Shown here: in pieces, positions 1-64,000 of the stretch | Numbering within the stretch: position 1 is the first letter of the stretch | Layout: the number at the start of each line of letters is the position of its first letter | Source of the DNA: Microbacterium sp. | Lineage (GTDB): Bacteria > Actinomycetota > Actinomycetes > Actinomycetales > Microbacteriaceae | Direction of reading: 5' to 3' | Length of the DNA: 64,000 nucleotides | Assembly: GCA_019510305.1 (NCBI GenBank) | Contig: JAEKKN010000021.1 | Location: 155,817-219,816, forward strand | Program-made: the position numbers and the translations under genes | Notes under the pieces: model-generated | Seen by the model: only the letters and a program-made list of their open reading frames with translations | Databases searched by the model: none | What the model was told of the DNA's origin: nothing

Positions 1-1350
1 TGTACCAACGCGGCCCATGAAGATGGTGGCCGCGAGCACGTAGGCGCCGGAATCGGGCAGGGACTCGGTGAGCCCTGTGGACAGCCCGACCGTGGCGAAG
101 GCGGAGATCACGTCGAACAGCACATGGCTGATGTCGTCTTTGGTGATCTGGGCGATGATGATCGTCGACAGGGCGACGATGGTGGCGCCCCAGGCGACGA
201 CGCTGAGGGCGACGCGCTGCACGTCGCTGGGGATGCGTCGCCCGAAGACCTCGACCGATTGACGCCCCTTCGCCTCGGACCACACGGCGATCGCGAGCAC
301 AGCGAGGGTGGTGACCTTGATGCCGCCGGCCGTGGAGGCCGAGCCGCCGCCGACGAACATGAGCATGGATGCCGCGAGCAGCGACGATCCGTTCAGATCG
401 GCCATGTCGATCACGTTGAAGCCGCCGGAGCGGGTCATCGCGGAGAGGAAGAACGCCTGGAACGTGGTGTCGACGGCATCCATCGATCCGAAGGTCTTGG
501 GGTTGTTGTATTCGAGGATCAGGAAGACCGCGGCGCCCATGAAGAACAGCAGCACCGTCGTGACGATCGTGAGCTTGGTGTGCAGCGACCACTTCTTCAC
601 GTGCCAGACGTGCTTGGCCAGCGTGTAGATCACGGGGAAGCCGATGCTGCCGAGGAACACCCCGGCCATGAGGAGCGTGAGCACCAGGTAGTCGTCCTCG
701 AACACCGCGACGCCACCGGCGTTCGGTGCGAAGCCCGTGTTCGTGAAAGACATGGCGGCGTAGTACGGCGCCTCCCACAGCGCCGCGATGGGATCGACCT
801 CCGCCATGACGAGTGCGGGGTAGAGCAGGATCGCGAGGGTGCCCTCGATCACGAGGGCCGAGATCGCGACGGTCGTCAGCAACTGGCCGACCTCGCCGAG
901 CCGAACGGTCTGGCTCTCGTTCACGACGCCGCCATGAGCGCGGAGCGGGTTCGTGTCACCCGCCGCCATCAGCTTGGCGCGCAGTCCGAGGCGCTTGGAG
1001 ATCAGCATGCCCATGAGCGACGCCAGGGTCAGCACGCCCAGAGCGCCCACGTTCACGCCGACGAAGACCAGCACGTGCCCGAAGGGCGACCAGTGCGTGG
1101 CCATGTCGACGGTGGTGAGGCCCGTCACGCAGATCGTGGAGACGGCGGTGAACAGGGCATCGCTGAGATCGGTGAACTCGCCGGTCGCAGACGAGATCGG
1201 CAGCCCGAGCAGCACCGTGAAGATCAGGATCAGCAGCGCGAAGACGACGATCGCGAACCGTGACGGGGACGAGGTGACGATGTGGCGCGCGCGCACCGCG
1301 AAGCTTTCCAGCCGACGTCGCGGAGAAGACGCCGATGCGATGCCCGACAT
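1..1350 (-). CDS. TrkH/KtrB-family potassium transporter, membrane subunit (3' end beyond window)
   Basis: Integral membrane, pore-forming subunit of a Trk/Ktr K+ uptake system. It reads openly for 450 residues to the window edge, so the C-terminus is missing. All four pore-loop filters are visible: STICVTGLT at 71-79, SFTNTGF at 201-207, TRSGGF at 306-311 and TVGLSTG at 420-426, each between hydrophobic segments, as in the four-fold TrkH/KtrB pore. I chose the ATG at 1350 because it follows AAAGGGGCGGG; an in-frame ATG at 1383 lacks a ribosome binding site. It is divergent from the ArsR-family gene at 1452. A cytosolic TrkA/KtrA regulatory subunit would be expected next to it outside the window. 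The family is certain; the Trk versus Ktr label is not. Confidence 0.93.
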   Translation of the reverse strand, partial: MSGIASASSPRRRLESFAVRARHIVTSSPSRFAIVVFALLILIFTVLLGLPISSATGEFTDLSDALFTAVSTICVTGLTTVDMATHWSPFGHVLVFVGVNVGALGVLTLASLMGMLISKRLGLRAKLMAAGDTNPLRAHGGVVNESQTVRLGEVGQLLTTVAISALVIEGTLAILLYPALVMAEVDPIAALWEAPYYAAMSFTNTGFAPNAGGVAVFEDDYLVLTLLMAGVFLGSIGFPVIYTLAKHVWHVKKWSLHTKLTIVTTVLLFFMGAAVFLILEYNNPKTFGSMDAVDTTFQAFFLSAMTRSGGFNVIDMADLNGSSLLAASMLMFVGGGSASTAGGIKVTTLAVLAIAVWSEAKGRQSVEVFGRRIPSDVQRVALSVVAWGATIVALSTIIIAQITKDDISHVLFDVISAFATVGLSTGLTESLPDSGAYVLAATIFMGRVGT

Positions 1351-1439
1351 CCCGCCCCTTTCGTCTGCTCCCTGCCGCGCCATGCGGTCGCGGCCCGCCG
1401 CTGCGAGCCTTCGTCATGGTACTCCGTGCCGGGGGCGGC

Positions 1440-1451
1440 TAGCCTGATCAC
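1440..1451 (+). promoter_or_regulatory. -10 box TAGCCT placed for a leaderless ATG
   Basis: TAGCCT at 1440-1445 is followed by six bases and then the ATG at 1452. This spacing puts the transcription start at or within one base of the start codon. No ribosome binding site precedes the ATG. It is one example of an arrangement repeated at least fifteen times in the window. Confidence 0.55.
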
Positions 1452-1868
1452 ATGACGGACATCTTCGACGTGATCGCAGACGGTACGAGGCGCGACATCC
1501 TCCAGCTCCTTCTGCGCCGGGCCGAAGAGGGCGACGCGGGCACCAGCGTCGGCCACATCGTGGCCGAGCTCGGCATCAGCCAGCCGACGGTCTCGAAGCA
1601 CCTCAAGGTTCTGCGCGAGGCAGAGCTCGTCAACGTGCGCGAAGACGGCCAGCGCCGGTTCTACAGCCTGGCGGTCGAGCCGCTGTCGGTCGTCGACGAC
1701 TGGCTCGTGCCGTTCCTCGTCGACGCCTACGGAGACGACGCGCCCGACATCGACTACCCCTTCCAGCCGCTTCCCGACGGAGCGGCCCACGCGGCCGAAG
1801 TGGTCGGCCGTGCAGCCGCCTCTGCGAAGCACGTGGTCGCGAACGCCATCAAGCGGCTCGGCGGCTGA
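1452..1868 (+). CDS. ArsR-family winged-helix transcriptional regulator
   Basis: A 138-residue regulator. The N-terminal half (about 1-75) is an ArsR-type winged helix: DVIADGTRRDILQLL leads into a recognition helix region GISQPTVSKHLKVL and a basic wing EDGQRRFYSL. The C-terminal half is acidic then alanine-rich, unlike metal-sensing ArsR proteins, and has no cysteine cluster, so metal sensing is not indicated. It is divergent from the TrkH-family gene across about 100 bp and convergent with the exporter permease that ends at 1936. The target is unknown; autoregulation or control of the potassium transporter is a guess from position only. Confidence 0.85.
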   Translation: MTDIFDVIADGTRRDILQLLLRRAEEGDAGTSVGHIVAELGISQPTVSKHLKVLREAELVNVREDGQRRFYSLAVEPLSVVDDWLVPFLVDAYGDDAPDIDYPFQPLPDGAAHAAEVVGRAAASAKHVVANAIKRLGG

Positions 1869-1935
1869 CCGGCGCCTCCGCTGGCATCGGGCGTCATCTG
1901 GGGCGTTGTGCTCCAGCGGCTCGCGACGTGAGAGG

Positions 1936-2751
1936 TCATCGACGACCGGACTTGCGACGGAACAGCCACGCACCCCAAGCCACGGCGATCACGAGGATCA
2001 CGAGGCACCAGCCGATAGCCCACCAGAGCTCCGCGCCGAGGGACGTGTCGCTCAGCAGACTCCGGATCGTGTCGACGATCGGCGTGATCGGCTGGTGAGC
2101 GGCGACCGGCTGCAGCCAGTGCGGCATGCTCTCGACAGGGACGAACGCGCTCGACAGGTATGGCAGGAAGAGCAGGGCGAAACCGTAGCCGTTCGCGCCC
2201 TCAGGGCTGCCGGCGGCGAGGCCGATCGCTGCGAACAGGTAGGTGATCGCCAGGATGTACAGGGCGATGAGCGCGGCCACGCCGACCCAGTCCATGAAGC
2301 TCGCCTCCGGCTGGAACCCCACGAGGACGCCGACGCCGATGACCACGCCTGTGGCGAGGAGATTGCGCAGCAGGCTGGCGACGACGTGCCCCGTGAGCAC
2401 AGCGCTCGCCCGCAGCGGCATCGTGCGGAAGCGATCGATGATGCCGCTGCGCATGTCGTTCGCGACGTAGACGGCGGTCGATGCCGCGCCGAATCCGGCG
2501 CACGTGAGGATGATGCCCGGCACGACGTAGTCGACGTAGGCGCCGGATGGATCGATCGCGCCGCCGAACACCCATGTGAACATCAGCATCAGCATGACGG
2601 GCAGGGCGATCGCCATGACGAGTGACTCCCCGTCGCGCAGCGAGTGCTTCAGGCTGCGGGTGACGAAGACGGATTCCGCGGCGAACCCGCGGAGGCGAGG
2701 GCGGAGGGCGACGGATGCCGCGGCGGGCGCGGCGAAGGCGGGGGCGTTCAT
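1936..2751 (-). CDS. ABC-2 type exporter permease (DrrB-like)
   Basis: Membrane component of an ABC-2 exporter, 271 residues. The N-terminal cytosolic stretch ends in a conserved coupling-like segment (ESVFVTRSLKHSLRDGESL), followed by about six hydrophobic helices, with the family hallmark region VVPGIILTCAGFGAAS near the middle and a basic C-terminal tail (FRRKSGRR). Its ATG at 2751 overlaps the TGA of the ATPase gene (ATGA), so the two are translationally coupled. The pair resembles daunorubicin-type DrrAB exporters. Substrate is unknown; a drug or lipid export role is typical. It is convergent with the ArsR-family gene. Confidence 0.9.
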   Translation of the reverse strand: MNAPAFAAPAAASVALRPRLRGFAAESVFVTRSLKHSLRDGESLVMAIALPVMLMLMFTWVFGGAIDPSGAYVDYVVPGIILTCAGFGAASTAVYVANDMRSGIIDRFRTMPLRASAVLTGHVVASLLRNLLATGVVIGVGVLVGFQPEASFMDWVGVAALIALYILAITYLFAAIGLAAGSPEGANGYGFALLFLPYLSSAFVPVESMPHWLQPVAAHQPITPIVDTIRSLLSDTSLGAELWWAIGWCLVILVIAVAWGAWLFRRKSGRR

Positions 2752-3632
2752 GCGTGCTCCTTCTGGGGGAGTTCATCGGAGGTGACGGCGAGGAAGACGT
2801 CGTCGAGGGAGGGACGACGCAGCGTGATGATCCCCTCTCGGCCCTCTTCGTCGAGCAGGTCGAGCGCTCGCCGGAGTCCCGCGACGCTGCCGTCTGTCGA
2901 CATCTCGCTGAGGAGATCACCACGATCGTCATGCAGCTCGACGGTGTCACCGCCGATACGAGACTTCAGTTCGGCCGGTGTTCCGAGCGCGGCGATACGG
3001 CCACCGTGGAGGACTGCGATCCGATCCGCGAGCTGATCCGCCTCTTCCAGGTACTGCGTGGTGAGGAAGACGGTGGTCCCCGCCGCGGCGAGTGTGCGGA
3101 TGATGTCCCACAGATCCCTCCGGCTGCGGGTGTCCAGGCCCGTCGTCGGCTCATCGAGGAACAGCACCTCCGGCGTCACGACGAAGCTCAACGCGAGATC
3201 GAGGCGCCGCCGCATGCCCCCGGAGAAGGTCTTCACCGGACGACGCGCCGCTTCGGCGAGGTCGAACTGCGCGATCAGCTCTTCGGCTCGGCGCCGCGCC
3301 GCGCCGCGGTCGAGTCCCGCGAGCCGGGCGAACATGATGACGTTCTCGATCGCGGTGAGCACGTCGTCCACCGCAGCGGATTGACCGGTGAGACTGATCC
3401 GTCGCTGCACTTCCCGCGGCTGCGTGCGTACGTCGAAGCCGGAGACCGTCGCGATCCCCGCATCGGGCTCTATGAGAGTCGTGAGGACGTTGATGGTGGT
3501 CGTCTTCCCCGCGCCGTTCGGGCCGAGAAGGGCGAACACCTCGCCGGACGCGACCGTGATGTCGAGGTCGTCTATGACGAGCCTGTCTCCGAACTTCTTG
3601 CGCACGCGGCGCATCTCGATGGCGGGTCTCAT
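2748..3632 (-). CDS. ABC exporter ATP-binding protein (DrrA-like)
   Basis: ATPase partner of the permease at 1936-2751, 294 residues. Walker A is GPNGAGKT at 37-44, the signature FSGGMRRRLDLA follows from about 135, and Walker B is VLFLDEPTTG around 155. The H-loop position reads TTQYLEEAD, the glutamine-containing form usual in DrrA. The C-terminal extension after the nucleotide-binding fold (LRRPSLDDVFLAVTS) is also typical. I chose the ATG at 3632 because GGAAGGGA lies just upstream; an in-frame ATG at 3665 has no such site. It is divergent from the TetR gene and probably controlled by it. Confidence 0.92.
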   Translation of the reverse strand: MRPAIEMRRVRKKFGDRLVIDDLDITVASGEVFALLGPNGAGKTTTINVLTTLIEPDAGIATVSGFDVRTQPREVQRRISLTGQSAAVDDVLTAIENVIMFARLAGLDRGAARRRAEELIAQFDLAEAARRPVKTFSGGMRRRLDLALSFVVTPEVLFLDEPTTGLDTRSRRDLWDIIRTLAAAGTTVFLTTQYLEEADQLADRIAVLHGGRIAALGTPAELKSRIGGDTVELHDDRGDLLSEMSTDGSVAGLRRALDLLDEEGREGIITLRRPSLDDVFLAVTSDELPQKEHA

Positions 3633-3711
3633 GATGTCCCTTCCTCCCTGACGTGGGGTCTGCATGTCGAAACTGTGTATGAGCTACGCAAGTGTGTATG
3701 ACCATAACACA

Positions 3712-3730
3712 CTGTTTATTTAATAAACAG
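3712..3730. promoter_or_regulatory. Palindromic operator between the DrrAB-like exporter and its TetR gene
   Basis: A perfect 19-bp inverted repeat, CTGTTTATT-T-AATAAACAG, sits 15 bases before the TetR ATG and about 80 bases before the ATPase start. It is AT-rich against a GC-rich background. The placement between divergent genes is what is expected for a TetR operator. Two direct copies of TGTGTATGA at 3674-3682 and 3693-3701 lie alongside, spaced 19 bp apart, and may be part of the control region. Confidence 0.75.
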
Positions 3731-3745
3731 AAGTAGGATGGCGGC

Positions 3746-4678
3746 ATGACCGAGAACGAGCCACCGGAGCTGCCGCGGGGCATCGCTCTCGCCTGGGGCG
3801 TCGCGGCCACTCCGCAGCGTGGCCCGAAGCGCGAGATGAGTGTGGAGCGCATCGTCGACGCGGCAGTGGAACTGGCGGATGCCGAGGGCATCGGCGCCGT
3901 TTCGATGGCAGCGGTCGCCGCGAAGCTCGGCTTCACGCCGATGTCCCTCTACCGCTACGTCACCGCGAAAGACGACCTGCTGCTGCTCATGCAGGAGCAG
4001 GCGACAGGCGTTCCTCCGGAGTCGCACCTCGAGCGCGAGGGCTGGCGCGATCGGCTGCTCGCTCTCTACGAGGAACAGGTGCTGCTGTATCTGCGGCATC
4101 CGTGGATGCTCTCGGTTCCGATCACCGGATCGCCGATCACCCCGAACAGCTCGGCATGGCTCGACGCCTCGCTCGCAGCTCTCGAACAGACCGTTCTCAC
4201 GGCCGACGAGAGGATCGCGACCGCCCTGGCGGTGACCGGCCAGGCGCGCTGGTGCGGCATCGTGCAGGCCGGCTACACCGCGCAGGCGCGCGGCATCGGA
4301 CTCTCGCCAGACGAAGTCGCCGTCAGGGAGGCCGACCTGTACGACAGGGTCATCACCCAGGACGAGTTCCCCGCCCTGCGTCGCGCGGTGGACGAGGGCG
4401 TGTTCACCTCTCCTGCCGATCCTTTCCGCTTCGGCGTCGAACGCATCCTCGACGGCGTCGCGGCGTACCTCGACGCGCGGGATCGTGGCGAGTCTCGCGC
4501 TCCGGTCGACGAGTGGATCGCGATCGACCCCGTCGAACTCGCGGGCGATCGGCGGCTGAAAGAAGCCCAGAAGACGGTCCGCGAAGCGGAGAAGATGCTG
4601 CGCGCCGCCCGCAAGGCCGAGCGACAGGCCCTGCGCGAGGCGAAGGAGCGGTTCGCGAAGACGAAGGGGCAGGGCTGA
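3746..4678 (+). CDS. TetR/AcrR-family transcriptional regulator
   Basis: A 310-residue repressor with an unusually long N-terminal lead (about 30 residues) before the TetR DNA-binding domain (VERIVDAAVELADAEGIGAVSMAAVAAKLGF, then PMSLYRYVTAKDDLL). A TetR C-terminal ligand domain fills residues 90-265. The last 45 residues are a highly charged helix rich in K, R, E and A (KEAQKTVREAEKMLRAARKA), likely a coiled coil or nucleic-acid-contacting tail. It is divergent from the DrrAB-like genes, with a 19-bp palindrome between them, so it most likely represses that exporter and itself. Confidence 0.9.
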   Translation: MTENEPPELPRGIALAWGVAATPQRGPKREMSVERIVDAAVELADAEGIGAVSMAAVAAKLGFTPMSLYRYVTAKDDLLLLMQEQATGVPPESHLEREGWRDRLLALYEEQVLLYLRHPWMLSVPITGSPITPNSSAWLDASLAALEQTVLTADERIATALAVTGQARWCGIVQAGYTAQARGIGLSPDEVAVREADLYDRVITQDEFPALRRAVDEGVFTSPADPFRFGVERILDGVAAYLDARDRGESRAPVDEWIAIDPVELAGDRRLKEAQKTVREAEKMLRAARKAERQALREAKERFAKTKGQG

Positions 4679-4717
4679 GCGCGCTCGGCGCCCAGCCGTC
4701 TTTGTCATGATGTGGTG

Positions 4718-5590
4718 ATGACACAGGCATCGGCGCAGCACCGCGCGCACTTCGACTTCTCGATCTCCTTCGCGAACGGCGGCGGGATGAGCGGCGAGGG
4801 CTTCCGTCTCGACCTGCCTCGCCCCAACCTGAGCGCCGAAGAGATCGGCGTGCTTCTCGTACGGCATCTCGGTCTCGCGCTCGTGCGCGACGTGGACCTG
4901 CGAGGGCTGCGCATCGTCGAGGAGACGCATCGCGGCAGCAGGGGAGCGGATGCCGCGGCCCCCGGAGCCGACCGGGTGATCGACCTCAGTCATCCGATCG
5001 AAGCAGGAATGATCACGTATCCCGGCCTGCCGGCGCCGGCGATCACTCCGCATCTGACCCGTGAGGACTCTCGGGAGAAGTACGCACCGGGAACCGAGTT
5101 CGCGATGGACATCATCACGATGATCGGCAACACCGGCACGTACCTCGACGCCCCGTACCACCGCTACGCAGACGGCGGTGACCTCGCCTCACTCGATCTG
5201 AACACGCTCGTGGGGATACCCGCGGAGGTGTTCCATCTGCGCGACTCGTGGAGCGCGGATCGTCGGGGGATCGAAGCGGTGACACTCGCGGATCGCGAAC
5301 TCGCAGGCAGCGCCGTCCTGCTCGACACCGGGTGGAGCAGTCGCTTCGGCACACCGGAGTACGCGGCGGGCGCGCCTTTCCTCACCGAAGGCGGGGCGCG
5401 CTTCCTCGTCGATGTCGGCGTGCGGATCGTGGGCATCGACTCCCTGAACATCGACTACACCGAGAGCGGAGGGGCGCCCCCCGCACAGGTCCCGGCGCAC
5501 GGGGCACGGTTCACCGCGGCCCCGCCCGCCGTGCGCGGATTCGGGACCTTCCCGGTGCGCGCGTTCGCCACGACGTCGGAGTCCCACTGA
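4718..5590 (+). CDS. Cyclase-family (kynurenine formamidase-like) protein with a C-terminal catalytic deletion
   Basis: A 290-residue protein. Residues 1-75 form an extra N-terminal domain (HFDFSISFANGGGMSGEGF); the rest is a cyclase-family metal hydrolase fold starting at VIDLSHPIEAGMITYPG. The usual metal motif HxGTHxDxPxH reads NTGTYLDAPYH, so two histidines are replaced. In addition the family segment after DSLNIDYTESGG, which normally carries a His and Glu metal pair (H..LL..GI...E), is missing; the sequence jumps to PPAQVPAHGARFTAAPP and ends normally with GFGTFPVRAFA. About 20 residues appear lost in frame. Activity is doubtful. CATGAT six bases before the ATG suggests a leaderless start. 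Confidence 0.85.
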   Translation: MTQASAQHRAHFDFSISFANGGGMSGEGFRLDLPRPNLSAEEIGVLLVRHLGLALVRDVDLRGLRIVEETHRGSRGADAAAPGADRVIDLSHPIEAGMITYPGLPAPAITPHLTREDSREKYAPGTEFAMDIITMIGNTGTYLDAPYHRYADGGDLASLDLNTLVGIPAEVFHLRDSWSADRRGIEAVTLADRELAGSAVLLDTGWSSRFGTPEYAAGAPFLTEGGARFLVDVGVRIVGIDSLNIDYTESGGAPPAQVPAHGARFTAAPPAVRGFGTFPVRAFATTSESH

Positions 5591-5664
5591 ACACAGGGGT
5601 CACATGGGTTTACATGCGTCCCAGCGACCCATAGAGTGTGCACATCGAGAAAGGGGTACGTGGG

Positions 5665-5856
5665 ATGCCCGAGGTTCCTGACGTCCGGTTCCTGACGGTG
5701 GCCGAGGTCGCCGAACTCATGCGCGTGTCGAAGATGACCGTCTATCGGCTCGTGCACTCCGGCGAGCTGCCTGCGATCCGCTTCGGTCGCAGCTTCCGCG
5801 TCCCCGAATCCGCCGTGGCCGAGGCGTTGCAGCGCCCGATCGCCGACGTGGGCTGA
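5665..5856 (+). CDS. Small helix-turn-helix DNA-binding protein (BldC/excisionase-like)
   Basis: A 63-residue protein that is almost entirely one MerR-like winged helix: LTVAEVAELMRVSKMTVYRLVHSGELPAIRFGRSFRVPESAV. This is the pattern of BldC and excisionase-type proteins of actinobacteria. BldC is a developmental or global regulator in Streptomyces that binds tandem direct repeats. The start at 5665 is preferred over an in-frame upstream GTG at 5638 because the homologous region begins there and AAAGGGG lies upstream. TAGAGT at 5632-5637 is a possible -10 box. No phage or integrase gene is nearby, so an excisionase role is unlikely. Confidence 0.85.
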   Translation: MPEVPDVRFLTVAEVAELMRVSKMTVYRLVHSGELPAIRFGRSFRVPESAVAEALQRPIADVG

Positions 5857-5886
5857 TCCGCGAGCAGGATCGCCGCAGGAGGCACC

Positions 5887-6384
5887 GTGGACGCCAGCAC
5901 TTTCTACGCACTGTTCTCCGCCACCTGCTTCACGCTGACCGGGCTCTGGTGGAACGTGGTCCGTGCCCGCAGCGACTGGACAGCCGATCGCTCGATCCGA
6001 CGCACGATCGGCGGCGTCCACCTGTCGTTCCTGCTCCCCGCGCTGATGGGGCTGTTCGCCCAGGTCGGCGGGACCGAGAGCCCGCTGATCTGGCGGCTCT
6101 CCTTCGTCGTGATCGCCGTCGTCGGCGGGGTGTCGATGCTGCGACTCGTCTCCCAGGCGCGCGGCGACGGCACGCCACGAGCGGTGCGTTGGACTCAAGC
6201 CGGCACCGTCGTCGTGTACGCGGCGATCGCCGTCATCGGCGTCGCACCGCAGTTGGCCGCACCGCTGGGCCTCACCGGCATCCAGGTCGGAGCACTGCTT
6301 CTGATCGTCTTGGTCGCGCTCGGTCACGCCCTCGTCTGGCGTTTCATGGTGGCTGATCATGCCCTGCACAGCGGTGAGGAGTGA
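5887..6384 (+). CDS. Hypothetical membrane protein, about five helices
   Basis: A 165-residue integral membrane protein of unknown function. Hydrophobic segments are at about 5-25, 43-60, 68-85, 103-125 and 130-152. The first segment contains FSATCFTLTGLWWNVV. No catalytic motif is visible. It starts with GTG and has a near-perfect AGGAGG at 5877-5882, a strong ribosome binding site for this genome. It follows the BldC-like gene by 30 bp in the same direction and may be co-transcribed with it. Confidence 0.75.
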   Translation: MDASTFYALFSATCFTLTGLWWNVVRARSDWTADRSIRRTIGGVHLSFLLPALMGLFAQVGGTESPLIWRLSFVVIAVVGGVSMLRLVSQARGDGTPRAVRWTQAGTVVVYAAIAVIGVAPQLAAPLGLTGIQVGALLLIVLVALGHALVWRFMVADHALHSGEE

Positions 6385-6413
6385 GTGCGTACGAGCGGGC
6401 CCCCGCGATTTGC

Positions 6414-6419
6414 TAGACT
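6414..6419 (+). promoter_or_regulatory. Extended -10 promoter element for bS22
   Basis: TAGACT preceded by TGC (TGCTAGACT) lies about 80 bases before the bS22 GTG. The intervening leader contains a run of five T bases and no open frame of note. No convincing -35 box is seen, as is common for extended -10 promoters. Confidence 0.5.
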
Positions 6420-6497
6420 GTTCCGAGGCATTTTTCCGTGCCCGTACCCGGGTGTCCGCCACGTGCGACGCCCAGCCCCTGACTTAGTGAGGTTTCC

Positions 6498-6596
6498 GTG
6501 GGTTCTGTCATCAAGAAGCGCCGCAAGCGCATGGCGAAGAAGAAGCACCGCAAGCTGCTTCGCAAGACTCGCCACCAGCGTCGCAACAAGAAGTAA
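6498..6596 (+). CDS. 30S ribosomal protein bS22 (AURKAIP1/COX24-domain microprotein)
   Basis: A 32-residue, very basic microprotein starting with GTG: it begins GSVIKKRRKRMAKKKHRK and ends RRNKK. This matches the short actinobacterial small-subunit protein bS22 first seen in mycobacterial ribosome structures, where it sits near the decoding region. GTGAGG lies seven bases upstream as a ribosome binding site. It has its own promoter-like TAGACT at 6414 and is followed by a hairpin terminator at 6611, so it is a single-gene unit. Genes this short are often missed by gene finders. Confidence 0.9.
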   Translation: MGSVIKKRRKRMAKKKHRKLLRKTRHQRRNKK

Positions 6597-6610
6597 GCGG
6601 CCAGACACCG

Positions 6611-6637
6611 AGCGCCTGTCTCCGGACGGGCGCTTTG
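6611..6637 (+). terminator. Intrinsic terminator after bS22
   Basis: A 10-bp stem, AGCGCCTGTC and GACGGGCGCT with one G-T pair, closes a TCCG tetraloop and is followed by a TTTGTGT stretch. It lies 14 bases after the bS22 stop codon. Confidence 0.8.
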
Positions 6638-6676
6638 TGTCTCCGCCCGCAGTTCCGATCCACCGCAGGAGGACGC

Positions 6677-6979
6677 ATGAAGTCGATCACCGTCGCAGAG
6701 CTCGCCGCTCGTGAGAACACGCCGCTCATCGATGTGCGCGAGGCGAACGAGTTCTCATCGGGGCACATCCCGGGCGCCGTGAACATCCCGATGTCCGAGA
6801 TCGGCAACCGCCTCGAAGAGCTCCCTGCCGAGGCGTTCGACGTGATCTGCCAGATGGGCGGACGTTCGGCCCGTGTGGTCGAGGCGCTCGAGGGGCGAGG
6901 ATACGACGTCACCAACGTCGAGGGCGGAACCGCCGAGTGGATCGCCGAGGGCCGTGAGGTCGAGGTGCCGTCGGCGTGA
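6677..6979 (+). CDS. Single-domain rhodanese-like protein
   Basis: A 100-residue rhodanese domain. It opens with ITVAELAARENTPLIDVREANEF, continues with GHIPGAVNIPMSEI, and has the active-site loop CQMGGRSARVVEAL with cysteine near residue 59. Rhodaneses transfer sulfane sulfur between thiols. The start at 6677 follows GCAGGAGG. Its stop codon overlaps the GTG of the glutaredoxin-like gene, and that gene in turn overlaps a Dabb-family gene, so the three form a tightly coupled operon likely concerned with thiol or sulfur chemistry. Confidence 0.92.
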   Translation: MKSITVAELAARENTPLIDVREANEFSSGHIPGAVNIPMSEIGNRLEELPAEAFDVICQMGGRSARVVEALEGRGYDVTNVEGGTAEWIAEGREVEVPSA

Positions 6980-7260
6980 CCACGCTGACTCTGATCGGCA
7001 AACCCGACTGCCACCTCTGCGATGTGGCTTCCGAGATCATCGACACCGTGATCGCCGATCTTCCGGATGCCGCGGCGGAGAGCATCGAGGTCGTCGAGGC
7101 TTCCATCCAGGACGACCCGGCGCTGTACGACCTGTGGTGGGAGAAGATCCCCGTCGTGCTGATCGACGGAGAACTGCATGCGCACTGGCGCTTGTCGGCC
7201 GACCGGCTGCGTTCCGCACTCGAAGAGGCCGTGGTGAACGACCTGAAGGAGACGAGATGA
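6976..7260 (+). CDS. Glutaredoxin-family protein with CxxC motif
   Basis: A 94-residue thioredoxin-fold protein. The redox motif CHLC is at about 12-15 after the strand TLTLIGKP, and a cis-proline motif KIPVVLIDGE follows, as in glutaredoxin-like proteins of the DUF836 type. It uses a GTG start overlapping the rhodanese stop (GTGA). Partner and substrate are unknown; the position between a rhodanese and a Dabb protein suggests disulfide or persulfide handling in the cytoplasm. Confidence 0.9.
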   Translation: MTTLTLIGKPDCHLCDVASEIIDTVIADLPDAAAESIEVVEASIQDDPALYDLWWEKIPVVLIDGELHAHWRLSADRLRSALEEAVVNDLKETR

Positions 7261-7559
7261 GCATCCGCCATGTCGTGAGCTGGAAGCTCGCCGCATCCGA
7301 TCCCGCCGCCCGCGCCGAGCAGGCCGCCGAAATGGCGCGCCGGCTCAACGCCCTCGCCGGCGTCGTGCCGCAGCTGCTGTCGATCTCGGCCGGCGCGAAC
7401 GTGGCCTACCCCGACTCCAACTGGGACGTGACGTTGATCGCCGACTTCGACTCGATCGAGGCGCTCGAGCAGTACCAGGTGCACCCGGCGCACGAAGAGG
7501 TCGTCGCCTACGTGCGTTCGGTCGTCGCCTCGCGAGCGGCCGTCGACTTCGAGGTCTGA
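7257..7559 (+). CDS. Dabb-family (stress-responsive A/B barrel) protein
   Basis: A 100-residue dimeric ferredoxin-like fold of the Dabb type. It starts IRHVVSWKLAASDPAARAEQ, has the typical mid-section AYPDSNWDVTLIADFDSIEALEQYQVHPAHEEVVAYV and ends at the predicted barrel edge. Members are small enzymes or stress proteins; the substrate here cannot be told. The ATG overlaps the stop of the glutaredoxin-like gene, making it the third gene of that operon. Confidence 0.9.
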   Translation: MSIRHVVSWKLAASDPAARAEQAAEMARRLNALAGVVPQLLSISAGANVAYPDSNWDVTLIADFDSIEALEQYQVHPAHEEVVAYVRSVVASRAAVDFEV

Positions 7560-7689
7560 CGAAAAGCACTTGCAACAAAAACGTAACCCGGGGAAACGCT
7601 GTTCGGCCGTGACGGCCCTCGAGCGCATGTCAAGATGAACACCTACCCGTTCGCGGGCGCGATCCGCCCCCGACTCCCCAGGAGCTGAC

Positions 7690-8499
7690 ATGCAGCGTCG
7701 CAACATCTTCGCCGGAATCGCCCTCGCGGCGACCGCCACTCTCGCCCTCGCCGGCTGCGCCAGCGGATCAGGTGCGGGTTCCGGCGGCTCGGCGGACGAC
7801 CCGTACGGCCTCGTCGAGGCCGGTACGCTCACGGTCTGCTCCGACATCCCCTACCCGCCCTTCGAGTTCGAGGGCGGCGACAACGGCACGGGATACACGG
7901 GCTTCGACATCGATCTGCTCGACGCGATCGCGAAGAAGCTCGACCTGAAGCTCTCGGTGCAGGACGTCGGCTTCGAGGCGCTGCAGTCCGGAACCACTCT
8001 GGCCAACGGCACCTGCGACCTGGGTGCATCGGCTATGACCATCACCGACGAGCGCAAGAAGAACATCGACTTCTCCGAGCCGTACTACGACTCGCTGCAG
8101 TCGCTGCTCGTGCGCACCGACTCGGGCATCAAGAGCATCGACGACCTCGACGGCAAGAACGTCGGCGTGCAGCAGGGCACCACCGGCGAGTCCTACGCGA
8201 CGGAGAACGCGAAGGGTGCGCAGCTCGTGCAGTACCCGTCGGACGGCGAGCTGTGGCCCGCGATCCAGGCCGGCCAGATCGACGCGATCCTGCAGGATCA
8301 GCCGGTGAACCTCGAGCACGAGAAGGCCGACAGCGCGTACAAGATCGTCGAGACCTACGACACCGAGGAGTCCTACGGCTTCGCCTTCGAGAAGGGCAAG
8401 AAGACCGAGCTGCTCGACGCGGTCAACGGCGCTCTGAAGGACCTCCGCGACAGCGGCGACTACCAGACGATCTACGACACCTACTTCACCGCGAACTGA
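7690..8499 (+). CDS. Amino acid ABC transporter substrate-binding lipoprotein
   Basis: A 269-residue family 3 solute-binding protein (polar amino acids). A lipoprotein signal peptide ends at LALAGC with the lipidated cysteine at 23. The mature part has the family opening [18 protein letters not shown], the arginine/aspartate binding region [27 protein letters not shown] and the hinge strand [15 protein letters not shown]. It is the first gene of a three-gene importer with a permease at 8532 and an ATPase at 9326. AGGAGCTGAC precedes the start. Glutamine, glutamate, cystine or arginine are possible ligands; I cannot choose. Confidence 0.95.
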
Positions 8500-8531
8500 G
8501 CGGCGAGCAGGAATACAGGAGGACCTTGACA

Positions 8532-9329
8532 ATGGCGTTGAGGCGCACTCAAAGACAGAAGCTGTACCGGTACGTCGTCTATGCCGTGCTGATCGCCGTA
8601 GTCCTCTGGGCGATCGTCACGACGGACTGGAGCCGGATCGGACCTCTGTTCTTCGACCCCGAGATCGCGGCAAAGATGTTCCCCGGGATCATCACGACCG
8701 CACTCGTCAACACGCTGTGGTTCACGGCCGTCGCCTTCGCGGGCGGTCTGCTGCTGGGCATCCTCCTCGCACTGCTCAAGATGTCGAGCATCGGTCCGTT
8801 CCGGTGGATCGCGACCGCCTGGATCGAGCTGTTCCGCGGCCTGCCCGCGATCATGACGATCTTCGCGATCTCGCAGGTCCTTCCGATCGCGACCGGGATC
8901 TCCGGTCAGAAGCTCGGCGGTCCCGTTGTGCTCGGTCTGATCGGCCTGGTCCTCGTCGCTTCGGCGTATATGGCGGAGACGATCCGCGCCGGGCTCCAGG
9001 CCGTCCCCAAGGGGCAGACCGAGGCCGCGCGCTCGCTGGGCATGTCGCCGTTCAAGACGACCTTCTGGATCGTGGTGCCGCAGGGCTTCCGCATCATCAT
9101 CCCGCCGCTGACGAACGAGTTCGTGCTGCTGCTGAAGGACACCTCGCTGCTCTTCGTGGCGGGCTCGTTCATCTGGTCGAAGGAGCTCACGAACTTCGCC
9201 AAGGACGCGACGACGCAGAACCAGAATGCGACGCCTCTGGTGATGGCCGCGATCCTCTACCTGATCGTGACGATCCCGCTCACGCGGTTCACCGCCTACC
9301 TCGAGCGACGGATGGGGAACCAGCGATGA
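8532..9329 (+). CDS. Amino acid ABC transporter permease
   Basis: A 265-residue HisM/GlnP-type permease. The N-terminus is basic, followed by about five to six helices. The coupling EAA loop reads [33 protein letters not shown], the polar amino acid family pattern. The start at 8532 follows GGAGGACC. Its TGA overlaps the ATPase start (ATGA). A single permease gene implies a homodimeric channel. Confidence 0.95.
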
Positions 9330-10081
9330 TCACCGACCTGATCGATGTCCACGCCCCCGCGATCGACGTGCAGGGGCTCGTGAAGACGTTCGGCGACAAC
9401 GAGGTGCTCAAGGGCATCGACCTCACCGTCACCGCTGGTGAGGTCGTCTGCGTGATCGGGCCCTCGGGCTCGGGTAAATCGACGCTGCTGCGCTCGGTGA
9501 ACCTCCTCGAGGAGCCGACCGGCGGAAAGATCCTCATCGAGGGGATCGACATCACCGACCCCGACATCGACATCGACGGTGTGCGCACACGCATCGGCAT
9601 GGTGTTCCAGAGCTTCAACCTGTTCCCGCACATGAGCGTCGTGGGCAATCTCACCATCGCTCAGCGGCGTGTGAAGAAGCGCGGCAAGGCCGAATCCGAG
9701 AAGATCGCTCACGAGATGCTCGCCAGGGTCGGCATGGCCCACAAGGCCGATGCCTATCCGACGCAGCTCTCCGGCGGCCAGCAGCAGCGTGTGGCGATTG
9801 CGCGCGCTCTGTGCATGAACCCCGACATGATGCTGTTCGACGAGCCGACGTCGGCTCTCGATCCCGAACTCGTCGGCGAGGTTCTGCAGGTCATGCGCTC
9901 GCTGGCCGACGAGGGGATGACGATGCTCGTCGTCACGCACGAGATGGGCTTCGCGCGCGAGGTCGGCTCGCGCCTGATCTTCATGGACGGCGGCCACATC
10001 GTGGAGGAGGGCGACCCGCGTGAGGTGCTCGGCAACCCGCAGCACCAGCGCACGAAGGACTTCCTCTCCCGCGTGCTCTAG
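9326..10081 (+). CDS. Amino acid ABC transporter ATP-binding protein
   Basis: A 251-residue GlnQ/HisP-type ATPase. Walker [10 protein letters not shown] is at 45-53, the Q-loop [14 protein letters not shown] follows, the signature is [15 protein letters not shown], Walker B is [14 protein letters not shown] and the H-loop is [13 protein letters not shown]. The start overlaps the permease stop. Transcription of the operon probably ends in the very long hairpin at 10090-10145. Confidence 0.96.
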
Positions 10082-10089
10082 CCCGCACT

Positions 10090-10145
10090 CCCTGTTTCAC
10101 GACGAAACCCCCAGCCGCAGCTGGGGGTTTCGTCGTGAAACAGGG
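10090..10145. terminator. Bidirectional terminator: 25-bp perfect hairpin
   Basis: Left arm 10090-10114 (starting CCCTGTTTCACGACGAAACC) and right arm 10121-10145 are perfectly complementary over 25 bp with a six-base loop CCGCAG. It lies between the convergent ATPase gene (ends 10081) and YegP-like gene (ends 10155). There is no U tract on either strand, so it would be a stem-only actinobacterial terminator serving both genes. Confidence 0.85.
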
Positions 10146-10154
10146 GTGTCGGCG

Positions 10155-10337
10155 TCAGCTCTCGACCTCGACGACCTCGGCATCGGCGGCGTTGCGCTTG
10201 ACCGAGTCGATGCCGTTCAGGGCACCGGACTTCGAGGCGTAGCCCTGGCCGGTCGCGATGACTTCGCCATTGCCGGCCTTCAGGCGGAATCGGTAGTCCC
10301 CGCCCTTGTCCTGATACAGCTCGAATTTGCCTGCCAT
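10155..10337 (-). CDS. YegP-family (DUF1508) small protein
   Basis: A 60-residue single DUF1508 repeat: GKFELYQDKGGDYRFRLKAGNGEVIATGQGYASKSGALNGIDSVKRNA. The family fold is a small beta-alpha unit of unknown biochemical role, sometimes duplicated in larger homologues; this copy has one unit. It is transcribed alone, upstream of nothing on its strand until the hairpin at 10090-10145. AGAAAGGACGCC precedes the ATG, a usable ribosome binding site. Confidence 0.93.
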   Translation of the reverse strand: MAGKFELYQDKGGDYRFRLKAGNGEVIATGQGYASKSGALNGIDSVKRNAADAEVVEVES

Positions 10338-10420
10338 GAGGCGTCCTTTCTCTCCGGGTCGATGGCGTCGCCCTCGCGGCTCAAACTATCGTTGCGGGCA
10401 CGGGGACGGAAGAGCGGGAT

Positions 10421-11500
10421 TCATCCGCGCGGATGAACCGCGACCGGTTCGGGTGCGAGGGCGATCCGCACACGGTCACCGAAGGCGGGCTGGATGCCTG
10501 GCGCGTGCTGCAGCCGGATGAGCTCTCCCGACTCGGTGCGAACCAGGGTGCGGCGCATGCTTCCGAGAAAGGTGCTCTCCTCCACGAAAGCGTCGGTGGC
10601 GGCATCCGCCTCTCCGGCGAAGTGCACGTTCTCAGGGCGGATGTACACGTCGACCGGGCCGTCGGCCGGGGTCTGCAGCGGCAGTCGCTGACCCCACACC
10701 GTCACGTGGTCGCCCTCGGCGACTCCGGAGACGACGCTGGAGAGGCCCACGAAGGCTGCGACGCCCGCGGTCGCAGGTGTCGTGTACAGCTGCTCGGGAG
10801 AGCCGATCTGCTCGATGCGGCCCGAGTTCATCACAGCGATGCGGTCAGAGACGGCCAGGGCCTCTTCCTGATCATGGGTGACGAACACGGTCGTGATGCC
10901 CAGACGCAGCTGGATACGGCGGATCTCGTCGCGCAGCTGCACGCGGACCTTCGCATCGAGGGCCGAGAGCGGCTCGTCGAGCAGCAGCACCTTCGGCTCG
11001 GTGACGAGGGCGCGCGCCAGGGCCACGCGCTGCTGTTGGCCTCCGGAGAGCTGGTGAGGGAACCGGTCGGCGAAATCCGCGAGGCCGACCAGGGCGAGGG
11101 CATCGAGCGATCGCTTCGCCGCATCTGCCTGGTTCACACCGCGACGACGCAGGCCGAAGGCCGTGTTGTCGACCACTCGCAGGTGCGGGAACAGCGAGTA
11201 CGACTGGAAGACCATCCCGATGTCGCGCTTGTTGGTCGGCACCCGAGAGACGTCTCCACCGCCCAGCAGCACCGCACCCTGGTCGGCGATCTCGAGCCCA
11301 GCGAGCACCCGCAGCAGGGTGGTCTTGCCGCAGCCGGAGGGGCCGAGCAGAGACACGAACTCGCCGGGCGCGATGTCGAGGTCGACGCCGTGCAGAACGG
11401 TAGTGCCCGCGTAGCTCTTCACGATCCCCTGCAGCTGCACGCGGGTGCCCTCACCGGCATCGGCGAGCAGCATGTTGTCGGCGGTACGGGGGAGGGTCAT
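10421..11500 (-). CDS. ABC importer ATP-binding protein, PotA/FbpC-like
   Basis: A 359-residue ATPase of the CUT1/polyamine/iron type. Walker A GPSGCGKTT is at 53-61; the signature is [15 protein letters not shown], Walker B VLLLDEPLSALDAKVR, and the H-loop FVTHDQEEALAVSDR. The C-terminal 110 residues are a TOBE regulatory domain (GDHVTVWGQRLPL, VDVYIRPENVHF). Its ATG overlaps the TGA of the permease at 11497, and it is the last gene of a four-gene operon (SBP, two permeases, ATPase). The stop codon lies inside an 18-bp palindrome at 10420-10437. Confidence 0.94.
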   Translation of the reverse strand: MTLPRTADNMLLADAGEGTRVQLQGIVKSYAGTTVLHGVDLDIAPGEFVSLLGPSGCGKTTLLRVLAGLEIADQGAVLLGGGDVSRVPTNKRDIGMVFQSYSLFPHLRVVDNTAFGLRRRGVNQADAAKRSLDALALVGLADFADRFPHQLSGGQQQRVALARALVTEPKVLLLDEPLSALDAKVRVQLRDEIRRIQLRLGITTVFVTHDQEEALAVSDRIAVMNSGRIEQIGSPEQLYTTPATAGVAAFVGLSSVVSGVAEGDHVTVWGQRLPLQTPADGPVDVYIRPENVHFAGEADAATDAFVEESTFLGSMRRTLVRTESGELIRLQHAPGIQPAFGDRVRIALAPEPVAVHPRG

Positions 11501-12291
11501 GAGCGGGCCTTTCCGGTGCCGCGGGCGACGCGACCGATGACGAGGAGCAGGACGAAGCAGAACAGCAGGGCCAGCAGGGTGAAGATCGCAGGCAGGTAGC
11601 CGTCCTGCTTCTGCACGACGACCATGGCGGTCTGGAACACGGGGCGGTTCAGGAGCGACGCGATCGTGAACTCGCCGAGCACGACGGCGACCGAGATGAG
11701 CGACGCGGCGAGCAGTCCCTGACGGAGGTTCGGGGCGAGCACCTGGAACACCACTGTGGTCCACGACGCGCCGAGGGAGCGAGCGGCCTCGGTGAGCGTG
11801 CGGATGTCGACCGCGTCGATGGATGCCTGGATCGATCGGTAGGCGAACGGCAGCACGGTGATGCCGTAGGCGAGGGCGAGAGTCCAGGCGCCGGTGCCGA
11901 GCGTTCGACCGATCTGCAGGTAGATCGGCGCGAGGCCGACGACGAGCACGATGGCCGGAATCGAGATCGGCAGCAGAGCCGCGAACTCGAACGCCGGACG
12001 CATCTTCGCGAAACGCAGGTTCACGAGGATCATGGTGGGCGCCAGGACGAACAGCACGATCGCGACCGTGATCACGGCGAGCAGCAGCGAGTTGCCGAGC
12101 CCCGTCCAGATCGGCTTGAGCGTCGCCGCCATCGCGGGGTCGAAGAGGCTCGCCCAGCGCTTCAGCGAGTACGAGCCGTCAGCCATCTTCACGGTGTACA
12201 GGAAGGTCGCCAGCAGCGGGATCGCGAAGAACGCGCCGACCAGGATGCCGATGATCCAGCGGGTCGGGCGTGAAGGGGCGAGCGGATTCAT
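11497..12291 (-). CDS. ABC importer permease, PotC-like
   Basis: A 264-residue binding-protein-dependent permease with about six helices. The EAA coupling loop reads [35 protein letters not shown]. It is coupled by four-base overlaps to the preceding permease (12288) and to the following ATPase gene. Together with the other permease it would form a heterodimeric channel of the polyamine, phosphonate or iron type. Confidence 0.93.
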   Translation of the reverse strand: MNPLAPSRPTRWIIGILVGAFFAIPLLATFLYTVKMADGSYSLKRWASLFDPAMAATLKPIWTGLGNSLLLAVITVAIVLFVLAPTMILVNLRFAKMRPAFEFAALLPISIPAIVLVVGLAPIYLQIGRTLGTGAWTLALAYGITVLPFAYRSIQASIDAVDIRTLTEAARSLGASWTTVVFQVLAPNLRQGLLAASLISVAVVLGEFTIASLLNRPVFQTAMVVVQKQDGYLPAIFTLLALLFCFVLLLVIGRVARGTGKARS

Positions 12292-13220
12292 GCCTGCCAC
12301 CTCGCTGCCCGGCGCTGGACGAGCGAGTAGAGGCCCATGACGACTCCCACGACGACGATCATGCCGAGCGCCAGGGCGCCGGCGAGGTTCTCTCGGCCGA
12401 GCACGGTCTCGCTGGTGAGCGCGGCGCGGATCTGGAGAGGGACGATCTGCGAACCCTGACTGGCGAGCGCCGCGGCAGTCGCGTACGACGAGAACGCGTT
12501 CGCGAACAGCAGCAGCAGGCTCGCGAGGAACGAGGGGGCGAGGACCGGAATGCCGATGCGCAGCCAGAAGCTCGACCGGGTGCCCCCGAGGGTGAGGTTC
12601 GCCTCGGACCACTGCGGCTTGAGGGCGGCGAGTGCGGGCATGAACGTGATGACCATGAGCGGGATCTGGAAGTAGATGTAGGGCAGGATCAGCCCCGGCA
12701 ACTCGTAGAGCCAGGTGCCGTTCGCGAAGATGTCGATGCCGAAGCTCTCCTGGAGGAACACCTTCACGACGCCTTGGATGCCGATCGTGGCGATGAAGAC
12801 GAACGCGAGCATGACGCCGCCGAACTGGGCGAGCACGCCTGCCGCTGCATCGACGGTCTGCCGGACGAGTCCCTCCGGATTCATGCCGAGCAGCGCGTAG
12901 CAGACCAGCGCGCCGACGAGCGCGCCGACGAGCGCGGTCAGCAGTGAGACCCAGGCCGAATTGGCGAAGGTGTTCAGGACTACGGGGTCGCCGAGAGCGG
13001 CGACGTTGGTCCACGTGAAGGTGCCGTCCTTGGTGAAGAAACCCGACCCGATGGCGAGGATCGTCGGAACGGCGAGGAACAGGATGACGTAGGCGGCGAA
13101 GGGGACGAGACCGAGCCACGCCGCGGAGGGGGCGGCGCGCCGGGCCCGCGCGCGCGGCGCGAGCCCGGCGGAGGGGGCGGATGCCGCAGCATCCGCCCCC
13201 GTCTGCGCGAGAGTGGTCAC
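12288..13220 (-). CDS. ABC importer permease, PotB-like
   Basis: A 310-residue permease starting with GTG at 13220, four bases inside the end of the solute-binding protein gene. After a 40-residue alanine/arginine-rich cytoplasmic lead (APRARARRAAPSAAW) come about six helices. The EAA-like loop is LAALKPQWSEANLTLGGTRSSFWLRIGIPVLAPSF, a little degenerate. It is the second gene of the operon. Confidence 0.93.
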   Translation of the reverse strand: MTTLAQTGADAAASAPSAGLAPRARARRAAPSAAWLGLVPFAAYVILFLAVPTILAIGSGFFTKDGTFTWTNVAALGDPVVLNTFANSAWVSLLTALVGALVGALVCYALLGMNPEGLVRQTVDAAAGVLAQFGGVMLAFVFIATIGIQGVVKVFLQESFGIDIFANGTWLYELPGLILPYIYFQIPLMVITFMPALAALKPQWSEANLTLGGTRSSFWLRIGIPVLAPSFLASLLLLFANAFSSYATAAALASQGSQIVPLQIRAALTSETVLGRENLAGALALGMIVVVGVVMGLYSLVQRRAARWQA

Positions 13221-14356
13221 TGAACCGCCGCTGCCCACTTCTCGCCGAGCAGCTTTCCGGCATCGGTGGACTGCTGTTCGGTCGGGACGACCGTGTCCGA
13301 CGGGGCCTCGGGGAGAGCGGCTGCGAGCTCGGCGTCGATCGTGCCGGCATCCGTCATCGCCTCCATGCGGGCCGGACGCGCGCCACCCTTCAGCCACAGG
13401 TTCTGCACCTCGTCGCTGTACAGGAACTCCTGCCACAGACGGGCGGCTGCAGGATGCGGGGCGTCGATGTTGATGGCCTGGTTGTAGTAGCCCGCGTAGC
13501 CGGTGCCGTCGAGGACCACGACCTTCCAGTTCTCGTTGTCCTTCTGGTGGGCCGCGTTCAGGTAGTCCCAGTCGAAGACGACCGGGGTCTCGCCGCTCGC
13601 TACGGTCGCGGTGGTGACATCGACCTTGAGCAGATTGCCGGCCTTCTGCAGCTCGCTGAAGAAGTCGATGCCGGGCTGGAAGTCGTCGAGCGTGCCGTCG
13701 GACTGCACCGTGGCGAGGCCCACGGCCGCGAAGGCCGCGCCGGCCTGCGTGGGGTCGCCGTTGATCGCGACGGCGCCCTTGTAGTCGGCTCCGAGCAGGT
13801 CGTCGAGGGTCTTCGGCGCGTCGAACTTCGAGGAGTCGTAGCCGATCGACATGTACCCGCCGTAGTCGCCGACGAACAGGCCGGTCGGCTCCTTCAGCGC
13901 GTCCGGAATGTCGTCGAACGTCTGCACCTTGTAGGGCGCGAACTGGTCGGTGTTCTGCAGCGCGACGGCGAGGCCGAGGTCGAAGACGTCGGGAGCGGTG
14001 TCGAGGCCCTTGTTGGTCTCCGCGGCCTGGATCTCTTCGGCGCTCGAGACGTCAGGGGAGGCCTCGTTGATCGTGATCTCGGGGTACTTCTCAGCGAACA
14101 GGTCGAGGATCTCGCCGTAGTTCGCCCAGTCGCGGGGGAGCGCGATGACGTTCAGCGCGCCCTCGGCCTTCGCTGCCGCCTCGAGGTCGGCGAAAGTGCC
14201 GAAGTCGGCGACGGCGGTGGCGGACGCCGCGTCGACCTTGTCGGAGCCGGCTGCCGGAGTGTCGCCGCCGCTTGCGCAGCCGGTCAGGGCGAGCGCGGCC
14301 GTGGCGGCGAGGGCGATGCCGGCGCCGAAGCGGGCGCGGCGGGGGAAGTGTGCCAT
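13217..14356 (-). CDS. ABC transporter solute-binding lipoprotein, PotD/Fbp-type
   Basis: A 379-residue extracellular binding protein. The lipoprotein signal ends ALALTGC. The mature part begins with an acidic alanine-rich linker, then the family 1/8-like strand GALNVIALPRDWANYGEILDLFAEKYPEITI. Later motifs, VFDLGLAVALQNTDQFAPYKVQ and YNQAINIDAPHPAAARLWQEFLYSDEVQNLWL, match iron, thiamine, phosphonate and polyamine binders. I cannot assign the ligand. AGAGGA precedes the ATG. It heads the four-gene importer operon, which runs toward the hairpin at 10090-10145. Confidence 0.92.
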   Translation of the reverse strand: MAHFPRRARFGAGIALAATAALALTGCASGGDTPAAGSDKVDAASATAVADFGTFADLEAAAKAEGALNVIALPRDWANYGEILDLFAEKYPEITINEASPDVSSAEEIQAAETNKGLDTAPDVFDLGLAVALQNTDQFAPYKVQTFDDIPDALKEPTGLFVGDYGGYMSIGYDSSKFDAPKTLDDLLGADYKGAVAINGDPTQAGAAFAAVGLATVQSDGTLDDFQPGIDFFSELQKAGNLLKVDVTTATVASGETPVVFDWDYLNAAHQKDNENWKVVVLDGTGYAGYYNQAINIDAPHPAAARLWQEFLYSDEVQNLWLKGGARPARMEAMTDAGTIDAELAAALPEAPSDTVVPTEQQSTDAGKLLGEKWAAAVQ

Positions 14357-14505
14357 GAGGGTCCTCTCGGTGACCGGCGCGGGTACGCCGGTTCGGGTTG
14401 CGAGTGGACGCTACGGGACGGAGGTGACCGGTGAGTCGGCGACGGGTGAATGGCGGGTGTCCGGGCGGTGGCCGGATCGGATGCCGTCGCCCCGCCTGCA
14501 CCAAG

Positions 14506-14572
14506 GAAGGACGACTGCGCCTCGGAAGGACGGACGCTCCGGCTTCGTCCTTCCGAGGCGCAGTCGTCCTTC
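14506..14572. terminator. 27-bp perfect hairpin downstream of the acetyltransferase gene
   Basis: Arms 14506-14532 and 14546-14572 are perfectly complementary (core CGACTGCGCCTCGG) around a 13-base loop. It lies 25 bases beyond the stop of the minus-strand GNAT gene (14598) and about 150 bases before the start of the solute-binding protein gene on the same strand, so it probably isolates the two. There is no U tract. The rest of 14357-14597 holds the promoter region of the importer and no gene that I can see. Confidence 0.8.
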
Positions 14573-14597
14573 GGGGGTGGAGCCCTCGGATGCCGGG

Positions 14598-15110
14598 TCA
14601 GCGTGAGACGGCGTACTTGAAGCCGAGGTGAGAGCCGACGTAGCCGAGCCGTTCGTAGAAGCGATGCGCCTCGACGCGTGCGGCATCCGAGGTGAGCTGG
14701 ATCATCGCGGCTCCCAGCGCGGGCGCCGCGGCATCCGACACCCAGCGCATCATCGCGGAGCCGATTCCTGACGAGCGAAGGTCGCTGCGCACACGCACCG
14801 CCTCTACGAGCAGGCGCCGGGCGCCGCGTCGTGCCATGCCGGGGATCGATGTGAGCTGAAGCGTCGCGACGATCTGCCCGTCGAGCTCGACGACCACGAG
14901 ATCGTTCGAGGGATCTCCGAGGACGTCGGCCAGTCCGGCCTGGTACGCAGGGCGGTCTTCGACAGACGCGACGTCGCCGCGCGAAGCACTGATCGGGTCG
15001 TCGGCGAGCAGAGCGATGACGGCATCCGCGTCGTGCACCGTCGCCCGGCGCAGGGTGGCGCTTCCGGCACGGGAGTCGAGGGGGCGAGGCAGCGGGAGGA
15101 CATCGAGCAT
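14598..15110 (-). CDS. GNAT-family N-acetyltransferase
   Basis: A 170-residue single-domain acetyltransferase. The fold starts ATLRRATVHDADAVIALLADD; the acetyl-CoA loop is VRVRSDLRSSGIGSAMMRWVSDAA (R/Q-x-x-G-x-G/A pattern), and the end is RVEAHRFYERLGYVGSHLGFKY. The substrate is unknown. CAGACT at 15117-15122 (read on the minus strand) ends six bases before the ATG, giving a leaderless arrangement. It is divergent from the TSUP permease gene at 15136. Confidence 0.92.
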   Translation of the reverse strand: MLDVLPLPRPLDSRAGSATLRRATVHDADAVIALLADDPISASRGDVASVEDRPAYQAGLADVLGDPSNDLVVVELDGQIVATLQLTSIPGMARRGARRLLVEAVRVRSDLRSSGIGSAMMRWVSDAAAPALGAAMIQLTSDAARVEAHRFYERLGYVGSHLGFKYAVSR

Positions 15111-15135
15111 GCAGCCAGTCTGACATCCTGGAGGG

Positions 15136-15960
15136 ATGGACATCGGCGCTGTGCTCGGGCTCGAGCAGCTCACGTGGGGCACGCTGATCCTCGTCGTCGT
15201 GGCCGCGTTCTGCGCGGGGTGGATCGATGCCGTCGTCGGCGGCGGAGGGCTGCTGCAGCTGCCCGCACTGCTGCTGATCCCCGGCATCACACCCGTGCAG
15301 GCGCTCGCCACGAACAAGCTCGGCTCGGTCTTCGGCACGGCCACGAGCAGCGTCACCTACTACCGGCGGGCGAAGCCAGACATCCGCACAGCACTTCCGA
15401 TGGCAGCGATCGCCTTGGCCGGATCCTTCGGGGGAGCAGCGGTCGCGACCGTGCTTCCGTCATCCGCGTTCAAGCCGATCATCGTCGTCGCACTGCTGGC
15501 CGTGGCGCTGTTCACCGCGTTCAAGCCGCAGCTGGGCGCCGCGACGCAGCTGCGGTTCCACGGGCACAAGCATCACATCACGGCGGGGGCCGCGGGCTTC
15601 GGCATCGGCTTCTACGACGGCATGATCGGCCCGGGAACGGGCACGTTCCTCGTGATCACGCTGGTCGCGCTGCTCGGCTACGACTTCCTGCAGGCGAGTG
15701 CGAAGGCGAAGATCGTGAACTTCGCGACCAACGCCGGCGCGCTCATCCTGTTCATCCCGCACGGCGCCGTGTTGTGGCTGCTCGGCGGCATCCTCGCCGT
15801 GGCCAACGTGGCCGGAAGCTATCTGGGCTCGCGGATGGCGATCTCTCGCGGGACGACGTTCATCCGCGTGGTCTTCCTCGTCGTCGTCATCGCGCTCATC
15901 GCGAAGCTCGGCGTCGACGTCTGGAACGAGAACATCGCGCCGGGACTCGCTGCTCTCTGA
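15136..15960 (+). CDS. TSUP (TauE/SafE) family membrane permease
   Basis: A 274-residue membrane protein with about eight helices in two related halves. The glycine-rich first-half motif is CAGWIDAVVGGGGLLQLPALL and the second-half counterpart is GAAGFGIGFYDGMIGPGTGTFLVITLV. The family exports or imports sulfite, sulfoacetate, taurine-derived ions or other organosulfur anions; no adjacent gene tells which. GGAGGG abuts the ATG. It is convergent with aspS, with repeat-built hairpins between them. Confidence 0.94.
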   Translation: MDIGAVLGLEQLTWGTLILVVVAAFCAGWIDAVVGGGGLLQLPALLLIPGITPVQALATNKLGSVFGTATSSVTYYRRAKPDIRTALPMAAIALAGSFGGAAVATVLPSSAFKPIIVVALLAVALFTAFKPQLGAATQLRFHGHKHHITAGAAGFGIGFYDGMIGPGTGTFLVITLVALLGYDFLQASAKAKIVNFATNAGALILFIPHGAVLWLLGGILAVANVAGSYLGSRMAISRGTTFIRVVFLVVVIALIAKLGVDVWNENIAPGLAAL

Positions 15961-15978
15961 CGCACCGCTTCACCTCAC

Positions 15979-16020
15979 GCGTTTCGTCTCGCTCGCTGGC
16001 GCTCGCTCGCTCAACGACCC
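15979..16020 (-). repeat. Dispersed repeat family A copy (intergenic)
   Basis: This stretch reads GCGTTTCGTCTCGCTCGC followed by GCTCGCTCGCTCAACGACC. It is the reverse orientation of the family consensus GGTCGTTGAGCGAGC...AGCGAGACGAAACGC. It lies in the convergent gap between the TSUP gene and aspS. Confidence 0.85.
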
Positions 16021-16084
16021 GCGGGCTGAGTCACCGTTCGTTGAGGGACGCTTCGACCCGCGGGCTGAGCCGCCGGTCGTTGAG
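16015..16084 (+). repeat. Two tandem direct repeats with a 39-bp period
   Basis: CGACCCGCGGGCTGAG followed by a CACCGTTCGTTGAG-like stretch occurs at 16015-16045 and again at 16054-16084 (CGCCGGTCGTTGAG). The second copy runs directly into a family A repeat. The pair suggests the intergenic repeat block grew by tandem duplication. Confidence 0.8.
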
Positions 16085-16168
16085 CGAGCACAGCGAGACG
16101 AAACGCCTCATGCTCCGTAGAACATGAGGCGTTTCTTCTCGTCGCTGTGCTCCTCGCTCAACGACCGG
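16073..16168. terminator. Repeat-built bidirectional hairpin between TSUP gene and aspS
   Basis: A forward family A copy (16073-16111, CGGTCGTTGAGCGAGC then AGCGAGACGAAACGCC) pairs with a reverse copy (16122-16168) ending CGCTCAACGACCGG. The arms are about 40 bases with two small insertions in the second arm and an apical stem CCTCATG/CATGAGG. A GCGTTTCTTCT stretch follows the apical stem on the plus strand. Placed between convergent genes, it probably terminates both. Confidence 0.75.
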
Positions 16169-16179
16169 TGGTGCGAAGC

Positions 16180-17961
16180 TCAGGCCTCGGCGCCCTCCGG
16201 CACGAAGTCGACTCCGGCCTCCTTGCGCTGCGCGTCGCTGATCGGCGCAGGTGCGGAGGTGAGCGGGTCGAAGCCGCCACCCGACTTCGGGAAGGCGATC
16301 ACGTCGCGGATCGATTCGCTCTTCGACAGGTGCTGCAGCACGCGGTCCATGCCCAGCGCGATGCCGCCGTGCGGCGGGGCGCCGAACTTGAACGCGTCGA
16401 GCAGGAAGCCGAACTGCTCCTGCGCGACCTCGTCGCTGATGCCCATGACCTCGAAGACGCGCTTCTGCACGTCTTCGCGGTGGATGCGGATCGAGCCGCC
16501 GCCGAGCTCCGAGCCGTTGCACACGATGTCGTACGCGTAGGCGAGCGCAGACCCGGGGTCGGTGTCGAAGGTGTCCTGGAACTCGGGCTTCGGGCCGGTG
16601 AAGGCGTGGTGCACGGCCGTCCAGGCGCCGGCGCCCACGGCGACGTCGCCGGATGCCACGGCATCCGCTGCGGGCTCGAACATCGGTGCGTCGACCACCC
16701 AGGTGAACGCGAATTCATCGGGGTTCAGGTAGCCGAGGCGGCGGCCGATCTCGACGCGCGCGGCGCCGAGGAGTGCACGCGACTCCTTGGTCGAGCCGGC
16801 GGCGAAGAACACGCAGTCGCCGGGTTCGGCGCCGACGAACGCGGCGAGGCCTGCCTGCTCGGCCTCGGAGAGGTTCTTCGCAGCGGGGCCCCCGAGGGAT
16901 CCGTCTTCGTTGAAGAGCACGTAGGCGAGGCCGCGGGCGCCACGCTGCTTGGCCCAGTCCTGCCAGGCGTCGAGCGTCTTGCGCGGCTGCGAGGCCCCAC
17001 CGGGCATCCGCACCGCACCGACGTACTCGGCCTGGAACACGCGGAACGGCGTCTCCTTGAAGTACTCGGTCGCTTCGACGAGTTCGAGTCCGAAGCGCAG
17101 GTCGGGCTTGTCCGAGCCGTACTTCGCCATGGCCTCGGCATAGGTCATTCGCGGCAGCGGCGTCTGCACCTCGACGCCGATCGTCTTCCACATCGCGACG
17201 ACGAGCGACTCCATCAGAACGATGACGTCTTCCTGGTCGACGAAGCTCATCTCGATGTCGAGCTGGGTGAACTCCGGCTGGCGGTCGGCCCGGAAGTCCT
17301 CATCGCGGTAGCAGCGCGCGATCTGGAAGTACTTCTCGACGCCGCCGACCATGAGCAGCTGCTTGAACAGCTGAGGCGATTGCGGCAGGGCGTACCAGCT
17401 GCCGGGGTGCAGGCGAGCGGGCACGACGAAGTCACGGGCGCCCTCCGGGGTGGAGCGGGTGAGCGTCGGCGTCTCGACCTCGGTGAAGTCCTCGGCGTGC
17501 AGCACGTCTCGCACAGCCTTGTAGACGTTCGAGCGCAGGCGAAGAGCGGATGCCGTCGCCGGGCGGCGCAGGTCGAGGTAACGGTACTTCAGCCGCGCCT
17601 CCTCGCCCACGTTCTCGGTGTCGGCGAGCGCCGTGGAGACCTGGAAGGGCAGCGGCGCGGATTCGTTCAACACCACGACGTCGCTCGCGATGAGCTCGAT
17701 CTCGCCGGTCGGCAGGTTGGGGTTCTCGTTGCCGTCGGGGCGACGGGACACCTCGCCGGTGACTTTGAGGACGAACTCGTTGCGCAGCGGGTGGGCCACC
17801 TCTTCGTCGCGGATGACGACCTGGGCGATGCCCGATGCATCCCGCAGATCGATGAACGCGACTCCTCCGTGATCACGACGACGATCGACCCAGCCCGTGA
17901 GGGTGACGGTCTGACCGATGTTCTCTGCTCGCAGGGAGCCTGCGGAGTGAGTGCGAAGCAC
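16180..17961 (-). CDS. aspS: Aspartyl-tRNA synthetase
   Basis: A 593-residue class IIb synthetase of the bacterial type; it charges tRNA-Asp. The N-terminal OB-fold anticodon domain covers about 1-110 ([20 protein letters not shown]). Motif 2 is [18 protein letters not shown], and motif 3 is [17 protein letters not shown] bacterial GAD insertion lies between them ([28 protein letters not shown]). It starts with GTG after AGGAGGA. Homologues in organisms lacking AsnRS are non-discriminating; the sequence alone does not settle that here. TAGACT on the minus strand at 18006-18001 is its probable -10 box. Confidence 0.98.
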
Positions 17962-18000
17962 GGAGGATTCCTCCTGATCTGGGAAATGGTGAACCCGGCA

Positions 18001-18028
18001 AGTCTACCGGGGACGCTTTCAGTAGACT
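18001..18028. promoter_or_regulatory. Face-to-face -10 boxes between aspS and the phosphatase unit
   Basis: AGTCTAC at 18001-18007 and GTAGACT at 18022-18028 form an inverted pair. Read outward, each gives a TAGACT -10 box: the left one drives aspS on the minus strand and the right one drives the phosphatase unit on the plus strand. The two promoters therefore overlap. Confidence 0.6.
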
Positions 18029-18066
18029 CGCCAGCGCTGGCCCCGTTCCTCTCATGAAAGGCCGTC

Positions 18067-18159
18067 ATGCGTCTCGCCTCTGATGTCTTCTGCGACGGCG
18101 ATCTCTTCGCTGCAGCGACCCGCATCGTCCCGCTCGCCGCAGGGCGTCGACGGGCATGA
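18067..18159 (+). CDS. Possible 30-residue upstream peptide coupled to the phosphatase gene
   Basis: This short frame encodes a peptide beginning MRLASDVFCDGDLFAAATRI and ending in GRRRA. GAAAGG lies six bases before its ATG, a better ribosome binding site than anything in front of the next gene, and its TGA overlaps the ATG of the phosphatase (ATGA). It may be a leader peptide that couples translation, or a chance frame. I recognise no family. Confidence 0.4.
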   Translation: MRLASDVFCDGDLFAAATRIVPLAAGRRRA

Positions 18160-18779
18160 CGGCGTCGCGACTGCATCTGGTCAGGCACGGCGAGGTGCAC
18201 AATCCCGGACGCGTGCTGTACGGGAGGCTGCCCGGGTACGGCCTGAGCGAGGCAGGACGGCGGATGACGTGGGCCGCCGCCGAGCACGTGCGCGACTTCG
18301 ATCGACCGGTGACGTCGCTGATCGCCTCGCCTCTGCAGCGCACTCAGGAGTCGGCCGAGCCGTTCACCGAGATCTTCGGCCTCACGCCCGTGCTCGATGA
18401 GCGCGTGATCGAGCCGGCCAACGTGTTCGAGGGCACGCGGATGCGCCGCTCGCTGATGGACCCCAGGAACTGGTGGCACCTTCGGCGCCCCTCGGTGCCG
18501 AGCTGGGGTGAGCCGTACTCATCCATCGCAGAGCGGATGCTGTCTGCGATGGATGAGGCCTGGCACGCGGCCCCGGACGGCGACGTGGTCGTCGTGTCGC
18601 ACCAGGCGCCGATCTGGATCACGCATCTCCGGGTCGCGGGTCTCCCGCTTCGGCACGACCCGCGCACGCGGCGCTGCGCGCTGTCGAGCGTGACCTCGTT
18701 CGAGCGCGTCGGCGATGTGTGGCGCGAGGTCGACTATGCGGAGCCCGCCGCCGGTGGAATCGACCTCGGCGCGGTCTGA
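18156..18779 (+). CDS. Histidine phosphatase (phosphoglycerate mutase-like) family protein
   Basis: A 207-residue histidine phosphatase. The catalytic motif LVRHGEV is at about 8-14; ASPLQRTQESAEPF carries the second arginine, and VVVVSHQAPIW carries the second histidine. The substrate is unknown (sugar or inositol phosphate or phosphoprotein are all possible). It overlaps an upstream 30-residue frame and is convergent with the oxidoreductase. In related actinobacteria a histidine phosphatase commonly leads into the tlpA-ccdA-resB-ccsB genes found from 20208; here two divergent genes separate them. Confidence 0.92.
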   Translation: MTASRLHLVRHGEVHNPGRVLYGRLPGYGLSEAGRRMTWAAAEHVRDFDRPVTSLIASPLQRTQESAEPFTEIFGLTPVLDERVIEPANVFEGTRMRRSLMDPRNWWHLRRPSVPSWGEPYSSIAERMLSAMDEAWHAAPDGDVVVVSHQAPIWITHLRVAGLPLRHDPRTRRCALSSVTSFERVGDVWREVDYAEPAAGGIDLGAV

Positions 18780-18795
18780 CCCCGTCGTTCGACGC

Positions 18796-19698
18796 TCACT
18801 GACCGGCGCTCAGCGCCTTGACGATGCCGATCGCGGCCAGCTGACCCGCCGCAGCCGCGAGCAGCACCGACGCCATCGCCCCAGGGAGAGCCGCGCGGTG
18901 GGCGAGGTCACCCGCCGCCGAGACGCCGGGCACGGAGGTGGCGCCGAAGTCGTCGATCTCGATCGCGCCCGAGGGCAGCATGGCCAGACCCAATTGCTCG
19001 GCGAACGGGGCGCGCTGGCGCATCTCGACCGAGGCGACGAAGACTCCGGCGACCGACGTCGAGGTGCCGCCCGCCGTCACGATCACGTCGGCGCCGTCGC
19101 GTTCGACCCCGTCTACAGGCACGGCGCTCACGCGGGCTCCGCGCTCCTCCAGCATCCGCCGTTCTTCTTTCGAGAAGTCACCGCCGACGGGGAACACCGA
19201 GATGGCTCCGACGAAGCGCCCGAGCAGACTGATCAGGTGCTCGGCGCGGGCCGCGGAGCCCAGGATCGCGATGGGCCTGCCTGCGTGTTCGTGGCCGTCG
19301 CAGAACGGGCAGCTGAAGGCGTGCGTCCCCCAGAGCGCGGCCAGTCCCGGTACCTCCGGCAGATCGTCGGCGACGCCTGTCGCCAGGACGATCCGGCGGG
19401 CGGACACCTCGGTCTCGCCGACGAGTCGCACCGTGAAGTCGCCCTGACGGCCCGAGATGTGCGAGGCGCCCACGTCGCGGATCTCCACGTCGGGGTACTC
19501 GGCGAGCTGCCCTCGGGCGGTGGCGCGGAACTCCGAGGGAGGGGTGCCGTCATTGGCCACGACGTTGTGCATGTGCAGCACGGTGCCGTTGCGGTACTCG
19601 CCGGATTCCAGGAGCAGGGTCGAACGGTGCATCCGTCCGAGCGTCAACGCCGCCTGCAGGCCGGCAGGGCCGGCGCCGATCACGATCACGTCGTACAT
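18796..19698 (-). CDS. FAD/NAD(P)-dependent oxidoreductase, thioredoxin reductase-like
   Basis: A 300-residue flavoprotein of the thioredoxin-reductase class. The FAD dinucleotide fold GAGPAG is at 8-13, a CPFC motif (CPFCDGHEHAG) is at 130-133, the NADPH fold is AILGSAARAEHL with a degenerate glycine pattern, and the FAD end motif VSAAGDLAH is near 260. Small actinobacterial homologues are called thioredoxin reductase-like or are fused to other domains; thioredoxin is not an assured substrate. It is divergent from a MerR gene, and its likely promoter carries the MerR-type long spacer, so it is probably induced through that regulator. Confidence 0.9.
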   Translation of the reverse strand: MYDVIVIGAGPAGLQAALTLGRMHRSTLLLESGEYRNGTVLHMHNVVANDGTPPSEFRATARGQLAEYPDVEIRDVGASHISGRQGDFTVRLVGETEVSARRIVLATGVADDLPEVPGLAALWGTHAFSCPFCDGHEHAGRPIAILGSAARAEHLISLLGRFVGAISVFPVGGDFSKEERRMLEERGARVSAVPVDGVERDGADVIVTAGGTSTSVAGVFVASVEMRQRAPFAEQLGLAMLPSGAIEIDDFGATSVPGVSAAGDLAHRAALPGAMASVLLAAAAGQLAAIGIVKALSAGQ

Positions 19699-19735
19699 GA
19701 GTGGGTCCTCTCGTCTTGCTTTCGAGCTCAGTCTG

Positions 19736-19760
19736 TGACTTCATGTCAACATGAAGTCAA
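19736..19760. promoter_or_regulatory. MerR operator in a 19-bp-spacer promoter of the oxidoreductase gene
   Basis: TGACTTCATGT-CA-ACATGAAGTCA (19736-19759) is a perfect 11-bp inverted repeat. On the minus strand TTGACT (19760-19755) and CAGACT (19735-19730) flank a 19-base spacer holding most of the repeat, the geometry typical of promoters that MerR proteins activate by untwisting DNA. The regulator's own ATG at 19751 lies inside the repeat, so binding should also affect its own expression. Confidence 0.8.
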
Positions 19761-20155
19761 GTGCTGAGCATCCGTGGTCCGTCGGCGACGTGGCCGCTCG
19801 CTTCGATCTGCCGACCAACGTGCTCCGGCACTGGGAGACGGTGGGCCTGCTACGGCCGGAGCGGGATGCCGCCGGCCGGCGCCGCTACGGCGAGGATGAC
19901 GTCGTGCGCATCGCCGTGATCCAGCGCAGCAAGGCCGCAGGGATGAGCCTCGAGCAGATCGGGGTGCTGCTGGACGACGGCAGTGCGGGTCGCCACCAGG
20001 TGCTGCAGGCGCATCTCGACGACCTCGATCGGCGCATGGACGAGATGCGTCGCTCGAAGGCGATGACCGAGCACGCGATGCAGTGCAGCGCCCACGACAT
20101 CGCCATGTGCCCCAAGTTCCGGCAGGGCGTCGCGGACATCCTCGCGCGCTTCTGA
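19751..20155 (+). CDS. MerR-family transcriptional regulator
   Basis: A 134-residue MerR regulator. The N-terminal winged helix is WSVGDVAARFDLPTNVLRHWETVGLLRPERDAAGRRRYGEDDV, followed by a dimerisation helix to about 105. The C-terminal sensor part is short and contains C112 and C120 (MQCSAHDIAMCPKF), which could sense redox state or a metal or react with electrophiles. The start codon lies within its own operator. It is divergent from the flavin oxidoreductase, its most likely target. Confidence 0.93.
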   Translation: MKSSAEHPWSVGDVAARFDLPTNVLRHWETVGLLRPERDAAGRRRYGEDDVVRIAVIQRSKAAGMSLEQIGVLLDDGSAGRHQVLQAHLDDLDRRMDEMRRSKAMTEHAMQCSAHDIAMCPKFRQGVADILARF

Positions 20156-20194
20156 CGCCTGCCTGCATCCGGCCCACGCATAGGAACCCCTGCG

Positions 20195-20200
20195 TACACT
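20195..20200 (+). promoter_or_regulatory. -10 box of the cytochrome c biogenesis operon
   Basis: TACACT ends seven bases before the GTG at 20208, so the transcript probably begins at the start codon. There is no ribosome binding site before this GTG. Confidence 0.6.
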
Positions 20201-20207
20201 GGGATTC

Positions 20208-20858
20208 GTGCCTGTCGCGCCTGTGAACACCCCGATGCGCAGCGGCCGCCGCTCCCGCATCCGCTTCGTCCGTGGTGCGGTCGGAGCCGCGCTCGCCGCG
20301 CTCCTCGTCGTCGGTCTGAGCGCGTGCGCTCCCGATCCGGTGAGCGATTCCTTCCTCAGCGGAGACAACAACGGCTATGTCGCAGCGGACGGCGCGATCG
20401 TCGAGATCCCCGTCGCAGACCGAGGCGAACCGGTCGATTTCGGAGGCGTCACCGAGAACGGCGAGAAGTTCTCCAGCGCCGACATCGCGGGCCAGGTCAC
20501 GGTCGTCAACTTCTGGTACGCGGGCTGCGCGCCCTGCCGGGTCGAGGCGGACTTCCTCGAGACCGTCTGGCAGAAGTTCGACGGCGAAGGCGTCTCTTTC
20601 ATCGGCGTCAACACACGTGATCAGGCCGACACGGCCAAGGCCTTCTCGGAGGAGTACAGCATCACGTACCCGAGCCTGATCGACGTCGACACCGCCGAGG
20701 CGAAGCTCGCCTTCGCCGAGGCCGTGCCGATCCAGGCCACCCCGACGACGCTCGTGCTCGACAAGCAGGGCCGCGTCGCGGCCCGCATCATCGGCCCGAT
20801 CGACAGCCCCTCCATCCTCTCCACGCTCGTCAAGGACGCACTCGCGGAGAAGTCGTGA
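20208..20858 (+). CDS. TlpA/ResA-type thiol-disulfide lipoprotein for cytochrome c assembly
   Basis: A 216-residue extracytoplasmic thioredoxin-fold protein. A basic N-terminus and hydrophobic segment end in LVVGLSAC, with the lipidation cysteine near 40. The redox motif CAPC is at 107-110 (FWYAGCAPCRVE), and the cis-proline loop is QATPTTLVLD. In System II cytochrome c maturation it keeps apocytochrome CXXCH thiols reduced, receiving electrons from CcdA, the next gene. Its stop overlaps the ccdA GTG. The start is a probable leaderless GTG. Confidence 0.93.
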   Translation: MPVAPVNTPMRSGRRSRIRFVRGAVGAALAALLVVGLSACAPDPVSDSFLSGDNNGYVAADGAIVEIPVADRGEPVDFGGVTENGEKFSSADIAGQVTVVNFWYAGCAPCRVEADFLETVWQKFDGEGVSFIGVNTRDQADTAKAFSEEYSITYPSLIDVDTAEAKLAFAEAVPIQATPTTLVLDKQGRVAARIIGPIDSPSILSTLVKDALAEKS

Positions 20859-21643
20859 ACCCCGACGCCATCATCGGCTCGGGTGCACTGTGGATCGCGG
20901 TCCCGGTCGCGATGCTCGCCGGACTCCTGTCGTTCCTGTCGCCGTGCGTTCTGCCGCTCGTGCCGGGGTACCTCGGATTCCTCGGCGGGGCCGTGGCGGG
21001 CGGAGGCGTTTCGTCTCGCTCCGCCCCTTCTACAGGCTCAGGGACCCAGGCAGGTGCGACTCCCGTCCGCCGCCAGCTCGTGATCGGCGTGCTGCTGTTC
21101 ATCCTGGGCTTCAGCGTCGTCTTCATCGGCATCACCGCGCTCAGCGGCACGGTCGGCGTCTTCCTGCTGCGCTGGGGCGACCTGATCACGCGCGTCCTCG
21201 GCGCGGTGATCATCCTGATGGGACTCGTCTTCCTCGGATTCTTCGGCTTCGCGCAGCGCGAGCTGCGCTTCCACGTCGACTCCAAGGCGGGGATGATCGG
21301 CGCCCCGCTGCTGGGGATCGCACTCGGCATCGGCTGGGCGCCCTGCATGGGGCCGACTCTCAGCGCGATCGTCGCGCTCTCGTTCAACTCGGGCGACCCG
21401 GTCCGAGCGAGCTTCCTGGGTCTCGCGTACTCGCTGGGTCTCGGCATCCCGTTCCTGCTCGTCGCCCTCGGCTTCGGCTGGGCGACCAGGACCGTCGGGT
21501 TCCTCCGACGCCACATCCGCATCGTGAACATCATCGGCGGCGCCCTGCTCATCGTGCTCGGCGTCCTGATGGTGTCCGGGCTGTGGACCGACATCATGTC
21601 GCGACTGACGGCGGTGATGGGCAGTGTCATCCTCCCGCTCTGA
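20855..21643 (+). CDS. ccdA: CcdA-type thiol-disulfide membrane transporter
   Basis: A 262-residue, six-helix membrane protein that passes electrons from cytoplasmic thioredoxin to the exported TlpA-like protein. The two redox cysteines are C31 (LSFLSPCVLPLVPGY) and C164 (GIGWAPCMGPTLS). Between helices 1 and 2 there is an insertion, residues about 51-65 (GVSSRSAPSTGSGTQ), encoded entirely by dispersed repeats (family A half-copy then family B). It starts with GTG overlapping the previous stop. The insertion sits in a predicted loop and need not harm function. Confidence 0.94.
   Translation: MNPDAIIGSGALWIAVPVAMLAGLLSFLSPCVLPLVPGYLGFLGGAVAGGGVSSRSAPSTGSGTQAGATPVRRQLVIGVLLFILGFSVVFIGITALSGTVGVFLLRWGDLITRVLGAVIILMGLVFLGFFGFAQRELRFHVDSKAGMIGAPLLGIALGIGWAPCMGPTLSAIVALSFNSGDPVRASFLGLAYSLGLGIPFLLVALGFGWATRTVGFLRRHIRIVNIIGGALLIVLGVLMVSGLWTDIMSRLTAVMGSVILPL
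21006..21025 (-). repeat. Dispersed repeat family A half-copy inside ccdA
   Basis: GCGTTTCGTCTCGCTCCGCC is the right-hand part of the family A repeat in reverse orientation. It encodes VSSRSA in the loop after the first membrane helix of CcdA and abuts a family B repeat. Confidence 0.8.
21026..21050 (+). repeat. Dispersed repeat family B copy inside ccdA
   Basis: CCTTCTACAGGCTCAGGGAC followed by CCAGG. It encodes PSTGSGTQ. The same repeat recurs inside resB (22110), metH (35329) and the MMPL gene (29005). Confidence 0.85.
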
Positions 21644-21674
21644 CCTCACCGACCAGAACGACCAGAAGGACTCC

Positions 21675-23462
21675 GTGGAAACCGACCCTCTGCGCCCGTC
21701 GGATCACATCGACGGCGACGACACGATCACCCAGCCGAGGCTCGGTTTCGTCGGCTGGCTGCGGTGGGGATGGCGTCAGCTCACCTCGATGCGCACGGCA
21801 CTCATCTTGCTGCTGGTGCTCGCGATCGCCGCGATCCCCGGCTCGATCTTCCCGCAGCGCATGGCGGATCCGAACGGCGTCACGCAGTGGCAGCGCGACA
21901 ATCCCGATCTCTTCCCGGTGCTCGACGCGCTGAAGATGTTCGACGTGTACCTGTCGCCGTGGTTCTCGGCGATCTACCTGCTGCTGTTCACCTCGCTCGT
22001 CGGCTGCGTGATCCCGCGCATCAAGCATCATGCGAAGGCGCTGCAGGCCCGGCCGCCCCGCACTCCGGCCCGGCTGAAGAGGCTGGCCGACTTCCGCGAC
22101 GTGGAGCGCGCTTCGACGGGCTCAGCGACCCAGGGGGCGGATGCCGCGGCCGACGCCGCTGCGACGATCGACATCGCGCAGAAGCAGCTGAAGGCGCTCG
22201 GCTACCGCGTGGAGCGCTACGACGACAAACGCGCGTTCTCGGTATCGGCCGAGCGCGGGTACTGGCGCGAGACCGGCAACCTCATCTTCCACATCGCCCT
22301 GGTCGGCGTGCTGATCACGGTCGGCGTGGGCGGCGGCTTCGCCTACACCGGCCAGCGCGTGCTCGTCGAGGGGGAGACGTTCGCGAACACGCTGCTCGAC
22401 TACGACTCGATGAATCGAGGGCGCTTCGTCGGCGACGGCGCGCTGACGCCCTACTCGATGCGACTCGATACCTTCGATGTGACGTACCAGCCGTACGGTG
22501 AGCCCGGTTCGGGTCAGGCCGGCGACTTCTCGGCGAACATGACGGTCAAGGAAGACGGGCACAAGCGCACAGGCTCGGTGAAGGTCAACCATCCGCTGGA
22601 GGTGGGCGGGGACCGGGTATATCTGCTCGGCAACGGCTACGCGCCCACCATCACGGTCCGCGACGCCGAGGGGAAGGTCGTCTTCACGAACAGCGTGCCG
22701 TTCCTCCCGCAGGACAACAACCTGTTCTCCGTGGGCATCGTCAAGGTGACCGATGGGATGCCGGAGCAGCTCGGAATCCGCGGGCTGTTCTATCCGACGG
22801 CGGCGGCGGGCAAGGACGGCGCGATCGCCTCCGCCTACGGCGACCTGTTCAACCCCACGCTCACGCTCGACGTGTTCGAGGGCGATCTGGGCATCGACGA
22901 CGGCACGCCGCGATCGGTCTACGTGCTCGACACCACGGATCTCACCCAGCTCACCGGTCGAGCGATCGGGGAGGAGTCGATCGAGCTCACCCCCGGCAAG
23001 ACCGCCGATCTGCCGAACGGCCTCGGCACCGTGACCTTCGAAGACGAGTCTCCCGCCGGAGCGACCGACCTCACCCAGTCGGTGAAGAGGTTCGCGTCGT
23101 TGCAGATCCATCACGACTCGTCGTCGGTGTGGGTGCTCGTCTTCGCGCTCCTCGCGCTCGGAGGTCTGATGCTCGCCCTGTTCGTGCCGCGCCGGCGCGT
23201 GTGGGTCAAGGCTGTCGCTGCCGGCGATGGCGTGGCCCTCGAGTACGCCGCCCTCGCCCGGGGCGAGGATCCGACGCTCGCGGCGGCGGTCGACGACCTC
23301 GTCGCCGGCCACGCCCGACTGCTCGACGCCGCCGGCGTCACGTCGGCCGTGCCCCGATCGTCGAGCGAGGACGGCGACGCCGACCGAGACGAAGCGCCCG
23401 ATTCCGCAGCATCTGCCGAAGAACTCGAGCCCCCGGCATCCGACACCCCGAAAGTAGACTGA
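21675..23462 (+). CDS. resB: Cytochrome c biogenesis protein ResB
   Basis: A System II heme-handling protein, 595 residues from the GTG at 21675, which follows AGAAGGA. A GTG at 21624, overlapping ccdA, would add 17 residues. Helices are near 25-50, 90-110, 200-225 and 480-500 with a large extracytoplasmic domain between. Family motifs include SMRTALILLLVLAIAAIPGS near the N-terminus and FHIALVGVLITVGVGG. A family B repeat at residues about 145-153 encodes ASTGSATQ, followed by an alanine-rich run. The C-terminal 70 residues are an acidic tail. It works with CcsB to attach heme to apocytochrome c. Confidence 0.93.
   Translation: METDPLRPSDHIDGDDTITQPRLGFVGWLRWGWRQLTSMRTALILLLVLAIAAIPGSIFPQRMADPNGVTQWQRDNPDLFPVLDALKMFDVYLSPWFSAIYLLLFTSLVGCVIPRIKHHAKALQARPPRTPARLKRLADFRDVERASTGSATQGADAAADAAATIDIAQKQLKALGYRVERYDDKRAFSVSAERGYWRETGNLIFHIALVGVLITVGVGGGFAYTGQRVLVEGETFANTLLDYDSMNRGRFVGDGALTPYSMRLDTFDVTYQPYGEPGSGQAGDFSANMTVKEDGHKRTGSVKVNHPLEVGGDRVYLLGNGYAPTITVRDAEGKVVFTNSVPFLPQDNNLFSVGIVKVTDGMPEQLGIRGLFYPTAAAGKDGAIASAYGDLFNPTLTLDVFEGDLGIDDGTPRSVYVLDTTDLTQLTGRAIGEESIELTPGKTADLPNGLGTVTFEDESPAGATDLTQSVKRFASLQIHHDSSSVWVLVFALLALGGLMLALFVPRRRVWVKAVAAGDGVALEYAALARGEDPTLAAAVDDLVAGHARLLDAAGVTSAVPRSSSEDGDADRDEAPDSAASAEELEPPASDTPKVD
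22110..22135 (+). repeat. Dispersed repeat family B copy inside resB
   Basis: GCTTCGACGGGCTCAGCGAC followed by CCAGGG. It encodes ASTGSATQ in the same reading frame as the copies in ccdA and metH, in a predicted cytoplasmic segment between the second and third helices. Confidence 0.85.
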
Positions 23463-23466
23463 CAGC
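23455..23466 (+). promoter_or_regulatory. Internal -10 box at the end of resB
   Basis: TAGACT at 23455-23460 overlaps the resB stop region and ends six bases before the ccsB ATG. It could give ccsB a leaderless transcript independent of the upstream operon promoter. Confidence 0.5.
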
Positions 23467-24447
23467 ATGTTCGATCTCTCCGTGATCTCGCCGGTCCTGC
23501 TGTGGACCGCGATCGCGATCTACGCGGCGTCGTTCGTGGCCTACGCCTTCGACCTCGCCCGCCGCTCGCAGGCGACCGCGGATGCGCAGACGGTTCGCGA
23601 GCGCGAACTGGTCGGCGCCGGCGCTCGCAGCGGCTCCGGCGCGGTCACGCCTACCGGAGCCCCCGTCGATCCGGCACCGCAGCGGTTCGTGATGGCGCGC
23701 ATCGGCACCTCGCTGATGGTCCTGGCGTGGGTGTTCCACCTCGCCGCGGTCGTCACCCGCAGCATCGCCGCCGGCCGTGTGCCCTGGGCCAACCTGTACG
23801 AGTTCGCGATGATCGGCACGCTGCTGATCGTGCTCGTCTACCTCATCGTCCTCACCCGCATCGACCTGCGTTACCTCGGCACCTTCATCACCGGACTCGT
23901 GGTGATCCTGCTCGGACTCGCGGCGACGAACTTCTACGTCGCCGTCACCCCGCTGATGGATCCCCTGAAGAGCATCTGGCTGATCATCCACGTGTTCGTC
24001 GCTTCGCTCGGAACGGCCTTCTTCGCCATGGCGTTCGCGCTGTCGGCGCTGCAGCTCATGCAGTCACGACGAGAGCGTCTGGTTCGCGAAGGCGCGGCGA
24101 AGACGGGTCCCGGATTCCTGCGCACGCTTCCCCTGTCCGACCGCCTCGAGAGCCTCGCGTATCGCTTCTCGATCATCGGGTTCATCCTGTGGACCTTCAC
24201 GCTCATCGCCGGAGCGATCTGGGCGCAGGACGCCTGGGGTCGCTACTGGGGCTTCGACGTCAAGGAGACCTGGACCTTCGTGATCTGGGTCATCTACGCC
24301 GGCTACATCCACGCGCGTGCGACGCGCGGCTGGCGCGGCAATCCCTCGGCCTGGCTGTCGATCGTCGGCTTCGCCGCCGTGATGTTCAACTTCACGATCG
24401 TGAACGTCTTCTTCAAGGGCCTGCACGCGTACTCCGGCCTGAGCTGA
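23467..24447 (+). CDS. ccsB: Cytochrome c biogenesis protein CcsB/ResC
   Basis: A 326-residue membrane protein with about eight helices, partner of ResB in heme export and ligation. The tryptophan-rich heme-binding region is near 250: GAIWAQDAWGRYWGFDVKETWTFVIW. The usual WGxYWxWDPKE reads WGRYWGFDVKE, with Phe and Val at two normally conserved places. Further family motifs are WANLYEFAMIGT and the histidine-containing segment WLIIHVFVASLGTAFF. It is last in the tlpA-ccdA-resB-ccsB order, although a TAGACT box six bases before its ATG may give it its own transcript. Confidence 0.94.
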   Translation: MFDLSVISPVLLWTAIAIYAASFVAYAFDLARRSQATADAQTVRERELVGAGARSGSGAVTPTGAPVDPAPQRFVMARIGTSLMVLAWVFHLAAVVTRSIAAGRVPWANLYEFAMIGTLLIVLVYLIVLTRIDLRYLGTFITGLVVILLGLAATNFYVAVTPLMDPLKSIWLIIHVFVASLGTAFFAMAFALSALQLMQSRRERLVREGAAKTGPGFLRTLPLSDRLESLAYRFSIIGFILWTFTLIAGAIWAQDAWGRYWGFDVKETWTFVIWVIYAGYIHARATRGWRGNPSAWLSIVGFAAVMFNFTIVNVFFKGLHAYSGLS

Positions 24448-24496
24448 GCCCTCGGCGGGCTGTCATGACGCCCGTCGGCCGCGGTGCGTCCGCGGG

Positions 24497-25066
24497 TCAG
24501 CCGGTGAAGGGGATGATCTCGGAGTGCTCCTCGCCGTTCTCGTACCAGACGAGTTCGGCCTCGCCGATGGTCTCAGCGGGCCGCCCGCCGATCGAGCGAC
24601 GTGACATGTGCGAGAGCGTCGTCCACGGTGCGGGCGCGAGGGTCTTCGCATAGACGAGTGACATGTGGAACGTCCACTCCTCGAGAGGCAGTTCGCCGAG
24701 CCGACGGAGGTCGGTGCGGTCGAGCGCTTCGGTCAGGCGCGCGTACGCTGCGAGCAGGCTCGGCGTGCGCGACAACCGGATGATGAGGATCTGCCAGGGC
24801 GCGGGAAAGGCGTCGACCGCCTCGGCGACGACCTCGATCGGCGGCTGAGCCGCTGCCCACCTGCGCACGAGCGCTGCCAGCTGCTCACGCCGCTCGGGCT
24901 CGAAGAAGCCTCGCAGCGTGACGTGCCCGGTGTGCGGGTGCGGTACGTCCGCACGTGCGAGCGCGGTGCGCTGTTCCGCGCGGTAGCGGTCGGCGACGAC
25001 GGACGTCGGACGGAGCACGAGATACTGCTGACCCTCGAGCGAGGCGAGCTGCTCGGGGGTGCTCAT
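24497..25066 (-). CDS. 2'-5' RNA ligase/LigT-like phosphoesterase family protein
   Basis: A 189-residue protein of the 2H phosphoesterase superfamily. The two histidine motifs are visible: HVT at 48-50 (TGHVTLRGFF) and HMS at 134-136 (EWTFHMSLVY). Members cleave cyclic phosphodiesters or ligate RNA 2'-5'; the substrate here is unknown. I place the start at 25066; an ATG at 25081 is also possible, and neither has a clean ribosome binding site. It is convergent with ccsB. Confidence 0.85.
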   Translation of the reverse strand: MSTPEQLASLEGQQYLVLRPTSVVADRYRAEQRTALARADVPHPHTGHVTLRGFFEPERREQLAALVRRWAAAQPPIEVVAEAVDAFPAPWQILIIRLSRTPSLLAAYARLTEALDRTDLRRLGELPLEEWTFHMSLVYAKTLAPAPWTTLSHMSRRSIGGRPAETIGEAELVWYENGEEHSEIIPFTG

Positions 25067-25154
25067 GAACGGACGGCGCATCTCCCGAGCGTACGTCTTC
25101 TCACGGCATCCGTCGTCATCGGTCCGGGCCGCTGCACTCGTCCCCGGCCGGAAA

Positions 25155-25182
25155 CGCACCTCCGAGGGGACTCGGAGATGCG
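25155..25182. terminator. Hairpin terminator after the YhgE-like gene
   Basis: CTCCGAG (25060-based stem at 25160-25166) and CTCGGAG (25171-25177) pair around GGGA, extended by CGCA/TGCG across one mismatch. It lies 20 bases past the stop codon at 25202 on the minus strand. Confidence 0.75.
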
Positions 25183-25201
25183 CGTCCGACCGCGCTCGGC
25201 A

Positions 25202-27190
25202 TCAGGCGGTGGCCAGCACCGTCTTCGCCGAGGTCGTACGCCGCAGCGTGATCACGAGGGTCGTGACGACCAGCGACAGCACACCCCATACGACGAGCCC
25301 GGCAGCGGCAGAGCCGTTCGCGGCGATGAGTCCGGTGAAGGCCGGGGCTGTGGGCAGCGCGGCGCCGATCGAGGCGAGCCAGTCCGGAACGGTCGAGATG
25401 AGACCCGTCGCCACGGCGAGGACGCCGATCAGAGCACCCACCCAGCGCCCGATGCCGCCGAACACGGCGACGAGCGCCTGGTTCACTGCGGCGAACGCGA
25501 CGCCCGCGAGCACCGCGGTGCCGGCGAACGCCCACCAGGTGCCCGCGTCGTAGCTCGCGACGATCTGCACGATGAGCGCGACGAGAACGCCCTGTCCTGC
25601 CCCGATCAGGGCGGCGGGTGCGAACGATCGCAGCGCCAGGGCCGCCGAGGAGCGTCGCGAGGTCAGGGTGCGCGCGGTGTGCGCCCGCATCACGATGAAC
25701 GAGGCGAGGCCGCCGAACCAGAGCACCACTGCGGCGAGCAGCGGGATCGCCGTCGGACCGAAGATCGTGGTCGCCTCGGCGTTCGTCTTCACGGGGTCAG
25801 CCATGACGGTGGCGAGCGACTTCGACTCTCCGTCGCTGAACGAGGGGAGGGAGTCGGATGCGGTGCGCAGACCGCCGGCGAGATCGCCGGTGCCGGTCGC
25901 CAGGGTGTCGAGGCCCGTCGCCAGCTCGCCCGCGCCGCTGGCGAGCTGGGTGGCCCCGTCAGACAGCTGCGCCGCGCCGTCGGAGAGCTGAGTAGCACCA
26001 GCGGCGGACTTGTCGAGGCCGTCGGTGGCGAGCTGGTTGAGGCCGGCGGCGATCGAAGAGGCGCCGGTGCCGGCAGTGCGCATCTGGGTCGCGAGCGTGG
26101 AGAACGTGCCGGGAAGGGCGGCGACGCCGCCCGCGGTCTGAGGGTCGTTCAGGATGGCGGATGCCGTGCCTGCGGAGGTCGCGACGTCGCCGGCAGACGT
26201 GGCTGCCGCTGTGATCCGATCGCAGACAGCCGTGGGCACTCCCGAGTCTGGCTTCGCGCAGTCGACTGCGAGAGCGCCGAGATCTCCCGCGAGCGTCGCA
26301 GAGCCGGTCGACGCCGTCTTCGCTGATCCCGCGGCCGTCTGGATGCCACCGACGAGCGCCGTAACGCCCGTCGTGTTCTGCTCGAGCTGCGTCGCCCCCG
26401 AGAGCAGCCCGGAGCCCAGCTGCGTCGCCCCGCCGGCGAGCTGCCGCGTGCTGCCGGCCATCGTCGTGATCCCGGTGGACAGCTCCGATGCCCCGGTGCT
26501 CAGCCCGGTCGCCCCGGTGGCGAGTTTGGTCGCCCCGTCGGGGATCGCCGCGGCGCCGGTGGCGGCATCCCGGGCTCCCGATGCGAGCTTCATTGCGCCG
26601 TCCGCAGCCTCGCCGATCTGATCGCCGAGCGTGGTGTAGCCGACCAGCACATTGCCCATGGTGGCTTCGCTGAGCATCGAGCCCATGCTCGAGGCCGCCA
26701 CCGAGGCGATCTGCCCGGTGATGAGGTCGTCGGCGACGAGTCCATCCGGAGGCGTGGTGACCTGGATGGTCGCCTTCTCCGCATCGTCGGATGCGGAGCC
26801 CCCGCCGTCGGCGATCGCGGTGCCGGCCGAGGTCGCCGCCTTCGAGAAGTCCTCGGGGATCGTGATGACGGCCTGGTAGGTGCCGTCGGCGAGGCCCTCC
26901 TTCGCATCGTCCTCCTTGGAGATGACCCAGGTGAGGTTCGAGTCGAGATCGTCCGATCCCTCGACCAGACCGGACGCCAGCTGGCGGCCGAGCGGTGTGA
27001 GCTGACCGTCGATCGTGACGGGTTCGTCGAGGTTGACGATCGCCGCGGTCATCGAGTCGAGCCGCTCCGTCGGGTTCTGCAGGGCCGCGACGAGGATCCC
27101 GCCGACGGCTGCGGGAAGCAGCAGCACGCCGAGGATCGTCAGCCAGGTGATGGGTTTGCGCGAACGTGCGCGCTCGATGGGGAGGGTCAT
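25202..27190 (-). CDS. YhgE/Pip-family membrane protein with glycine-alanine heptad region
   Basis: A 662-residue protein. One helix near residue 20, a long exported region (about 40-480), then five to six C-terminal helices. The exported region is full of seven-residue units of the type GATxLxx (KLATGATGLSTGASELSTGI, QLSDGAAQLSDGATQLASGA), the YhgE/Pip hallmark, predicted to be a long helical stalk. Homologues include the Lactococcus phage-infection protein and EsaA-like subunits of type VII secretion. The ATG overlaps the stop of the MMPL gene. Together they look like an export or cell-envelope system regulated by the TetR gene at 30196. Confidence 0.92.
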   Translation of the reverse strand: MTLPIERARSRKPITWLTILGVLLLPAAVGGILVAALQNPTERLDSMTAAIVNLDEPVTIDGQLTPLGRQLASGLVEGSDDLDSNLTWVISKEDDAKEGLADGTYQAVITIPEDFSKAATSAGTAIADGGGSASDDAEKATIQVTTPPDGLVADDLITGQIASVAASSMGSMLSEATMGNVLVGYTTLGDQIGEAADGAMKLASGARDAATGAAAIPDGATKLATGATGLSTGASELSTGITTMAGSTRQLAGGATQLGSGLLSGATQLEQNTTGVTALVGGIQTAAGSAKTASTGSATLAGDLGALAVDCAKPDSGVPTAVCDRITAAATSAGDVATSAGTASAILNDPQTAGGVAALPGTFSTLATQMRTAGTGASSIAAGLNQLATDGLDKSAAGATQLSDGAAQLSDGATQLASGAGELATGLDTLATGTGDLAGGLRTASDSLPSFSDGESKSLATVMADPVKTNAEATTIFGPTAIPLLAAVVLWFGGLASFIVMRAHTARTLTSRRSSAALALRSFAPAALIGAGQGVLVALIVQIVASYDAGTWWAFAGTAVLAGVAFAAVNQALVAVFGGIGRWVGALIGVLAVATGLISTVPDWLASIGAALPTAPAFTGLIAANGSAAAGLVVWGVLSLVVTTLVITLRRTTSAKTVLATA

Positions 27191-30072
27191 GCGGTCACCT
27201 CAGAGGAATCGTCGGAGTGCGCTGACCCCGGGTTGTCGTCGAGACCCCCGGCTGGCGACGCCAGCACGGCGGGGTGTCGGCGGGAAGCCGGGGTATCGGC
27301 GGATGGGAAGACGTCGATCACGTCGGGAGTCGGGCGGCCCGCCTGCGCCAGGATCTCGAGAGCCGATACGGGGGATGCAGCCGTGAGCACGACGGCGGTG
27401 GCGGCATCCGCGTCTCGCAGGCGGGCCGCGAGCTGATCGCGCTCGGCTGCGGGGAGGCTGTCGACGCCGTCGATCACGACGAGCGCTGTGCGACCCCGCA
27501 GAGCTTCGGAGAGATCGGATGCTGCGGCGCCGGCATCCGACACGAGCACCACTCCCACATGCGCGCGTACCCAGGCGGCACGACCGGGCAGCAGGTGACT
27601 CGCCACGCGCAGGCGACCGGAATCGGGGGTGACGCGACCGGCGAGCGTGAGCGCGAGGACGCGCAGCGCGCCGGGCGCGCCACCTGTGAGCACCGCTGTG
27701 CCGCCCTGAGCGACGCGCAGATGCAACGCCTCGATTCCGGCATCCGCCAGTGCGAGGTCGTCGGCGGCGACCACCGAGTCGTCGCCCGGCCACGCCGACA
27801 GATGACGCTCGCGCTCGACCGCCTCGCCCTCGATGTCGACGCTCGGGAGGATCTTCTCGAGCCACGACGGGATCTGCCAGGCGCGCTCGCCGAGGATCGC
27901 CATGAGCGCGGGGATCAGTGTCATCCGCACGAGGAACGCGTCGATCGCGATACCGGCGGCCAGACCCAGGGCGATCGGCTTGAGCGAGGAGTCGCCCTCG
28001 GGCACGAACGCCACGAACACCGCGAACATGATGAGTCCCGCCGCGGTGACGACCTTCGCCGACCCCGTGAAGCCGCTGCGCACGGCACGCAGGGCGGCGG
28101 CTCGTCGCGTGGCGCGATCGGGGCTCTTCCCGTCGGGGTCGTGCACGTAGTCCTCGCGCATGCGCGACACCAGGAACACCTGGTAGTCCATCGCAAGGCC
28201 GAACAGCACACCCATCAGGATGATCGGCATGAAGCTGATGATCGGTCCGACCTTCGCGACATGCAGGGCGTCGGAGAACCAACCCCATTCGAACACCGCG
28301 CCGACGATGCCGAATCCGGCGACGATCGACAGCAGGTACCCGGCGGCGGCCGTGACCGGCACCCAGATGGAGCGGAAGACGACGGTCAGGAGGATCAGCG
28401 ACAGGCCGATCACGAAGATCCCGAACGGCAGCAGCGCGTTGCCCAGCTGGTCGGAGATGTCGATGCCGACCGCAGTGAACCCCGTGACCTTCAGATCGAT
28501 GCCGAACTCCTTCAGCCACTCGTCGTGATGCGAGCGCAGCTCGCGCACGAGATCCGCGGTCGCCGGGTCGTCAGGGGCGGTCTCCGGGATGATCTGCACG
28601 ATGCCGGTGTCGGCGGTCTCGTTCGGGGTGGAGAGGGCGACCTCCTTCACGCCGTCGATCTTGGCCACGGCGTCGCCCAGATCCTCCATGAGCCCCAGGG
28701 GATCGGTGGAGGTGACGATCGTGCCGGTCAGGATCAGCGGCCCGTTGAAGCCGGGTCCGAACTGCTCGCCGACGAGATCGTAACTCTGTCGCGCCTCGGA
28801 ATCCTTGGGCAGCACGCCCGCGTTCGGCAGGGCGAGGTTCAGGCTGAGAGCGGGCACGGCGACGATGCCGAGGCCGATCACCACAGCGAGCGACACGAGG
28901 ATCGGATGCTTCGTGACGCCCGTCACCCAACGATCGCTGAACCGTCGACGTGCAGCCGGGGCAGGCGTCGCCTTCCCCTCGTTCTCGGGCTGAGAGTCGC
29001 GCGTCTTGGGTCCCTGAGCCCGTCGAGGGGTCGGCGCCTTGCGCGGACGGCCGGCGACCCGGCCTTTCATGAAGCCGAGCAGGGCGGGGGTCAGCGTCAC
29101 CGCGATCGCGACGGCGACCGCGACGGCTGCCGATGCGGCGATGCCCATGGTCGTCAGGAACGGGATGCCGGCGAAGCCGAGTCCGATCAGGGCGATCAGC
29201 ACCGTGATGCCGGCGAAGACCACGGCCGAGCCCGCCGTGCCGACGGCGCGCGACGCCGACTCTTCGGGGTCGACTCCTTCGCGGACCTGATCTTGATGTC
29301 TGGCCATGATGAAGAGCGCGTAGTCGATGCCGACGGCCAACCCGAGCATGAGAGCGAGGAGAGGAGTGGTCGAGGAGACGGAGGCGAAGGCCGTCGCCGC
29401 GAAGATTCCGGCCATGGAGATCCCGACTCCCAGCACGGCAGTGAGCAGCGGCAGCCCGGCGACGACGAAGGAGCGGAACGTCACGATCAGCACGAGCAGG
29501 GCGATCAGGAGGCCGATCGCCTCGGTGAGCGTGACTCCGGGGATCGAGGTGGCGAAGAGATCTCCACCGAGGGCGGTCTGCGAACCGCTCGGCAACTCGT
29601 CGCTGAGATCGGCGACCACGCTGCGCAGGCCGTCTTTCGTCTTCTCCGAGACATCTGTCGACTGGCCGTCGAACTGCAGACGGATGATTCCGGCGGTCTT
29701 GTCGTCGTTGATCATGCCGCTGACGTTCTCGTCGTACGGAGAGGTGGCCGACAGCACGGAGTCGTCGAGATCGGCGAGCTGATCGACCGCGTTCTCGATG
29801 TCTTTCCGGTAAGGGTCATCCGTGATCGAGTCGCCGTCGGCGGCGACGACGATGATCTGGGCGCTGGTGCCGCTGACAGCGGGGAACGAGCGGTTGAGCT
29901 GCTCGAGGCCCGCCTGGGACTCGGTTCCGGGAATGGAGAACGAGTTGTCCGTGCCCGCTCCCAGCGTGAGCGCGCCCGCTCCCGCGATGCCCAAGACGAT
30001 GAGCCAGGAGACGAGTACGCGCCAGGGGTGCCGGAACGACCAGCGGCCGAGCGAGGACAGGAGAGTGGACAC
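27187..30072 (-). CDS. MMPL-family transporter with a degenerate ABC-ATPase-like C-terminal domain
   Basis: A 961-residue protein. Two RND-type repeats, each a helix, a large exported domain and a five-helix bundle, span about 1-740 (VTFRSFVVAGLPLLTAVLGVGIS, then GVLFGLAMDYQVFLVSRMRED). The two halves are joined by a basic cytoplasmic linker, part of which (PRRAQGPK, near 350) comes from a family B repeat. Residues from about 744 are not part of MMPL: they resemble an ABC nucleotide-binding domain whose Walker A reads GGAPGALR and whose Walker B-like strand is LVVIDGVD, so ATP hydrolysis is unlikely. Substrate unknown; lipid, siderophore or drug export is typical of the family. Confidence 0.92.
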   Translation of the reverse strand: MSTLLSSLGRWSFRHPWRVLVSWLIVLGIAGAGALTLGAGTDNSFSIPGTESQAGLEQLNRSFPAVSGTSAQIIVVAADGDSITDDPYRKDIENAVDQLADLDDSVLSATSPYDENVSGMINDDKTAGIIRLQFDGQSTDVSEKTKDGLRSVVADLSDELPSGSQTALGGDLFATSIPGVTLTEAIGLLIALLVLIVTFRSFVVAGLPLLTAVLGVGISMAGIFAATAFASVSSTTPLLALMLGLAVGIDYALFIMARHQDQVREGVDPEESASRAVGTAGSAVVFAGITVLIALIGLGFAGIPFLTTMGIAASAAVAVAVAIAVTLTPALLGFMKGRVAGRPRKAPTPRRAQGPKTRDSQPENEGKATPAPAARRRFSDRWVTGVTKHPILVSLAVVIGLGIVAVPALSLNLALPNAGVLPKDSEARQSYDLVGEQFGPGFNGPLILTGTIVTSTDPLGLMEDLGDAVAKIDGVKEVALSTPNETADTGIVQIIPETAPDDPATADLVRELRSHHDEWLKEFGIDLKVTGFTAVGIDISDQLGNALLPFGIFVIGLSLILLTVVFRSIWVPVTAAAGYLLSIVAGFGIVGAVFEWGWFSDALHVAKVGPIISFMPIILMGVLFGLAMDYQVFLVSRMREDYVHDPDGKSPDRATRRAAALRAVRSGFTGSAKVVTAAGLIMFAVFVAFVPEGDSSLKPIALGLAAGIAIDAFLVRMTLIPALMAILGERAWQIPSWLEKILPSVDIEGEAVERERHLSAWPGDDSVVAADDLALADAGIEALHLRVAQGGTAVLTGGAPGALRVLALTLAGRVTPDSGRLRVASHLLPGRAAWVRAHVGVVLVSDAGAAASDLSEALRGRTALVVIDGVDSLPAAERDQLAARLRDADAATAVVLTAASPVSALEILAQAGRPTPDVIDVFPSADTPASRRHPAVLASPAGGLDDNPGSAHSDDSSEVTA
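29005..29030 (-). repeat. Dispersed repeat family B copy inside the MMPL gene
   Basis: On the minus strand this reads CCCCTCGACGGGCTCAGGGA followed by CCCAAG. It encodes PRRAQGPK in the linker between the two halves of the transporter. The reading frame differs from the other three copies. Confidence 0.8.
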
Positions 30073-30096
30073 GAGGCTCCTTCGGGATTCCCACTA

Positions 30097-30118
30097 TTGG
30101 ATACACAGGTGTATCCAA
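30097..30118. promoter_or_regulatory. TetR operator 1
   Basis: TTGGATACAC-AG-GTGTATCCAA is a perfect 10-bp inverted repeat lying 24 bases upstream of the MMPL start codon (minus strand), in an AT-rich gap between the MMPL gene and the divergent TetR gene. Confidence 0.75.
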
Positions 30119-30131
30119 TACATAGATGTAT
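30118..30131. promoter_or_regulatory. TetR operator 2 (half-length)
   Basis: ATACAT-AG-ATGTAT is a second palindrome with the same AG centre, 17 bp centre-to-centre from operator 1 and sharing one base with it. The two together could seat cooperative dimers. Confidence 0.6.
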
Positions 30132-30195
30132 CGTAAAGGGATCTCCACCCGAAAGTCTGTGCGTCGGGTGAGAATGAGGGGGGCAGGAGGATTCG

Positions 30196-30816
30196 ATGAC
30201 GACACCCGCTACGCGCAGTCGCGAGAACACGAGGGCGCGTCTGCTCGACGCCGCAGCCCAGGTCTTCGCCGAGGTCGGTCTCGACGGAGCATCGGTCGAG
30301 GCCGTGTGCGAACGCGCCGGGTTCACACGTGGCGCGTTCTACTCGAACTTCGAGTCGAAAGACGAACTGTTCCTCACGCTCGCAGCGAGCGTCGGAGAGG
30401 TGCGCGTGAGCGCCGTGCGCGCACGCGTCGAGGAGATGGCGGCCGACGGAGCGTTGGCAGATGGCTGCGACCCGATCGAGCTGGTGCAGGACATCATGGA
30501 TTCAGGCGGTGACGACAGGCTCGGCGTCATGCTCATGAGCGAGATCCGCATCAGGGCGCTTCGCGATGAGGTCTTCGGCGCCGCCTACCTCGCGCAGGAG
30601 CGCGAGATGGTCGCCAGCATCGCCCAGATCATCAGTGACATCGTGGCCGCCGGCCACTTCAGGCTGCGCGAGCCGGCCGAGGCTGCCGCCCGCATGCTGA
30701 TGATCGTGTGGGAGGGCATGACCGTGCGCGGCGCGATGGACGGGCAGGATGCCTCGCAGCTGCGCCGCACGGGAGGCGAGGAGCTCGGGCGCCTCGTCTC
30801 GATGCTCATCGAGTGA
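30196..30816 (+). CDS. TetR/AcrR-family transcriptional regulator
   Basis: A 206-residue regulator. The DNA-binding domain is RENTRARLLDAAAQVFAEVGLDGASVEAVCERAGFTRGAFYSNFESKDELF; the rest is a helical ligand domain ending in the dimer helices (AARMLMIVWEGMTVRGAMDG). GCAGGAGG precedes the ATG at good distance. It is divergent from the MMPL-YhgE pair with two palindromes between them, so it most likely represses that export operon. It is convergent with the DUF2277 gene. Confidence 0.92.
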   Translation: MTTPATRSRENTRARLLDAAAQVFAEVGLDGASVEAVCERAGFTRGAFYSNFESKDELFLTLAASVGEVRVSAVRARVEEMAADGALADGCDPIELVQDIMDSGGDDRLGVMLMSEIRIRALRDEVFGAAYLAQEREMVASIAQIISDIVAAGHFRLREPAEAAARMLMIVWEGMTVRGAMDGQDASQLRRTGGEELGRLVSMLIE

Positions 30817-30820
30817 GCTC

Positions 30821-30839
30821 GCCCGCCGCGACGGCGGGC
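30821..30839. terminator. Small bidirectional hairpin
   Basis: GCCCGCC and GGCGGGC pair over 7 bp around GCGAC, directly between the stop codons of the convergent TetR and DUF2277 genes. Confidence 0.6.
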
Positions 30840-30840
30840 G

Positions 30841-31155
30841 TCAGGATGCGGTGCGCGCTGCGCGTTTCTCCTGCTGGAACACCCTGATCGCCTCGTAGCG
30901 TTCGGCAGATCGCGCCTGTCGCTTCGCGGCCTCCTCGTTGCGGTCTTTCGGGGGCGCGGTCGTGACCAGGTCGTCGAGGAGATGGCGCGTGGCGTGTGCG
31001 ATCTCGGCGACGGCGCGATCGAAGACGGCCTGATTGACGCGCGAGGGCTTGGTGGTGCCCGCGATCTTGCGCACGAACTGGAGTGCGGCGTCGTGGCACT
31101 CGTCGTCGGTCGCGGCCGGTGCGAGGTTGTTCAGAGGGACGATGTTGCGGCACAT
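30841..31155 (-). CDS. DUF2277-family protein
   Basis: A 104-residue protein matching the DUF2277 pattern from its first residues: MCRNIVPLNNLAPAATDDEC, then ALQFVRKIAGTTKPSRVNQAVFDRAV and LVTTAPPKDRNEEAAKRQAR. It is predicted to be all-helical and cytoplasmic, with a basic C-terminus. Function unknown; the conserved early Cys-Arg-Asn is the most notable feature. A minus-strand TAGCCT at 31167-31162, which overlaps the end of menC, ends six bases before the ATG, suggesting its own leaderless transcript. Confidence 0.9.
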   Translation of the reverse strand: MCRNIVPLNNLAPAATDDECHDAALQFVRKIAGTTKPSRVNQAVFDRAVAEIAHATRHLLDDLVTTAPPKDRNEEAAKRQARSAERYEAIRVFQQEKRAARTAS

Positions 31156-31164
31156 GCCGACAGG

Positions 31165-32154
31165 CTAAGCCGCATCGCCGCCGAGGCCAAGCACCTGGTG
31201 GCAGCGGGTGAGGCGTTCGAGCCACCAGTCGCGCCGCTCGTCCGAGGCGGCGAGACGTTCGAGAGCCGCGGCATCCGGCGTCACCCGATCCGCTGAGATC
31301 GATCCGTCGACCGGCCGCAGCTCGGCGACGTCGTCGAGGAACAGCGACGAGGTGCCGAGCCCGCAGTCGTACTCGAGCGAGGGCAGCGCCGCCGCCAGCG
31401 CGGCGCCCTGCGAGAGGCCCACAGCTGTGTCGAGGGCGCTGGAGACCACGACGGGGAGACCGGCCGCCGTGACGATCTGCAGCGCGTGCGTGACGCCGCC
31501 GAGTGGTTGGGCCTTGATCACCAGCAGATCGGCGGCCTTCGCCCGCGCGACGGCCAGCGGGTCGGACGACTTCCGCACGCTCTCGTCTGCCGCGACCGGG
31601 ATGCCCATGTACTTCACACGCCTGCGCAGATCGGCGAGCTCCTCGACGCTCGCGCAGGGCTGCTCGACGTACTCGAGGTCGAACTCGTTCAGCGCGTGCA
31701 CGGCATGCTCTGCCTCATCGACGTTCCACAGCCCGTTGGCGTCGATGCGGATGCGCCCCTCCGCGCCCATGGCCTCACGTACCGCTCGCACACGGGCGAT
31801 GTCGTCGGCGAGAGTCTGCCCGGGTTCTGCGACCTTGACCTTCGCGGTGCGGCATCCGGCGAACCGCGCGAGGACCTCGGGCACCCTCGACGCCTCGATC
31901 GCAGGAACCGTCGCGTTCACGGGAATGCGGTCGCGCAGCGGCGCGGGCTGAGTGCGGAAGGCGAAGTCTATCGCCGCGGCCAGCCAGGTCGCCGCCTCGG
32001 CGTCCTCGTACTCGAGGAACGGCGAGAACTCCGCCCATCCCTCCGGGCCCTCGAACAGCAGCGCCTCTCTCGTGTCGACGCCGCGGAATCGCGTAGCCAT
32101 CGGGAGGGAGACGACCCGGGCTGAGCCGATCAGGTCTGCGAGTGCGGGGAGCAT
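31165..32154 (-). CDS. menC: o-Succinylbenzoate synthase
   Basis: A 329-residue enolase-superfamily enzyme that dehydrates SHCHC to o-succinylbenzoate in menaquinone synthesis. The catalytic set is present: K105 and K107 (TAKVKVAE), D138 (RIDANGLWNVDEA), E164 (YVEQPC), D190 (AADES) and K214 (LVIKAQPLGGVTHAL). CAGAAT lies six bases before the ATG on the minus strand, a possible leaderless start. It is divergent from metH. MenB and MenE of the same pathway are encoded at 42028-44108. Confidence 0.93.
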   Translation of the reverse strand: MLPALADLIGSARVVSLPMATRFRGVDTREALLFEGPEGWAEFSPFLEYEDAEAATWLAAAIDFAFRTQPAPLRDRIPVNATVPAIEASRVPEVLARFAGCRTAKVKVAEPGQTLADDIARVRAVREAMGAEGRIRIDANGLWNVDEAEHAVHALNEFDLEYVEQPCASVEELADLRRRVKYMGIPVAADESVRKSSDPLAVARAKAADLLVIKAQPLGGVTHALQIVTAAGLPVVVSSALDTAVGLSQGAALAAALPSLEYDCGLGTSSLFLDDVAELRPVDGSISADRVTPDAAALERLAASDERRDWWLERLTRCHQVLGLGGDAA

Positions 32155-32203
32155 GCCCCCATTCTGGCCCCGAAACCCCGCGAAACACGGCTCATCGCGG
32201 CAA

Positions 32204-32215
32204 TAGGCTGGGGAG
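32204..32215 (+). promoter_or_regulatory. -10 box before metH
   Basis: TAGGCT at 32204-32209 is followed by GGGGAG and the metH ATG. The six-base spacing implies little or no leader, and the total gap to divergent menC is only 61 bp, which leaves no room for a cobalamin or SAM riboswitch. Confidence 0.55.
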
Positions 32216-35200
32216 ATGCCGACTCCCCGCCACGCCCTCGATATCGAGGCCTTCGACCGACCGGCCCGCTCGCAGGCGCTGTTGGATGCCGTGCACTCGC
32301 GCGTGGTCATCGCCGATGGCGCGATGGGCACCATGCTGCAGCAGCACGAGCTCTCGATCGAGGGCGATTTCCAGGGGCTGGAGGGCTGCAACGAGATCCT
32401 CAACGTCACCCGCCCCGACGTGATCGGCGGCATCCACGACGCCTACTTCGCGACCGGCATCGACGCCGTCGAGACGAACACCTTCGGCGCGAACTGGTCG
32501 AACCTGTCGGACTACGGCATCGACGACCGCATCCACGAACTGGCCGAGGTCGGCGCCCGAATAGCCCGCGAGCGCGCGGAAGCCGCGGAGGCCGCGGACG
32601 GCCGCGTGCGCTGGGTGCTCGGCTCGATGGGCCCCGGTACGAAGCTGCCGAGCCTCGGTCACACGACCTACGACCACCTCAAGCAGACCTTCGCCCTGCA
32701 GGCCGAGGGCCTCATCGACGGGGGAGCGGATGCCTTCCTCATCGAGACGAGTCAGGATCTGCTGCAGACGAAGGCGGCGGTGAACGGATGCCGGCAGGCG
32801 ATCGTCGCGCGCGGCATCCGCCTGCCGATCTTCGTCGAGGTGACCGTCGAGACCACCGGCACCATGCTGATGGGCTCCGAGATCGGCGCCGCGCTCACGG
32901 CTCTGGAGCCGCTGGGCGTCGACGCGATCGGTCTCAACTGCGCCACCGGCCCTGCCGAGATGAGCGAGCACCTGCGGCACCTGTCGAAGCACTCGACCGT
33001 GCCGATCGCCTGCATGCCGAACGCCGGGCTGCCCGTGCTGGGGGCGAACGGCGCCCACTATCCGCTGACTCCGACGGAACTGGCCACGGCGCACGAGCAG
33101 TTCGTGCGCGAGTTCGGCCTGGGCCTGGTGGGCGGATGCTGCGGCACCACGCCCGAGCACCTGGCGGCCGTCGTCGAGCGGTTGGAGCCGTACCGCACCC
33201 GCGATCTGCCCGCTCGGACGGCCGAGATCGAGTCGGGAGTGGCCTCTCTCTACCAGCACGTCGCCTTCGATCAGGACGCCTCGTATCTCGCGATCGGCGA
33301 GCGCACCAACGCGAACGGCTCGAAGGCGTTCCGTGAGGCGATGCTCGATGAGCGCTGGGACGACTGCGTCGAGATCGCGCGCAACCAGATCCGCGTCGGG
33401 GCGCATCTGCTCGACGTGTGCGTCGACTACGTCGGGCGAGACGGGGTCGCCGACATCCGCGAGGTGGTCTCGCGGTTCGCCTCGCAGTCCACCCTGCCGC
33501 TCGTGATCGACTCGACCGAGCCGCCGGTCATCCAGGCCGGTCTCGAGCTCATCGGCGGCCGACCCGTCGTGAACTCCGTCAACTACGAAGACGGCGACGG
33601 CCCCGACTCCCGTTTCGGCAGGATCATGCCGCTCGTCAAGGAGCACGGCACGGCGGTCGTCGCGCTCACGATCGACGAGGACGGTCAGGCGCGCACCACG
33701 GAGGGCAAGGTCGCGATCGCCTCGCGGCTGATCGACTCGCTCGTCGGAGAGTGGGGCATGCGCGTCGAGGACATCATCGTCGACGCCTTGACCTTCCCGA
33801 TCGCCACCGGCCAGGAGGAGACCCGCCGCGACGGCATCGAGACCATCGAAGCGATCCGGCAGATCACGCGGAAGTACCCCGGCATCCACACCACCCTCGG
33901 AGTCTCGAACGTGTCGTTCGGGCTCAACCCGGCCGCCCGCATGGCGCTGAACTCGGTGTTCCTGCACGAGGCGTCGGAGGCCGGTCTCTCCAGCGGCATC
34001 ATCGACGCCGCGAAGATCGTGCCCCTGGCATCCCTTCCCGAGGAGCAGCGCAAGGTCGCCCTGGATCTCGTCTGGGACCGCCGCGAGTACGACGCCGACG
34101 GCAACGTCACCTACGATCCGCTGTCGACCATGCTCGACCTGTTCGCCGGTGTCGACACCGCGGCCCTGCGCGACCAGCGCGCGGCGGAACTCGCGGCTCT
34201 CCCCGTCGGAGAGCGCCTCGAGCGCCGGATCATCGACGGCGAGGGCAAGGGACTCGAGGCCGACCTCGATCTCGCGCGTGCCGAGGGCAAGACCGCGCTC
34301 GGCATCATCAACGACCATCTGCTCGAGGGCATGAAGGTGGTCGGCGAACGCTTCGGCGCCGGCGAGATGCAGCTGCCGTTCGTGCTGCAGTCTGCCGAGG
34401 TCATGAAGAACGCCGTCGCGCTGCTCGAGCCGCACATGGAGAAGTCGGACGCGTCGGGCAAGGGCACGATGGTCATCGCCACGGTGCGCGGAGACGTGCA
34501 CGACATCGGCAAGAACCTCGTCGACATCATCCTCACGAACAACGGCTACAAGGTGATCAACCTCGGCATCAAGCAGCCGATCGCCGACATCATCGCGGCG
34601 GCCGAAGAGCACGACGCCGACGTGATCGGCATGTCGGGTCTGCTCGTGAAGTCGACGGTCGTGATGAAGGAGAACCTGCTCGAACTGCAGGCCAGAGGGC
34701 TTGCGAAGAAGTGGCCGGTGATCCTCGGCGGCGCGGCGCTCACCCGCGCCTACGTGGAGGACGACCTGGCAGGCATGTTCGACGGCGAGGTGCGATACGC
34801 GAAGGACGCCTTCGAGGGTCTCGCGCTGATGGAGCCGCTCGTACGGGTCGCCCGTGGGGAGGACCCGGCCGAAGTCGGTCTGCCGGCGCTGAAGAAGCGC
34901 ATCCACGCTCGCGGCGCGCAGCTCACCCTGACGGAGCCGGAGAACCTGCCGGCCCGCTCCGACGTGGCATCCGACAACGAGGTTCCGGCCCCGCCGTTCT
35001 GGGGAACCCGCATCGTGCGCGGCATCGCACTCGCCGACTACGCGGCGTATCTCGACGAGCGAGCGACCTTCATGGGGCAGTGGGGACTCAAACCGGGCCG
35101 CGGCGAGGACGGCGCCTCGTACGAGCAGCTCGTCGAATCCGAGGGGCGCCCCCGGCTGCGCTACTGGCTCGATCGGATCCTCGGCGAGGGGATGCTGGAT

Positions 35201-35860
35201 GCATCCGTCGCCTACGGGTACTTCCCCGTGGTCTCTGAGGGCGACGACGTCGTGGTCCTGCACCACGGCGACGACCCGACCGGCATCCTGGGCGTTCCGG
35301 GACTGCTGGCTCCGGACGGAGGATCCGGCCCTTCGACAGGCCCAGGGCCCCAGTTGGGTATGGACCGCCTGCGCTTCACGTTCCCGCGGCAGCGCCGCGA
35401 CCGGCACCTCGACCTGGCCGACTTCGTCCGTTCGCGGGAATCGGGTCAGGTCGACGTGCTGCCCGTGCAGCTCGTCACCGCCGGAGCCGCGATCGACAAA
35501 GTCACCGCGAAGCTCTTCGCCGAGAACCGGTACCGCGACTACTACGAGCTCAACGGACTCGTCATGCAGCTCACCGAAGCGCTCGCCGAGTTCTGGCACG
35601 CCCGCATCCGCTCAGAGCTCGGGTTCTCGGCCGAAGACCCGAGCGACACGGCCGGCCTCTTCAAGCTCGAGTACCGGGGTGCGCGCTTCTCGCTGGGCTA
35701 CCCCGCGTGCCCCGACATGGAGGACCGCCGCAAGGTGGTCGAGCTGCTGCGACCGGAACGCATGGGGGTCGAGCTCAGCGACGAGCTGCAGCTGCACCCC
35801 GAGCAGTCGACGGACGCCTTCGTGTTCCACCACCCGGAGGCGAAGTACTTCTCGGTGTGA
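32216..35860 (+). CDS. metH: Cobalamin-dependent methionine synthase
   Basis: A 1214-residue, full-length four-module MetH that transfers methyl groups from methyltetrahydrofolate via cob(I)alamin to homocysteine. The homocysteine module has the zinc cysteines C242 (GLNCATGP), C308 and C309 (GGCCGTT). The folate module follows from about 340 (AIGERTNANGSKAF). The cobalamin module has the lower-ligand motif DVHDIGKN with H762. The activation module occupies the C-terminal 300 residues (GYPACPDMEDRRKV). At about 1038-1047 a family B repeat encodes GPSTGPGPQ in the activation module. It has its own promoter and is convergent with an ECF transporter that may import B12. Confidence 0.97.
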   Translation: MPTPRHALDIEAFDRPARSQALLDAVHSRVVIADGAMGTMLQQHELSIEGDFQGLEGCNEILNVTRPDVIGGIHDAYFATGIDAVETNTFGANWSNLSDYGIDDRIHELAEVGARIARERAEAAEAADGRVRWVLGSMGPGTKLPSLGHTTYDHLKQTFALQAEGLIDGGADAFLIETSQDLLQTKAAVNGCRQAIVARGIRLPIFVEVTVETTGTMLMGSEIGAALTALEPLGVDAIGLNCATGPAEMSEHLRHLSKHSTVPIACMPNAGLPVLGANGAHYPLTPTELATAHEQFVREFGLGLVGGCCGTTPEHLAAVVERLEPYRTRDLPARTAEIESGVASLYQHVAFDQDASYLAIGERTNANGSKAFREAMLDERWDDCVEIARNQIRVGAHLLDVCVDYVGRDGVADIREVVSRFASQSTLPLVIDSTEPPVIQAGLELIGGRPVVNSVNYEDGDGPDSRFGRIMPLVKEHGTAVVALTIDEDGQARTTEGKVAIASRLIDSLVGEWGMRVEDIIVDALTFPIATGQEETRRDGIETIEAIRQITRKYPGIHTTLGVSNVSFGLNPAARMALNSVFLHEASEAGLSSGIIDAAKIVPLASLPEEQRKVALDLVWDRREYDADGNVTYDPLSTMLDLFAGVDTAALRDQRAAELAALPVGERLERRIIDGEGKGLEADLDLARAEGKTALGIINDHLLEGMKVVGERFGAGEMQLPFVLQSAEVMKNAVALLEPHMEKSDASGKGTMVIATVRGDVHDIGKNLVDIILTNNGYKVINLGIKQPIADIIAAAEEHDADVIGMSGLLVKSTVVMKENLLELQARGLAKKWPVILGGAALTRAYVEDDLAGMFDGEVRYAKDAFEGLALMEPLVRVARGEDPAEVGLPALKKRIHARGAQLTLTEPENLPARSDVASDNEVPAPPFWGTRIVRGIALADYAAYLDERATFMGQWGLKPGRGEDGASYEQLVESEGRPRLRYWLDRILGEGMLDASVAYGYFPVVSEGDDVVVLHHGDDPTGILGVPGLLAPDGGSGPSTGPGPQLGMDRLRFTFPRQRRDRHLDLADFVRSRESGQVDVLPVQLVTAGAAIDKVTAKLFAENRYRDYYELNGLVMQLTEALAEFWHARIRSELGFSAEDPSDTAGLFKLEYRGARFSLGYPACPDMEDRRKVVELLRPERMGVELSDELQLHPEQSTDAFVFHHPEAKYFSV
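35329..35358 (+). repeat. Dispersed repeat family B copy inside metH
   Basis: CCCTTCGACAGGCCCAGGGC followed by CCCAGTTGGG. It encodes PSTGPGPQ in the activation domain, in the same reading frame as the ccdA and resB copies; three of its four changed bases make S and T into P. Confidence 0.8.
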
Positions 35861-35861
35861 G

Positions 35862-35898
35862 TTCGGGCCGGCGACGCTGCGAGTGCAGCCGGGCCGAA
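35862..35898. terminator. Terminator hairpin after metH
   Basis: TTCGGGCCGGC (35862-35872) pairs with GCCGGGCCGAA (35888-35898) with one mismatch around a 15-base loop, starting just after the metH stop codon. It sits in the gap before the convergent ECF gene (stop at 35961). The rest of the gap holds nothing I recognise. Confidence 0.7.
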
Positions 35899-35960
35899 GT
35901 TGTAATTCCGCAGGGGAGCGGGCGTCAGGAAGTCGGCGAGGGGCTGACTCAGCAGCGGCG

Positions 35961-38918
35961 TCAGGAGTCGGAGACGTCGCGCGTGGATGGGGGCGCGGGC
36001 GCCCGCAGCGCAACCGGCTTCGCGCGGCGGAGTGCCGCGAGCACGGGACGCCCGATCAGAACTACTCCGGCGATCGTCGTGATCGCGCGCAGAGTGTCCC
36101 ATCCGGCGGTCGACGTGACGAGGGAGTAGAGCAGGAAGCTGCCGAGGTTCTCGACGAGAGGAGCGCCGGGCGCGTAGGAGATCGTGGTGCCCGAGCCGAT
36201 CGCGAACGGCCAGAACCAGAGGTTGAGCAGCAGGCCGAAGAGATAGGACGCGATGGCGCCGTAGGCGCAGAGCATGATGATCTCGCCCCAGCCCCGCACC
36301 CGACGGGGAAGAAGCCCGGCGCCGCCGCCCACCCACGCGCACGCGAACATCTGGAACGGCGTCCACGGGCCGAAGCCTCCGAACACCGTGGACGACAGCA
36401 GGATCGTGGCGACGCCGAGCAGCATGCCGAACCGGGCGCCGAAGGCGCGGCCGGCGAGCACGAGCAGGATGAACACCGCCTCGACGCCTCCCACGCCGGT
36501 GCTCGCGATGCGCAGAGCAGTGCCGATCGCCGCGAGCACACCGAGGTAGGCGAGGGTGTGTGCGGAGCGCACAGTCTGATCGAGCGCCGCGATCGCGACG
36601 ATCACGGCCACGGGGGCGAGTGCGAGGGCGACCCAGGGCACCGCAGCGGTCGCCTGCGAGGGTACGGCCACGGCGACGAAAGGCCATGTGAAGGCGGCGA
36701 GGGCCACGAGATTCGCCGCGAGGAGTGCGAGCCGCCCTCCGTGCCACCCGTTCGTCGAGCGAGGAGAAGCTCCTTCCGACCCGTTCGTCGAGCGAGCGGA
36801 GCGAGATGCTGCTTCTTCCCCTCCGTTCGTTGAGCGAGCGAAGCGAGACGAAACGCGTGAGTCTTCCGGAACATCAGCCGACTGCGCCCGCACGCTCGTC
36901 GAATCGGTTGCTCGCTCCACAGGCGACGGGAGATCGATGTGCGGGAGATGATCGACCGACCGGTGCGGTTCGTCGGTCACCGCAGCCGGCACCACGCCAT
37001 CGCTCATCGGCAGGATCCGTGCACCGATACTGTGCGCGAAGTCGACATCGTGAGTCGCCACCAGCACCGCGGTGCCGGCATCGGCCGCCCCGCTCAGAGC
37101 CTCGCGCACCTGATCGCGGGCACGCACGTCGAGCCCTCGGGTGGGCTCGTCGATCAGCAGAGCCTCGGGGGCACGCGCGAGCTGCAGAGCGATCGCCAGG
37201 CAGCGTCGTTCGCCGAGTGAGAGGTCGAGCGGATGCCGCGTCATCCGCCCGCGGAGCCCTCCGGTGTCGAGATCGAGGAATGCCGCGAACCTCTCGGCGG
37301 TCGCCGTCTGCGAGGAGATGCCGGCCCTGCGCGCCCTGCGGTCGGCCCGAGCGCACTCGGCTGCCACCGTGTCGCGGGTGAACAGATCGTCGGAGGCGTC
37401 GGGGACGAGCACCGGGCGCCCCGTGACCACGAGATCGCGCGGTGGCAGCGCGAGCGCCATCAGGAGAGAGGACTTCCCCGCGCCGTTGGGCCCGATCACC
37501 GCCGCGATCTCACCGCGGGCGAGCGAGAGAGTCGCGTCGGCCACAGCGATCGTGTCGTCGAGCGCGATGCGGACATGCGACGCCGCAAGGGCTGAAGGAC
37601 TCGCGACCTCCGTCCGTTGAGCGAGGGAGCGCAGCGACGGAGCCGAAACGCGGTGAGAGTCGAGCGGAGGAAGCGCCGGTCGACTGAGGCGTTTCGTCTC
37701 GCTTTGCTCGCTCAACGCACCGGCCTCGATCGTCCACCACTCGTCGGCGACGTCCTCGAAGGCGGCTGCGCGATGCTCCGCGACCAGCACGCACACGCCG
37801 CCTTCGTGAGCCAGCGACTCCAGCGCCGCGACCACGCGCGCACGTGCGTCGGCATCCAGGTCTGCGAGCGGTTCGTCGACCAGCAGCAGGATCGGACGCT
37901 CGACCACTGCGGCGGCGATCGCGACCATGGTCGCCTCCCCGGCCGACAGCGCGTGCACCGCTCGATCCCGCAGATGGGCGATACCCAGACGCTCGGCGAC
38001 CTCATCGACGCGAGCGGTCACGATCGTCGATGCCACTCCGCGCAGCTGCAGAGACAGTCCGATCTCGTCGCGGACCAGTTCGCTGCAGAACCCTTCGCGC
38101 GGGTTCTGCAGCACGACGCCGACGAGCCGGGAGGAATCGCGCGGCGGCGTCCGCCGGCGCGCGTGCCCCGCCACCTCGACGACGCCCGTCGACCAGCCGC
38201 CGTCGACGTGGTCGACGAGCCCGGCCAGACCGCGCAGCATCGTCGACTTGCCCGATCCGGTCGGTCCGGTGGCGACGGCGAGCACTCCCGTACCGAGGGA
38301 GAGCTGCGGCACGGACAGCACCGGCGCATCGCCGAACCCGAAGGCGGCATCGCGCACGGTCACGGGGGTCAGACATTCGCCGTCGACCGGTGCGCCGCCG
38401 AAGCCGCGCAGCTCCAACCCGTTCGCGACCGCCGCCGCGCGCTCGAGCGTGCGCTCGAGCACCGGGACCAGCATCCGCGGTCCCGCCTTCTCTCCCCGGA
38501 GGCGCTGCGCGGTGTGCACGGTGCGCACGGCCTGGCCGAGGCCCGGGAGCGTCGACCACGCCACCGCCAGCGCCCGGGCGATCCCGCGCAGCGGGCCGCG
38601 TCGGGCGAGCAGGCCGAACGCCCGCGAGATGTCGAACAGGGCGTTCAGCAGGCCGAACAGCAGGATGACCGCGGCGATGGGCAGGGCCGAGAGCACGGCC
38701 CCCCAGAGCCCGTCGATGGTGACGGGGCCGAGCAGCGTCACCCAGGAGAAGGGGGCGGGCAGCCGCACGGCGGGCAGCGGCAGCAGCACGACACCGCTGC
38801 CGTCTGCACCGTGGAACAGCACGCGGTAGACGACGCGGGCGACGACGAAGATCGCCGCCAGCCCCGCCGCCGCGCGCAGCGGGCCGGGTCTCAGTCGGAG
38901 CCGGCCCGCTCTGGTCAC
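35961..38918 (-). CDS. Single-chain ECF vitamin transporter: T, two ATPase and S components fused
   Basis: A 985-residue protein that combines all parts of an energy-coupling-factor importer. Residues about 1-180 are EcfT (helices, then coupling motifs AQRLRGEK and GLELRGFGG). ATPase 1 spans 185-398 (Walker A GPTGSGKST near 217, signature LSAGEATMVAIA, Walker B LLLVDEPLADLD). ATPase 2 spans 440-665 (Walker A GPNGAGKSS near 474, signature LSLGERRCLAIAL, Walker B ALLIDEPTRGLD). Residues from about 728 are a six-helix S component (FGGFGPWTPFQMFACAWVGGG). The linkers at about 400-437 and 684-726 are encoded by dispersed family A repeats. GTG start overlaps the lipoprotein stop. Cobalamin is my favoured substrate, from context only. 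Confidence 0.9.
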   Translation of the reverse strand: MTRAGRLRLRPGPLRAAAGLAAIFVVARVVYRVLFHGADGSGVVLLPLPAVRLPAPFSWVTLLGPVTIDGLWGAVLSALPIAAVILLFGLLNALFDISRAFGLLARRGPLRGIARALAVAWSTLPGLGQAVRTVHTAQRLRGEKAGPRMLVPVLERTLERAAAVANGLELRGFGGAPVDGECLTPVTVRDAAFGFGDAPVLSVPQLSLGTGVLAVATGPTGSGKSTMLRGLAGLVDHVDGGWSTGVVEVAGHARRRTPPRDSSRLVGVVLQNPREGFCSELVRDEIGLSLQLRGVASTIVTARVDEVAERLGIAHLRDRAVHALSAGEATMVAIAAAVVERPILLLVDEPLADLDADARARVVAALESLAHEGGVCVLVAEHRAAAFEDVADEWWTIEAGALSEQSETKRLSRPALPPLDSHRVSAPSLRSLAQRTEVASPSALAASHVRIALDDTIAVADATLSLARGEIAAVIGPNGAGKSSLLMALALPPRDLVVTGRPVLVPDASDDLFTRDTVAAECARADRRARRAGISSQTATAERFAAFLDLDTGGLRGRMTRHPLDLSLGERRCLAIALQLARAPEALLIDEPTRGLDVRARDQVREALSGAADAGTAVLVATHDVDFAHSIGARILPMSDGVVPAAVTDEPHRSVDHLPHIDLPSPVERATDSTSVRAQSADVPEDSRVSSRFARSTNGGEEAASRSARSTNGSEGASPRSTNGWHGGRLALLAANLVALAAFTWPFVAVAVPSQATAAVPWVALALAPVAVIVAIAALDQTVRSAHTLAYLGVLAAIGTALRIASTGVGGVEAVFILLVLAGRAFGARFGMLLGVATILLSSTVFGGFGPWTPFQMFACAWVGGGAGLLPRRVRGWGEIIMLCAYGAIASYLFGLLLNLWFWPFAIGSGTTISYAPGAPLVENLGSFLLYSLVTSTAGWDTLRAITTIAGVVLIGRPVLAALRRAKPVALRAPAPPSTRDVSDS
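36747..36765 (+). repeat. Dispersed repeat family A, copy 1 in ECF linker 2
   Basis: CCCGTTCGTCGAGCGAGGA, a shortened copy. On the coding strand it gives PRSTNGW just before the S component. Confidence 0.8.
36780..36806 (+). repeat. Dispersed repeat family A, copy 2 in ECF linker 2
   Basis: CCCGTTCGTCGAGCGAGCGG followed by AGCGAGA. On the coding strand it gives SRSARSTNGS. Confidence 0.82.
36822..36860 (+). repeat. Dispersed repeat family A, copy 3 in ECF linker 2 (full length)
   Basis: TCCGTTCGTTGAGCGAGCGA followed by AGCGAGACGAAACGCGTGA. On the coding strand it gives SRVSSRFARSTNGG. With copies 1 and 2 it makes RSTNG three times over. Confidence 0.87.
37611..37656 (+). repeat. Dispersed repeat family A copy in ECF linker 1, forward
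   Basis: CGTCCGTTGAGCGAGGGAGC followed by GCAGCGACGGAGCCGAAACG. It gives HRVSAPSLRSLAQRT between the two ATPase domains. Confidence 0.8.
37686..37719 (-). repeat. Dispersed repeat family A copy in ECF linker 1, reverse
   Basis: GAGGCGTTTCGTCTCGCTTT followed by GCTCGCTCAACGCA. It is inverted relative to the copy at 37611 and gives ALSEQSETKRL. The two copies together could form a hairpin in the transcript. Confidence 0.85.
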
Positions 38919-39454
38919 GAGGTGGGAGCTGCGGGAGCGCCGTTGACGGTGAACAGCAGCTCGACGCTGTCGCCGGGGTTCAGCTCGAGGGCGGAGAGTC
39001 CGGTCTGCGCGTAGTCCCATTCGCCATCGGCGGGCTTGACCCACAGGCCCCAGTATGCGGCGGCCGGGGGCATGTCGGCGCAGGTCTCGTGATAGGAGGC
39101 GCCGTCGTCGCCGGTGAGCTCCGTGTCCTCCGAGGGCACGCCGTTCACGCGGCAGATGACGTCGTCGGGGTAGGTCGTGGTGCCCACCGTGGTGAATCCG
39201 GCCTCGGTCACCGCATCCGTGCCGAGGATCGTCTCGTCGGTCTCGACGCACACCGAGGCGGACGGGTCGTCGGAGATCTCCAGATCGCCGGTGTCGACGA
39301 CGACGGTCACGCCGGCGCAGGCGCCGTCATCGGCGGCGGCGGCCGACGGCGTCGGAGTCGATGTCGGGGCGGTGGGAGAGCACGCGGTGAGGGACAGCGC
39401 GAGGACGGCTGCCGCGGACAGGGTGAGAGCGAGGTTTCGGGTCTTCGGGGTCAC
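38915..39454 (-). CDS. Transcobalamin-like (DUF4430-like) lipoprotein next to the ECF transporter
   Basis: A 179-residue exported lipoprotein. The signal peptide ends LALSLTAC with Cys25, followed by a Pro/Thr/Ser/Ala linker. The C-terminal part (VNGVPSEDTELTG, YWGLWVKPADGEWDYAQTGLSALELNPGDSVELLF) resembles the DUF4430/transcobalamin C-terminal-like fold, including the tryptophan-containing strand and the final GD turn. TACTGT six bases before GTG at 39454 implies a leaderless start, preferred over an upstream ATG at 39484. Its TGA overlaps the GTG of the ECF gene, so the two are coupled. It may capture or hand over the vitamin outside the cell. The family assignment is from memory of the pattern. 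Confidence 0.75.
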   Translation of the reverse strand: MTPKTRNLALTLSAAAVLALSLTACSPTAPTSTPTPSAAAADDGACAGVTVVVDTGDLEISDDPSASVCVETDETILGTDAVTEAGFTTVGTTTYPDDVICRVNGVPSEDTELTGDDGASYHETCADMPPAAAYWGLWVKPADGEWDYAQTGLSALELNPGDSVELLFTVNGAPAAPTS

Positions 39455-39522
39455 CGTTCTACAGTACGGAATCGGATGCCGCACCCCGTGCCTGTGTCGT
39501 CACAATCAGGCGGCGCTTCGCC

Positions 39523-40536
39523 TCACAGGAGACGCTTCTGCAGCTCGCCCATCCGTGCCGTCATCCGGAACCCGAGGCGCGTGTTCACGGCGAGCATGTG
39601 GACGTTGCTCTCGGCGTTGAAGGTGTAGACGCGGGTGGTCCCGGGTGAGAGGCGCTGCAACAGCCGAAGATTCTCGAGCTTCACGCGCAGGCCCAGGCGC
39701 TGCCCGCGATCCTCACGCCGCACCAGCGTTCCCCATTGGTAGGCGTTGCCGTCGTCGAGCGACACCACGATCTGCGTGTAGGCGGCGATGTGGCCGTCGG
39801 CGGTGAGCGCCGCGGTGCCGAACGACGTGCGCCCCTGGCGCGCGACGAGCTGTTCGTCGGCCCGGAAGTCGGCGACATCGGCGGACGCCGCCTCGATGTC
39901 GAGGTCGCCGGTGGGGGCCTCGGTGTCGAGCATCGCGTCCAGCGCGGCCCATTCGACGACGAGATCTTCGGGCACCGGCCCCGTCCAGCTGCGCACGGTG
40001 TATCCGGTCGCAGGAGCCTCCGCGAGGAGGGCGTCGATCGTGGCGTCCGGCACCGGCAGATCCAGGCGGCTCTGCAGGTCGCCCAGAGCGATGTCGTACC
40101 CGTGGCGCCGGGCGAACTCGCGTCCGGGCTCGCCTGTGCCGTCGGCCGGGGCGGACGCCGGCCAGAAGATGTCGACCCGCAGGGTCGAGCGACCGGCAGC
40201 TGCGGCTTCGCGTTCGAGGTGCGCGAGGAGCGCCGATCCGACGCCGCGCCGACGATGAGCTGCGGGCACGTTGATCCCGATCGCGGCGATGTGCACGTTG
40301 TCCTTGAGGGACAGGGCGAGGGACGCCGAGCCGACGACCTCGCCGCCCTCGCGCGCCGAGAAGGCGCGTCGATGCGTGGTGGCCGACGGCTGCTGCAACT
40401 CGGCGCGGCTCTCCTCGCGTGACCAGATCACGGCATTCTCGCCCATGTCGATGCGCCGGGCTGCGGCGTAGGCATCCCACCAGGCGTCGACGGCGTCGTC
40501 GTCGAAGGGATCGACAGGGCTGATCTCGAAGGACAC
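39523..40536 (-). CDS. Tandem GNAT-domain acetyltransferase
   Basis: A 337-residue protein with two GNAT folds. The first has a complete acetyl-CoA loop (INVPAAHRRRGVGSALLAHLEREAAAAG); the second has VRREDRGQRLGLRVKLENLRLL followed by TFNAESNVHMLAVNTRLGFR, typical of the mycothiol-synthase-like tandem group. The substrate is unknown; it is not clearly MshD. The GTG at 40536 is preferred to an ATG at 40569 because homology begins there. It is divergent from the PadR gene. Confidence 0.88.
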   Translation of the reverse strand: MSFEISPVDPFDDDAVDAWWDAYAAARRIDMGENAVIWSREESRAELQQPSATTHRRAFSAREGGEVVGSASLALSLKDNVHIAAIGINVPAAHRRRGVGSALLAHLEREAAAAGRSTLRVDIFWPASAPADGTGEPGREFARRHGYDIALGDLQSRLDLPVPDATIDALLAEAPATGYTVRSWTGPVPEDLVVEWAALDAMLDTEAPTGDLDIEAASADVADFRADEQLVARQGRTSFGTAALTADGHIAAYTQIVVSLDDGNAYQWGTLVRREDRGQRLGLRVKLENLRLLQRLSPGTTRVYTFNAESNVHMLAVNTRLGFRMTARMGELQKRLL

Positions 40537-40589
40537 GTCACCACCGTACGTCGCGAACAGCGACCGCACCCCTCAATATCAATGTGTGC

Positions 40590-40619
40590 TTGACTATAGT
40601 GTGTGACGCACAGTAATGT
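40590..40619 (+). promoter_or_regulatory. Promoter of the PadR gene
   Basis: TTGACT at 40590-40595 and TAATGT at 40614-40619 are 18 bp apart, and the ATG at 40627 follows seven bases later. This is one of the few promoters here with a good -35 box. The spacer contains a GTGTG-ACG-CACAG near-palindrome that could be the PadR site. Confidence 0.65.
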
Positions 40620-40626
40620 GATCGAC

Positions 40627-40959
40627 ATGAACGAGACGCTCGACACGCACCTGCAGGAGCTGCGCCGAGGCACGGTCGTGCTGGCGTGCCTGCAGTTGCT
40701 GCGCACACCCGGCTACGGGTACGGACTGCTCGAAGAGCTCGAGAACCGCGGCTTCGCCACGGACGCGAACACGCTCTACCCCCTGCTGCGCCGACTGGAG
40801 AAGCAGGAGTACCTCACCAGTGAGTGGAACACCGACGAGGCCCGGCCCCGCAAGTTCTACCGCACCTCGGATGCCGGCATCCGCCTCGCCGACACCCTCA
40901 CTGACGAATGGCGCTCGCTCACCGCGGCGATCACCGCCCTCACCGCAGAGGAGAACTGA
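40627..40959 (+). CDS. PadR-family transcriptional regulator
   Basis: A 110-residue PadR repressor. The winged helix is RRGTVVLACLQLLRTPGYGYGLLEELENRGFATDANTLYPLLRRLEKQEYL, followed by the wing SEWNTDEARPRKFYRTSDAG and one C-terminal dimer helix. The ATG at 40627 fits a leaderless transcript; an upstream GTG at 40603 would overlap the promoter. It is immediately followed by a HAAS-domain membrane protein, a common PadR partner pair. Confidence 0.92.
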   Translation: MNETLDTHLQELRRGTVVLACLQLLRTPGYGYGLLEELENRGFATDANTLYPLLRRLEKQEYLTSEWNTDEARPRKFYRTSDAGIRLADTLTDEWRSLTAAITALTAEEN

Positions 40960-40960
40960 C

Positions 40961-41950
40961 ATGACCACGACAGCCACTCTCACCGAGCGCTATATCGCCG
41001 CGACGGTCAGAAGCCTGAAACCCGATGCGCAGGGTGACGTCCGCGCCGAGCTCGAGGCTTCGATCGCCGACGCGATCGAAGCGAGGCTCGAGGCCGGTGA
41101 GTCGCCGACGGATGCCGAGCGGGCCGTGCTCGCGGAACTCGGCGACCCCGGCATCCTCGCCGCGGGCTACGCCGATCGCCCCTTGCACCTCATCGGTCCG
41201 CGCTTCTATCTCACCTGGTGGCGCGTGCTGAAGCTGCTGCTGATCATCGTGCCCGTCTGCGTGCTCGGCGCAGCCGCACTGGGACAGACGATCGCAGGCG
41301 CTCCCGTCGGCGAGATCATCGCCTCGGCGATCGTCGCCACCGGCGGGGCGATCATACACATCTGCTTCTGGACCACACTCGTCTTCGTCGTGCTGGAGCG
41401 CACCGGCAGCTCGACATCGATCGACGAGTGGGACGTCGGCCAGCTGCCTGAGATCACCGAGAACGGCGCCGGGCGCAACGAGCTGATCGCCTCGCTCGTC
41501 TTCCTCGGGATCGCCGTCGGCGCTGTTCTGTGGGACCGTTTCCGGGGTTTCATCCCGGGGGAGGCGCTGCCGATCCTGAACCCTGACCTGTGGCCGTGGG
41601 GCATGGGACTGCTGCTCCTGCTCATCGCGGCGGAGGCGGTCTTCGCGATCATCATCTTCCGTCGGGGCGGCTGGACGGTGGGGGCTGCGGTCGTGAACAC
41701 CGTCCTCGCGCTGGCGTTCCTCGCGTGGGTGCTCGTCCTGCTGCTGCGCGGCGAGCTCGTCAACCCCGACTTCCTCGCCCACGTCGTCACGGCAGGCGGT
41801 GACGGCTTCGCCGCGGGGGATGCCGAGGCGTCCGGCGAGGGTGGGATCATCCGCATCCTCGCGGTCGTCCTCGGGTTCGGCGTCGCGGCCGGCGTCGTGT
41901 GGGACATCGTCGACGGGTGGATCAAGACCGTCCGTCGGCGCCGGCCCTGA
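40961..41950 (+). CDS. HAAS-domain membrane protein, PadR-associated
   Basis: A 329-residue membrane protein. Residues 1-65 form a cytosolic helical HAAS/permease-prefix domain (ERYIAATVRSLKPDAQGDVRAELEASIADAIEARLEAGE, then LGDPGILAAGYADRP), which in related proteins binds or signals with PadR. About seven helices follow. There is no catalytic motif. AGAGGAG precedes the ATG. It is predicted to be co-regulated with the PadR gene one base upstream, and transcription ends in the hairpin at 41960. Confidence 0.88.
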   Translation: MTTTATLTERYIAATVRSLKPDAQGDVRAELEASIADAIEARLEAGESPTDAERAVLAELGDPGILAAGYADRPLHLIGPRFYLTWWRVLKLLLIIVPVCVLGAAALGQTIAGAPVGEIIASAIVATGGAIIHICFWTTLVFVVLERTGSSTSIDEWDVGQLPEITENGAGRNELIASLVFLGIAVGAVLWDRFRGFIPGEALPILNPDLWPWGMGLLLLLIAAEAVFAIIIFRRGGWTVGAAVVNTVLALAFLAWVLVLLLRGELVNPDFLAHVVTAGGDGFAAGDAEASGEGGIIRILAVVLGFGVAAGVVWDIVDGWIKTVRRRRP

Positions 41951-41959
41951 CACCGCCTC

Positions 41960-41996
41960 CGAGAGAGCGCCGCCCACGACGGGCGGCGCTCTCTCG
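41960..41996 (+). terminator. Terminator after the PadR-HAAS operon
   Basis: CGAGAGAGCGCCGCCC and GGGCGGCGCTCTCTCG form a perfect 16-bp stem with loop ACGAC, ten bases after the stop codon and 30 bases before menB. Confidence 0.85.
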
Positions 41997-42027
41997 CCTG
42001 CGCCCGCCGAGGAATAGGCTGGACGCC

Positions 42028-42939
42028 GTGACCACAGCATCCGTCTCCGACCTGTTCGACCCCGAGGAGTGGGTGCTCGCGCCCGGTGCCGAGGACTACA
42101 CCGACATCACCGCCCACGTCACGCCCGACGGCGGCGTCGCGCGCATCGCGTTCGACCGGCCCGAGGTGCGCAACGCCTTCCGCCCGCACACCGTCGACGA
42201 GCTGTATCGAGCTCTCGACATCGCCCGACAGGATCCGCGCATCGGCGCCGTGCTGCTGACCGGCAACGGGCCGAGCCCGAAGGACGGCGGCTGGGCGTTC
42301 TGCTCGGGCGGCGACCAGCGCATCCGCGGGCGCGACGGTTACAAGTACTCCGACGACGTCGACGCGGTCGCCGATCCTGCACGCGCCGGCCGCCTGCACA
42401 TCCTCGAGGTGCAGCGCCTGATCCGATTCATGCCCAAGGTCGTCATCGCGGTGATCCCCGGATGGGCGGCCGGCGGCGGCCACTCGCTGCACGTGGTGTG
42501 CGACCTGTCGATCGCCTCGGCGGAAGAGGCGCGCTTCAAGCAGACGGATGCCGACGTCGGCAGCTTCGACGCCGGCTACGGCTCGGCATACATGGCCCGC
42601 CAGACCGGGCAGAAGATCGCCCGCGAGGTGTTCTTCCTCGCCGAGGAGTACTCGGCGCAGCGCGCGTACGAGATGGGCGCCGTGAACCGCGTCGTCCCGC
42701 ACGAGGAGCTCGAGCGCGAGGCCCTGAAGATGGCGCGCACCGTGCTCACGAAATCGCCCACGGCGATCCGCATGCTCAAGTTCGCCTTCAACGCCGTCGA
42801 CGACGGCATGGTCGGCCAGCAGGTCTTCGCAGGAGAGGCGACCCGCCTCGCCTACGGCACCGACGAGGCCGTCGAGGGTCGCGACTCCTTCCTCGAGAAG
42901 CGCGCCCCCGACTGGTCGGCGTTCCCCTACCACTTCTGA
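42028..42939 (+). CDS. menB: 1,4-Dihydroxy-2-naphthoyl-CoA synthase
   Basis: A 303-residue crotonase-fold enzyme that closes the naphthoquinone ring in menaquinone synthesis. The oxyanion-hole motif is GGWAFCSGGDQRIRGRDGY, and the second is VIAVIPGWAAGGGHSLHVVCDLSIAS. The MenB-specific region FKQTDADVGSFDAGYGSAYMARQTGQKIAREVFFL is intact, as is the C-terminal EGRDSFLEKRAPDWSAFPYHF. TAGGCT lies seven bases before the GTG (leaderless). menE follows after five bases. Confidence 0.97.
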   Translation: MTTASVSDLFDPEEWVLAPGAEDYTDITAHVTPDGGVARIAFDRPEVRNAFRPHTVDELYRALDIARQDPRIGAVLLTGNGPSPKDGGWAFCSGGDQRIRGRDGYKYSDDVDAVADPARAGRLHILEVQRLIRFMPKVVIAVIPGWAAGGGHSLHVVCDLSIASAEEARFKQTDADVGSFDAGYGSAYMARQTGQKIAREVFFLAEEYSAQRAYEMGAVNRVVPHEELEREALKMARTVLTKSPTAIRMLKFAFNAVDDGMVGQQVFAGEATRLAYGTDEAVEGRDSFLEKRAPDWSAFPYHF

Positions 42940-42944
42940 CGCTC

Positions 42945-44108
42945 ATGCCGACTGAGCTGAGGCCGACTGACGCCGAAGACCCGAAGGCGCTGCTCGAAGC
43001 ACTGCGGCACGCGCTCGAGGGCGGACCCGCGCTCGGATTCGGCATGGTCGGTGGGGAACCCGAGGCTGTGCCGGACGGGACCGCCGTCGTCATCGCGACC
43101 TCCGGATCGACCGGCATCCCGAAGCGCGTCGTGCTGAGCGGCGAGGCGCTGCGCGCGGGCGCCGAAGCGACGGCCGCGCGCATCGGCAGCGGTCGCTGGC
43201 TTCTCGCGCTGCCGGCGACCTACGTGGCAGGGCTCCAGGTTCTGGTGCGCTCGGTCGTCGCAGGCACGGAACCCGCGATCCTCGAAGGGCGCTTCTCCGC
43301 AGAGGCCTTCGCCGCGGCGACCCTGTCGATGCTGCGCCCTTCCGCGGAGGCAGGCGACGGCATCCCCGACCTGTACACCTCCCTGGTTCCCGCACAACTG
43401 GCCACGCTGCTGGAGGCTGAGGACAGTGTCGCGGTCCGCGCCGCGTTGCAGGCGTACCGCGCGATCCTCGTGGGCGGCCAGGCGCTGCCCGAGCCGTTGC
43501 GCGATCGCGCGGCCGCACTCGGCGCGCGGCTCGTGCGCACCTACGGCTCGAGCGAGACGAGCGGCGGCTGCGTGTACGACGGCGTACCGCTCGACACGGT
43601 CGCCGTGCGCGTCGTCGACGGGGAGCTGCGCATTGCGGGCCCCATGCTCGCCGACGGCTATCTCGGCGACGACGAGCTCACCGCCCGCACCTTCACCCGC
43701 GACGAGCACGGCATCCGCTGGTACCGCACCGGCGACCTCGGCCTGATCGAGGACGGGATCGTGCGGGTCCACGGCCGTGCGGACAACGTGATCGTCTCGG
43801 GAGGCATCAACATCTCTCTCGACCGGGTCGAGCGGATCGTGCGGCGCATCCCCGGTCTCAGTGGCGCCGTCGTGGTCGCCGTCGACGACGCGCGCTGGGG
43901 GGAGGCCTCCGTCATCGTGGCGCCCCGCGGTGAGGCGCTGCGGCGCAGCGAAGCCGAACAGCTCGCGCACGCTCGCGACGCCGTCGCGGAAGAACTGGGC
44001 AAGCATGCCCGCCCCGCTCGGCTGATCCTCGTCGACGAGCTCGACACGCTGTCCTCGGGCAAACCCGATCGCGAGTCGATCAGGCGAGCGGTGGCCGAGC
44101 TGCACTGA
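42945..44108 (+). CDS. menE: o-Succinylbenzoate-CoA ligase (AMP-binding enzyme)
   Basis: A 387-residue adenylate-forming enzyme, shorter than the usual 450-500 residues, as common for actinobacterial MenE. The P-loop is VVIATSGSTGIPKRVVLS; the adenine motif is RTYGSSETSGGC; the hinge is WYRTGDLGLIEDGIVRVHGRADNVIVSGGINISLDRVE; the catalytic lysine is in LSSGKPDRESIR. It activates o-succinylbenzoate for MenB. It lies five bases after menB in the same operon. Confidence 0.94.
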   Translation: MPTELRPTDAEDPKALLEALRHALEGGPALGFGMVGGEPEAVPDGTAVVIATSGSTGIPKRVVLSGEALRAGAEATAARIGSGRWLLALPATYVAGLQVLVRSVVAGTEPAILEGRFSAEAFAAATLSMLRPSAEAGDGIPDLYTSLVPAQLATLLEAEDSVAVRAALQAYRAILVGGQALPEPLRDRAAALGARLVRTYGSSETSGGCVYDGVPLDTVAVRVVDGELRIAGPMLADGYLGDDELTARTFTRDEHGIRWYRTGDLGLIEDGIVRVHGRADNVIVSGGINISLDRVERIVRRIPGLSGAVVVAVDDARWGEASVIVAPRGEALRRSEAEQLAHARDAVAEELGKHARPARLILVDELDTLSSGKPDRESIRRAVAELH

Positions 44109-44146
44109 CTGGCTCGACGGCGTTCCGCGGGGTGCCAGGATGGAAC

Positions 44147-44938
44147 ATGGCCTCGTACACGCACGGACACCACGAATCCGTCCTCCGCTCGCACAACGTC
44201 CGCGACATCTCGAACTCCGCCGAGTATCTCCGTGCGCACCTCACGGGATCGACGAAGCTCCTCGATGTGGGAGCGGGGCCAGGCTCCATCACCGTCGACT
44301 TCGCGAGCGTCGTCGCGCACGTCACCGCGACCGAGATCGATGAGAACGCGCTGTCGCTGTCTCGTGGTCTCGCCGAGTCGCGCCGCGCGACCAACATCGA
44401 CTTCTCGGTCGAGGACGTGCACGCGCTGAGCTTCGCCGACGACAGCTTCGACGTCGTGCACGCGCATCAGGTGCTGCAGCACGTCGGCGATCCGGTGCAG
44501 GCGTTGCGCGAGATGCGCCGGGTCGCCGTGCCTGGTGGGGTCGTCGCGGCGCGGGATGCCGACTACGCCGGATTCATCTGGTTCCCTGTGCTGCCCGAGC
44601 TCGATCGCTGGCTCGATCTGTACCGCCGAGCGGCGAGGGCCAACGGAGGAGAGCCGGATGCCGGTCGCCGGCTGCTGTCGTGGGCCCGAGCCGCCGGGTT
44701 CGACGACGTCACGGTCACGGCATCCACCTGGTGCTACGCGACACCCGAGGAGCGCAGCTGGTGGGGAGGCATGTGGGCCGACCGCATACTCGAGTCCGCT
44801 CTCACCCGGCAGCTGCTCGACAGCCGCATGGCGAGCGAGGCCGAGCTGCGCGACATCAGCGATGCGTGGAAGCGCTGGGCCGACGACGGCGACGGCTGGT
44901 TCCTCGTGCCGCACGGTGAGATCATCGCGCGCGCCTGA
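44147..44938 (+). CDS. SAM-dependent class I methyltransferase
   Basis: A 263-residue methyltransferase. Motif I is LLDVGAGPGSITVDFA, the acidic residue of the second strand is ATEIDENAL, motif II region is EDVHALSFADDSFDVVHAHQVLQHVGDP, followed by REMRRVAVPGGVVAARDADYAGF. It resembles UbiE/MenG-type and arsenite-type methyltransferases in its core, but its C-terminal half differs, so I do not call it MenG despite lying next to menE. The ATG at 44147 is used; a GTG 15 bases upstream is possible. Confidence 0.88.
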   Translation: MASYTHGHHESVLRSHNVRDISNSAEYLRAHLTGSTKLLDVGAGPGSITVDFASVVAHVTATEIDENALSLSRGLAESRRATNIDFSVEDVHALSFADDSFDVVHAHQVLQHVGDPVQALREMRRVAVPGGVVAARDADYAGFIWFPVLPELDRWLDLYRRAARANGGEPDAGRRLLSWARAAGFDDVTVTASTWCYATPEERSWWGGMWADRILESALTRQLLDSRMASEAELRDISDAWKRWADDGDGWFLVPHGEIIARA

Positions 44939-45001
44939 CCCGTCGGCCGGATACATCTCGAGGCGGATGCCGCAGCTTTCGCGCTCGCGTAGCGTGGGGG
45001 A

Positions 45002-46180
45002 GTGATCCGGCCGCTCTCCCGTACGGCGCTCGTGCTCGACATCCTCGGCGCGGTGCTGCTCTTCGTCGTGCTCACGCCCATGTCGGTCGTCTTCTACGGT
45101 CCGGTGACGGGCGGCCCGGAGGTCCACGGTCTCGCCCTCGCCGGGCTCATCGTGGCGAGCGTGCTCATGATCGGCGGCGTCGCGATCGGCCGCCTCGCGC
45201 CCGGCATCGCCCTCGCGGCAGCCTGGGCAGGCGCCGTGCTGCAGATGCTGTCGGGCTTCGGACCGGTGCCGATCGACCTCGCCATCCTGCTCGTGCTTTA
45301 TGCGACGGCGGCGTGGGGCTCGAGGGCCGTGCTCTGGTGGGGATTCGGGTCGACCCTGCTGGGCGGACTCATCGCCGCGGCGTACATGGTCCTCGTGAAC
45401 GGCGTCTCGTTCGTCGCGAGCACGGGCTGGGAGCAGCTGAGCGCGGGAGTGCTGCTGCTGATCGTCTCGATCCTGGCTCTCGGCTTCGCGTGGGTGAGCG
45501 GGCTGCTGTGGCGAGTCGTGCTGCGCGCTCGTCGCACGAGGGCTGCTCAGCTGCAGGCCGAATCCCTCGCCGCCGAGGAGCAGGAGCGCGTGCGCATCGC
45601 CCGTGACATGCACGACATCGTCGCGCACTCGCTCGCGGTCGTGATCGCGCAGGCCGACGGCGCGCGCTACGTGGCCGCGGCTGAGCCGGAGATGGCGACC
45701 GAAGCGCTCACGACGATCGCACAGACGGCCCGCGGCGCGCTGTCCGACGTGCGGCTGCTGCTCACCCAGCTCAGACATCGCCAGGGCGACGGTCCGCAGC
45801 CGACGCTCGCCGATCTCGAGACGCTGTTCGCACAGGTGAGGCAGGCGGGGATCGAACCGCGCATCACGGTCGATCCGATGCCGCCCGGCGAACCGCCGGG
45901 GGCGATCCAGCTGGCCGTCTACCGGATCCTGCAGGAAGCTCTGACCAACGCGATCCGCCACGGGGACGGCTCGGTCGACGTGCGACTGTCATGGCTGCCC
46001 GAACGCGTCGACATCGAGATCGCCAACCGCATCGGGGTCGTCGCCTCGTCGCCCTCATCGGGGCACGGGCTGATCGGCATGCGCGAACGCGCACAGCTCG
46101 TGGGCGGTAGCCTTCATGCGGGTCTGGAGGGCGAACTGTTCCTCGTTCGCGCCTCGCTGCCCATCGGGGGGAATTCGTGA
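45002..46180 (+). CDS. Sensor histidine kinase, NarL/DesK type
   Basis: A 392-residue kinase. Four to five N-terminal helices (about 8-170) form a membrane sensor with no large exported domain. The phosphoacceptor is H204 (ERVRIARDMHDIVAHSLAVVIAQADGARYV), a HisKA_3 domain. The ATPase part has the N-box ILQEALTNAIRHG and G-box SSGHGLIGMRERAQLVGG. The GTG overlaps nothing upstream and has TAGCGT six bases before it (leaderless). The response regulator overlaps its end. Confidence 0.95.
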   Translation: MIRPLSRTALVLDILGAVLLFVVLTPMSVVFYGPVTGGPEVHGLALAGLIVASVLMIGGVAIGRLAPGIALAAAWAGAVLQMLSGFGPVPIDLAILLVLYATAAWGSRAVLWWGFGSTLLGGLIAAAYMVLVNGVSFVASTGWEQLSAGVLLLIVSILALGFAWVSGLLWRVVLRARRTRAAQLQAESLAAEEQERVRIARDMHDIVAHSLAVVIAQADGARYVAAAEPEMATEALTTIAQTARGALSDVRLLLTQLRHRQGDGPQPTLADLETLFAQVRQAGIEPRITVDPMPPGEPPGAIQLAVYRILQEALTNAIRHGDGSVDVRLSWLPERVDIEIANRIGVVASSPSSGHGLIGMRERAQLVGGSLHAGLEGELFLVRASLPIGGNS

Positions 46181-46812
46181 TCAGAGTCGTGCTCGTCGAC
46201 GACCAGGCGCTCTTCCGCGCCGGCATCCGCATGCTGGTCGCGTCGCAGCCCGACCTCGACGTCGTCGGCGAGGCCGGCGACGGGCGCGAGGCGGTCGATG
46301 TCGTGCGTGCGACGCGCCCGGACGTCGTCTTGATGGACATCCGGATGCCGGTCATGGATGGACTGACGGCCACCACCGAGATCCTCGCGCAGCCCGACCC
46401 GCCGCGGATCGTGATGCTGACGACCTTCGACCTCGACGAGGCCGCCGCCCGGGCGATCCGACAGGGAGCGAGCGGCTTCCTGCTCAAGGACGCGGACCCC
46501 GAGTTCCTCCTCGCGGCCATCCGCACGGTGAACTCGGGCTCGAGCGTGATCGCGGCATCCGCCACGCGTGATCTCTTCCAGCACTTCGCCGAGGCGCCGA
46601 AGCCGGTGCCCGTCCAGTACTCGGCCCTCACCGATCGCGAACGCGAGATCTTCGCGCTGGCCGCGCGCGGCCTGTCGAATTCCGAGATCGCGGCGCGCGA
46701 GTATCTCAGCGAGGCGACCGTGAAGACGCACATCAGCCGCATCCTCACCAAGCTCGCCCTCCGCGATCGCGTGCAACTGGTCGTCTTCGCCTTCGAGCAC
46801 GGACTGGCCTGA
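46177..46812 (+). CDS. Response regulator, NarL/LuxR type
   Basis: A 211-residue regulator. The receiver domain has acid pair D8/D9, phosphoacceptor D54 (VVLMDIRMP), conserved T (IVMLTTFDLDE) and K (GFLLKDADPE). The C-terminal LuxR helix-turn-helix is LTDREREIFALAARGLSNSEIAAREYLSEATVKTHISRILTKLALRDRVQ. It starts with GTG overlapping the kinase stop (GTGA). Targets are unknown; it forms a two-component pair with the gene before it. Confidence 0.96.
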   Translation: MIRVVLVDDQALFRAGIRMLVASQPDLDVVGEAGDGREAVDVVRATRPDVVLMDIRMPVMDGLTATTEILAQPDPPRIVMLTTFDLDEAAARAIRQGASGFLLKDADPEFLLAAIRTVNSGSSVIAASATRDLFQHFAEAPKPVPVQYSALTDREREIFALAARGLSNSEIAAREYLSEATVKTHISRILTKLALRDRVQLVVFAFEHGLA

Positions 46813-46832
46813 GGCCGGACACCCGTTCCCGA

Positions 46833-47711
46833 TCAGGTCGTCGAGGGGGATGCCCGCAGCAGCTCGAGCAGAGCGCGCGTCGCGTGCGTGGGCTCAGTGC
46901 GCCAGGCGATTCCCAGGCGCGAGCGGGCCGTCGGCGCTCCGATGGGCACGATTCGCACGCCGGCCCAGCCGGCGCACGTCGTCTCGCTGACGATGCCGAC
47001 GCCGAGGCCACGGGTCGCGAGCATCTCCACGAAGGAGGGCGTCGACACCTCCCACCGGGGTGCAGCCGTCCGCCCGGACGCGGTGAGCAGGGCATCCAGC
47101 GCAGTGCGCGCCCCGGTGCCGGGTGGCAGCACGATGAGGTCGGCGTCGAGCAGCTCGCGGGGGCGGATGCTGCGCCGTGCCGCCCACGGGTGGTCCGGCG
47201 CGACCACGGCGACGAGCGCGTCATCGAACACGACGCTCGTCTCGAGCCCCTCTCGGACACCGGCGGTCCACGCGGCGACCGCGACATCGCTCTCACCTCG
47301 CGACAGCGCCGACAGGAGCTCTTCCGAGGTGCCTTCGTGCAGACGGATGTCGAGGCCGGGATGCGTCTCGTGCAGCGACGCGAGCGCGTCGAACAGCGGC
47401 GGCCAGGCGAGCCCCGACACGGTGCCCACCCGCAACGAGCCGACGACGAGTCCGCGCAGGTCGTCTGCCGCGGCCCGCACTTCGCCGACCGCCGACAACG
47501 CAGCACGGACGATCGGGAGCAGCCTCTCGCCGTCGGCCGTGAGTGCGGCGCGCCGTGCACTGCGGTCGAACAGCGTGACCCCGAGTTCGCGTTCGAGCTT
47601 CTGCACCTGGGCGCTCACGCCCGACTGACTGACGTGCACCCTGTCTGCCGCCGCGGTGAACGATCCCGCGTCGACCACGGCGAGGAAGTAGCGCAGCTGA
47701 TGGAGTTCCAT
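46833..47711 (-). CDS. LysR-family transcriptional regulator
   Basis: A 292-residue LysR regulator. The N-terminal helix-turn-helix is ELHQLRYFLAVVDAGSFTAAADRVHVSQSGVSAQVQKLERELGVTLFDRS, followed by a type 2 periplasmic-binding effector domain from about residue 90 (GSLRVGTVSGLAWPPLFDALASLHETHPGLDIRLHEGTSEELLSAL). It is divergent from the AhpD-like gene at 47798, with a palindromic LysR-type site between, so regulation of that pair is likely. Confidence 0.94.
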   Translation of the reverse strand: MELHQLRYFLAVVDAGSFTAAADRVHVSQSGVSAQVQKLERELGVTLFDRSARRAALTADGERLLPIVRAALSAVGEVRAAADDLRGLVVGSLRVGTVSGLAWPPLFDALASLHETHPGLDIRLHEGTSEELLSALSRGESDVAVAAWTAGVREGLETSVVFDDALVAVVAPDHPWAARRSIRPRELLDADLIVLPPGTGARTALDALLTASGRTAAPRWEVSTPSFVEMLATRGLGVGIVSETTCAGWAGVRIVPIGAPTARSRLGIAWRTEPTHATRALLELLRASPSTT

Positions 47712-47729
47712 ATCTGAGAACGATGATAT
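47710..47729. promoter_or_regulatory. LysR-type operator between the LysR and AhpD-like genes
   Basis: ATATC-N10-GATAT straddles the LysR start codon region and lies about 70 bases before the AhpD-like ATG. The interrupted AT dyad is the form expected for LysR-type binding sites. Confidence 0.6.
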
Positions 47730-47797
47730 CCATCTGAGCCAGCTGTTCGACAGATTGCTACTCGGCGGCGACGCTGGAGAAGACGAAAGGAGGAGTC

Positions 47798-48292
47798 ATG
47801 AACTCCGCACCCACCGATCCGACTCTGACCGTCCCCGTGCTCGTCCGCCTGGACTTCGATGCCACCGCACCTCGATTCGCCAAGGCGCTCGCGCACCTCG
47901 ATAACGCCGCCACCGGCGAGCTCGACCAGGCGGGCGTCGATCGCCTGCTGCGCGAGCTCGTCCGCATCCGAGCGTCTCAGCTGAACGGCTGCAGCTACTG
48001 CGTCGACCTGCACACCGGTGACGCATTGAAGGCCGGCGAGAACGCGCGCAGGCTCGCCGCGGTCGCCGTATGGCGTGAATCGCCTTTGTTCACGGCGAGG
48101 GAGCGGGCCGCCCTCTCGCTGACCGAGCGCATCACCCGGGCTTCCGAGACCCATGTGCCGGATGCGGACTGGAAGGCCGCATCCGCGGTGTTCTCGCCCG
48201 AGGAGCTCGGCGCCCTGGTGTCGCTCATCGTCGTGATCAACGCCTGGAACGCAGTCGGCGTCTCCACCCGCGCCTGGACGGTGTCGCTGTGA
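47798..48292 (+). CDS. Carboxymuconolactone decarboxylase/AhpD-family protein
   Basis: A 164-residue protein with the AhpD-like redox motif C65-SY-C68 followed by H72 (NGCSYCVDLHTGDAL), the proton-relay arrangement of alkylhydroperoxidases. The C-terminal half is helical (ETHVPDADWKAASAVFSPEELGALVSLIVVINAWNAVGVS). It is probably a peroxidase-like or thiol-disulfide enzyme. GAAAGGAGGAG precedes the ATG, a strong ribosome binding site. It is divergent from the LysR regulator and followed closely by a SnoaL-like gene. Confidence 0.92.
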   Translation: MNSAPTDPTLTVPVLVRLDFDATAPRFAKALAHLDNAATGELDQAGVDRLLRELVRIRASQLNGCSYCVDLHTGDALKAGENARRLAAVAVWRESPLFTARERAALSLTERITRASETHVPDADWKAASAVFSPEELGALVSLIVVINAWNAVGVSTRAWTVSL

Positions 48293-48309
48293 GCCGAGAA
48301 GGTGAAGCC

Positions 48310-48663
48310 ATGACCTCGCAGCAGGACGCCACCCGCCGCGCCGCGACGATCTACTTCGACGCCTGGCGTGATCGTGACTTCGGCCTGCTTCGGACGGTCC
48401 TCGCCGAGGACGTGCAGTTCTCCGGTGTCTTCGGAGACGCCGCAGGCGTCGACGAGTGCATCGCGGGCCTGGAAGGGATGGCCGGCTCCGTGATGGACAC
48501 CTTGCGCCTGACCCGGCGGGTCGTCGAAGGAAACGATGCGATGACGTGGTTCGATCTCGTCGCCCGCAACGGCGCGATCGTGCCGACGGTCAACTGGAGC
48601 CATGTCGAAGAGGGGCTGATCACGAGCATCCGCGTCGTGTTCGATCCGCGCCCGCTGCTGTGA
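48310..48663 (+). CDS. SnoaL/NTF2-like small protein
   Basis: A 117-residue protein with the NTF2-like cone fold pattern: TIYFDAWRDRDFGLLRTVLAEDVQFSGVFGDAAGVDECIAGLEGMAG, then RRVVEGNDAMTWFDLV and TVNWSHVEEGLITSIRVVFDPRPL. Such proteins are isomerases, hydrolases or binding proteins; I cannot say which. I prefer the ATG at 48310 after GAAGGTGA; a GTG at 48289 overlapping the previous stop is possible. It likely forms an operon with the AhpD-like gene under the LysR regulator. Confidence 0.85.
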   Translation: MTSQQDATRRAATIYFDAWRDRDFGLLRTVLAEDVQFSGVFGDAAGVDECIAGLEGMAGSVMDTLRLTRRVVEGNDAMTWFDLVARNGAIVPTVNWSHVEEGLITSIRVVFDPRPLL

Positions 48664-48763
48664 CGGGAGCGGATGCCGCGCCCGCCGGATCATCCTTGCG
48701 ATGTACCCGGATGCTCCGCCAGAGCGACGCGCCGCGGCATCCGCTCTCCGTAGCGTCGATGGC

Positions 48764-49525
48764 ATGGAGATCACGACCACCGACCTCGGGCTCGCCGCCC
48801 GCGTCCAGCACCTGAAGAAGACCTACGGCACGGGCGAGGGCACCGTGCGCGCGCTCGACGACGTGAGCGTCGGCATCCGTCGCGGACAGTTCACGGCGAT
48901 CATGGGGCCGTCCGGCTCGGGCAAGTCCACGCTCATGCACATCATGGCGGGGCTCGACACCCCGAGTGAGGGGCGCGCCTGGATCGGCGACACCGAGATC
49001 ACCGGGCTGGACGACCTCGATCTGACGATCCTGCGCCGTCGTCGCGTCGGCTTCATCTTCCAGGCCTTCAACCTGGTGCCCACGCTCACGGCGCTGGGCA
49101 ACATCATGCTGCCCTTCGAACTCGACGGCCGTCGCCCGAGCGCGATCGAGAAGGCCCGCATCGACGGCCTCATCGAATCGCTCGGCCTCGGCTCGCGCCT
49201 CGAGCACCGCCCCCACCAGCTGTCCGGCGGCCAGCAGCAGCGCGTCGCGATCGCCCGCGCTCTGGCCACGGCTCCCGACCTCGTCTTCGCCGACGAGCCC
49301 ACTGGCAACCTCGACTCGAAGACCGGACGCGAAGTGCTGCGCCTGCTCGCGGAGGCGAGTCGCGACCACGGACAGTCGATCGCGATGGTCACGCACGACG
49401 CGATCGCCGCGAGCCATGCCGATCGGGTGCTGTTCCTCGGCGACGGTCGCATCGTCGCCGACCATCCTCGCCAGAGCGCCGAGGAGATCTCGGCGTACAT
49501 GCTCGCAGCGGAGGTCTCGGCATGA
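48764..49525 (+). CDS. ABC transporter ATP-binding protein, MacB/LolD-like
   Basis: A 253-residue ATPase of the MacB/FtsE group. Walker A is GPSGSGKST, the Q-loop is FIFQAFNLVPTLTALGNI, the signature [15 protein letters not shown], Walker B LVFADEPTGNLDSKTG and the H-loop AMVTHDAIAASHADR. TAGCGT lies seven bases before the ATG (leaderless). The ATPase end overlaps the FtsX-like permease start. Upstream (48668 and 48733) is a 13-bp inverted repeat built from the frequent GGATGCCG octamer. Confidence 0.95.
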   Translation: MEITTTDLGLAARVQHLKKTYGTGEGTVRALDDVSVGIRRGQFTAIMGPSGSGKSTLMHIMAGLDTPSEGRAWIGDTEITGLDDLDLTILRRRRVGFIFQAFNLVPTLTALGNIMLPFELDGRRPSAIEKARIDGLIESLGLGSRLEHRPHQLSGGQQQRVAIARALATAPDLVFADEPTGNLDSKTGREVLRLLAEASRDHGQSIAMVTHDAIAASHADRVLFLGDGRIVADHPRQSAEEISAYMLAAEVSA

Positions 49526-50982
49526 GCGCGATCGCCACCGTCGTCCCGCAGACCGCGGCGACCGGCCCCCGCCTGGCCTGGCTGCGCGACCGAGGCATGG
49601 GCGCGAGCGTCCTCGTCGCGACGCTGTCGGCCGCCTTCGGCGTCGTGCTCGTCGAGACGACCGCGTACATCGGCGCGGTGCTGCAGGCGGATCCGTTCAT
49701 CGGAGACAGCGGAACGCTCGCCGTCGTCGTGGCGATCCTCTCTGTCCTGTTGACGGCGGTCGCGATGTACGTCGCGGCGATCGTGACCGCCAACACGTTC
49801 TCGACGATCATCGCGGGGCGCACACGGCAGATCGCGCTGATGCGGCTGATCGGCGCCACCGCTCGGTCGCAGCGCGGCGAGGTGGGCCGGCAGGGGCTCG
49901 TGGTCGGGATCATCGGCGCACTCCTCGGCGCGGCAGCGGGTCTGCTGCTGGCCGCAGTCGGCGTGCAGATCGGCGCCCAGTTCATCGACAACGTCCCGCG
50001 GGACTTCACGATCGCGCAGCCGTTCATCGTGCTGCCCGCGGTCGGCGTCGCCCTCACCACGTGGATCGCCGCATGGGCGGGCTCCCGGCGAGTTCTGGCG
50101 GTCACACCGCTGCAGGCCATCGGCGGCTCGGTCGAGCGTGCGCATGACGAGGTCGCCGGCAAACCGGGCCGCCACGTCGGCGCCTGGGTGCTGCTGATCT
50201 CGGGTGCGGCTCTTCTGGCGGCGGGGGTGGTCCTCGGTTTGATCACACCGCTCGGAGTGGTGGTCTCGTTCTTCGGGGGCATCCTCTCGTTCACCGGGCT
50301 CGCACTCGGATCTGTCATCTTCATGCCGCCCGTGCTGCGTCTCGTCGGGCGCCTGTTCGGATCGAGCGCCACCGCGCGCCTGGCAGCCGAGAACGCGCTG
50401 CGCTATCCGGAGCGCTCCGCGCGCATGGCGATCGGCGTCGTGATGGGAGTCACGCTGGTCACGATGTTCGCCGTGGCGCTCGAGTCCGCCAAGCGTCTGA
50501 TGACGAGTCAGGTGACCGGAGAGATCCCGCCCGACTTCTTCGCGCCCTTCGATGCGTTCGGGACGATCATGATGGTTCTCGTCGCGGTCTCGGCGGTCAT
50601 CGCGGCGGTCGGACTCGTGAACCTGCTCACGATCGGCGTCGTGCAGCGCCGGCGCGAGCTCGGGCTGCTGCGCTCGATCGGCCTCTCGAACGCGCAGGTG
50701 CGCCGGATGGTGCTGCTGGAGGCCACGCACATCACCGTGGCTGCCACCGTCACCGGTCTCGTGCTCGGCATCGCCTACGGATGGATCGCCGCGCAGTCGC
50801 TGCTCGGCTCGGTGCCGACGCTGCCCGACTTCACACCGGCGGGTTTGATCGCTCCTCAGGTGCCGTGGATCCCCGTCGTGGTGATCGTCGTGGCCACTGC
50901 GGTGCTCACGCTCGTCGCGGCCGCGACTCCCACCCGGCTCGCGACACGCGTCGCGCCCGTCGAGGCGCTCGCGGCGGACTGA
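49522..50982 (+). CDS. FtsX/MacB-type ABC permease
   Basis: A 486-residue permease with two FtsX-type units: helices near 25-45, 75-100, 130-160 and 175-195, then a second set near 215-270, 365-385 and 430-460. The second unit has MAIGVVMGVTLVTMFAVALES and the FtsX end RRRELGLLRSIGLSNAQVRRMVLLEA. It lacks the large periplasmic MacPD domain of MacB. Such two-gene systems often export peptides or lipoproteins or act as mechanotransmitters. The ATG overlaps the ATPase stop. Confidence 0.93.
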   Translation: MSAIATVVPQTAATGPRLAWLRDRGMGASVLVATLSAAFGVVLVETTAYIGAVLQADPFIGDSGTLAVVVAILSVLLTAVAMYVAAIVTANTFSTIIAGRTRQIALMRLIGATARSQRGEVGRQGLVVGIIGALLGAAAGLLLAAVGVQIGAQFIDNVPRDFTIAQPFIVLPAVGVALTTWIAAWAGSRRVLAVTPLQAIGGSVERAHDEVAGKPGRHVGAWVLLISGAALLAAGVVLGLITPLGVVVSFFGGILSFTGLALGSVIFMPPVLRLVGRLFGSSATARLAAENALRYPERSARMAIGVVMGVTLVTMFAVALESAKRLMTSQVTGEIPPDFFAPFDAFGTIMMVLVAVSAVIAAVGLVNLLTIGVVQRRRELGLLRSIGLSNAQVRRMVLLEATHITVAATVTGLVLGIAYGWIAAQSLLGSVPTLPDFTPAGLIAPQVPWIPVVVIVVATAVLTLVAAATPTRLATRVAPVEALAAD

Positions 50983-51013
50983 TGCGGGCCGGCGCCGGTA
51001 GCCGATGTCGGTG

Positions 51014-51071
51014 TCGAGGTGCGTGTTGTGGTCGCGCTTTCCGCCCGCGCCGACCACAGCACGCACCTCGA
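51014..51071. terminator. 21-bp hairpin after the FtsX-like gene
   Basis: Arms 51014-51034 and 51051-51071 (TCGAGGTGCGTG... and ...CACGCACCTCGA) pair over 21 bp with one G-T wobble around a 16-base loop. It lies 30 bases after the permease stop and 20 bases before the comB-like promoter. Confidence 0.8.
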
Positions 51072-51101
51072 GAAGCATCCGAGCGAGCCTAGGCTGGAGA
51101 G

Positions 51102-51758
51102 ATGGCATCGCCCTTCGACCAGTCCACGTATCAGGTCCGCTTCGAATGGGGAGCCGCCGGCCTCGCACGCCTCGCCCCCGCCGACATCGTCGTGGTCGTC
51201 GATGTGCTGCGGTTCTCCTCGACGGTGCCGGATGCCGTCGCCTCGGGCGTCGTCGTCACCCTCGACGACGCGCGCGAGTGGTCGAGCAACGGTGCGGCCG
51301 TGGCGGCGTCCGCCGAGGGCGCTCTCGTGCTGCTCGGGGGGCTGCGCAATGCTGCGGCCGTCGCCCGCGCGGTGCAGGCCGTGCAGGAGCGCCGTCAGCA
51401 GCGCACCTCGGTGGCGGTGATCGCCGCAGGGGAGAAGGCTCCTGACGGCGCTCTGCGTTTCGCCGTCGAAGATCAGCTCGGCGCCGGAGCCGTCATCGCC
51501 GCTCTCACCGATCTCGGCATCGACCACACCGCGCCCGACGCGGCTGTCGCCGCCGAGGGGTTCCGAGCGCTCAAGGGCGCCCTGCGGCACCTGCTCAGCG
51601 CCAGCGGCTCGGCACGCGAGCTCGAGATCGGCGTCGCCTCGACCGCGCGCATGGCGGAGTCGGGGATCGTGCCGGCATCCGTCGCCGACGCCGCGTCGCT
51701 CGATTCCTCCGACATGGTCCCCGAGCTGCGCGACGGCAGGTTCGCGCCCTTCGTGTAG
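51102..51758 (+). CDS. 2-Phosphosulfolactate phosphatase (ComB) family protein
   Basis: A 218-residue protein with ComB-family motifs: VVVVDVLRFSSTVPDAVASG near 30, a central LLGGLRNAAAVA, VAVIAAGEKAPDGALRFAVEDQLGAGAVIAAL and the C-terminal STARMAESG. ComB removes phosphate from 2-phosphosulfolactate in coenzyme M synthesis; homologues in actinobacteria have no known CoM role, so the reaction here is uncertain. TAGGCT lies six bases before the ATG (leaderless). Confidence 0.85.
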   Translation: MASPFDQSTYQVRFEWGAAGLARLAPADIVVVVDVLRFSSTVPDAVASGVVVTLDDAREWSSNGAAVAASAEGALVLLGGLRNAAAVARAVQAVQERRQQRTSVAVIAAGEKAPDGALRFAVEDQLGAGAVIAALTDLGIDHTAPDAAVAAEGFRALKGALRHLLSASGSARELEIGVASTARMAESGIVPASVADAASLDSSDMVPELRDGRFAPFV

Positions 51759-51866
51759 CCCCTCGAGCGGACGGGCACCTGCCGAACGCACGGCGCGGCG
51801 ACGTCGAACAGACCGTGCACTCGTCAACAAGCCGCGCGCTCGCCGCGGATTCGGGCCGCGGGGCCG

Positions 51867-51878
51867 TATGGTCGGGGC
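51867..51878 (+). promoter_or_regulatory. -10 box for the DUF3054 gene
   Basis: TATGGT at 51867-51872 is followed by CGGGGC and the ATG at 51879, a leaderless arrangement. Confidence 0.5.
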
Positions 51879-52313
51879 ATGAGATACCTCCCCGCTCTCA
51901 TCGTCGATGCCGTGCTCGTGCTGATCTTCGCCGTGATCGGGCGCGCATCGCACCAGGAGGATCCGGGCGGATTCCTCCTGACCGCCTGGCCGTTCCTCGT
52001 CGCGCTCCTGGTCGGGCACGCGCTCGCCGCGCTCATGGGATCGGGGCCGCGCAAGCCCTGGTCGCTGCTGTGGGGTGTCACCGTGTGGGTCGTGACGGTC
52101 GCGGGCGGCATGCTGCTGCGCATCATCGCCGGCGACACGGCGCAGCTCGCGTTCATCATCGTCGCGACGGTCGTGCTCGGCGTGTTCTTCGTCGGATGGC
52201 GCGCTCTCGCAGGAACGCTGCGCAGGCGTCAGAGCACCAAGGAGACGGATGCCGCGGCATCCGATTCTGCGGAGGATGACGCCGCCCCCGAACAGCGCTT
52301 GTCTACGGACTGA
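51879..52313 (+). CDS. DUF3054-family membrane protein
   Basis: A 144-residue membrane protein with four helices and a hydrophilic acidic tail. The family pattern is clear: ALIVDAVLVLIFAVIGRASHQED, GFLLTAWPFLVALLVGHALAALM, KPWSLLWGVTVWVVTVAGGMLLRI and TAQLAFIIVATVVLGVFFVGWR. Function unknown. It is convergent with the SprT-like gene two bases away. Confidence 0.92.
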   Translation: MRYLPALIVDAVLVLIFAVIGRASHQEDPGGFLLTAWPFLVALLVGHALAALMGSGPRKPWSLLWGVTVWVVTVAGGMLLRIIAGDTAQLAFIIVATVVLGVFFVGWRALAGTLRRRQSTKETDAAASDSAEDDAAPEQRLSTD

Positions 52314-52315
52314 TC

Positions 52316-52804
52316 TCAGCGTGCCATCTGGGCGGCGAGACGCGTGGCCGGGGTGATCTCGCGCCTGGTCCAGGTGAACTGGTGGCGCGCGTCGTAGGTG
52401 CGTGAGCATTTCGCGCACGACGTGGCCCTGGTCGGGCGGCGGTGCCGGTAGGTGACGTGACCCGCCGGACAGGTGCCGACCCACGGTGCGAGTTCTACCG
52501 CGGTCTCGCCCCGATGCGTGACCCCGCCGTCGTAGCCGAGGTCGCGTGCGATCCGCTTCCACGAGGCACCGTGTGCGGCCTTGTGGCCCGCGAGCGCGTG
52601 CGCCACCTCGTGCAGCAGCACCTGGTGGATCTCGTCGTCTTCGAAGCGCGCAGCGAGGTAGCGCGACACCGTGATGCGCTTCTTCGTGTAGTCGCACTGA
52701 CCCGCGCGGCGTTTCGCGTTGTCGAAGCCGAAGGACCAGCTGTCGTCGAGATGCAACCTGATCAGCGCTTCGCCCCAGATGCGCACACGGTCGAGTTCCG
52801 CCAT
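52316..52804 (-). CDS. SprT-like zinc metalloprotease-domain protein
   Basis: A 162-residue SprT-like protein. The zinc motif HEVAH is at about 65 (HQVLLHEVAHALAGHKAAHGASWKRIARDLG), giving the HExxH plus downstream histidine. A C-terminal zinc ribbon is made by CPAGHVTYRHRR and CAKCSRTYDARHQFTW. Eukaryotic relatives (Spartan) degrade DNA-protein crosslinks; the bacterial role is unknown. TAGCCT on the minus strand (52816-52811) ends six bases before the ATG (leaderless). Confidence 0.92.
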   Translation of the reverse strand: MAELDRVRIWGEALIRLHLDDSWSFGFDNAKRRAGQCDYTKKRITVSRYLAARFEDDEIHQVLLHEVAHALAGHKAAHGASWKRIARDLGYDGGVTHRGETAVELAPWVGTCPAGHVTYRHRRPTRATSCAKCSRTYDARHQFTWTRREITPATRLAAQMAR

Positions 52805-52898
52805 GCGCCAAGGCTAAGCCATGCCGCCGACATCGCGACCTGCACGGCGCACCTCATCGCGGTGGTCGGGCCGGTCGTCGAACCGGTGAGGTGTCTGC

Positions 52899-53426
52899 TC
52901 AGCCGGCGACGAGCTGAGATGGCCGGCGGCGCTCCGCGGCTTCGATCGCGAGGAGCGCGACCTCGAGCTCCCGGTCCTCGGCGCCGGCCTCTCGGCGGAG
53001 GAACAGGGAGCGTTTGAAGCTGTCGCGGGCGGTCTCGAAGTCTCCCGCTTCGTACGCGTTCTTGCCGTGGTGCTGATGGGCGAACGCCGCGATCGACGCC
53101 CACCCCTGTCCCTCGGCCTCGGCTGCGCACGTCGTGAGCTCCTGCTCGGCCGCCGCGAACGCGCCGCGGTACTGCAGGATCGTCGCGTGCAGAACGCGAG
53201 CGCGGAGCACGTCCTTGCGGGTGCCGGCCATGCGGGCCTGACGCACGGTCTCGTCGGCGAGGGCGAGTGCCTCGTCGAGGCGCCCGAGCACCTTCAGGAG
53301 CCACACGCGTTCCAGCAGAGCGGGAAGGCTGCGCTGGCTCTCGATCTCGGCCAGCCTCATCGCGCATTCATCGAGATCGACCAGTTCGCGGAGGGTCTCC
53401 TGGTCGTAGCCCCGGATGAAACTCAT
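52899..53426 (-). CDS. TPR-like helical repeat protein
   Basis: A 175-residue, all-helical protein. Repeated helical hairpins are visible: LPALLERVWLLKVLGRLDEALALADETVRQARMAG, DVLRARVLHATILQYRGAFAAAEQELTTCAAEAEGQG and SIAAFAHQHHGKNAYEAGDFETARDSFKRSLFLRREAG, each matching a TPR unit. It is probably a scaffold or regulator; partners unknown. AGGAGAG lies eight bases before the ATG. It follows the spermidine-synthase-like gene on the same strand, but a hairpin separates them. Confidence 0.85.
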   Translation of the reverse strand: MSFIRGYDQETLRELVDLDECAMRLAEIESQRSLPALLERVWLLKVLGRLDEALALADETVRQARMAGTRKDVLRARVLHATILQYRGAFAAAEQELTTCAAEAEGQGWASIAAFAHQHHGKNAYEAGDFETARDSFKRSLFLRREAGAEDRELEVALLAIEAAERRRPSQLVAG

Positions 53427-53482
53427 GCTCTCGGCTCTCCTCTCGCAGCATCCCTCGCTCCAGTCTGCATTCCCGTTTCCGC

Positions 53483-53537
53483 CGAGACGGGGAACACGCC
53501 GAGGAGGCATGACCTTGCCCGGCGTGTTCCGTTTCGG
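53483..53537. terminator. Hairpin between the spermidine-synthase-like and TPR genes
   Basis: GGAACACGCCG (53491-53501) pairs with CGGCGTGTTCC (53520-53530) around an 18-base loop; CCGAGAC and GTTTCGG extend the stem with a small bulge. It lies just beyond the stop at 53551 on the minus strand. Confidence 0.65.
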
Positions 53538-53550
53538 CGCCGGCCCGGGC

Positions 53551-54411
53551 TCAGCGGAGGAAGAGCGAATCGTCGGGGCGAGGGGACGCCGTGGCATCCG
53601 AATCGGTCACCACGCGGGCGCCCTGGATGAAGGAGAGGACCTCGGCGCCCTGAGCGATCTTGGCGGGATGGGGACCCGCGGCGAGCATGCGCGGAAGCCA
53701 GTCGGTGGGCAGGGGAGAGGCGGATGCCGCGATCACGAGGTTGCCGAATCGGCGCCCCTTGAGAACCTGCGTATCGGCGAGGACGCCGACTTCGGGCAGG
53801 ACCTCGGCGATCGTCGCGGCCTGCCGGCGGGCGAACGCGAGACCGGGGCCGTCGGCGACGTTCACGAGGAGCACTCCTGCTGGTTTCAGCAGCGCCCTCA
53901 GTTCGCGGTAGAACTCGACGCTCGTGAGGTGCGCGGGCGTCTGCGCCCCGGAGTAGACATCGGAGATGACCAGATCGCAGGTGCCGGTGAGGGCCGGGGG
54001 GAGCTTGTGCACTCCGGCGCGCGCGTCGCCGATCCGCACGCGGATCGCGGCTCCTCGCGGCAGCGGAAGGTGTTCGCGCACGAGCGCCGCGAGCGGGGCC
54101 TCGAGCTCGATGACCTGCTGGCGGGATCCGGGTCGGGTGGCTTCGACGTAGCGCGGCAGAGTCAGGGCTCCGGCGCCGAGGTGCACGGCGGTCAGCGGAC
54201 CGGGCGGCAGCTGATCGATCACGGCGCCCATGCGCACCACGTACTCGAAGTGCAGGTGAGTGGGATCGTCGAGGTCGACGTGCGACTGCGGGGTGTCGTC
54301 GACGATCAGCTCGAACCCGCTGGTGAACGCGCTCGGCACGATGCGGGCGACGCCGCCGTGATCGAGTCGGGCCTGCGGGTGCTCGGTGTCTCGTGCGCGC
54401 GTCCTGCCCAT
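53551..54411 (-). CDS. Spermidine synthase-like class I methyltransferase-fold protein
   Basis: A 286-residue protein of the SpeE-like fold. The nucleotide-binding strand is LTAVHLGAGALTLPRYVEATRPGSRQQVIELEAPL, followed by RIGDARAGVHKLPPALTGTCDLVISDVYSGAQTPAHLTSVEFYRELRALLKPAGVLLVNVADG, the spermidine synthase D(G/A)..D pattern. Actinobacterial homologues of this length are often annotated fused or spermidine synthase-like, and polyamine synthesis is not proven. It lies 17 bases after the LCP gene on the same strand. Confidence 0.88.
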   Translation of the reverse strand: MGRTRARDTEHPQARLDHGGVARIVPSAFTSGFELIVDDTPQSHVDLDDPTHLHFEYVVRMGAVIDQLPPGPLTAVHLGAGALTLPRYVEATRPGSRQQVIELEAPLAALVREHLPLPRGAAIRVRIGDARAGVHKLPPALTGTCDLVISDVYSGAQTPAHLTSVEFYRELRALLKPAGVLLVNVADGPGLAFARRQAATIAEVLPEVGVLADTQVLKGRRFGNLVIAASASPLPTDWLPRMLAAGPHPAKIAQGAEVLSFIQGARVVTDSDATASPRPDDSLFLR

Positions 54412-54428
54412 GCTCCGAGACTACGCGG

Positions 54429-55694
54429 TCACTTCGCCTGGTTGCCGTTGGAGCACGTGTCTTGATCGACGCTCTGTCCGGAGATCTCCGGCGGCAGCGT
54501 CGCGCGCACCTCGGGCGTCTGGGTGGCGGGCGGCGTCACCGGTTCGGCCGGCGTCTCGCCCGGCGGTGGCGTGGGCACGACGATGCCGGAGTGGCTGTTG
54601 ACGTCTCCGGAGAGCGAGATCGGCTGTCCTGCGATGAGGGCTGCCCAGAGCGCCTCGGCAGCATCGTCGATGGGGACCACCTTGCTCTTCGGATTGTCGG
54701 GGTCGGGGGTGTTCGGGAACTGCACGAACACGAAATCGGCGAAGTCGACGCCCTTGAGAGCGAGGGCCAGCTGGGCCAGCGTGAGCGGGTTGCTGAGCTT
54801 CTCGCTGGGCACGATGTTGTCGGCGACGGTGTTCGCGAGCTTCAGCACGGTGGACGGGTCGGTCAGGGTCTCGGCGCTGAGGATCTTCTTCGCGAGGCGC
54901 GACATGTACTGCTGCTGGTTCGAGATGCGCGCGAGGTCGCTCTCGTCGCCCACGCCGTGGCGTGTGCGGATGAACGCCAGGGCATCCGCGCCCGAGATCG
55001 TGTGGGTGCCGGGCGGCAGGTCGATTCCCGCCTGGGAGTCGTGGATGCCCTCGCCGGCGACGCAGACCTCGACCCCGCCGATCGCGTTGGTGATCTCGAT
55101 CACGCCGTCGAAGCTGATCTTCGCCGCGAACTCGACAGAGAGGCCGCTGAGCTCGGTGACGGTCGTCGCGATGCATGAGACGCCGCCGTGATCGAACAGG
55201 GAGTTGAACGACGCCTTCTCCATGGCGGGGGCGGTCGAGTCGTCGTCACGAGTGCACTCGGGCACCTCGACCATGAGATCGCGGGGGAAGGACACCACGG
55301 TGACGTTGCGCGGTGCTGCCGACACGTGAACGAGCAGGTTCACGTCGTTGCGGATGCCTCCGTCCGCATCGCTGCAGCGCTTCCCCATGTACTGACTCGT
55401 GATCTCCCCGCATTCGTCCGTGCCGACGATGAGGAGGTTGAAGGCCTTGTCATCGGGGTAGGCCCCCAGCGCGGGAGGCGCGACGTCGTCGTCGCCCTCC
55501 AGCGCGACCGCCCCATCGCTCACCCGGTTGGCGAGGTCGATCGCGACGAACGCGGCGATGGACGCAGCCGACACGAGGAGCACGGCGAGCGCAGCCCCGA
55601 GCAGCTTGAGCGCGACGGATCCGGGCGAGGGGGAGAGCAGGTGAGCATGGCGCGCGACTGTCGTCCGGTCGGCCTTGTCGAAGGGGCGGCGCAT
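54429..55694 (-). CDS. LCP-family cell-wall ligase (LytR-CpsA-Psr)
   Basis: A 421-residue membrane-anchored enzyme that transfers polymers from undecaprenyl carriers to peptidoglycan. A cytosolic basic N-terminus and one helix near 30-55 are followed by the LCP core: LLIVGTDECG, IRNDVNLLVHVSAAPRNVTVVSFPRDLMVEVP with the lipid-phosphate-binding R and D residues, and AFIRTRHGVGDESDLARISNQQQYMSRLAKKI. A proline/threonine-rich tail ends with a cysteine (QDTCSNGNQAK). TAGGCT lies six bases before the ATG on the minus strand (leaderless). It is divergent from the sugar importer. Confidence 0.94.
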   Translation of the reverse strand: MRRPFDKADRTTVARHAHLLSPSPGSVALKLLGAALAVLLVSAASIAAFVAIDLANRVSDGAVALEGDDDVAPPALGAYPDDKAFNLLIVGTDECGEITSQYMGKRCSDADGGIRNDVNLLVHVSAAPRNVTVVSFPRDLMVEVPECTRDDDSTAPAMEKASFNSLFDHGGVSCIATTVTELSGLSVEFAAKISFDGVIEITNAIGGVEVCVAGEGIHDSQAGIDLPPGTHTISGADALAFIRTRHGVGDESDLARISNQQQYMSRLAKKILSAETLTDPSTVLKLANTVADNIVPSEKLSNPLTLAQLALALKGVDFADFVFVQFPNTPDPDNPKSKVVPIDDAAEALWAALIAGQPISLSGDVNSHSGIVVPTPPPGETPAEPVTPPATQTPEVRATLPPEISGQSVDQDTCSNGNQAK

Positions 55695-55837
55695 GCCGTG
55701 AGCCTACCTCTGGAAACTTTTGTCACAACCGGATGACAATCGTGAGAATTGCTTGCAGCTAATTAGTTAGTCGTGGATACTTATCGAAGTTGGTGAGCAC
55801 CCGATGCCGCCAGGACGTTTCGAAGAGGAGATCCCTG

Positions 55838-57136
55838 ATGCACAAGCGCATACTCTCGGCTGTCGCGCTGGGCGCCGTGGCCACGCTGAGCCTGGCCGCC
55901 TGCTCGACCGGTGGCAGCGACGCCGGCGACGGCGGATCCGTCGACGGCAAGGGCCAGGAGCTCACCGTCTGGATCATGAAGGGCACGAACCCGGACTCGA
56001 CCGCGTTCTACGACGCCGTCTCGAAGGCCTTCGAGGACGAGACCGGTGCGACCGTCAAGATCGAAGAGGTCCAGTGGGCCGACGCGCATGATCGCTTCGT
56101 GACCTCGATCGCCGGAGCCACGACTCCGGACATCGCCGAGACCGGCACCACGTGGACTGCCGAGTTCGCCGATGCCGGTGCGCTGCTGCCCCTCGACGAC
56201 TACGTCGACGAGGAGAAGGGCCTGCGCGACGACCTGGTCGAGGGCCTCGCGGTCGCCGGCACCTACGACGACGAGCTCTACGGCATGCCGTGGTACGCGG
56301 GCGTCCGTTCGATCGTCTACCGCACCGACGTCTTCGAGGAACTCGGTCTGGATGCTCCGAAGACCTGGGACGACATCGTCGCTGCCGGCGAGGCGATCAA
56401 GGCGGCGAAGCCCGACATGCTGCCCTTCCCCGTCGCGGGCGACGCCGAGTTCCAGGTCTACCCCTGGGTCTGGGGTGCAGGCGGCGAGGTCGCGACCCTC
56501 GACGGCAAGGAGTGGACCAGCGAGCTCGACAGCGAGGAGTCGCAGGAGGGCATCGAGTTCTACACGGGTCTCGCCACCGAGCACGGATTCTCGTCCGCCG
56601 GTGCGACCACCTGGAAGGAGACGGATCTTCGTGACGCCTTCACGCAGGGGAACGTCGCGATGATGCTCTCGGGCTCGTGGACGCCGAAGGCGCTGATCGA
56701 GGCCAACCCCGACCTCGAGGGCAAGATCGGCGCCGCCGTGATCCCCGGCAAGGACGGCGGCATCGCTCCCTCCGTGCTCGGCGGATCCCACCTGTCGATC
56801 TTCAACACCACCAAGAACGCCGATCTCGCGTGGCAGTTCGTCAAGCTCATGACCACCGGTGAGTTCGCCGAGAAGTGGGCCGATGAGACCGGGTACTTCC
56901 CGGGCGTGCAGTCAGCGATGGAAGAGGCACTCTCCTCCACTGACCCCTTGGTCGCCCCGTTCGCCCAGCAGATGGTCGAGGGTGGTGCATCCGTGCCGGT
57001 GACGCCGAACTTCGGCGCGGTGCAGGCGAAGAAGACGACGAACTCGATGATCCAGGCGATCCTCAGCGGGCAGAAGGACGTCGCCACGGCGACGAAGGAT
57101 GCTGCCGCCGAGATGACCGAGCTCCTCAACCAGTAG
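55838..57136 (+). CDS. Sugar ABC transporter substrate-binding lipoprotein (CUT1)
   Basis: A 432-residue family 1 solute-binding protein. The lipoprotein signal ends LSLAAC at about 21-22. The mature region starts ELTVWIMKGTNPDSTAFYDAVSKAFEDETGATVKIEEVQW and has the CUT1 motifs DIAETGTTWTAEFADAGALLPLDDYV, YGMPWYAGVRSIVYRTDVFEELGLDAPKTWDDIVAAGEAI and NVAMMLSGSWTPKALIEANPD. GAGGAG precedes the ATG. It heads an operon of two permeases, a NagZ-like GH3 and an RpiR/MurR regulator, so amino sugars from peptidoglycan or chitin are likely ligands. No ATPase gene is in the operon; a shared MsiK-type ATPase elsewhere is expected. Confidence 0.94.
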   Translation: MHKRILSAVALGAVATLSLAACSTGGSDAGDGGSVDGKGQELTVWIMKGTNPDSTAFYDAVSKAFEDETGATVKIEEVQWADAHDRFVTSIAGATTPDIAETGTTWTAEFADAGALLPLDDYVDEEKGLRDDLVEGLAVAGTYDDELYGMPWYAGVRSIVYRTDVFEELGLDAPKTWDDIVAAGEAIKAAKPDMLPFPVAGDAEFQVYPWVWGAGGEVATLDGKEWTSELDSEESQEGIEFYTGLATEHGFSSAGATTWKETDLRDAFTQGNVAMMLSGSWTPKALIEANPDLEGKIGAAVIPGKDGGIAPSVLGGSHLSIFNTTKNADLAWQFVKLMTTGEFAEKWADETGYFPGVQSAMEEALSSTDPLVAPFAQQMVEGGASVPVTPNFGAVQAKKTTNSMIQAILSGQKDVATATKDAAAEMTELLNQ

Positions 57137-57149
57137 GAAGTCTCCCTCC

Positions 57150-58118
57150 ATGACGATGGTGCACGCACCTCTACCGGTCACGGAGGCGGAGTCCTCCTCC
57201 GCTTCCGTGGCTGGCAGGCCGCGGGGGTTCTCCCTCGTGAAGGCCCGGCCCTGGCTTCTCCTCGCCCCCGGACTGTTCATCCTCGCGACGCTCATGCTGT
57301 GGCCGCTCGTGCAGGTGTTCCTGTACTCGCTGCAGGACTACGGGCTGCGCGAGATCAACACGGGAGAGCAGAACTGGATCGGTCTCGAGAACTACGCGAA
57401 GGCTCTGAGCGACCCCCAGCTGTGGACCGTCGTGCTGCCGAACACCGTCGGCTTCGCGGCCGTCGCGGTGTTCGTGACCGTCGCGGTGGGGACTCTCGTC
57501 GCCCTGCTGCTCGCCAAGCTCGGCCCCGTGTGGCGCACCATCGTCTCGAGCTGCATCATGGTCGCGTGGGCGATGCCCGCGGTGACCGGCACCTACGTGT
57601 GGACGTTCATCTTCGATGCAGATCGCGGCGTCTTCAATGCCGTGCTGCAGAACCTGGGCCTGATGGACGAGAGCTACAACTGGTTCACCAACCAGTGGTC
57701 GTTCTACGCGATCGTGCTGATCAACGTCGTGCACCACGGCTTCCCGTTCGTCGCGATCACCGTGCTCGCGGGCCTGCTGGGCGTCTCGAAGGAGATGCTC
57801 GAGGCCGCGGCACTCGACGGCGCGGGCGCATGGCGCCGTTTCTGGAAGATCATCTTCCCCACGCTCAGGCCGGTCTTCTCCGTCGTCATCATCCTGTCGA
57901 CGATCTGGGACTTCAAGGTGTTCGCGCAGGTGTATCTCATGCCCGGCGGCAACGGCGGCAACCGCTCGGTGCTGAACCTCGGCGTGTGGTCGTACGTGGA
58001 GTCGTTCGGCCAGAACAAGTACGGCTTCGGCGCAGCGCTCGCGGTGCTGCTGACCCTCGTGCTCATCGCCATCACGATCGTCTACATCCGCTCGCTCATG
58101 AAGGAGGACGAGCTGTGA
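57150..58118 (+). CDS. Sugar ABC transporter permease 1 (CUT1)
   Basis: A 322-residue MalF-type permease with six helices after a 35-residue cytosolic lead. The EAA coupling loop is VSKEMLEAAALDGAGAWRRFWKIIFPTLRPVF. The exported loop between helices 1 and 2 (YGLREINTGEQNWIGLENYAKALSD) is the CUT1 pattern. It lies 14 bases after the binding protein gene, and its stop overlaps permease 2. Confidence 0.95.
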   Translation: MTMVHAPLPVTEAESSSASVAGRPRGFSLVKARPWLLLAPGLFILATLMLWPLVQVFLYSLQDYGLREINTGEQNWIGLENYAKALSDPQLWTVVLPNTVGFAAVAVFVTVAVGTLVALLLAKLGPVWRTIVSSCIMVAWAMPAVTGTYVWTFIFDADRGVFNAVLQNLGLMDESYNWFTNQWSFYAIVLINVVHHGFPFVAITVLAGLLGVSKEMLEAAALDGAGAWRRFWKIIFPTLRPVFSVVIILSTIWDFKVFAQVYLMPGGNGGNRSVLNLGVWSYVESFGQNKYGFGAALAVLLTLVLIAITIVYIRSLMKEDEL

Positions 58119-58948
58119 ACCCGCGTCGCTCTGCCGCATCGAGGATCGGCACCGGCGTCGCGGTCGCCGCAGTCCTGATCTTCACGCTCTTCCCCGTGTA
58201 CTGGATGGTCTCCAGCGCGCTCGACAAGAAGGCCTCCAGCGGAGGGCAGTCGCTGCTGCCGCAGGAGCTCACGTTCGACAACTTCGCGTTCGTCCTCACC
58301 GACGGCGGCTTCGGCACGTTCCTGCGCAACTCGGCGATCGTCGCCCTCGTCACGGTTCTGATCAGTGCGATCGTGTGCCTGCTCGCCGCCGTCGCGGTCG
58401 CGCGCTTCCGCTTCAGGTTCCGCACGACGATCCTGATGCTCATCCTCGTCGTGCAGATGGTCCCGCTCGAGGCGCTCGTCATCCCTCTGTTCCTGCAGGT
58501 GAAGAGCCTGGGGCTGCTCAACAGCATCCTGGGGCTGATGGTCGTCTACGTCGCGCTGTCGCTGGCGTTCGGCATCTGGATGCTGCGCGGCTTCGTGGCG
58601 GCCGTGCCCGTCGAGCTCGAGGAGGCCGCCTACATCGACGGCGCCAGCTGGTGGCGGATGTTCCGCTCGATCCTGCTGCCGCTCGTGATGCCCGGTCTCG
58701 TCGCGACGAGCATCTTCAGCTTCATCACCGCGTGGAACGAGTTCATCTTCGCCATGACCATCCTCGGCAGCGCCACCGACCAGTACACCGTGTCGATCGG
58801 ACTGAAGTCGTTCTTCGGTCTGCACTCGAACGACTGGGGCAGCATCATGGCCGCGTCCACGATCATCACGATCCCGGTCATGATCTTCTTCGTGATCGTG
58901 CAGCGTCGGTTGTCGGCCGGCATGGTGGCAGGGGCGGTGAAGGGATGA
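58115..58948 (+). CDS. Sugar ABC transporter permease 2 (CUT1)
   Basis: A 277-residue MalG-type permease with six helices. The first helix motif is LIFTLFPVYWMVSSAL and the EAA loop is VPVELEEAAYIDGASWWRMFRSILLPLVMPGLVATS. It starts with GTG overlapping the previous stop (GTGA), and its own TGA overlaps the GH3 gene start (ATGA), so expression of the enzyme is coupled to the importer. Confidence 0.95.
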   Translation: MNPRRSAASRIGTGVAVAAVLIFTLFPVYWMVSSALDKKASSGGQSLLPQELTFDNFAFVLTDGGFGTFLRNSAIVALVTVLISAIVCLLAAVAVARFRFRFRTTILMLILVVQMVPLEALVIPLFLQVKSLGLLNSILGLMVVYVALSLAFGIWMLRGFVAAVPVELEEAAYIDGASWWRMFRSILLPLVMPGLVATSIFSFITAWNEFIFAMTILGSATDQYTVSIGLKSFFGLHSNDWGSIMAASTIITIPVMIFFVIVQRRLSAGMVAGAVKG

Positions 58949-60414
58949 GCGAGGAGCTCGCCCGGCTCGCGAACGGCGTGCTCTGGCCGGGTTTCCTGGG
59001 AACGACCGCTCCGGACTGGCTGCTCGACGAACTGCGCGACGGTCTGGCCGGAGTCGTCTACTTCGGCCAGAACGTCGGCGACGACCTCGGCGCGCTCAGC
59101 GCGCAGATCCTCGAGGCGAACCCCGCTGCGCTGATCGGCATCGACGAGGAGGGCGGCAGCGTCACCCGGCTGGAGACGGCCGAGGGCTCGACCCTCCCCG
59201 GTGCCGCCCAGCTGGGGCGACTCGACGACCTCGCGGCGACCCGAGCCACCGGCGCCGAGCTCGCCCGGCGGGTGCGCGCGGTCGGCGCCAACGTCGTTCT
59301 CGGACCGGTCGCCGACGTGAACACCGATCCCCGCAACCCCGTGATCGGCGTCCGCTCCTTCGGCGACGACGAGCGGCTGGTGGCTCGCCACGTGGTCGCC
59401 GAGGTTCGCGGCATCCAGAGCGGCGGCGCAGCCGCCTGCGTCAAGCACTTTCCCGGCCACGGCGACACGCACCTCGATTCCCACCACGCACTGCCCGAGA
59501 TCACGCTGCCCGTCGACCAGTTCGAGCGCGTGCACCTCGAACCTTTCCGTGCCGCGATCGCCGCAGGCGTCGACACCATCATGACGGCGCACATCGTCGT
59601 CCCCGCCTGGGGCGAACAGCCCGCCACGCTGAACCCGCGCGTGCTCGGCAGGCTCCGCGACATGGGCTTCGACGGGGCGATCATCACCGACGCACTCGAC
59701 ATGGCGGCGATCAGGGAGACCGTCGGCATCGGCGGGGGAGCGGCACTCGCTCTCGCCGCGGGCGCCGACCTGCTGTGCATCGGCAACCCCACCAATCCCG
59801 GCGACGCCGCGCACCCCGACCAGGACCGGCGGGACTTCCTCAGAGCGCGCGACGGCATCGTCTCAGCCCTCCGTGACGGCTCGCTCTCGCGTGATCGCGT
59901 GCACGAGGCGGCCGCTCGGGTCGCGGTGCTCGCCGAGAAGCTCCAGAAGGCGGATGCGGAAGAACCGATCGCGTTCGACGCTGCCGACATCGTGCGCCGG
60001 GCGATCCAGGGCGGGCCGACGCCGCCGGCCTCCGCCCTGTCGGTCGTCGACGCGCGCCGCCGATCGACTCTCGCCGTCGACAGTGCGGCGGCCTATGTCG
60101 CGTCGGCCCTCGCCGCCGGCGGCCACTGCGTGCGTCTCGACGTCGCCCGCACGTCTGCGGCGGAACAGGATGCGGTGCTCGACGCCGCCGTGTCTGAAGA
60201 CGGCATCACGGCGATCCTCATCGATCGACCTGATTCCGACGCGGGCCAGCGAGAGCTGGTCGAGCGCGCGGCGCGGCGCGATCCGGATGCGATCGTCGTC
60301 AACGTCGGGCTCTCGGCGCGGTCGGCCCTGCCTCTCCCGGTCGTCGAGGTCGGGGCGGCCAGTCGGATCGGCGCGCTGATGGCCAGGGAGCGGCTGCTCG
60401 GCCGCGTAGGCTGA
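58945..60414 (+). CDS. Glycoside hydrolase family 3, NagZ-like beta-N-acetylglucosaminidase
   Basis: A 489-residue GH3 enzyme. The NagZ loop KHFPGHGDTHLDSHHALP is at 167-184, with the Asp-His catalytic dyad D178/H180; the nucleophile is D249 in ITDALDM. Substrate-binding segments IDEEGG, NVVLGPVADVNTDPRNPVIGVRSFG and TAHIVVP are present. A C-terminal domain of about 130 residues follows the TIM barrel. There is no signal peptide, so it acts in the cytoplasm, after import. The expected reaction is removal of N-acetylglucosamine from muropeptides or from GlcNAc-MurNAc. It is coupled by ATGA to permease 2. Confidence 0.92.
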   Translation: MSEELARLANGVLWPGFLGTTAPDWLLDELRDGLAGVVYFGQNVGDDLGALSAQILEANPAALIGIDEEGGSVTRLETAEGSTLPGAAQLGRLDDLAATRATGAELARRVRAVGANVVLGPVADVNTDPRNPVIGVRSFGDDERLVARHVVAEVRGIQSGGAAACVKHFPGHGDTHLDSHHALPEITLPVDQFERVHLEPFRAAIAAGVDTIMTAHIVVPAWGEQPATLNPRVLGRLRDMGFDGAIITDALDMAAIRETVGIGGGAALALAAGADLLCIGNPTNPGDAAHPDQDRRDFLRARDGIVSALRDGSLSRDRVHEAAARVAVLAEKLQKADAEEPIAFDAADIVRRAIQGGPTPPASALSVVDARRRSTLAVDSAAAYVASALAAGGHCVRLDVARTSAAEQDAVLDAAVSEDGITAILIDRPDSDAGQRELVERAARRDPDAIVVNVGLSARSALPLPVVEVGAASRIGALMARERLLGRVG

Positions 60415-60429
60415 GCGCCGGAGGCCCCC

Positions 60430-61305
60430 GTGGACGTCGACGTTCTCGCCCTGGTTCGCAGATCACTTCCCCGACTGAGCGCCGCAGAGGCGCGCGTCGC
60501 CGACACGATCCTCGCCGACCCGACGCTCGTCGTCGACCTCGCCATCAACGATCTCGCGAAGCTGTGCCGCACCTCGGTCTCCACCGTCGCGCGATTCGCA
60601 CAGACGCTGGGGTTCAGCGGCTATCGCGAGCTGAGGGTGGCCGCCGCACGCACGATCACGCTCGCACAGGCGCAACGAGCACGGTTCGGGCTCGACACGA
60701 CGGCGATCGACTCGCATGACGGTCCCGAGGCAATCGCAGCGAAGCTCGCGGCGCAGGAGATCGACGCGATCGAGACGACCGCACGGGGGCTCGACGCCGA
60801 AGCCCTCGACCGGGTCGCGCGCGCTCTCGTCGCGGCCAGGCACATCGATCTGTTCGGCCAGGCGGCCTCGTCTCTGACGGCGCAGGATCTGCAGCAGAAG
60901 CTCGCACGCATCGGATTCTCCGTGTCGCACTCGGCCGATCCGCATCTGGCGCTCACCACCGCGTCGCTGCGCACCTCGTCCGACGTCGTGATCGCGTTCT
61001 CGCACAGCGGGCAGACCGCCGAGGTGCTGAGGGCAGTCGAGGTGGCCCGCGATGCGGGTGCGCTCGCAGTCGCGGTGACGAGCGCCGCCGAGTCGGAACT
61101 GGCGCTGGCGGCCGACGTAGTGCTGCTCACGCACGCGCACGAATCGCCGTTCCGCATGGCGGCGATGACCAGCCGCATCGCGCAGCTCGTGCTCGTCGAC
61201 ATCCTGTTCGTGCGGGTCGTCCAGCACAGCGGCGCCCCCGTGACGATCCCGCTGCAGCTCACGCACGATGCGGCGGCGCAGCGACGACGGACACCGCAGG
61301 AGTGA
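60430..61305 (+). CDS. RpiR/MurR-family transcriptional regulator
   Basis: A 291-residue regulator. The N-terminal RpiR helix-turn-helix covers about 1-77 (LPRLSAAEARVADTILADPTLVVDLAINDLAKLCRTSVSTVARFAQTLGFSGYREL). The C-terminal SIS sugar-phosphate isomerase-like domain follows (ARHIDLFGQAASSLTAQDLQQKLARIG, SSDVVIAFSHSGQTAEVLRAVEVARDAGALAVAVTS). MurR-type regulators sense MurNAc-6-phosphate or related sugar phosphates. It starts with GTG after GGAGG, 15 bases past the GH3 stop. It probably controls the importer-NagZ operon. Confidence 0.93.
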   Translation: MDVDVLALVRRSLPRLSAAEARVADTILADPTLVVDLAINDLAKLCRTSVSTVARFAQTLGFSGYRELRVAAARTITLAQAQRARFGLDTTAIDSHDGPEAIAAKLAAQEIDAIETTARGLDAEALDRVARALVAARHIDLFGQAASSLTAQDLQQKLARIGFSVSHSADPHLALTTASLRTSSDVVIAFSHSGQTAEVLRAVEVARDAGALAVAVTSAAESELALAADVVLLTHAHESPFRMAAMTSRIAQLVLVDILFVRVVQHSGAPVTIPLQLTHDAAAQRRRTPQE

Positions 61306-61368
61306 GCGGCGTCCGTCCATCGCCCGAGTGCTTTTACCGCAGCATCCGGAATTGGTCAAGGATTTGAC

Positions 61369-61397
61369 TTGCCATGTCGCAGATTCGTGTCTATAGT
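61369..61397 (+). promoter_or_regulatory. rpoB promoter
   Basis: TTGCCA (61369-61374) and TATAGT (61392-61397) are 17 bp apart, the best consensus promoter in the window. It leaves a leader of about 115 bases before the start codon, containing AGCCC-TGCG-GGGCT just before the ribosome binding site. No ribosomal protein gene (rplJ/rplL) lies directly upstream, so rpoB starts its own unit here. Confidence 0.75.
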
Positions 61398-61520
61398 TGG
61401 TAGTTGCGCTCCTTTCTCCGTGCCCTCATATGGTGGTCGGCATACGTTGAGCTCTGAGCGCTACTCCACCTGACGACAAAGGAATCGAGAAGCCCTGCGG
61501 GGCTCACGGAGGTTATTCCC

Positions 61521-64000
<2,480 letters not shown>

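Follow-up and report, generated by a model that had tools for sequence, protein, structure and literature searches.

ECF-CbrT of Lactobacillus delbrueckii is described as a vitamin B12 ECF transporter (PMC5997447), and ECF modules with the two ATPase domains fused, A1-A2, are known from the account in PMC6828968. As set out in PMC7761784, ECF transporters do without a classic binding protein. The window, a stretch of 64,000 nucleotides of Microbacterium DNA, encodes a single T-A-A'-S chain of 985 residues (35961..38918, minus strand), assigned by ORF reading, Pfam, and locus comparison. We consider it very likely that the chain is a dedicated (group I) ECF importer for cobalamin or related corrinoids, with EcfT, EcfA, EcfA', and EcfS covalently joined; the substrate is putative and assigned by context. 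This reading is supported by the single frame, its recurrence, the identity of the domains, the fusion series, the pruning of T, the neighbouring genes, and the co-occurrence with MetH.

Frame and parts of the chain

Translation of the plus strand of 35961-38918 runs into stops in frame 1, and the minus strand (38918..35961) is read as 985 residues with no internal stops. The start codon of the chain is GTG and overlaps the stop of the upstream lipoprotein gene as GTGA. Pfam places CbiQ (PF02361) at residues 41–175 (26.7 bits, cut-off 25), together with two ABC_tran stretches.

The T part (residues 1–178; 38385..38918, minus strand) was delimited by the CbiQ match, alignment with full-length T proteins, and hydropathy. 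It has two predicted membrane helices and the coupling helices, and ends in LELRGFGG; the R-G motifs of EcfT were seen in the alignment as QRLRG and LELRGFG. Alignment and hydropathy showed that the core has lost its flanking membrane helices on both sides. The EcfT claimed by the sequence-only reading is therefore present by the CbiQ match, but in a pruned and not a full form, and it bears on how much of EcfT an ECF system requires. The separate ecfT and ecfA genes that this reading had proposed to look for elsewhere in the genome do exist, with three further CbiQ matches that belong, as read by eye, to two A-A + T sets and one bioY-bioM-bioN-like set. These three EcfT genes come with ATPases of their own, and the chain carries its own S.

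The first ABC ATPase domain (approximately residues 184–401; 37716..38369, minus strand) contains GPTGSGKST, LSAGE, and LLLVDEP, and the second (approximately residues 443–655; 36954..37592, minus strand) contains GPNGAGKSS, LSLGE, and ALLIDEP (Pfam and alignment). Walker A and B, the signature, and the H-loop were found in both domains by alignment, as expected of an ECF system, and the four Walker motifs are intact, as had been claimed. Walker B D and E are kept in both domains in 37 of 37 fused chains, and in the second domain the Lys of Walker A is found in each of the 33 rows aligned at that position (four rows are gapped). The Q-loop of the second domain has Asp in 36 of the 37 fused chains, in contrast to the unfused relatives, of which 32 of 33 have Gln. 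This lost Gln and the lost outer membrane helices of T are what a degenerate or non-functional fusion might show. We regard this reading, and likewise an error of sequencing or assembly, as highly improbable, as the residues of Walker A and B are conserved, the same frame is found in many separately sequenced genomes, and the linkers diverge far more than the domains between genomes.

Among 67 named loci, seven (L065–L071) had matches confined to the ATPase region and went unscored; the same single frame (TAAS) was found in 30 of the 60 scored, indicating that the chain is not an artefact. The frame was found in 44 of 124 scored loci with the window counted in, a few of which look like one genome present in two collections. 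The single-chain relatives that the sequence-only reading had suggested searching for are thus found, and its claim that one chain holds a complete T-A-A-S ECF importer is borne out by the minus-strand frame, the domain identities, and this recurrence. The chain is present in 7 of 23 genomes of its own genus, and a TAAS chain in 7 of the 54 S-positive genomes within a 299-genome family draw. The idea of an oddity confined to Microbacterium was discarded, since the chain also occurs in Agromyces, in one record named Arthrobacter, and in G027, from another family of the order.

Fusion series and linkers

The relatives can be arranged in an ordered series, with T, A-A, and S as separate genes, T-A-A plus S, and T-A-A-S. 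On the S tree, a quick tree with several long branches, built without L073–L079 (seven rows, mostly duplicates) and with five truncated rows unlabelled, the architecture labels change 4 times, compared with 52.9 times when shuffled. The T+AA+S rows lie on one side of a branch with a starred value of 99, and 37 TAAS and 2 TAA+S rows share one clade (starred value 97). As the ordered series and the S tree bear out, the chain arose by gene fusion. Repeated independent fusion was considered and is disfavoured by the 4 changes. Two unfused rows, L025 and L040, lie inside the fused clade and may be re-splits or frame errors.

Separate genes in relatives, or an error, had been named as what would speak against a true single chain. 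The parts are indeed separate genes in more distant relatives, where they show the order of fusion, and the error did not hold up. ECF complexes are 1:1:1:1. The "one stoichiometry" of the sequence-only reading is therefore no change, and it is the S partner that becomes fixed.

The A1-A2 linker (approximately residues 402–442, bounds by eye; 37593..37715, minus strand) contains two copies of a dispersed genomic repeat in inverted orientation, including the copy CGTTTCGTCTCGCTTTGCTCGCTC (37690..37713, plus strand). The A2-S linker (approximately residues 656–722; 36753..36953, minus strand) is of low complexity and partly repeat-derived, with the copy CGTTTCGTCTCGCTTCGCTCGCTC (36832..36855, minus strand). 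By eye, the A1-A2 linker measures about 40 residues (17 by the domain bounds of the script), and the A2-S linker measures about 67. Fusion with changing linkers is supported by the A2-S lengths, which span 31–138 residues among the fused chains, and by the repeat copies in both linkers of the window's chain. The notion that most copies of the repeat lie in genes was rejected, as only 3 of 23 copies (20 stretches taken) were in coding-like frames by a crude ORF/GC3 test.

Long, variable, low-complexity linkers might also be places where a chain made whole is cut, to work as ordinary separate subunits like those encoded by separate genes in the relatives. Inspection of the printed A2-S linkers showed no common cleavage motif, and the frame stays open over 44 loci despite identities to the window's S that fall to 65% among the aligned S parts of the fused chains, and we think such cutting unlikely. 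Whether transport requires S to dissociate from the ECF module at every turn of the cycle becomes testable in a chain that remains joined. The test can use the same vitamin, should the proposed substrate be correct, with transport by an S unable to diffuse off and linkers of variable length.

S component, lipoprotein, and substrate

The S component (residues 723–985; 35964..36752, minus strand) was assigned from Pfam matches of relatives, a structure model, and alignment. It has eight predicted helices, and helix 1 of its six-helix core carries AIGTA (AxxxA); known S components have six helices. The window's S part has no Pfam or NCBIfam match at E 0.1, and of the 41 S relatives in the alignment, 17 match PF12822 (ECF_trnsprt) at E values up to 1, the best being 1.4e-9. 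Profile searches of the S and lipoprotein alignments against solved structures gave chance-level matches only, and structure models were therefore used. The Foldseek E-values are weak for both models, none being at or below 0.001 (best 0.077 for S and 0.005 for the lipoprotein), with probabilities up to 1.00. Ranks 1–15 for the S model are ECF S components (probability 0.87–1.00), rank 1 being chain S of 4huq, titled just "a transporter", which we take to be an S component. The PF12822 matches of the relatives and the Foldseek hits point to the membrane S component expected of an ECF system. The best 50 of the 171 hits include neither CbrT (structure 6fnp) nor BtuM, the S components already known for B12. 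The first A of AxxxA is conserved in 39 and the second in 36 of the 41 aligned sequences; this motif in S helix 1 is described as touching EcfT (PMC11109136).

The upstream gene encodes a small lipoprotein of 179 residues (38915..39454, minus strand; lipobox LTAC), and all 44 of 44 fused loci have a homologue of it upstream of the chain in the same orientation. Its predicted fold resembles the transcobalamin C-terminal domain: in Foldseek, ranks 1–13 are transcobalamins (E 0.005–0.02, probability 0.97–1.00), followed by 3u7z. The transcobalamin-like SLBB clade is marked by a beta-grasp with a beta-hairpin insert after the helix, and the model has further strands after helix 53–59. If this resemblance is true, the lipoprotein would be a bacterial equivalent of transcobalamin that has become coupled to an ECF importer. 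The window's lipoprotein has no Pfam or NCBIfam match, and DUF4430 (PF14478) gave no match in its own genome at E 10 and matched none of 31 lipoproteins at E 1. NF040672 (the SCO2322 family) matches 22 of the 31 at E up to 1 (best 7.2e-7), below its cut-off of 85 bits in the six tested singly, of which four match with at most 22.9 bits; the window's own gave no match. The halves of the SCO2322 domain appear in the opposite order relative to the lipoprotein. Swapping the halves of SCO2322 proteins gave alignments no longer than before, so that the apparent permutation is to be read from the two half-matches.

On the other side of the chain lies the convergent metH (32216..35860, plus strand), encoding B12-dependent methionine synthase, assigned by a profile match and by locus and genome comparison. 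A convergent MetH at the 3' side was found in 41 of 43 TAAS loci (the other two have less than 1.5 kb of flank), in 37 of 42 TAA+S loci (two of the remainder have a short flank), and in 0 of 33 T+AA+S loci (three with a short flank). In the T-A-A + S genomes G083, G154, and G209, MetH is present and not adjacent. In the family draw (n = 299), all 48 MetH-positive genomes have the S component; 6 of 54 S-positive genomes lack MetH, and 0 of 245 S-negative genomes have it. The chain and MetH occur in the same 7 of 23 genomes of the genus, in all 23 of which neither CbiC nor methylmalonyl-CoA mutase was matched. MetH mostly adjoins the chain, and genomes that are related do not count independently, so shared history accounts for part of this co-occurrence. 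In G030 and G037, MetH-positive genomes of other families, no S was found among the matches listed. No cobalamin riboswitch was found in the window at the gathering score, nor in the genome among the 150 of 258 first-look candidates scored. That MetH makes the organism B12-dependent is not supported: MetE is present in this genome, as in each of the seven genomes of the genus that carry the chain, so methionine synthesis may not require B12. If the substrate assignment is correct, this S family, in its fused and unfused forms, would be a candidate route of B12 uptake in the 48 MetH-bearing genomes of the 299.

A MetH neighbour would also be explained if the same chain imported another ligand of methionine metabolism, such as a folate (e.g., methyl-THF), methionine, or a precursor. 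The best Foldseek hits of the S model include FolT structures, and the Kribbella S weakly matches the folate-family S TIGR04518 (18.4 bits, cut-off 60). However, the FolT hits are intermixed with RibU, ThiT, and a biotin S component and therefore look generic. The transcobalamin resemblance of the lipoprotein model speaks against such ligands, as do CobU and CobS, whose genes adjoin S in 23 of 33 unfused loci (21 Kribbella-like, G023, and G026; of the 12 loci that are not Kribbella-like, only 2 have cobU/cobS in reach). We consider a ligand of this kind doubtful and prefer a corrinoid.

For the corrinoid importer, we give roughly even odds to a fuller proposal, in which a one-chain ECF importer, combining a two-helix minimal EcfT with an S held on a tether, receives its substrate from a transcobalamin-type extracytoplasmic lipoprotein of its own, and S cycles inside its own module. 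In the transport cycle proposed for the preferred reading of a corrinoid importer, the lipoprotein, anchored outside the membrane, would capture the corrinoid with its transcobalamin-like domain and pass it to the S domain. By analogy with the family, the S domain would bind the corrinoid from outside and topple onto the pruned T domain via its AxxxA helix, and ATP binding and hydrolysis by the two joined ATPase domains would free the corrinoid inside and reset S. Since S hangs on a flexible linker, it could shift away from T and yet would not be exchangeable. The imported corrinoid would supply the MetH encoded next door.

Comparison with known systems

In the titles and abstract openings of the papers listed, no single-chain ECF was found, and an earlier mention is possible. 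ECF-CbrT, as described in PMC5997447, shares with the chain ECF-type import, the four domains T, A, A', and S, and the proposed B12/cobinamide substrate. CbrT is a separate subunit using a module common to other S components, whereas the S of the chain is fixed. In the fused modules of PMC6828968, A-A is one polypeptide, as in the chain's unfused relatives; the chain also joins T and S.

The Kribbella cluster, in the order SCO2322 family protein, T, A-A, S, cobU, cobS, encodes homologues of the chain's S (44% identity for L059), A-A, and T, and its first-gene product (NF040672) is related to the lipoprotein of the chain, with the two halves of its domain seemingly in the opposite order. Unlike in the chain, each of T, A-A, and S has its own gene in this cluster, the T protein is longer, and MetH is not beside the cluster. 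The C-terminal beta-grasp domain of transcobalamin and intrinsic factor, which PMC1796856 places in the SLBB superfamily, is matched by the predicted fold of the lipoprotein, which is bacterial, of 179 residues, without the alpha/alpha toroid domain, and not similar to these proteins by profile searches. If this likeness is true, the chain's system would be an ECF importer with an added transcobalamin-like capture protein.

Domain composition of the single chain

The open frame at 38918..35961 on the minus strand encodes, without an internal stop, a putative ECF importer of 985 residues in which T, A, A' and S are joined in one chain. Its GTG start shares bases with the upstream gene's TGA stop (GTGA). 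Pfam detected CbiQ/EcfT at residues 41–175 and two ABC_tran stretches, and a family profile search gave no match for the last ~260 residues. We assign these residues to an S component because aligned relatives match the ECF S component family PF12822 (17 of 41, with E-values up to 1 and a best value of 1.4e-9), though the window's own part does not. The structure model of the S part, from the 41-row alignment, had a mean pLDDT of 81.7. A PDB search with this model placed ECF S components at ranks 1–15 (FolT, RibU, ThiT, a biotin one, and chain S of 4huq, which we take to be an ECF S component), with probabilities of 0.87–1.00 and weak E-values, from 0.077. The AxxxA motif, which docks S on EcfT (PMC11109136), is retained in the aligned S rows (first Ala, 39/41; second Ala, 36/41). 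The open frame, the profile matches, and the relatives and model of the S part bear out the sequence-only reading of a complete T-A-A-S importer in one chain.

That reading had also held the Walker motifs to be intact, and they are: the Walker B D and E are present in both ATPase domains of 37/37 fused chains, and the Walker A Lys in the first domain of 37/37 and in the second of all 33 chains aligning there, four rows being gapped by the alignment. The second-ATPase Q-loop (VLVPDAS in the chain, 37360-37420) differs by architecture. Its residue is Gln in 32/33 unfused (T + A-A + S) proteins, Glu in 36/42 T-A-A proteins, and Asp in place of Gln in 36/37 fused (T-A-A-S) chains; Q-loop asymmetry accompanies the fusions.

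Recurrence and origin of the fusion

The homologue search, whose patterns were derived from the window's own protein and are hence biased toward close relatives, yielded 67 loci; seven of them (L065–L071), with matches confined to the ATPase region, were excluded from scoring. The 60 scored loci (L005–L064) comprised 30 with T-A-A-S in one frame, 8 with T-A-A and a separate S, 21 in which T, A-A, and S are separate (20 from Kribbella, the other from a record labelled Streptomyces), and one cut off. The recurrence of the same single frame in 30 loci answers the concern about a sequencing or assembly error: the frame is genuine. An enlarged set of 124 loci including the window, in which a few entries look like one genome present in two collections, contained 44 T-A-A-S, 42 T-A-A + S, 33 T + A-A + S, and 5 cut-off loci. 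Within the window's family, Microbacteriaceae, an S component was found in 54 of the 299 genomes sampled (7 T-A-A-S, 34 T-A-A + S, 8 T + A-A + S, 4 cut off, and G141, a partial match outside the scoring). At the phylum level, the S profile matched (E 0.001) in 146/396 genomes; 20 loci were returned, four of them already in the set, and among the 16 new ones a single locus was fused (L208, genome G027), the other 15 having A-A and S in separate frames. The fused chain of a record named Arthrobacter sp. 135MFCol5.1 (L039) is placed inside the Microbacterium clade, which may reflect horizontal transfer or a misnamed record.

The proposed origin by gene fusion holds as well, since relatives show T, A-A, and S apart, T-A-A + S, and T-A-A-S, and on a tree of 117 S sequences (quick method, long branches, unrooted) the architecture labels need 4 changes versus 52.9 with shuffled labels. 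All 33 T + A-A + S rows sit on one side of a branch (99*), and the fused rows form one clade (97*), which includes two unfused rows. If the T + A-A + S side is assumed to be the outside, the fusion of T to A-A preceded that of S. Inside the fused clade, L025 and L040 have S in a different frame from T-A-A, which may represent re-splitting or frame errors.

The T part of the chain is a pruned EcfT, judging from the aligned sequences. In the stand-alone T of unfused relatives, ~50 residues with membrane helices precede the core, and roughly 95–150 residues with further helices lie beyond the RG[FY] motif. By contrast, the aligned proteins of the T-A-A and T-A-A-S types start just ahead of the third helix and reach the first ATPase ~15–25 residues past this motif (by eye). 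Hydropathy gave two helices for the chain's T part and, beyond the RG[FY] motif alone, three to five hydrophobic stretches for the T proteins of L059, L104, L169, and L185 and two for that of L105, the method being crude; those of L173 and L180, wrongly cut by the script, were left out. With these helices lost, the C-terminus of T would face the cytoplasm, as the attached ATPase requires.

Both linkers (A1-A2 and A2-S) vary, the latter spanning 31–138 residues across fused chains. Each linker of the window's chain carries a copy of the dispersed repeat CGTTTCGTCTCGCTNNGCTCGCTC, in opposite orientation; the copies in the window are at 36832-36855, 37690-37713, and 16082-16105. The genome contains 54 copies (≤2 mismatches), whereas the reversed control pattern does not occur in it. 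The linker growth that had been proposed to follow fusion therefore likely occurred by repeat insertion in the window's chain, but it is not general, because a script found the repeat (≤3 mismatches) in the linkers of only 4/44 fused loci (the window, L007, L010, and L079). In L001, the A-A protein of another ECF set, similar translated words (ATETKR and SSRFARSTN) occur between the two ATPase domains.

Genomic context and substrate

The gene for B12-dependent methionine synthase, metH, is convergent behind the chain. Counted over all loci except the window, MetH lies beside T-A-A-S in 41/43 loci (the other two, L076 and L078, have <1.5 kb of flank), beside T-A-A + S in 37/42 (L166 and L179 have short flanks; L164, L165, and L187 have no MetH within 5 kb, and their genomes encode it elsewhere), beside 5/5 cut-off loci, and beside 0/33 T + A-A + S loci (three with short flanks). 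It was found in 39/39 loci from named genomes outside the Kribbella group (L005–L042 and L060). The MetH activation domain occurs in 48/299 family genomes, all among the 54 S-positive ones; the six S-positive genomes without MetH are G101, G112, G141, G175, G227, and G286. Within the genus, the chain is present in 7/23 genomes and MetH in the same seven. Exceptions to the MetH–S rule in a wider set of 38 genomes are G030 and G037, which are MetH-positive with no S among the matches listed. Neither CbiC, a marker of B12 synthesis, nor methylmalonyl-CoA mutase was matched in the 23 genus genomes. MetE is present in all seven chain-positive ones, and B12 use therefore looks optional there.

In Kribbella steppae (L059), the gene order is SCO2322-family protein, T, A-A, S, cobU, cobS. 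In 23/33 T + A-A + S loci (21 Kribbella-like, G023, and G026), S is followed by codirectional genes for CobU and CobS. Since these loci are mostly Kribbella-like, few lineages support the link to corrinoid salvage, yet this link is independent of MetH.

The gene overlapping the chain start (38915-39454, minus strand) encodes a 179-residue lipoprotein with an LTAC lipobox, for which neither Pfam nor NCBIfam gave a match. Homologues occur in 44/44 fused and 41/42 T-A-A + S loci, the single miss (L172) being a short contig, and all 85 are on the same strand as T, ending ≤90 bases from its start. Four loci from 1.3–1.4 Mb genomes of the same family (L180, L181, L184, and L185) have T, A-A, and S apart, yet carry the window-type lipoprotein. 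The lipoprotein model (31 rows) had a mean pLDDT of 84.6, and its PDB search returned transcobalamin at ranks 1–13 and the bacterial 3u7z at ranks 14–15 (E 0.005–0.06). The C-terminal beta-grasp domain of transcobalamin helps hold B12, and PMC1796856 describes many bacterial relatives. The equivalent gene in the 33 unfused loci is SCO2322-like in 28 and lipoprotein-like in 4, with none at the cut-off in one. In 4/6 lipoproteins tested, the C-terminal part (110–154) aligns with the beginning of the SCO2322 profile (4–44 of 144), and the N-terminal part (24–83) matches residues 81–140 of the Kribbella proteins (pairwise E 2e-5). As these matches are crossed, the halves seem, by sequence alone, to be in opposite order, which suggests that the lipoprotein and the SCO2322-family protein of unfused relatives (L059 5029-5799) are circularly permuted forms of a single domain. 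An artificially half-swapped SCO2322 set gave no longer alignment with the lipoprotein. The genomic context makes a strong, though not proven, case for a corrinoid substrate.

Comparison with known ECF transporters

No description of a T-A-A-S single chain appeared among the papers listed by a literature search that covered few subscription titles and not the main survey. Published work describes S associating with and leaving the module in group II ECF transporters (PMC7755397, PMC12075633) and fused A-A pairs as already known in ECF systems (PMC6828968). Overall, the observation made from the sequence alone is confirmed, and its interpretation is borne out in part and extended. The importer is a new form of the ECF type. 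Its S model has eight long helices, compared with six in known S components.
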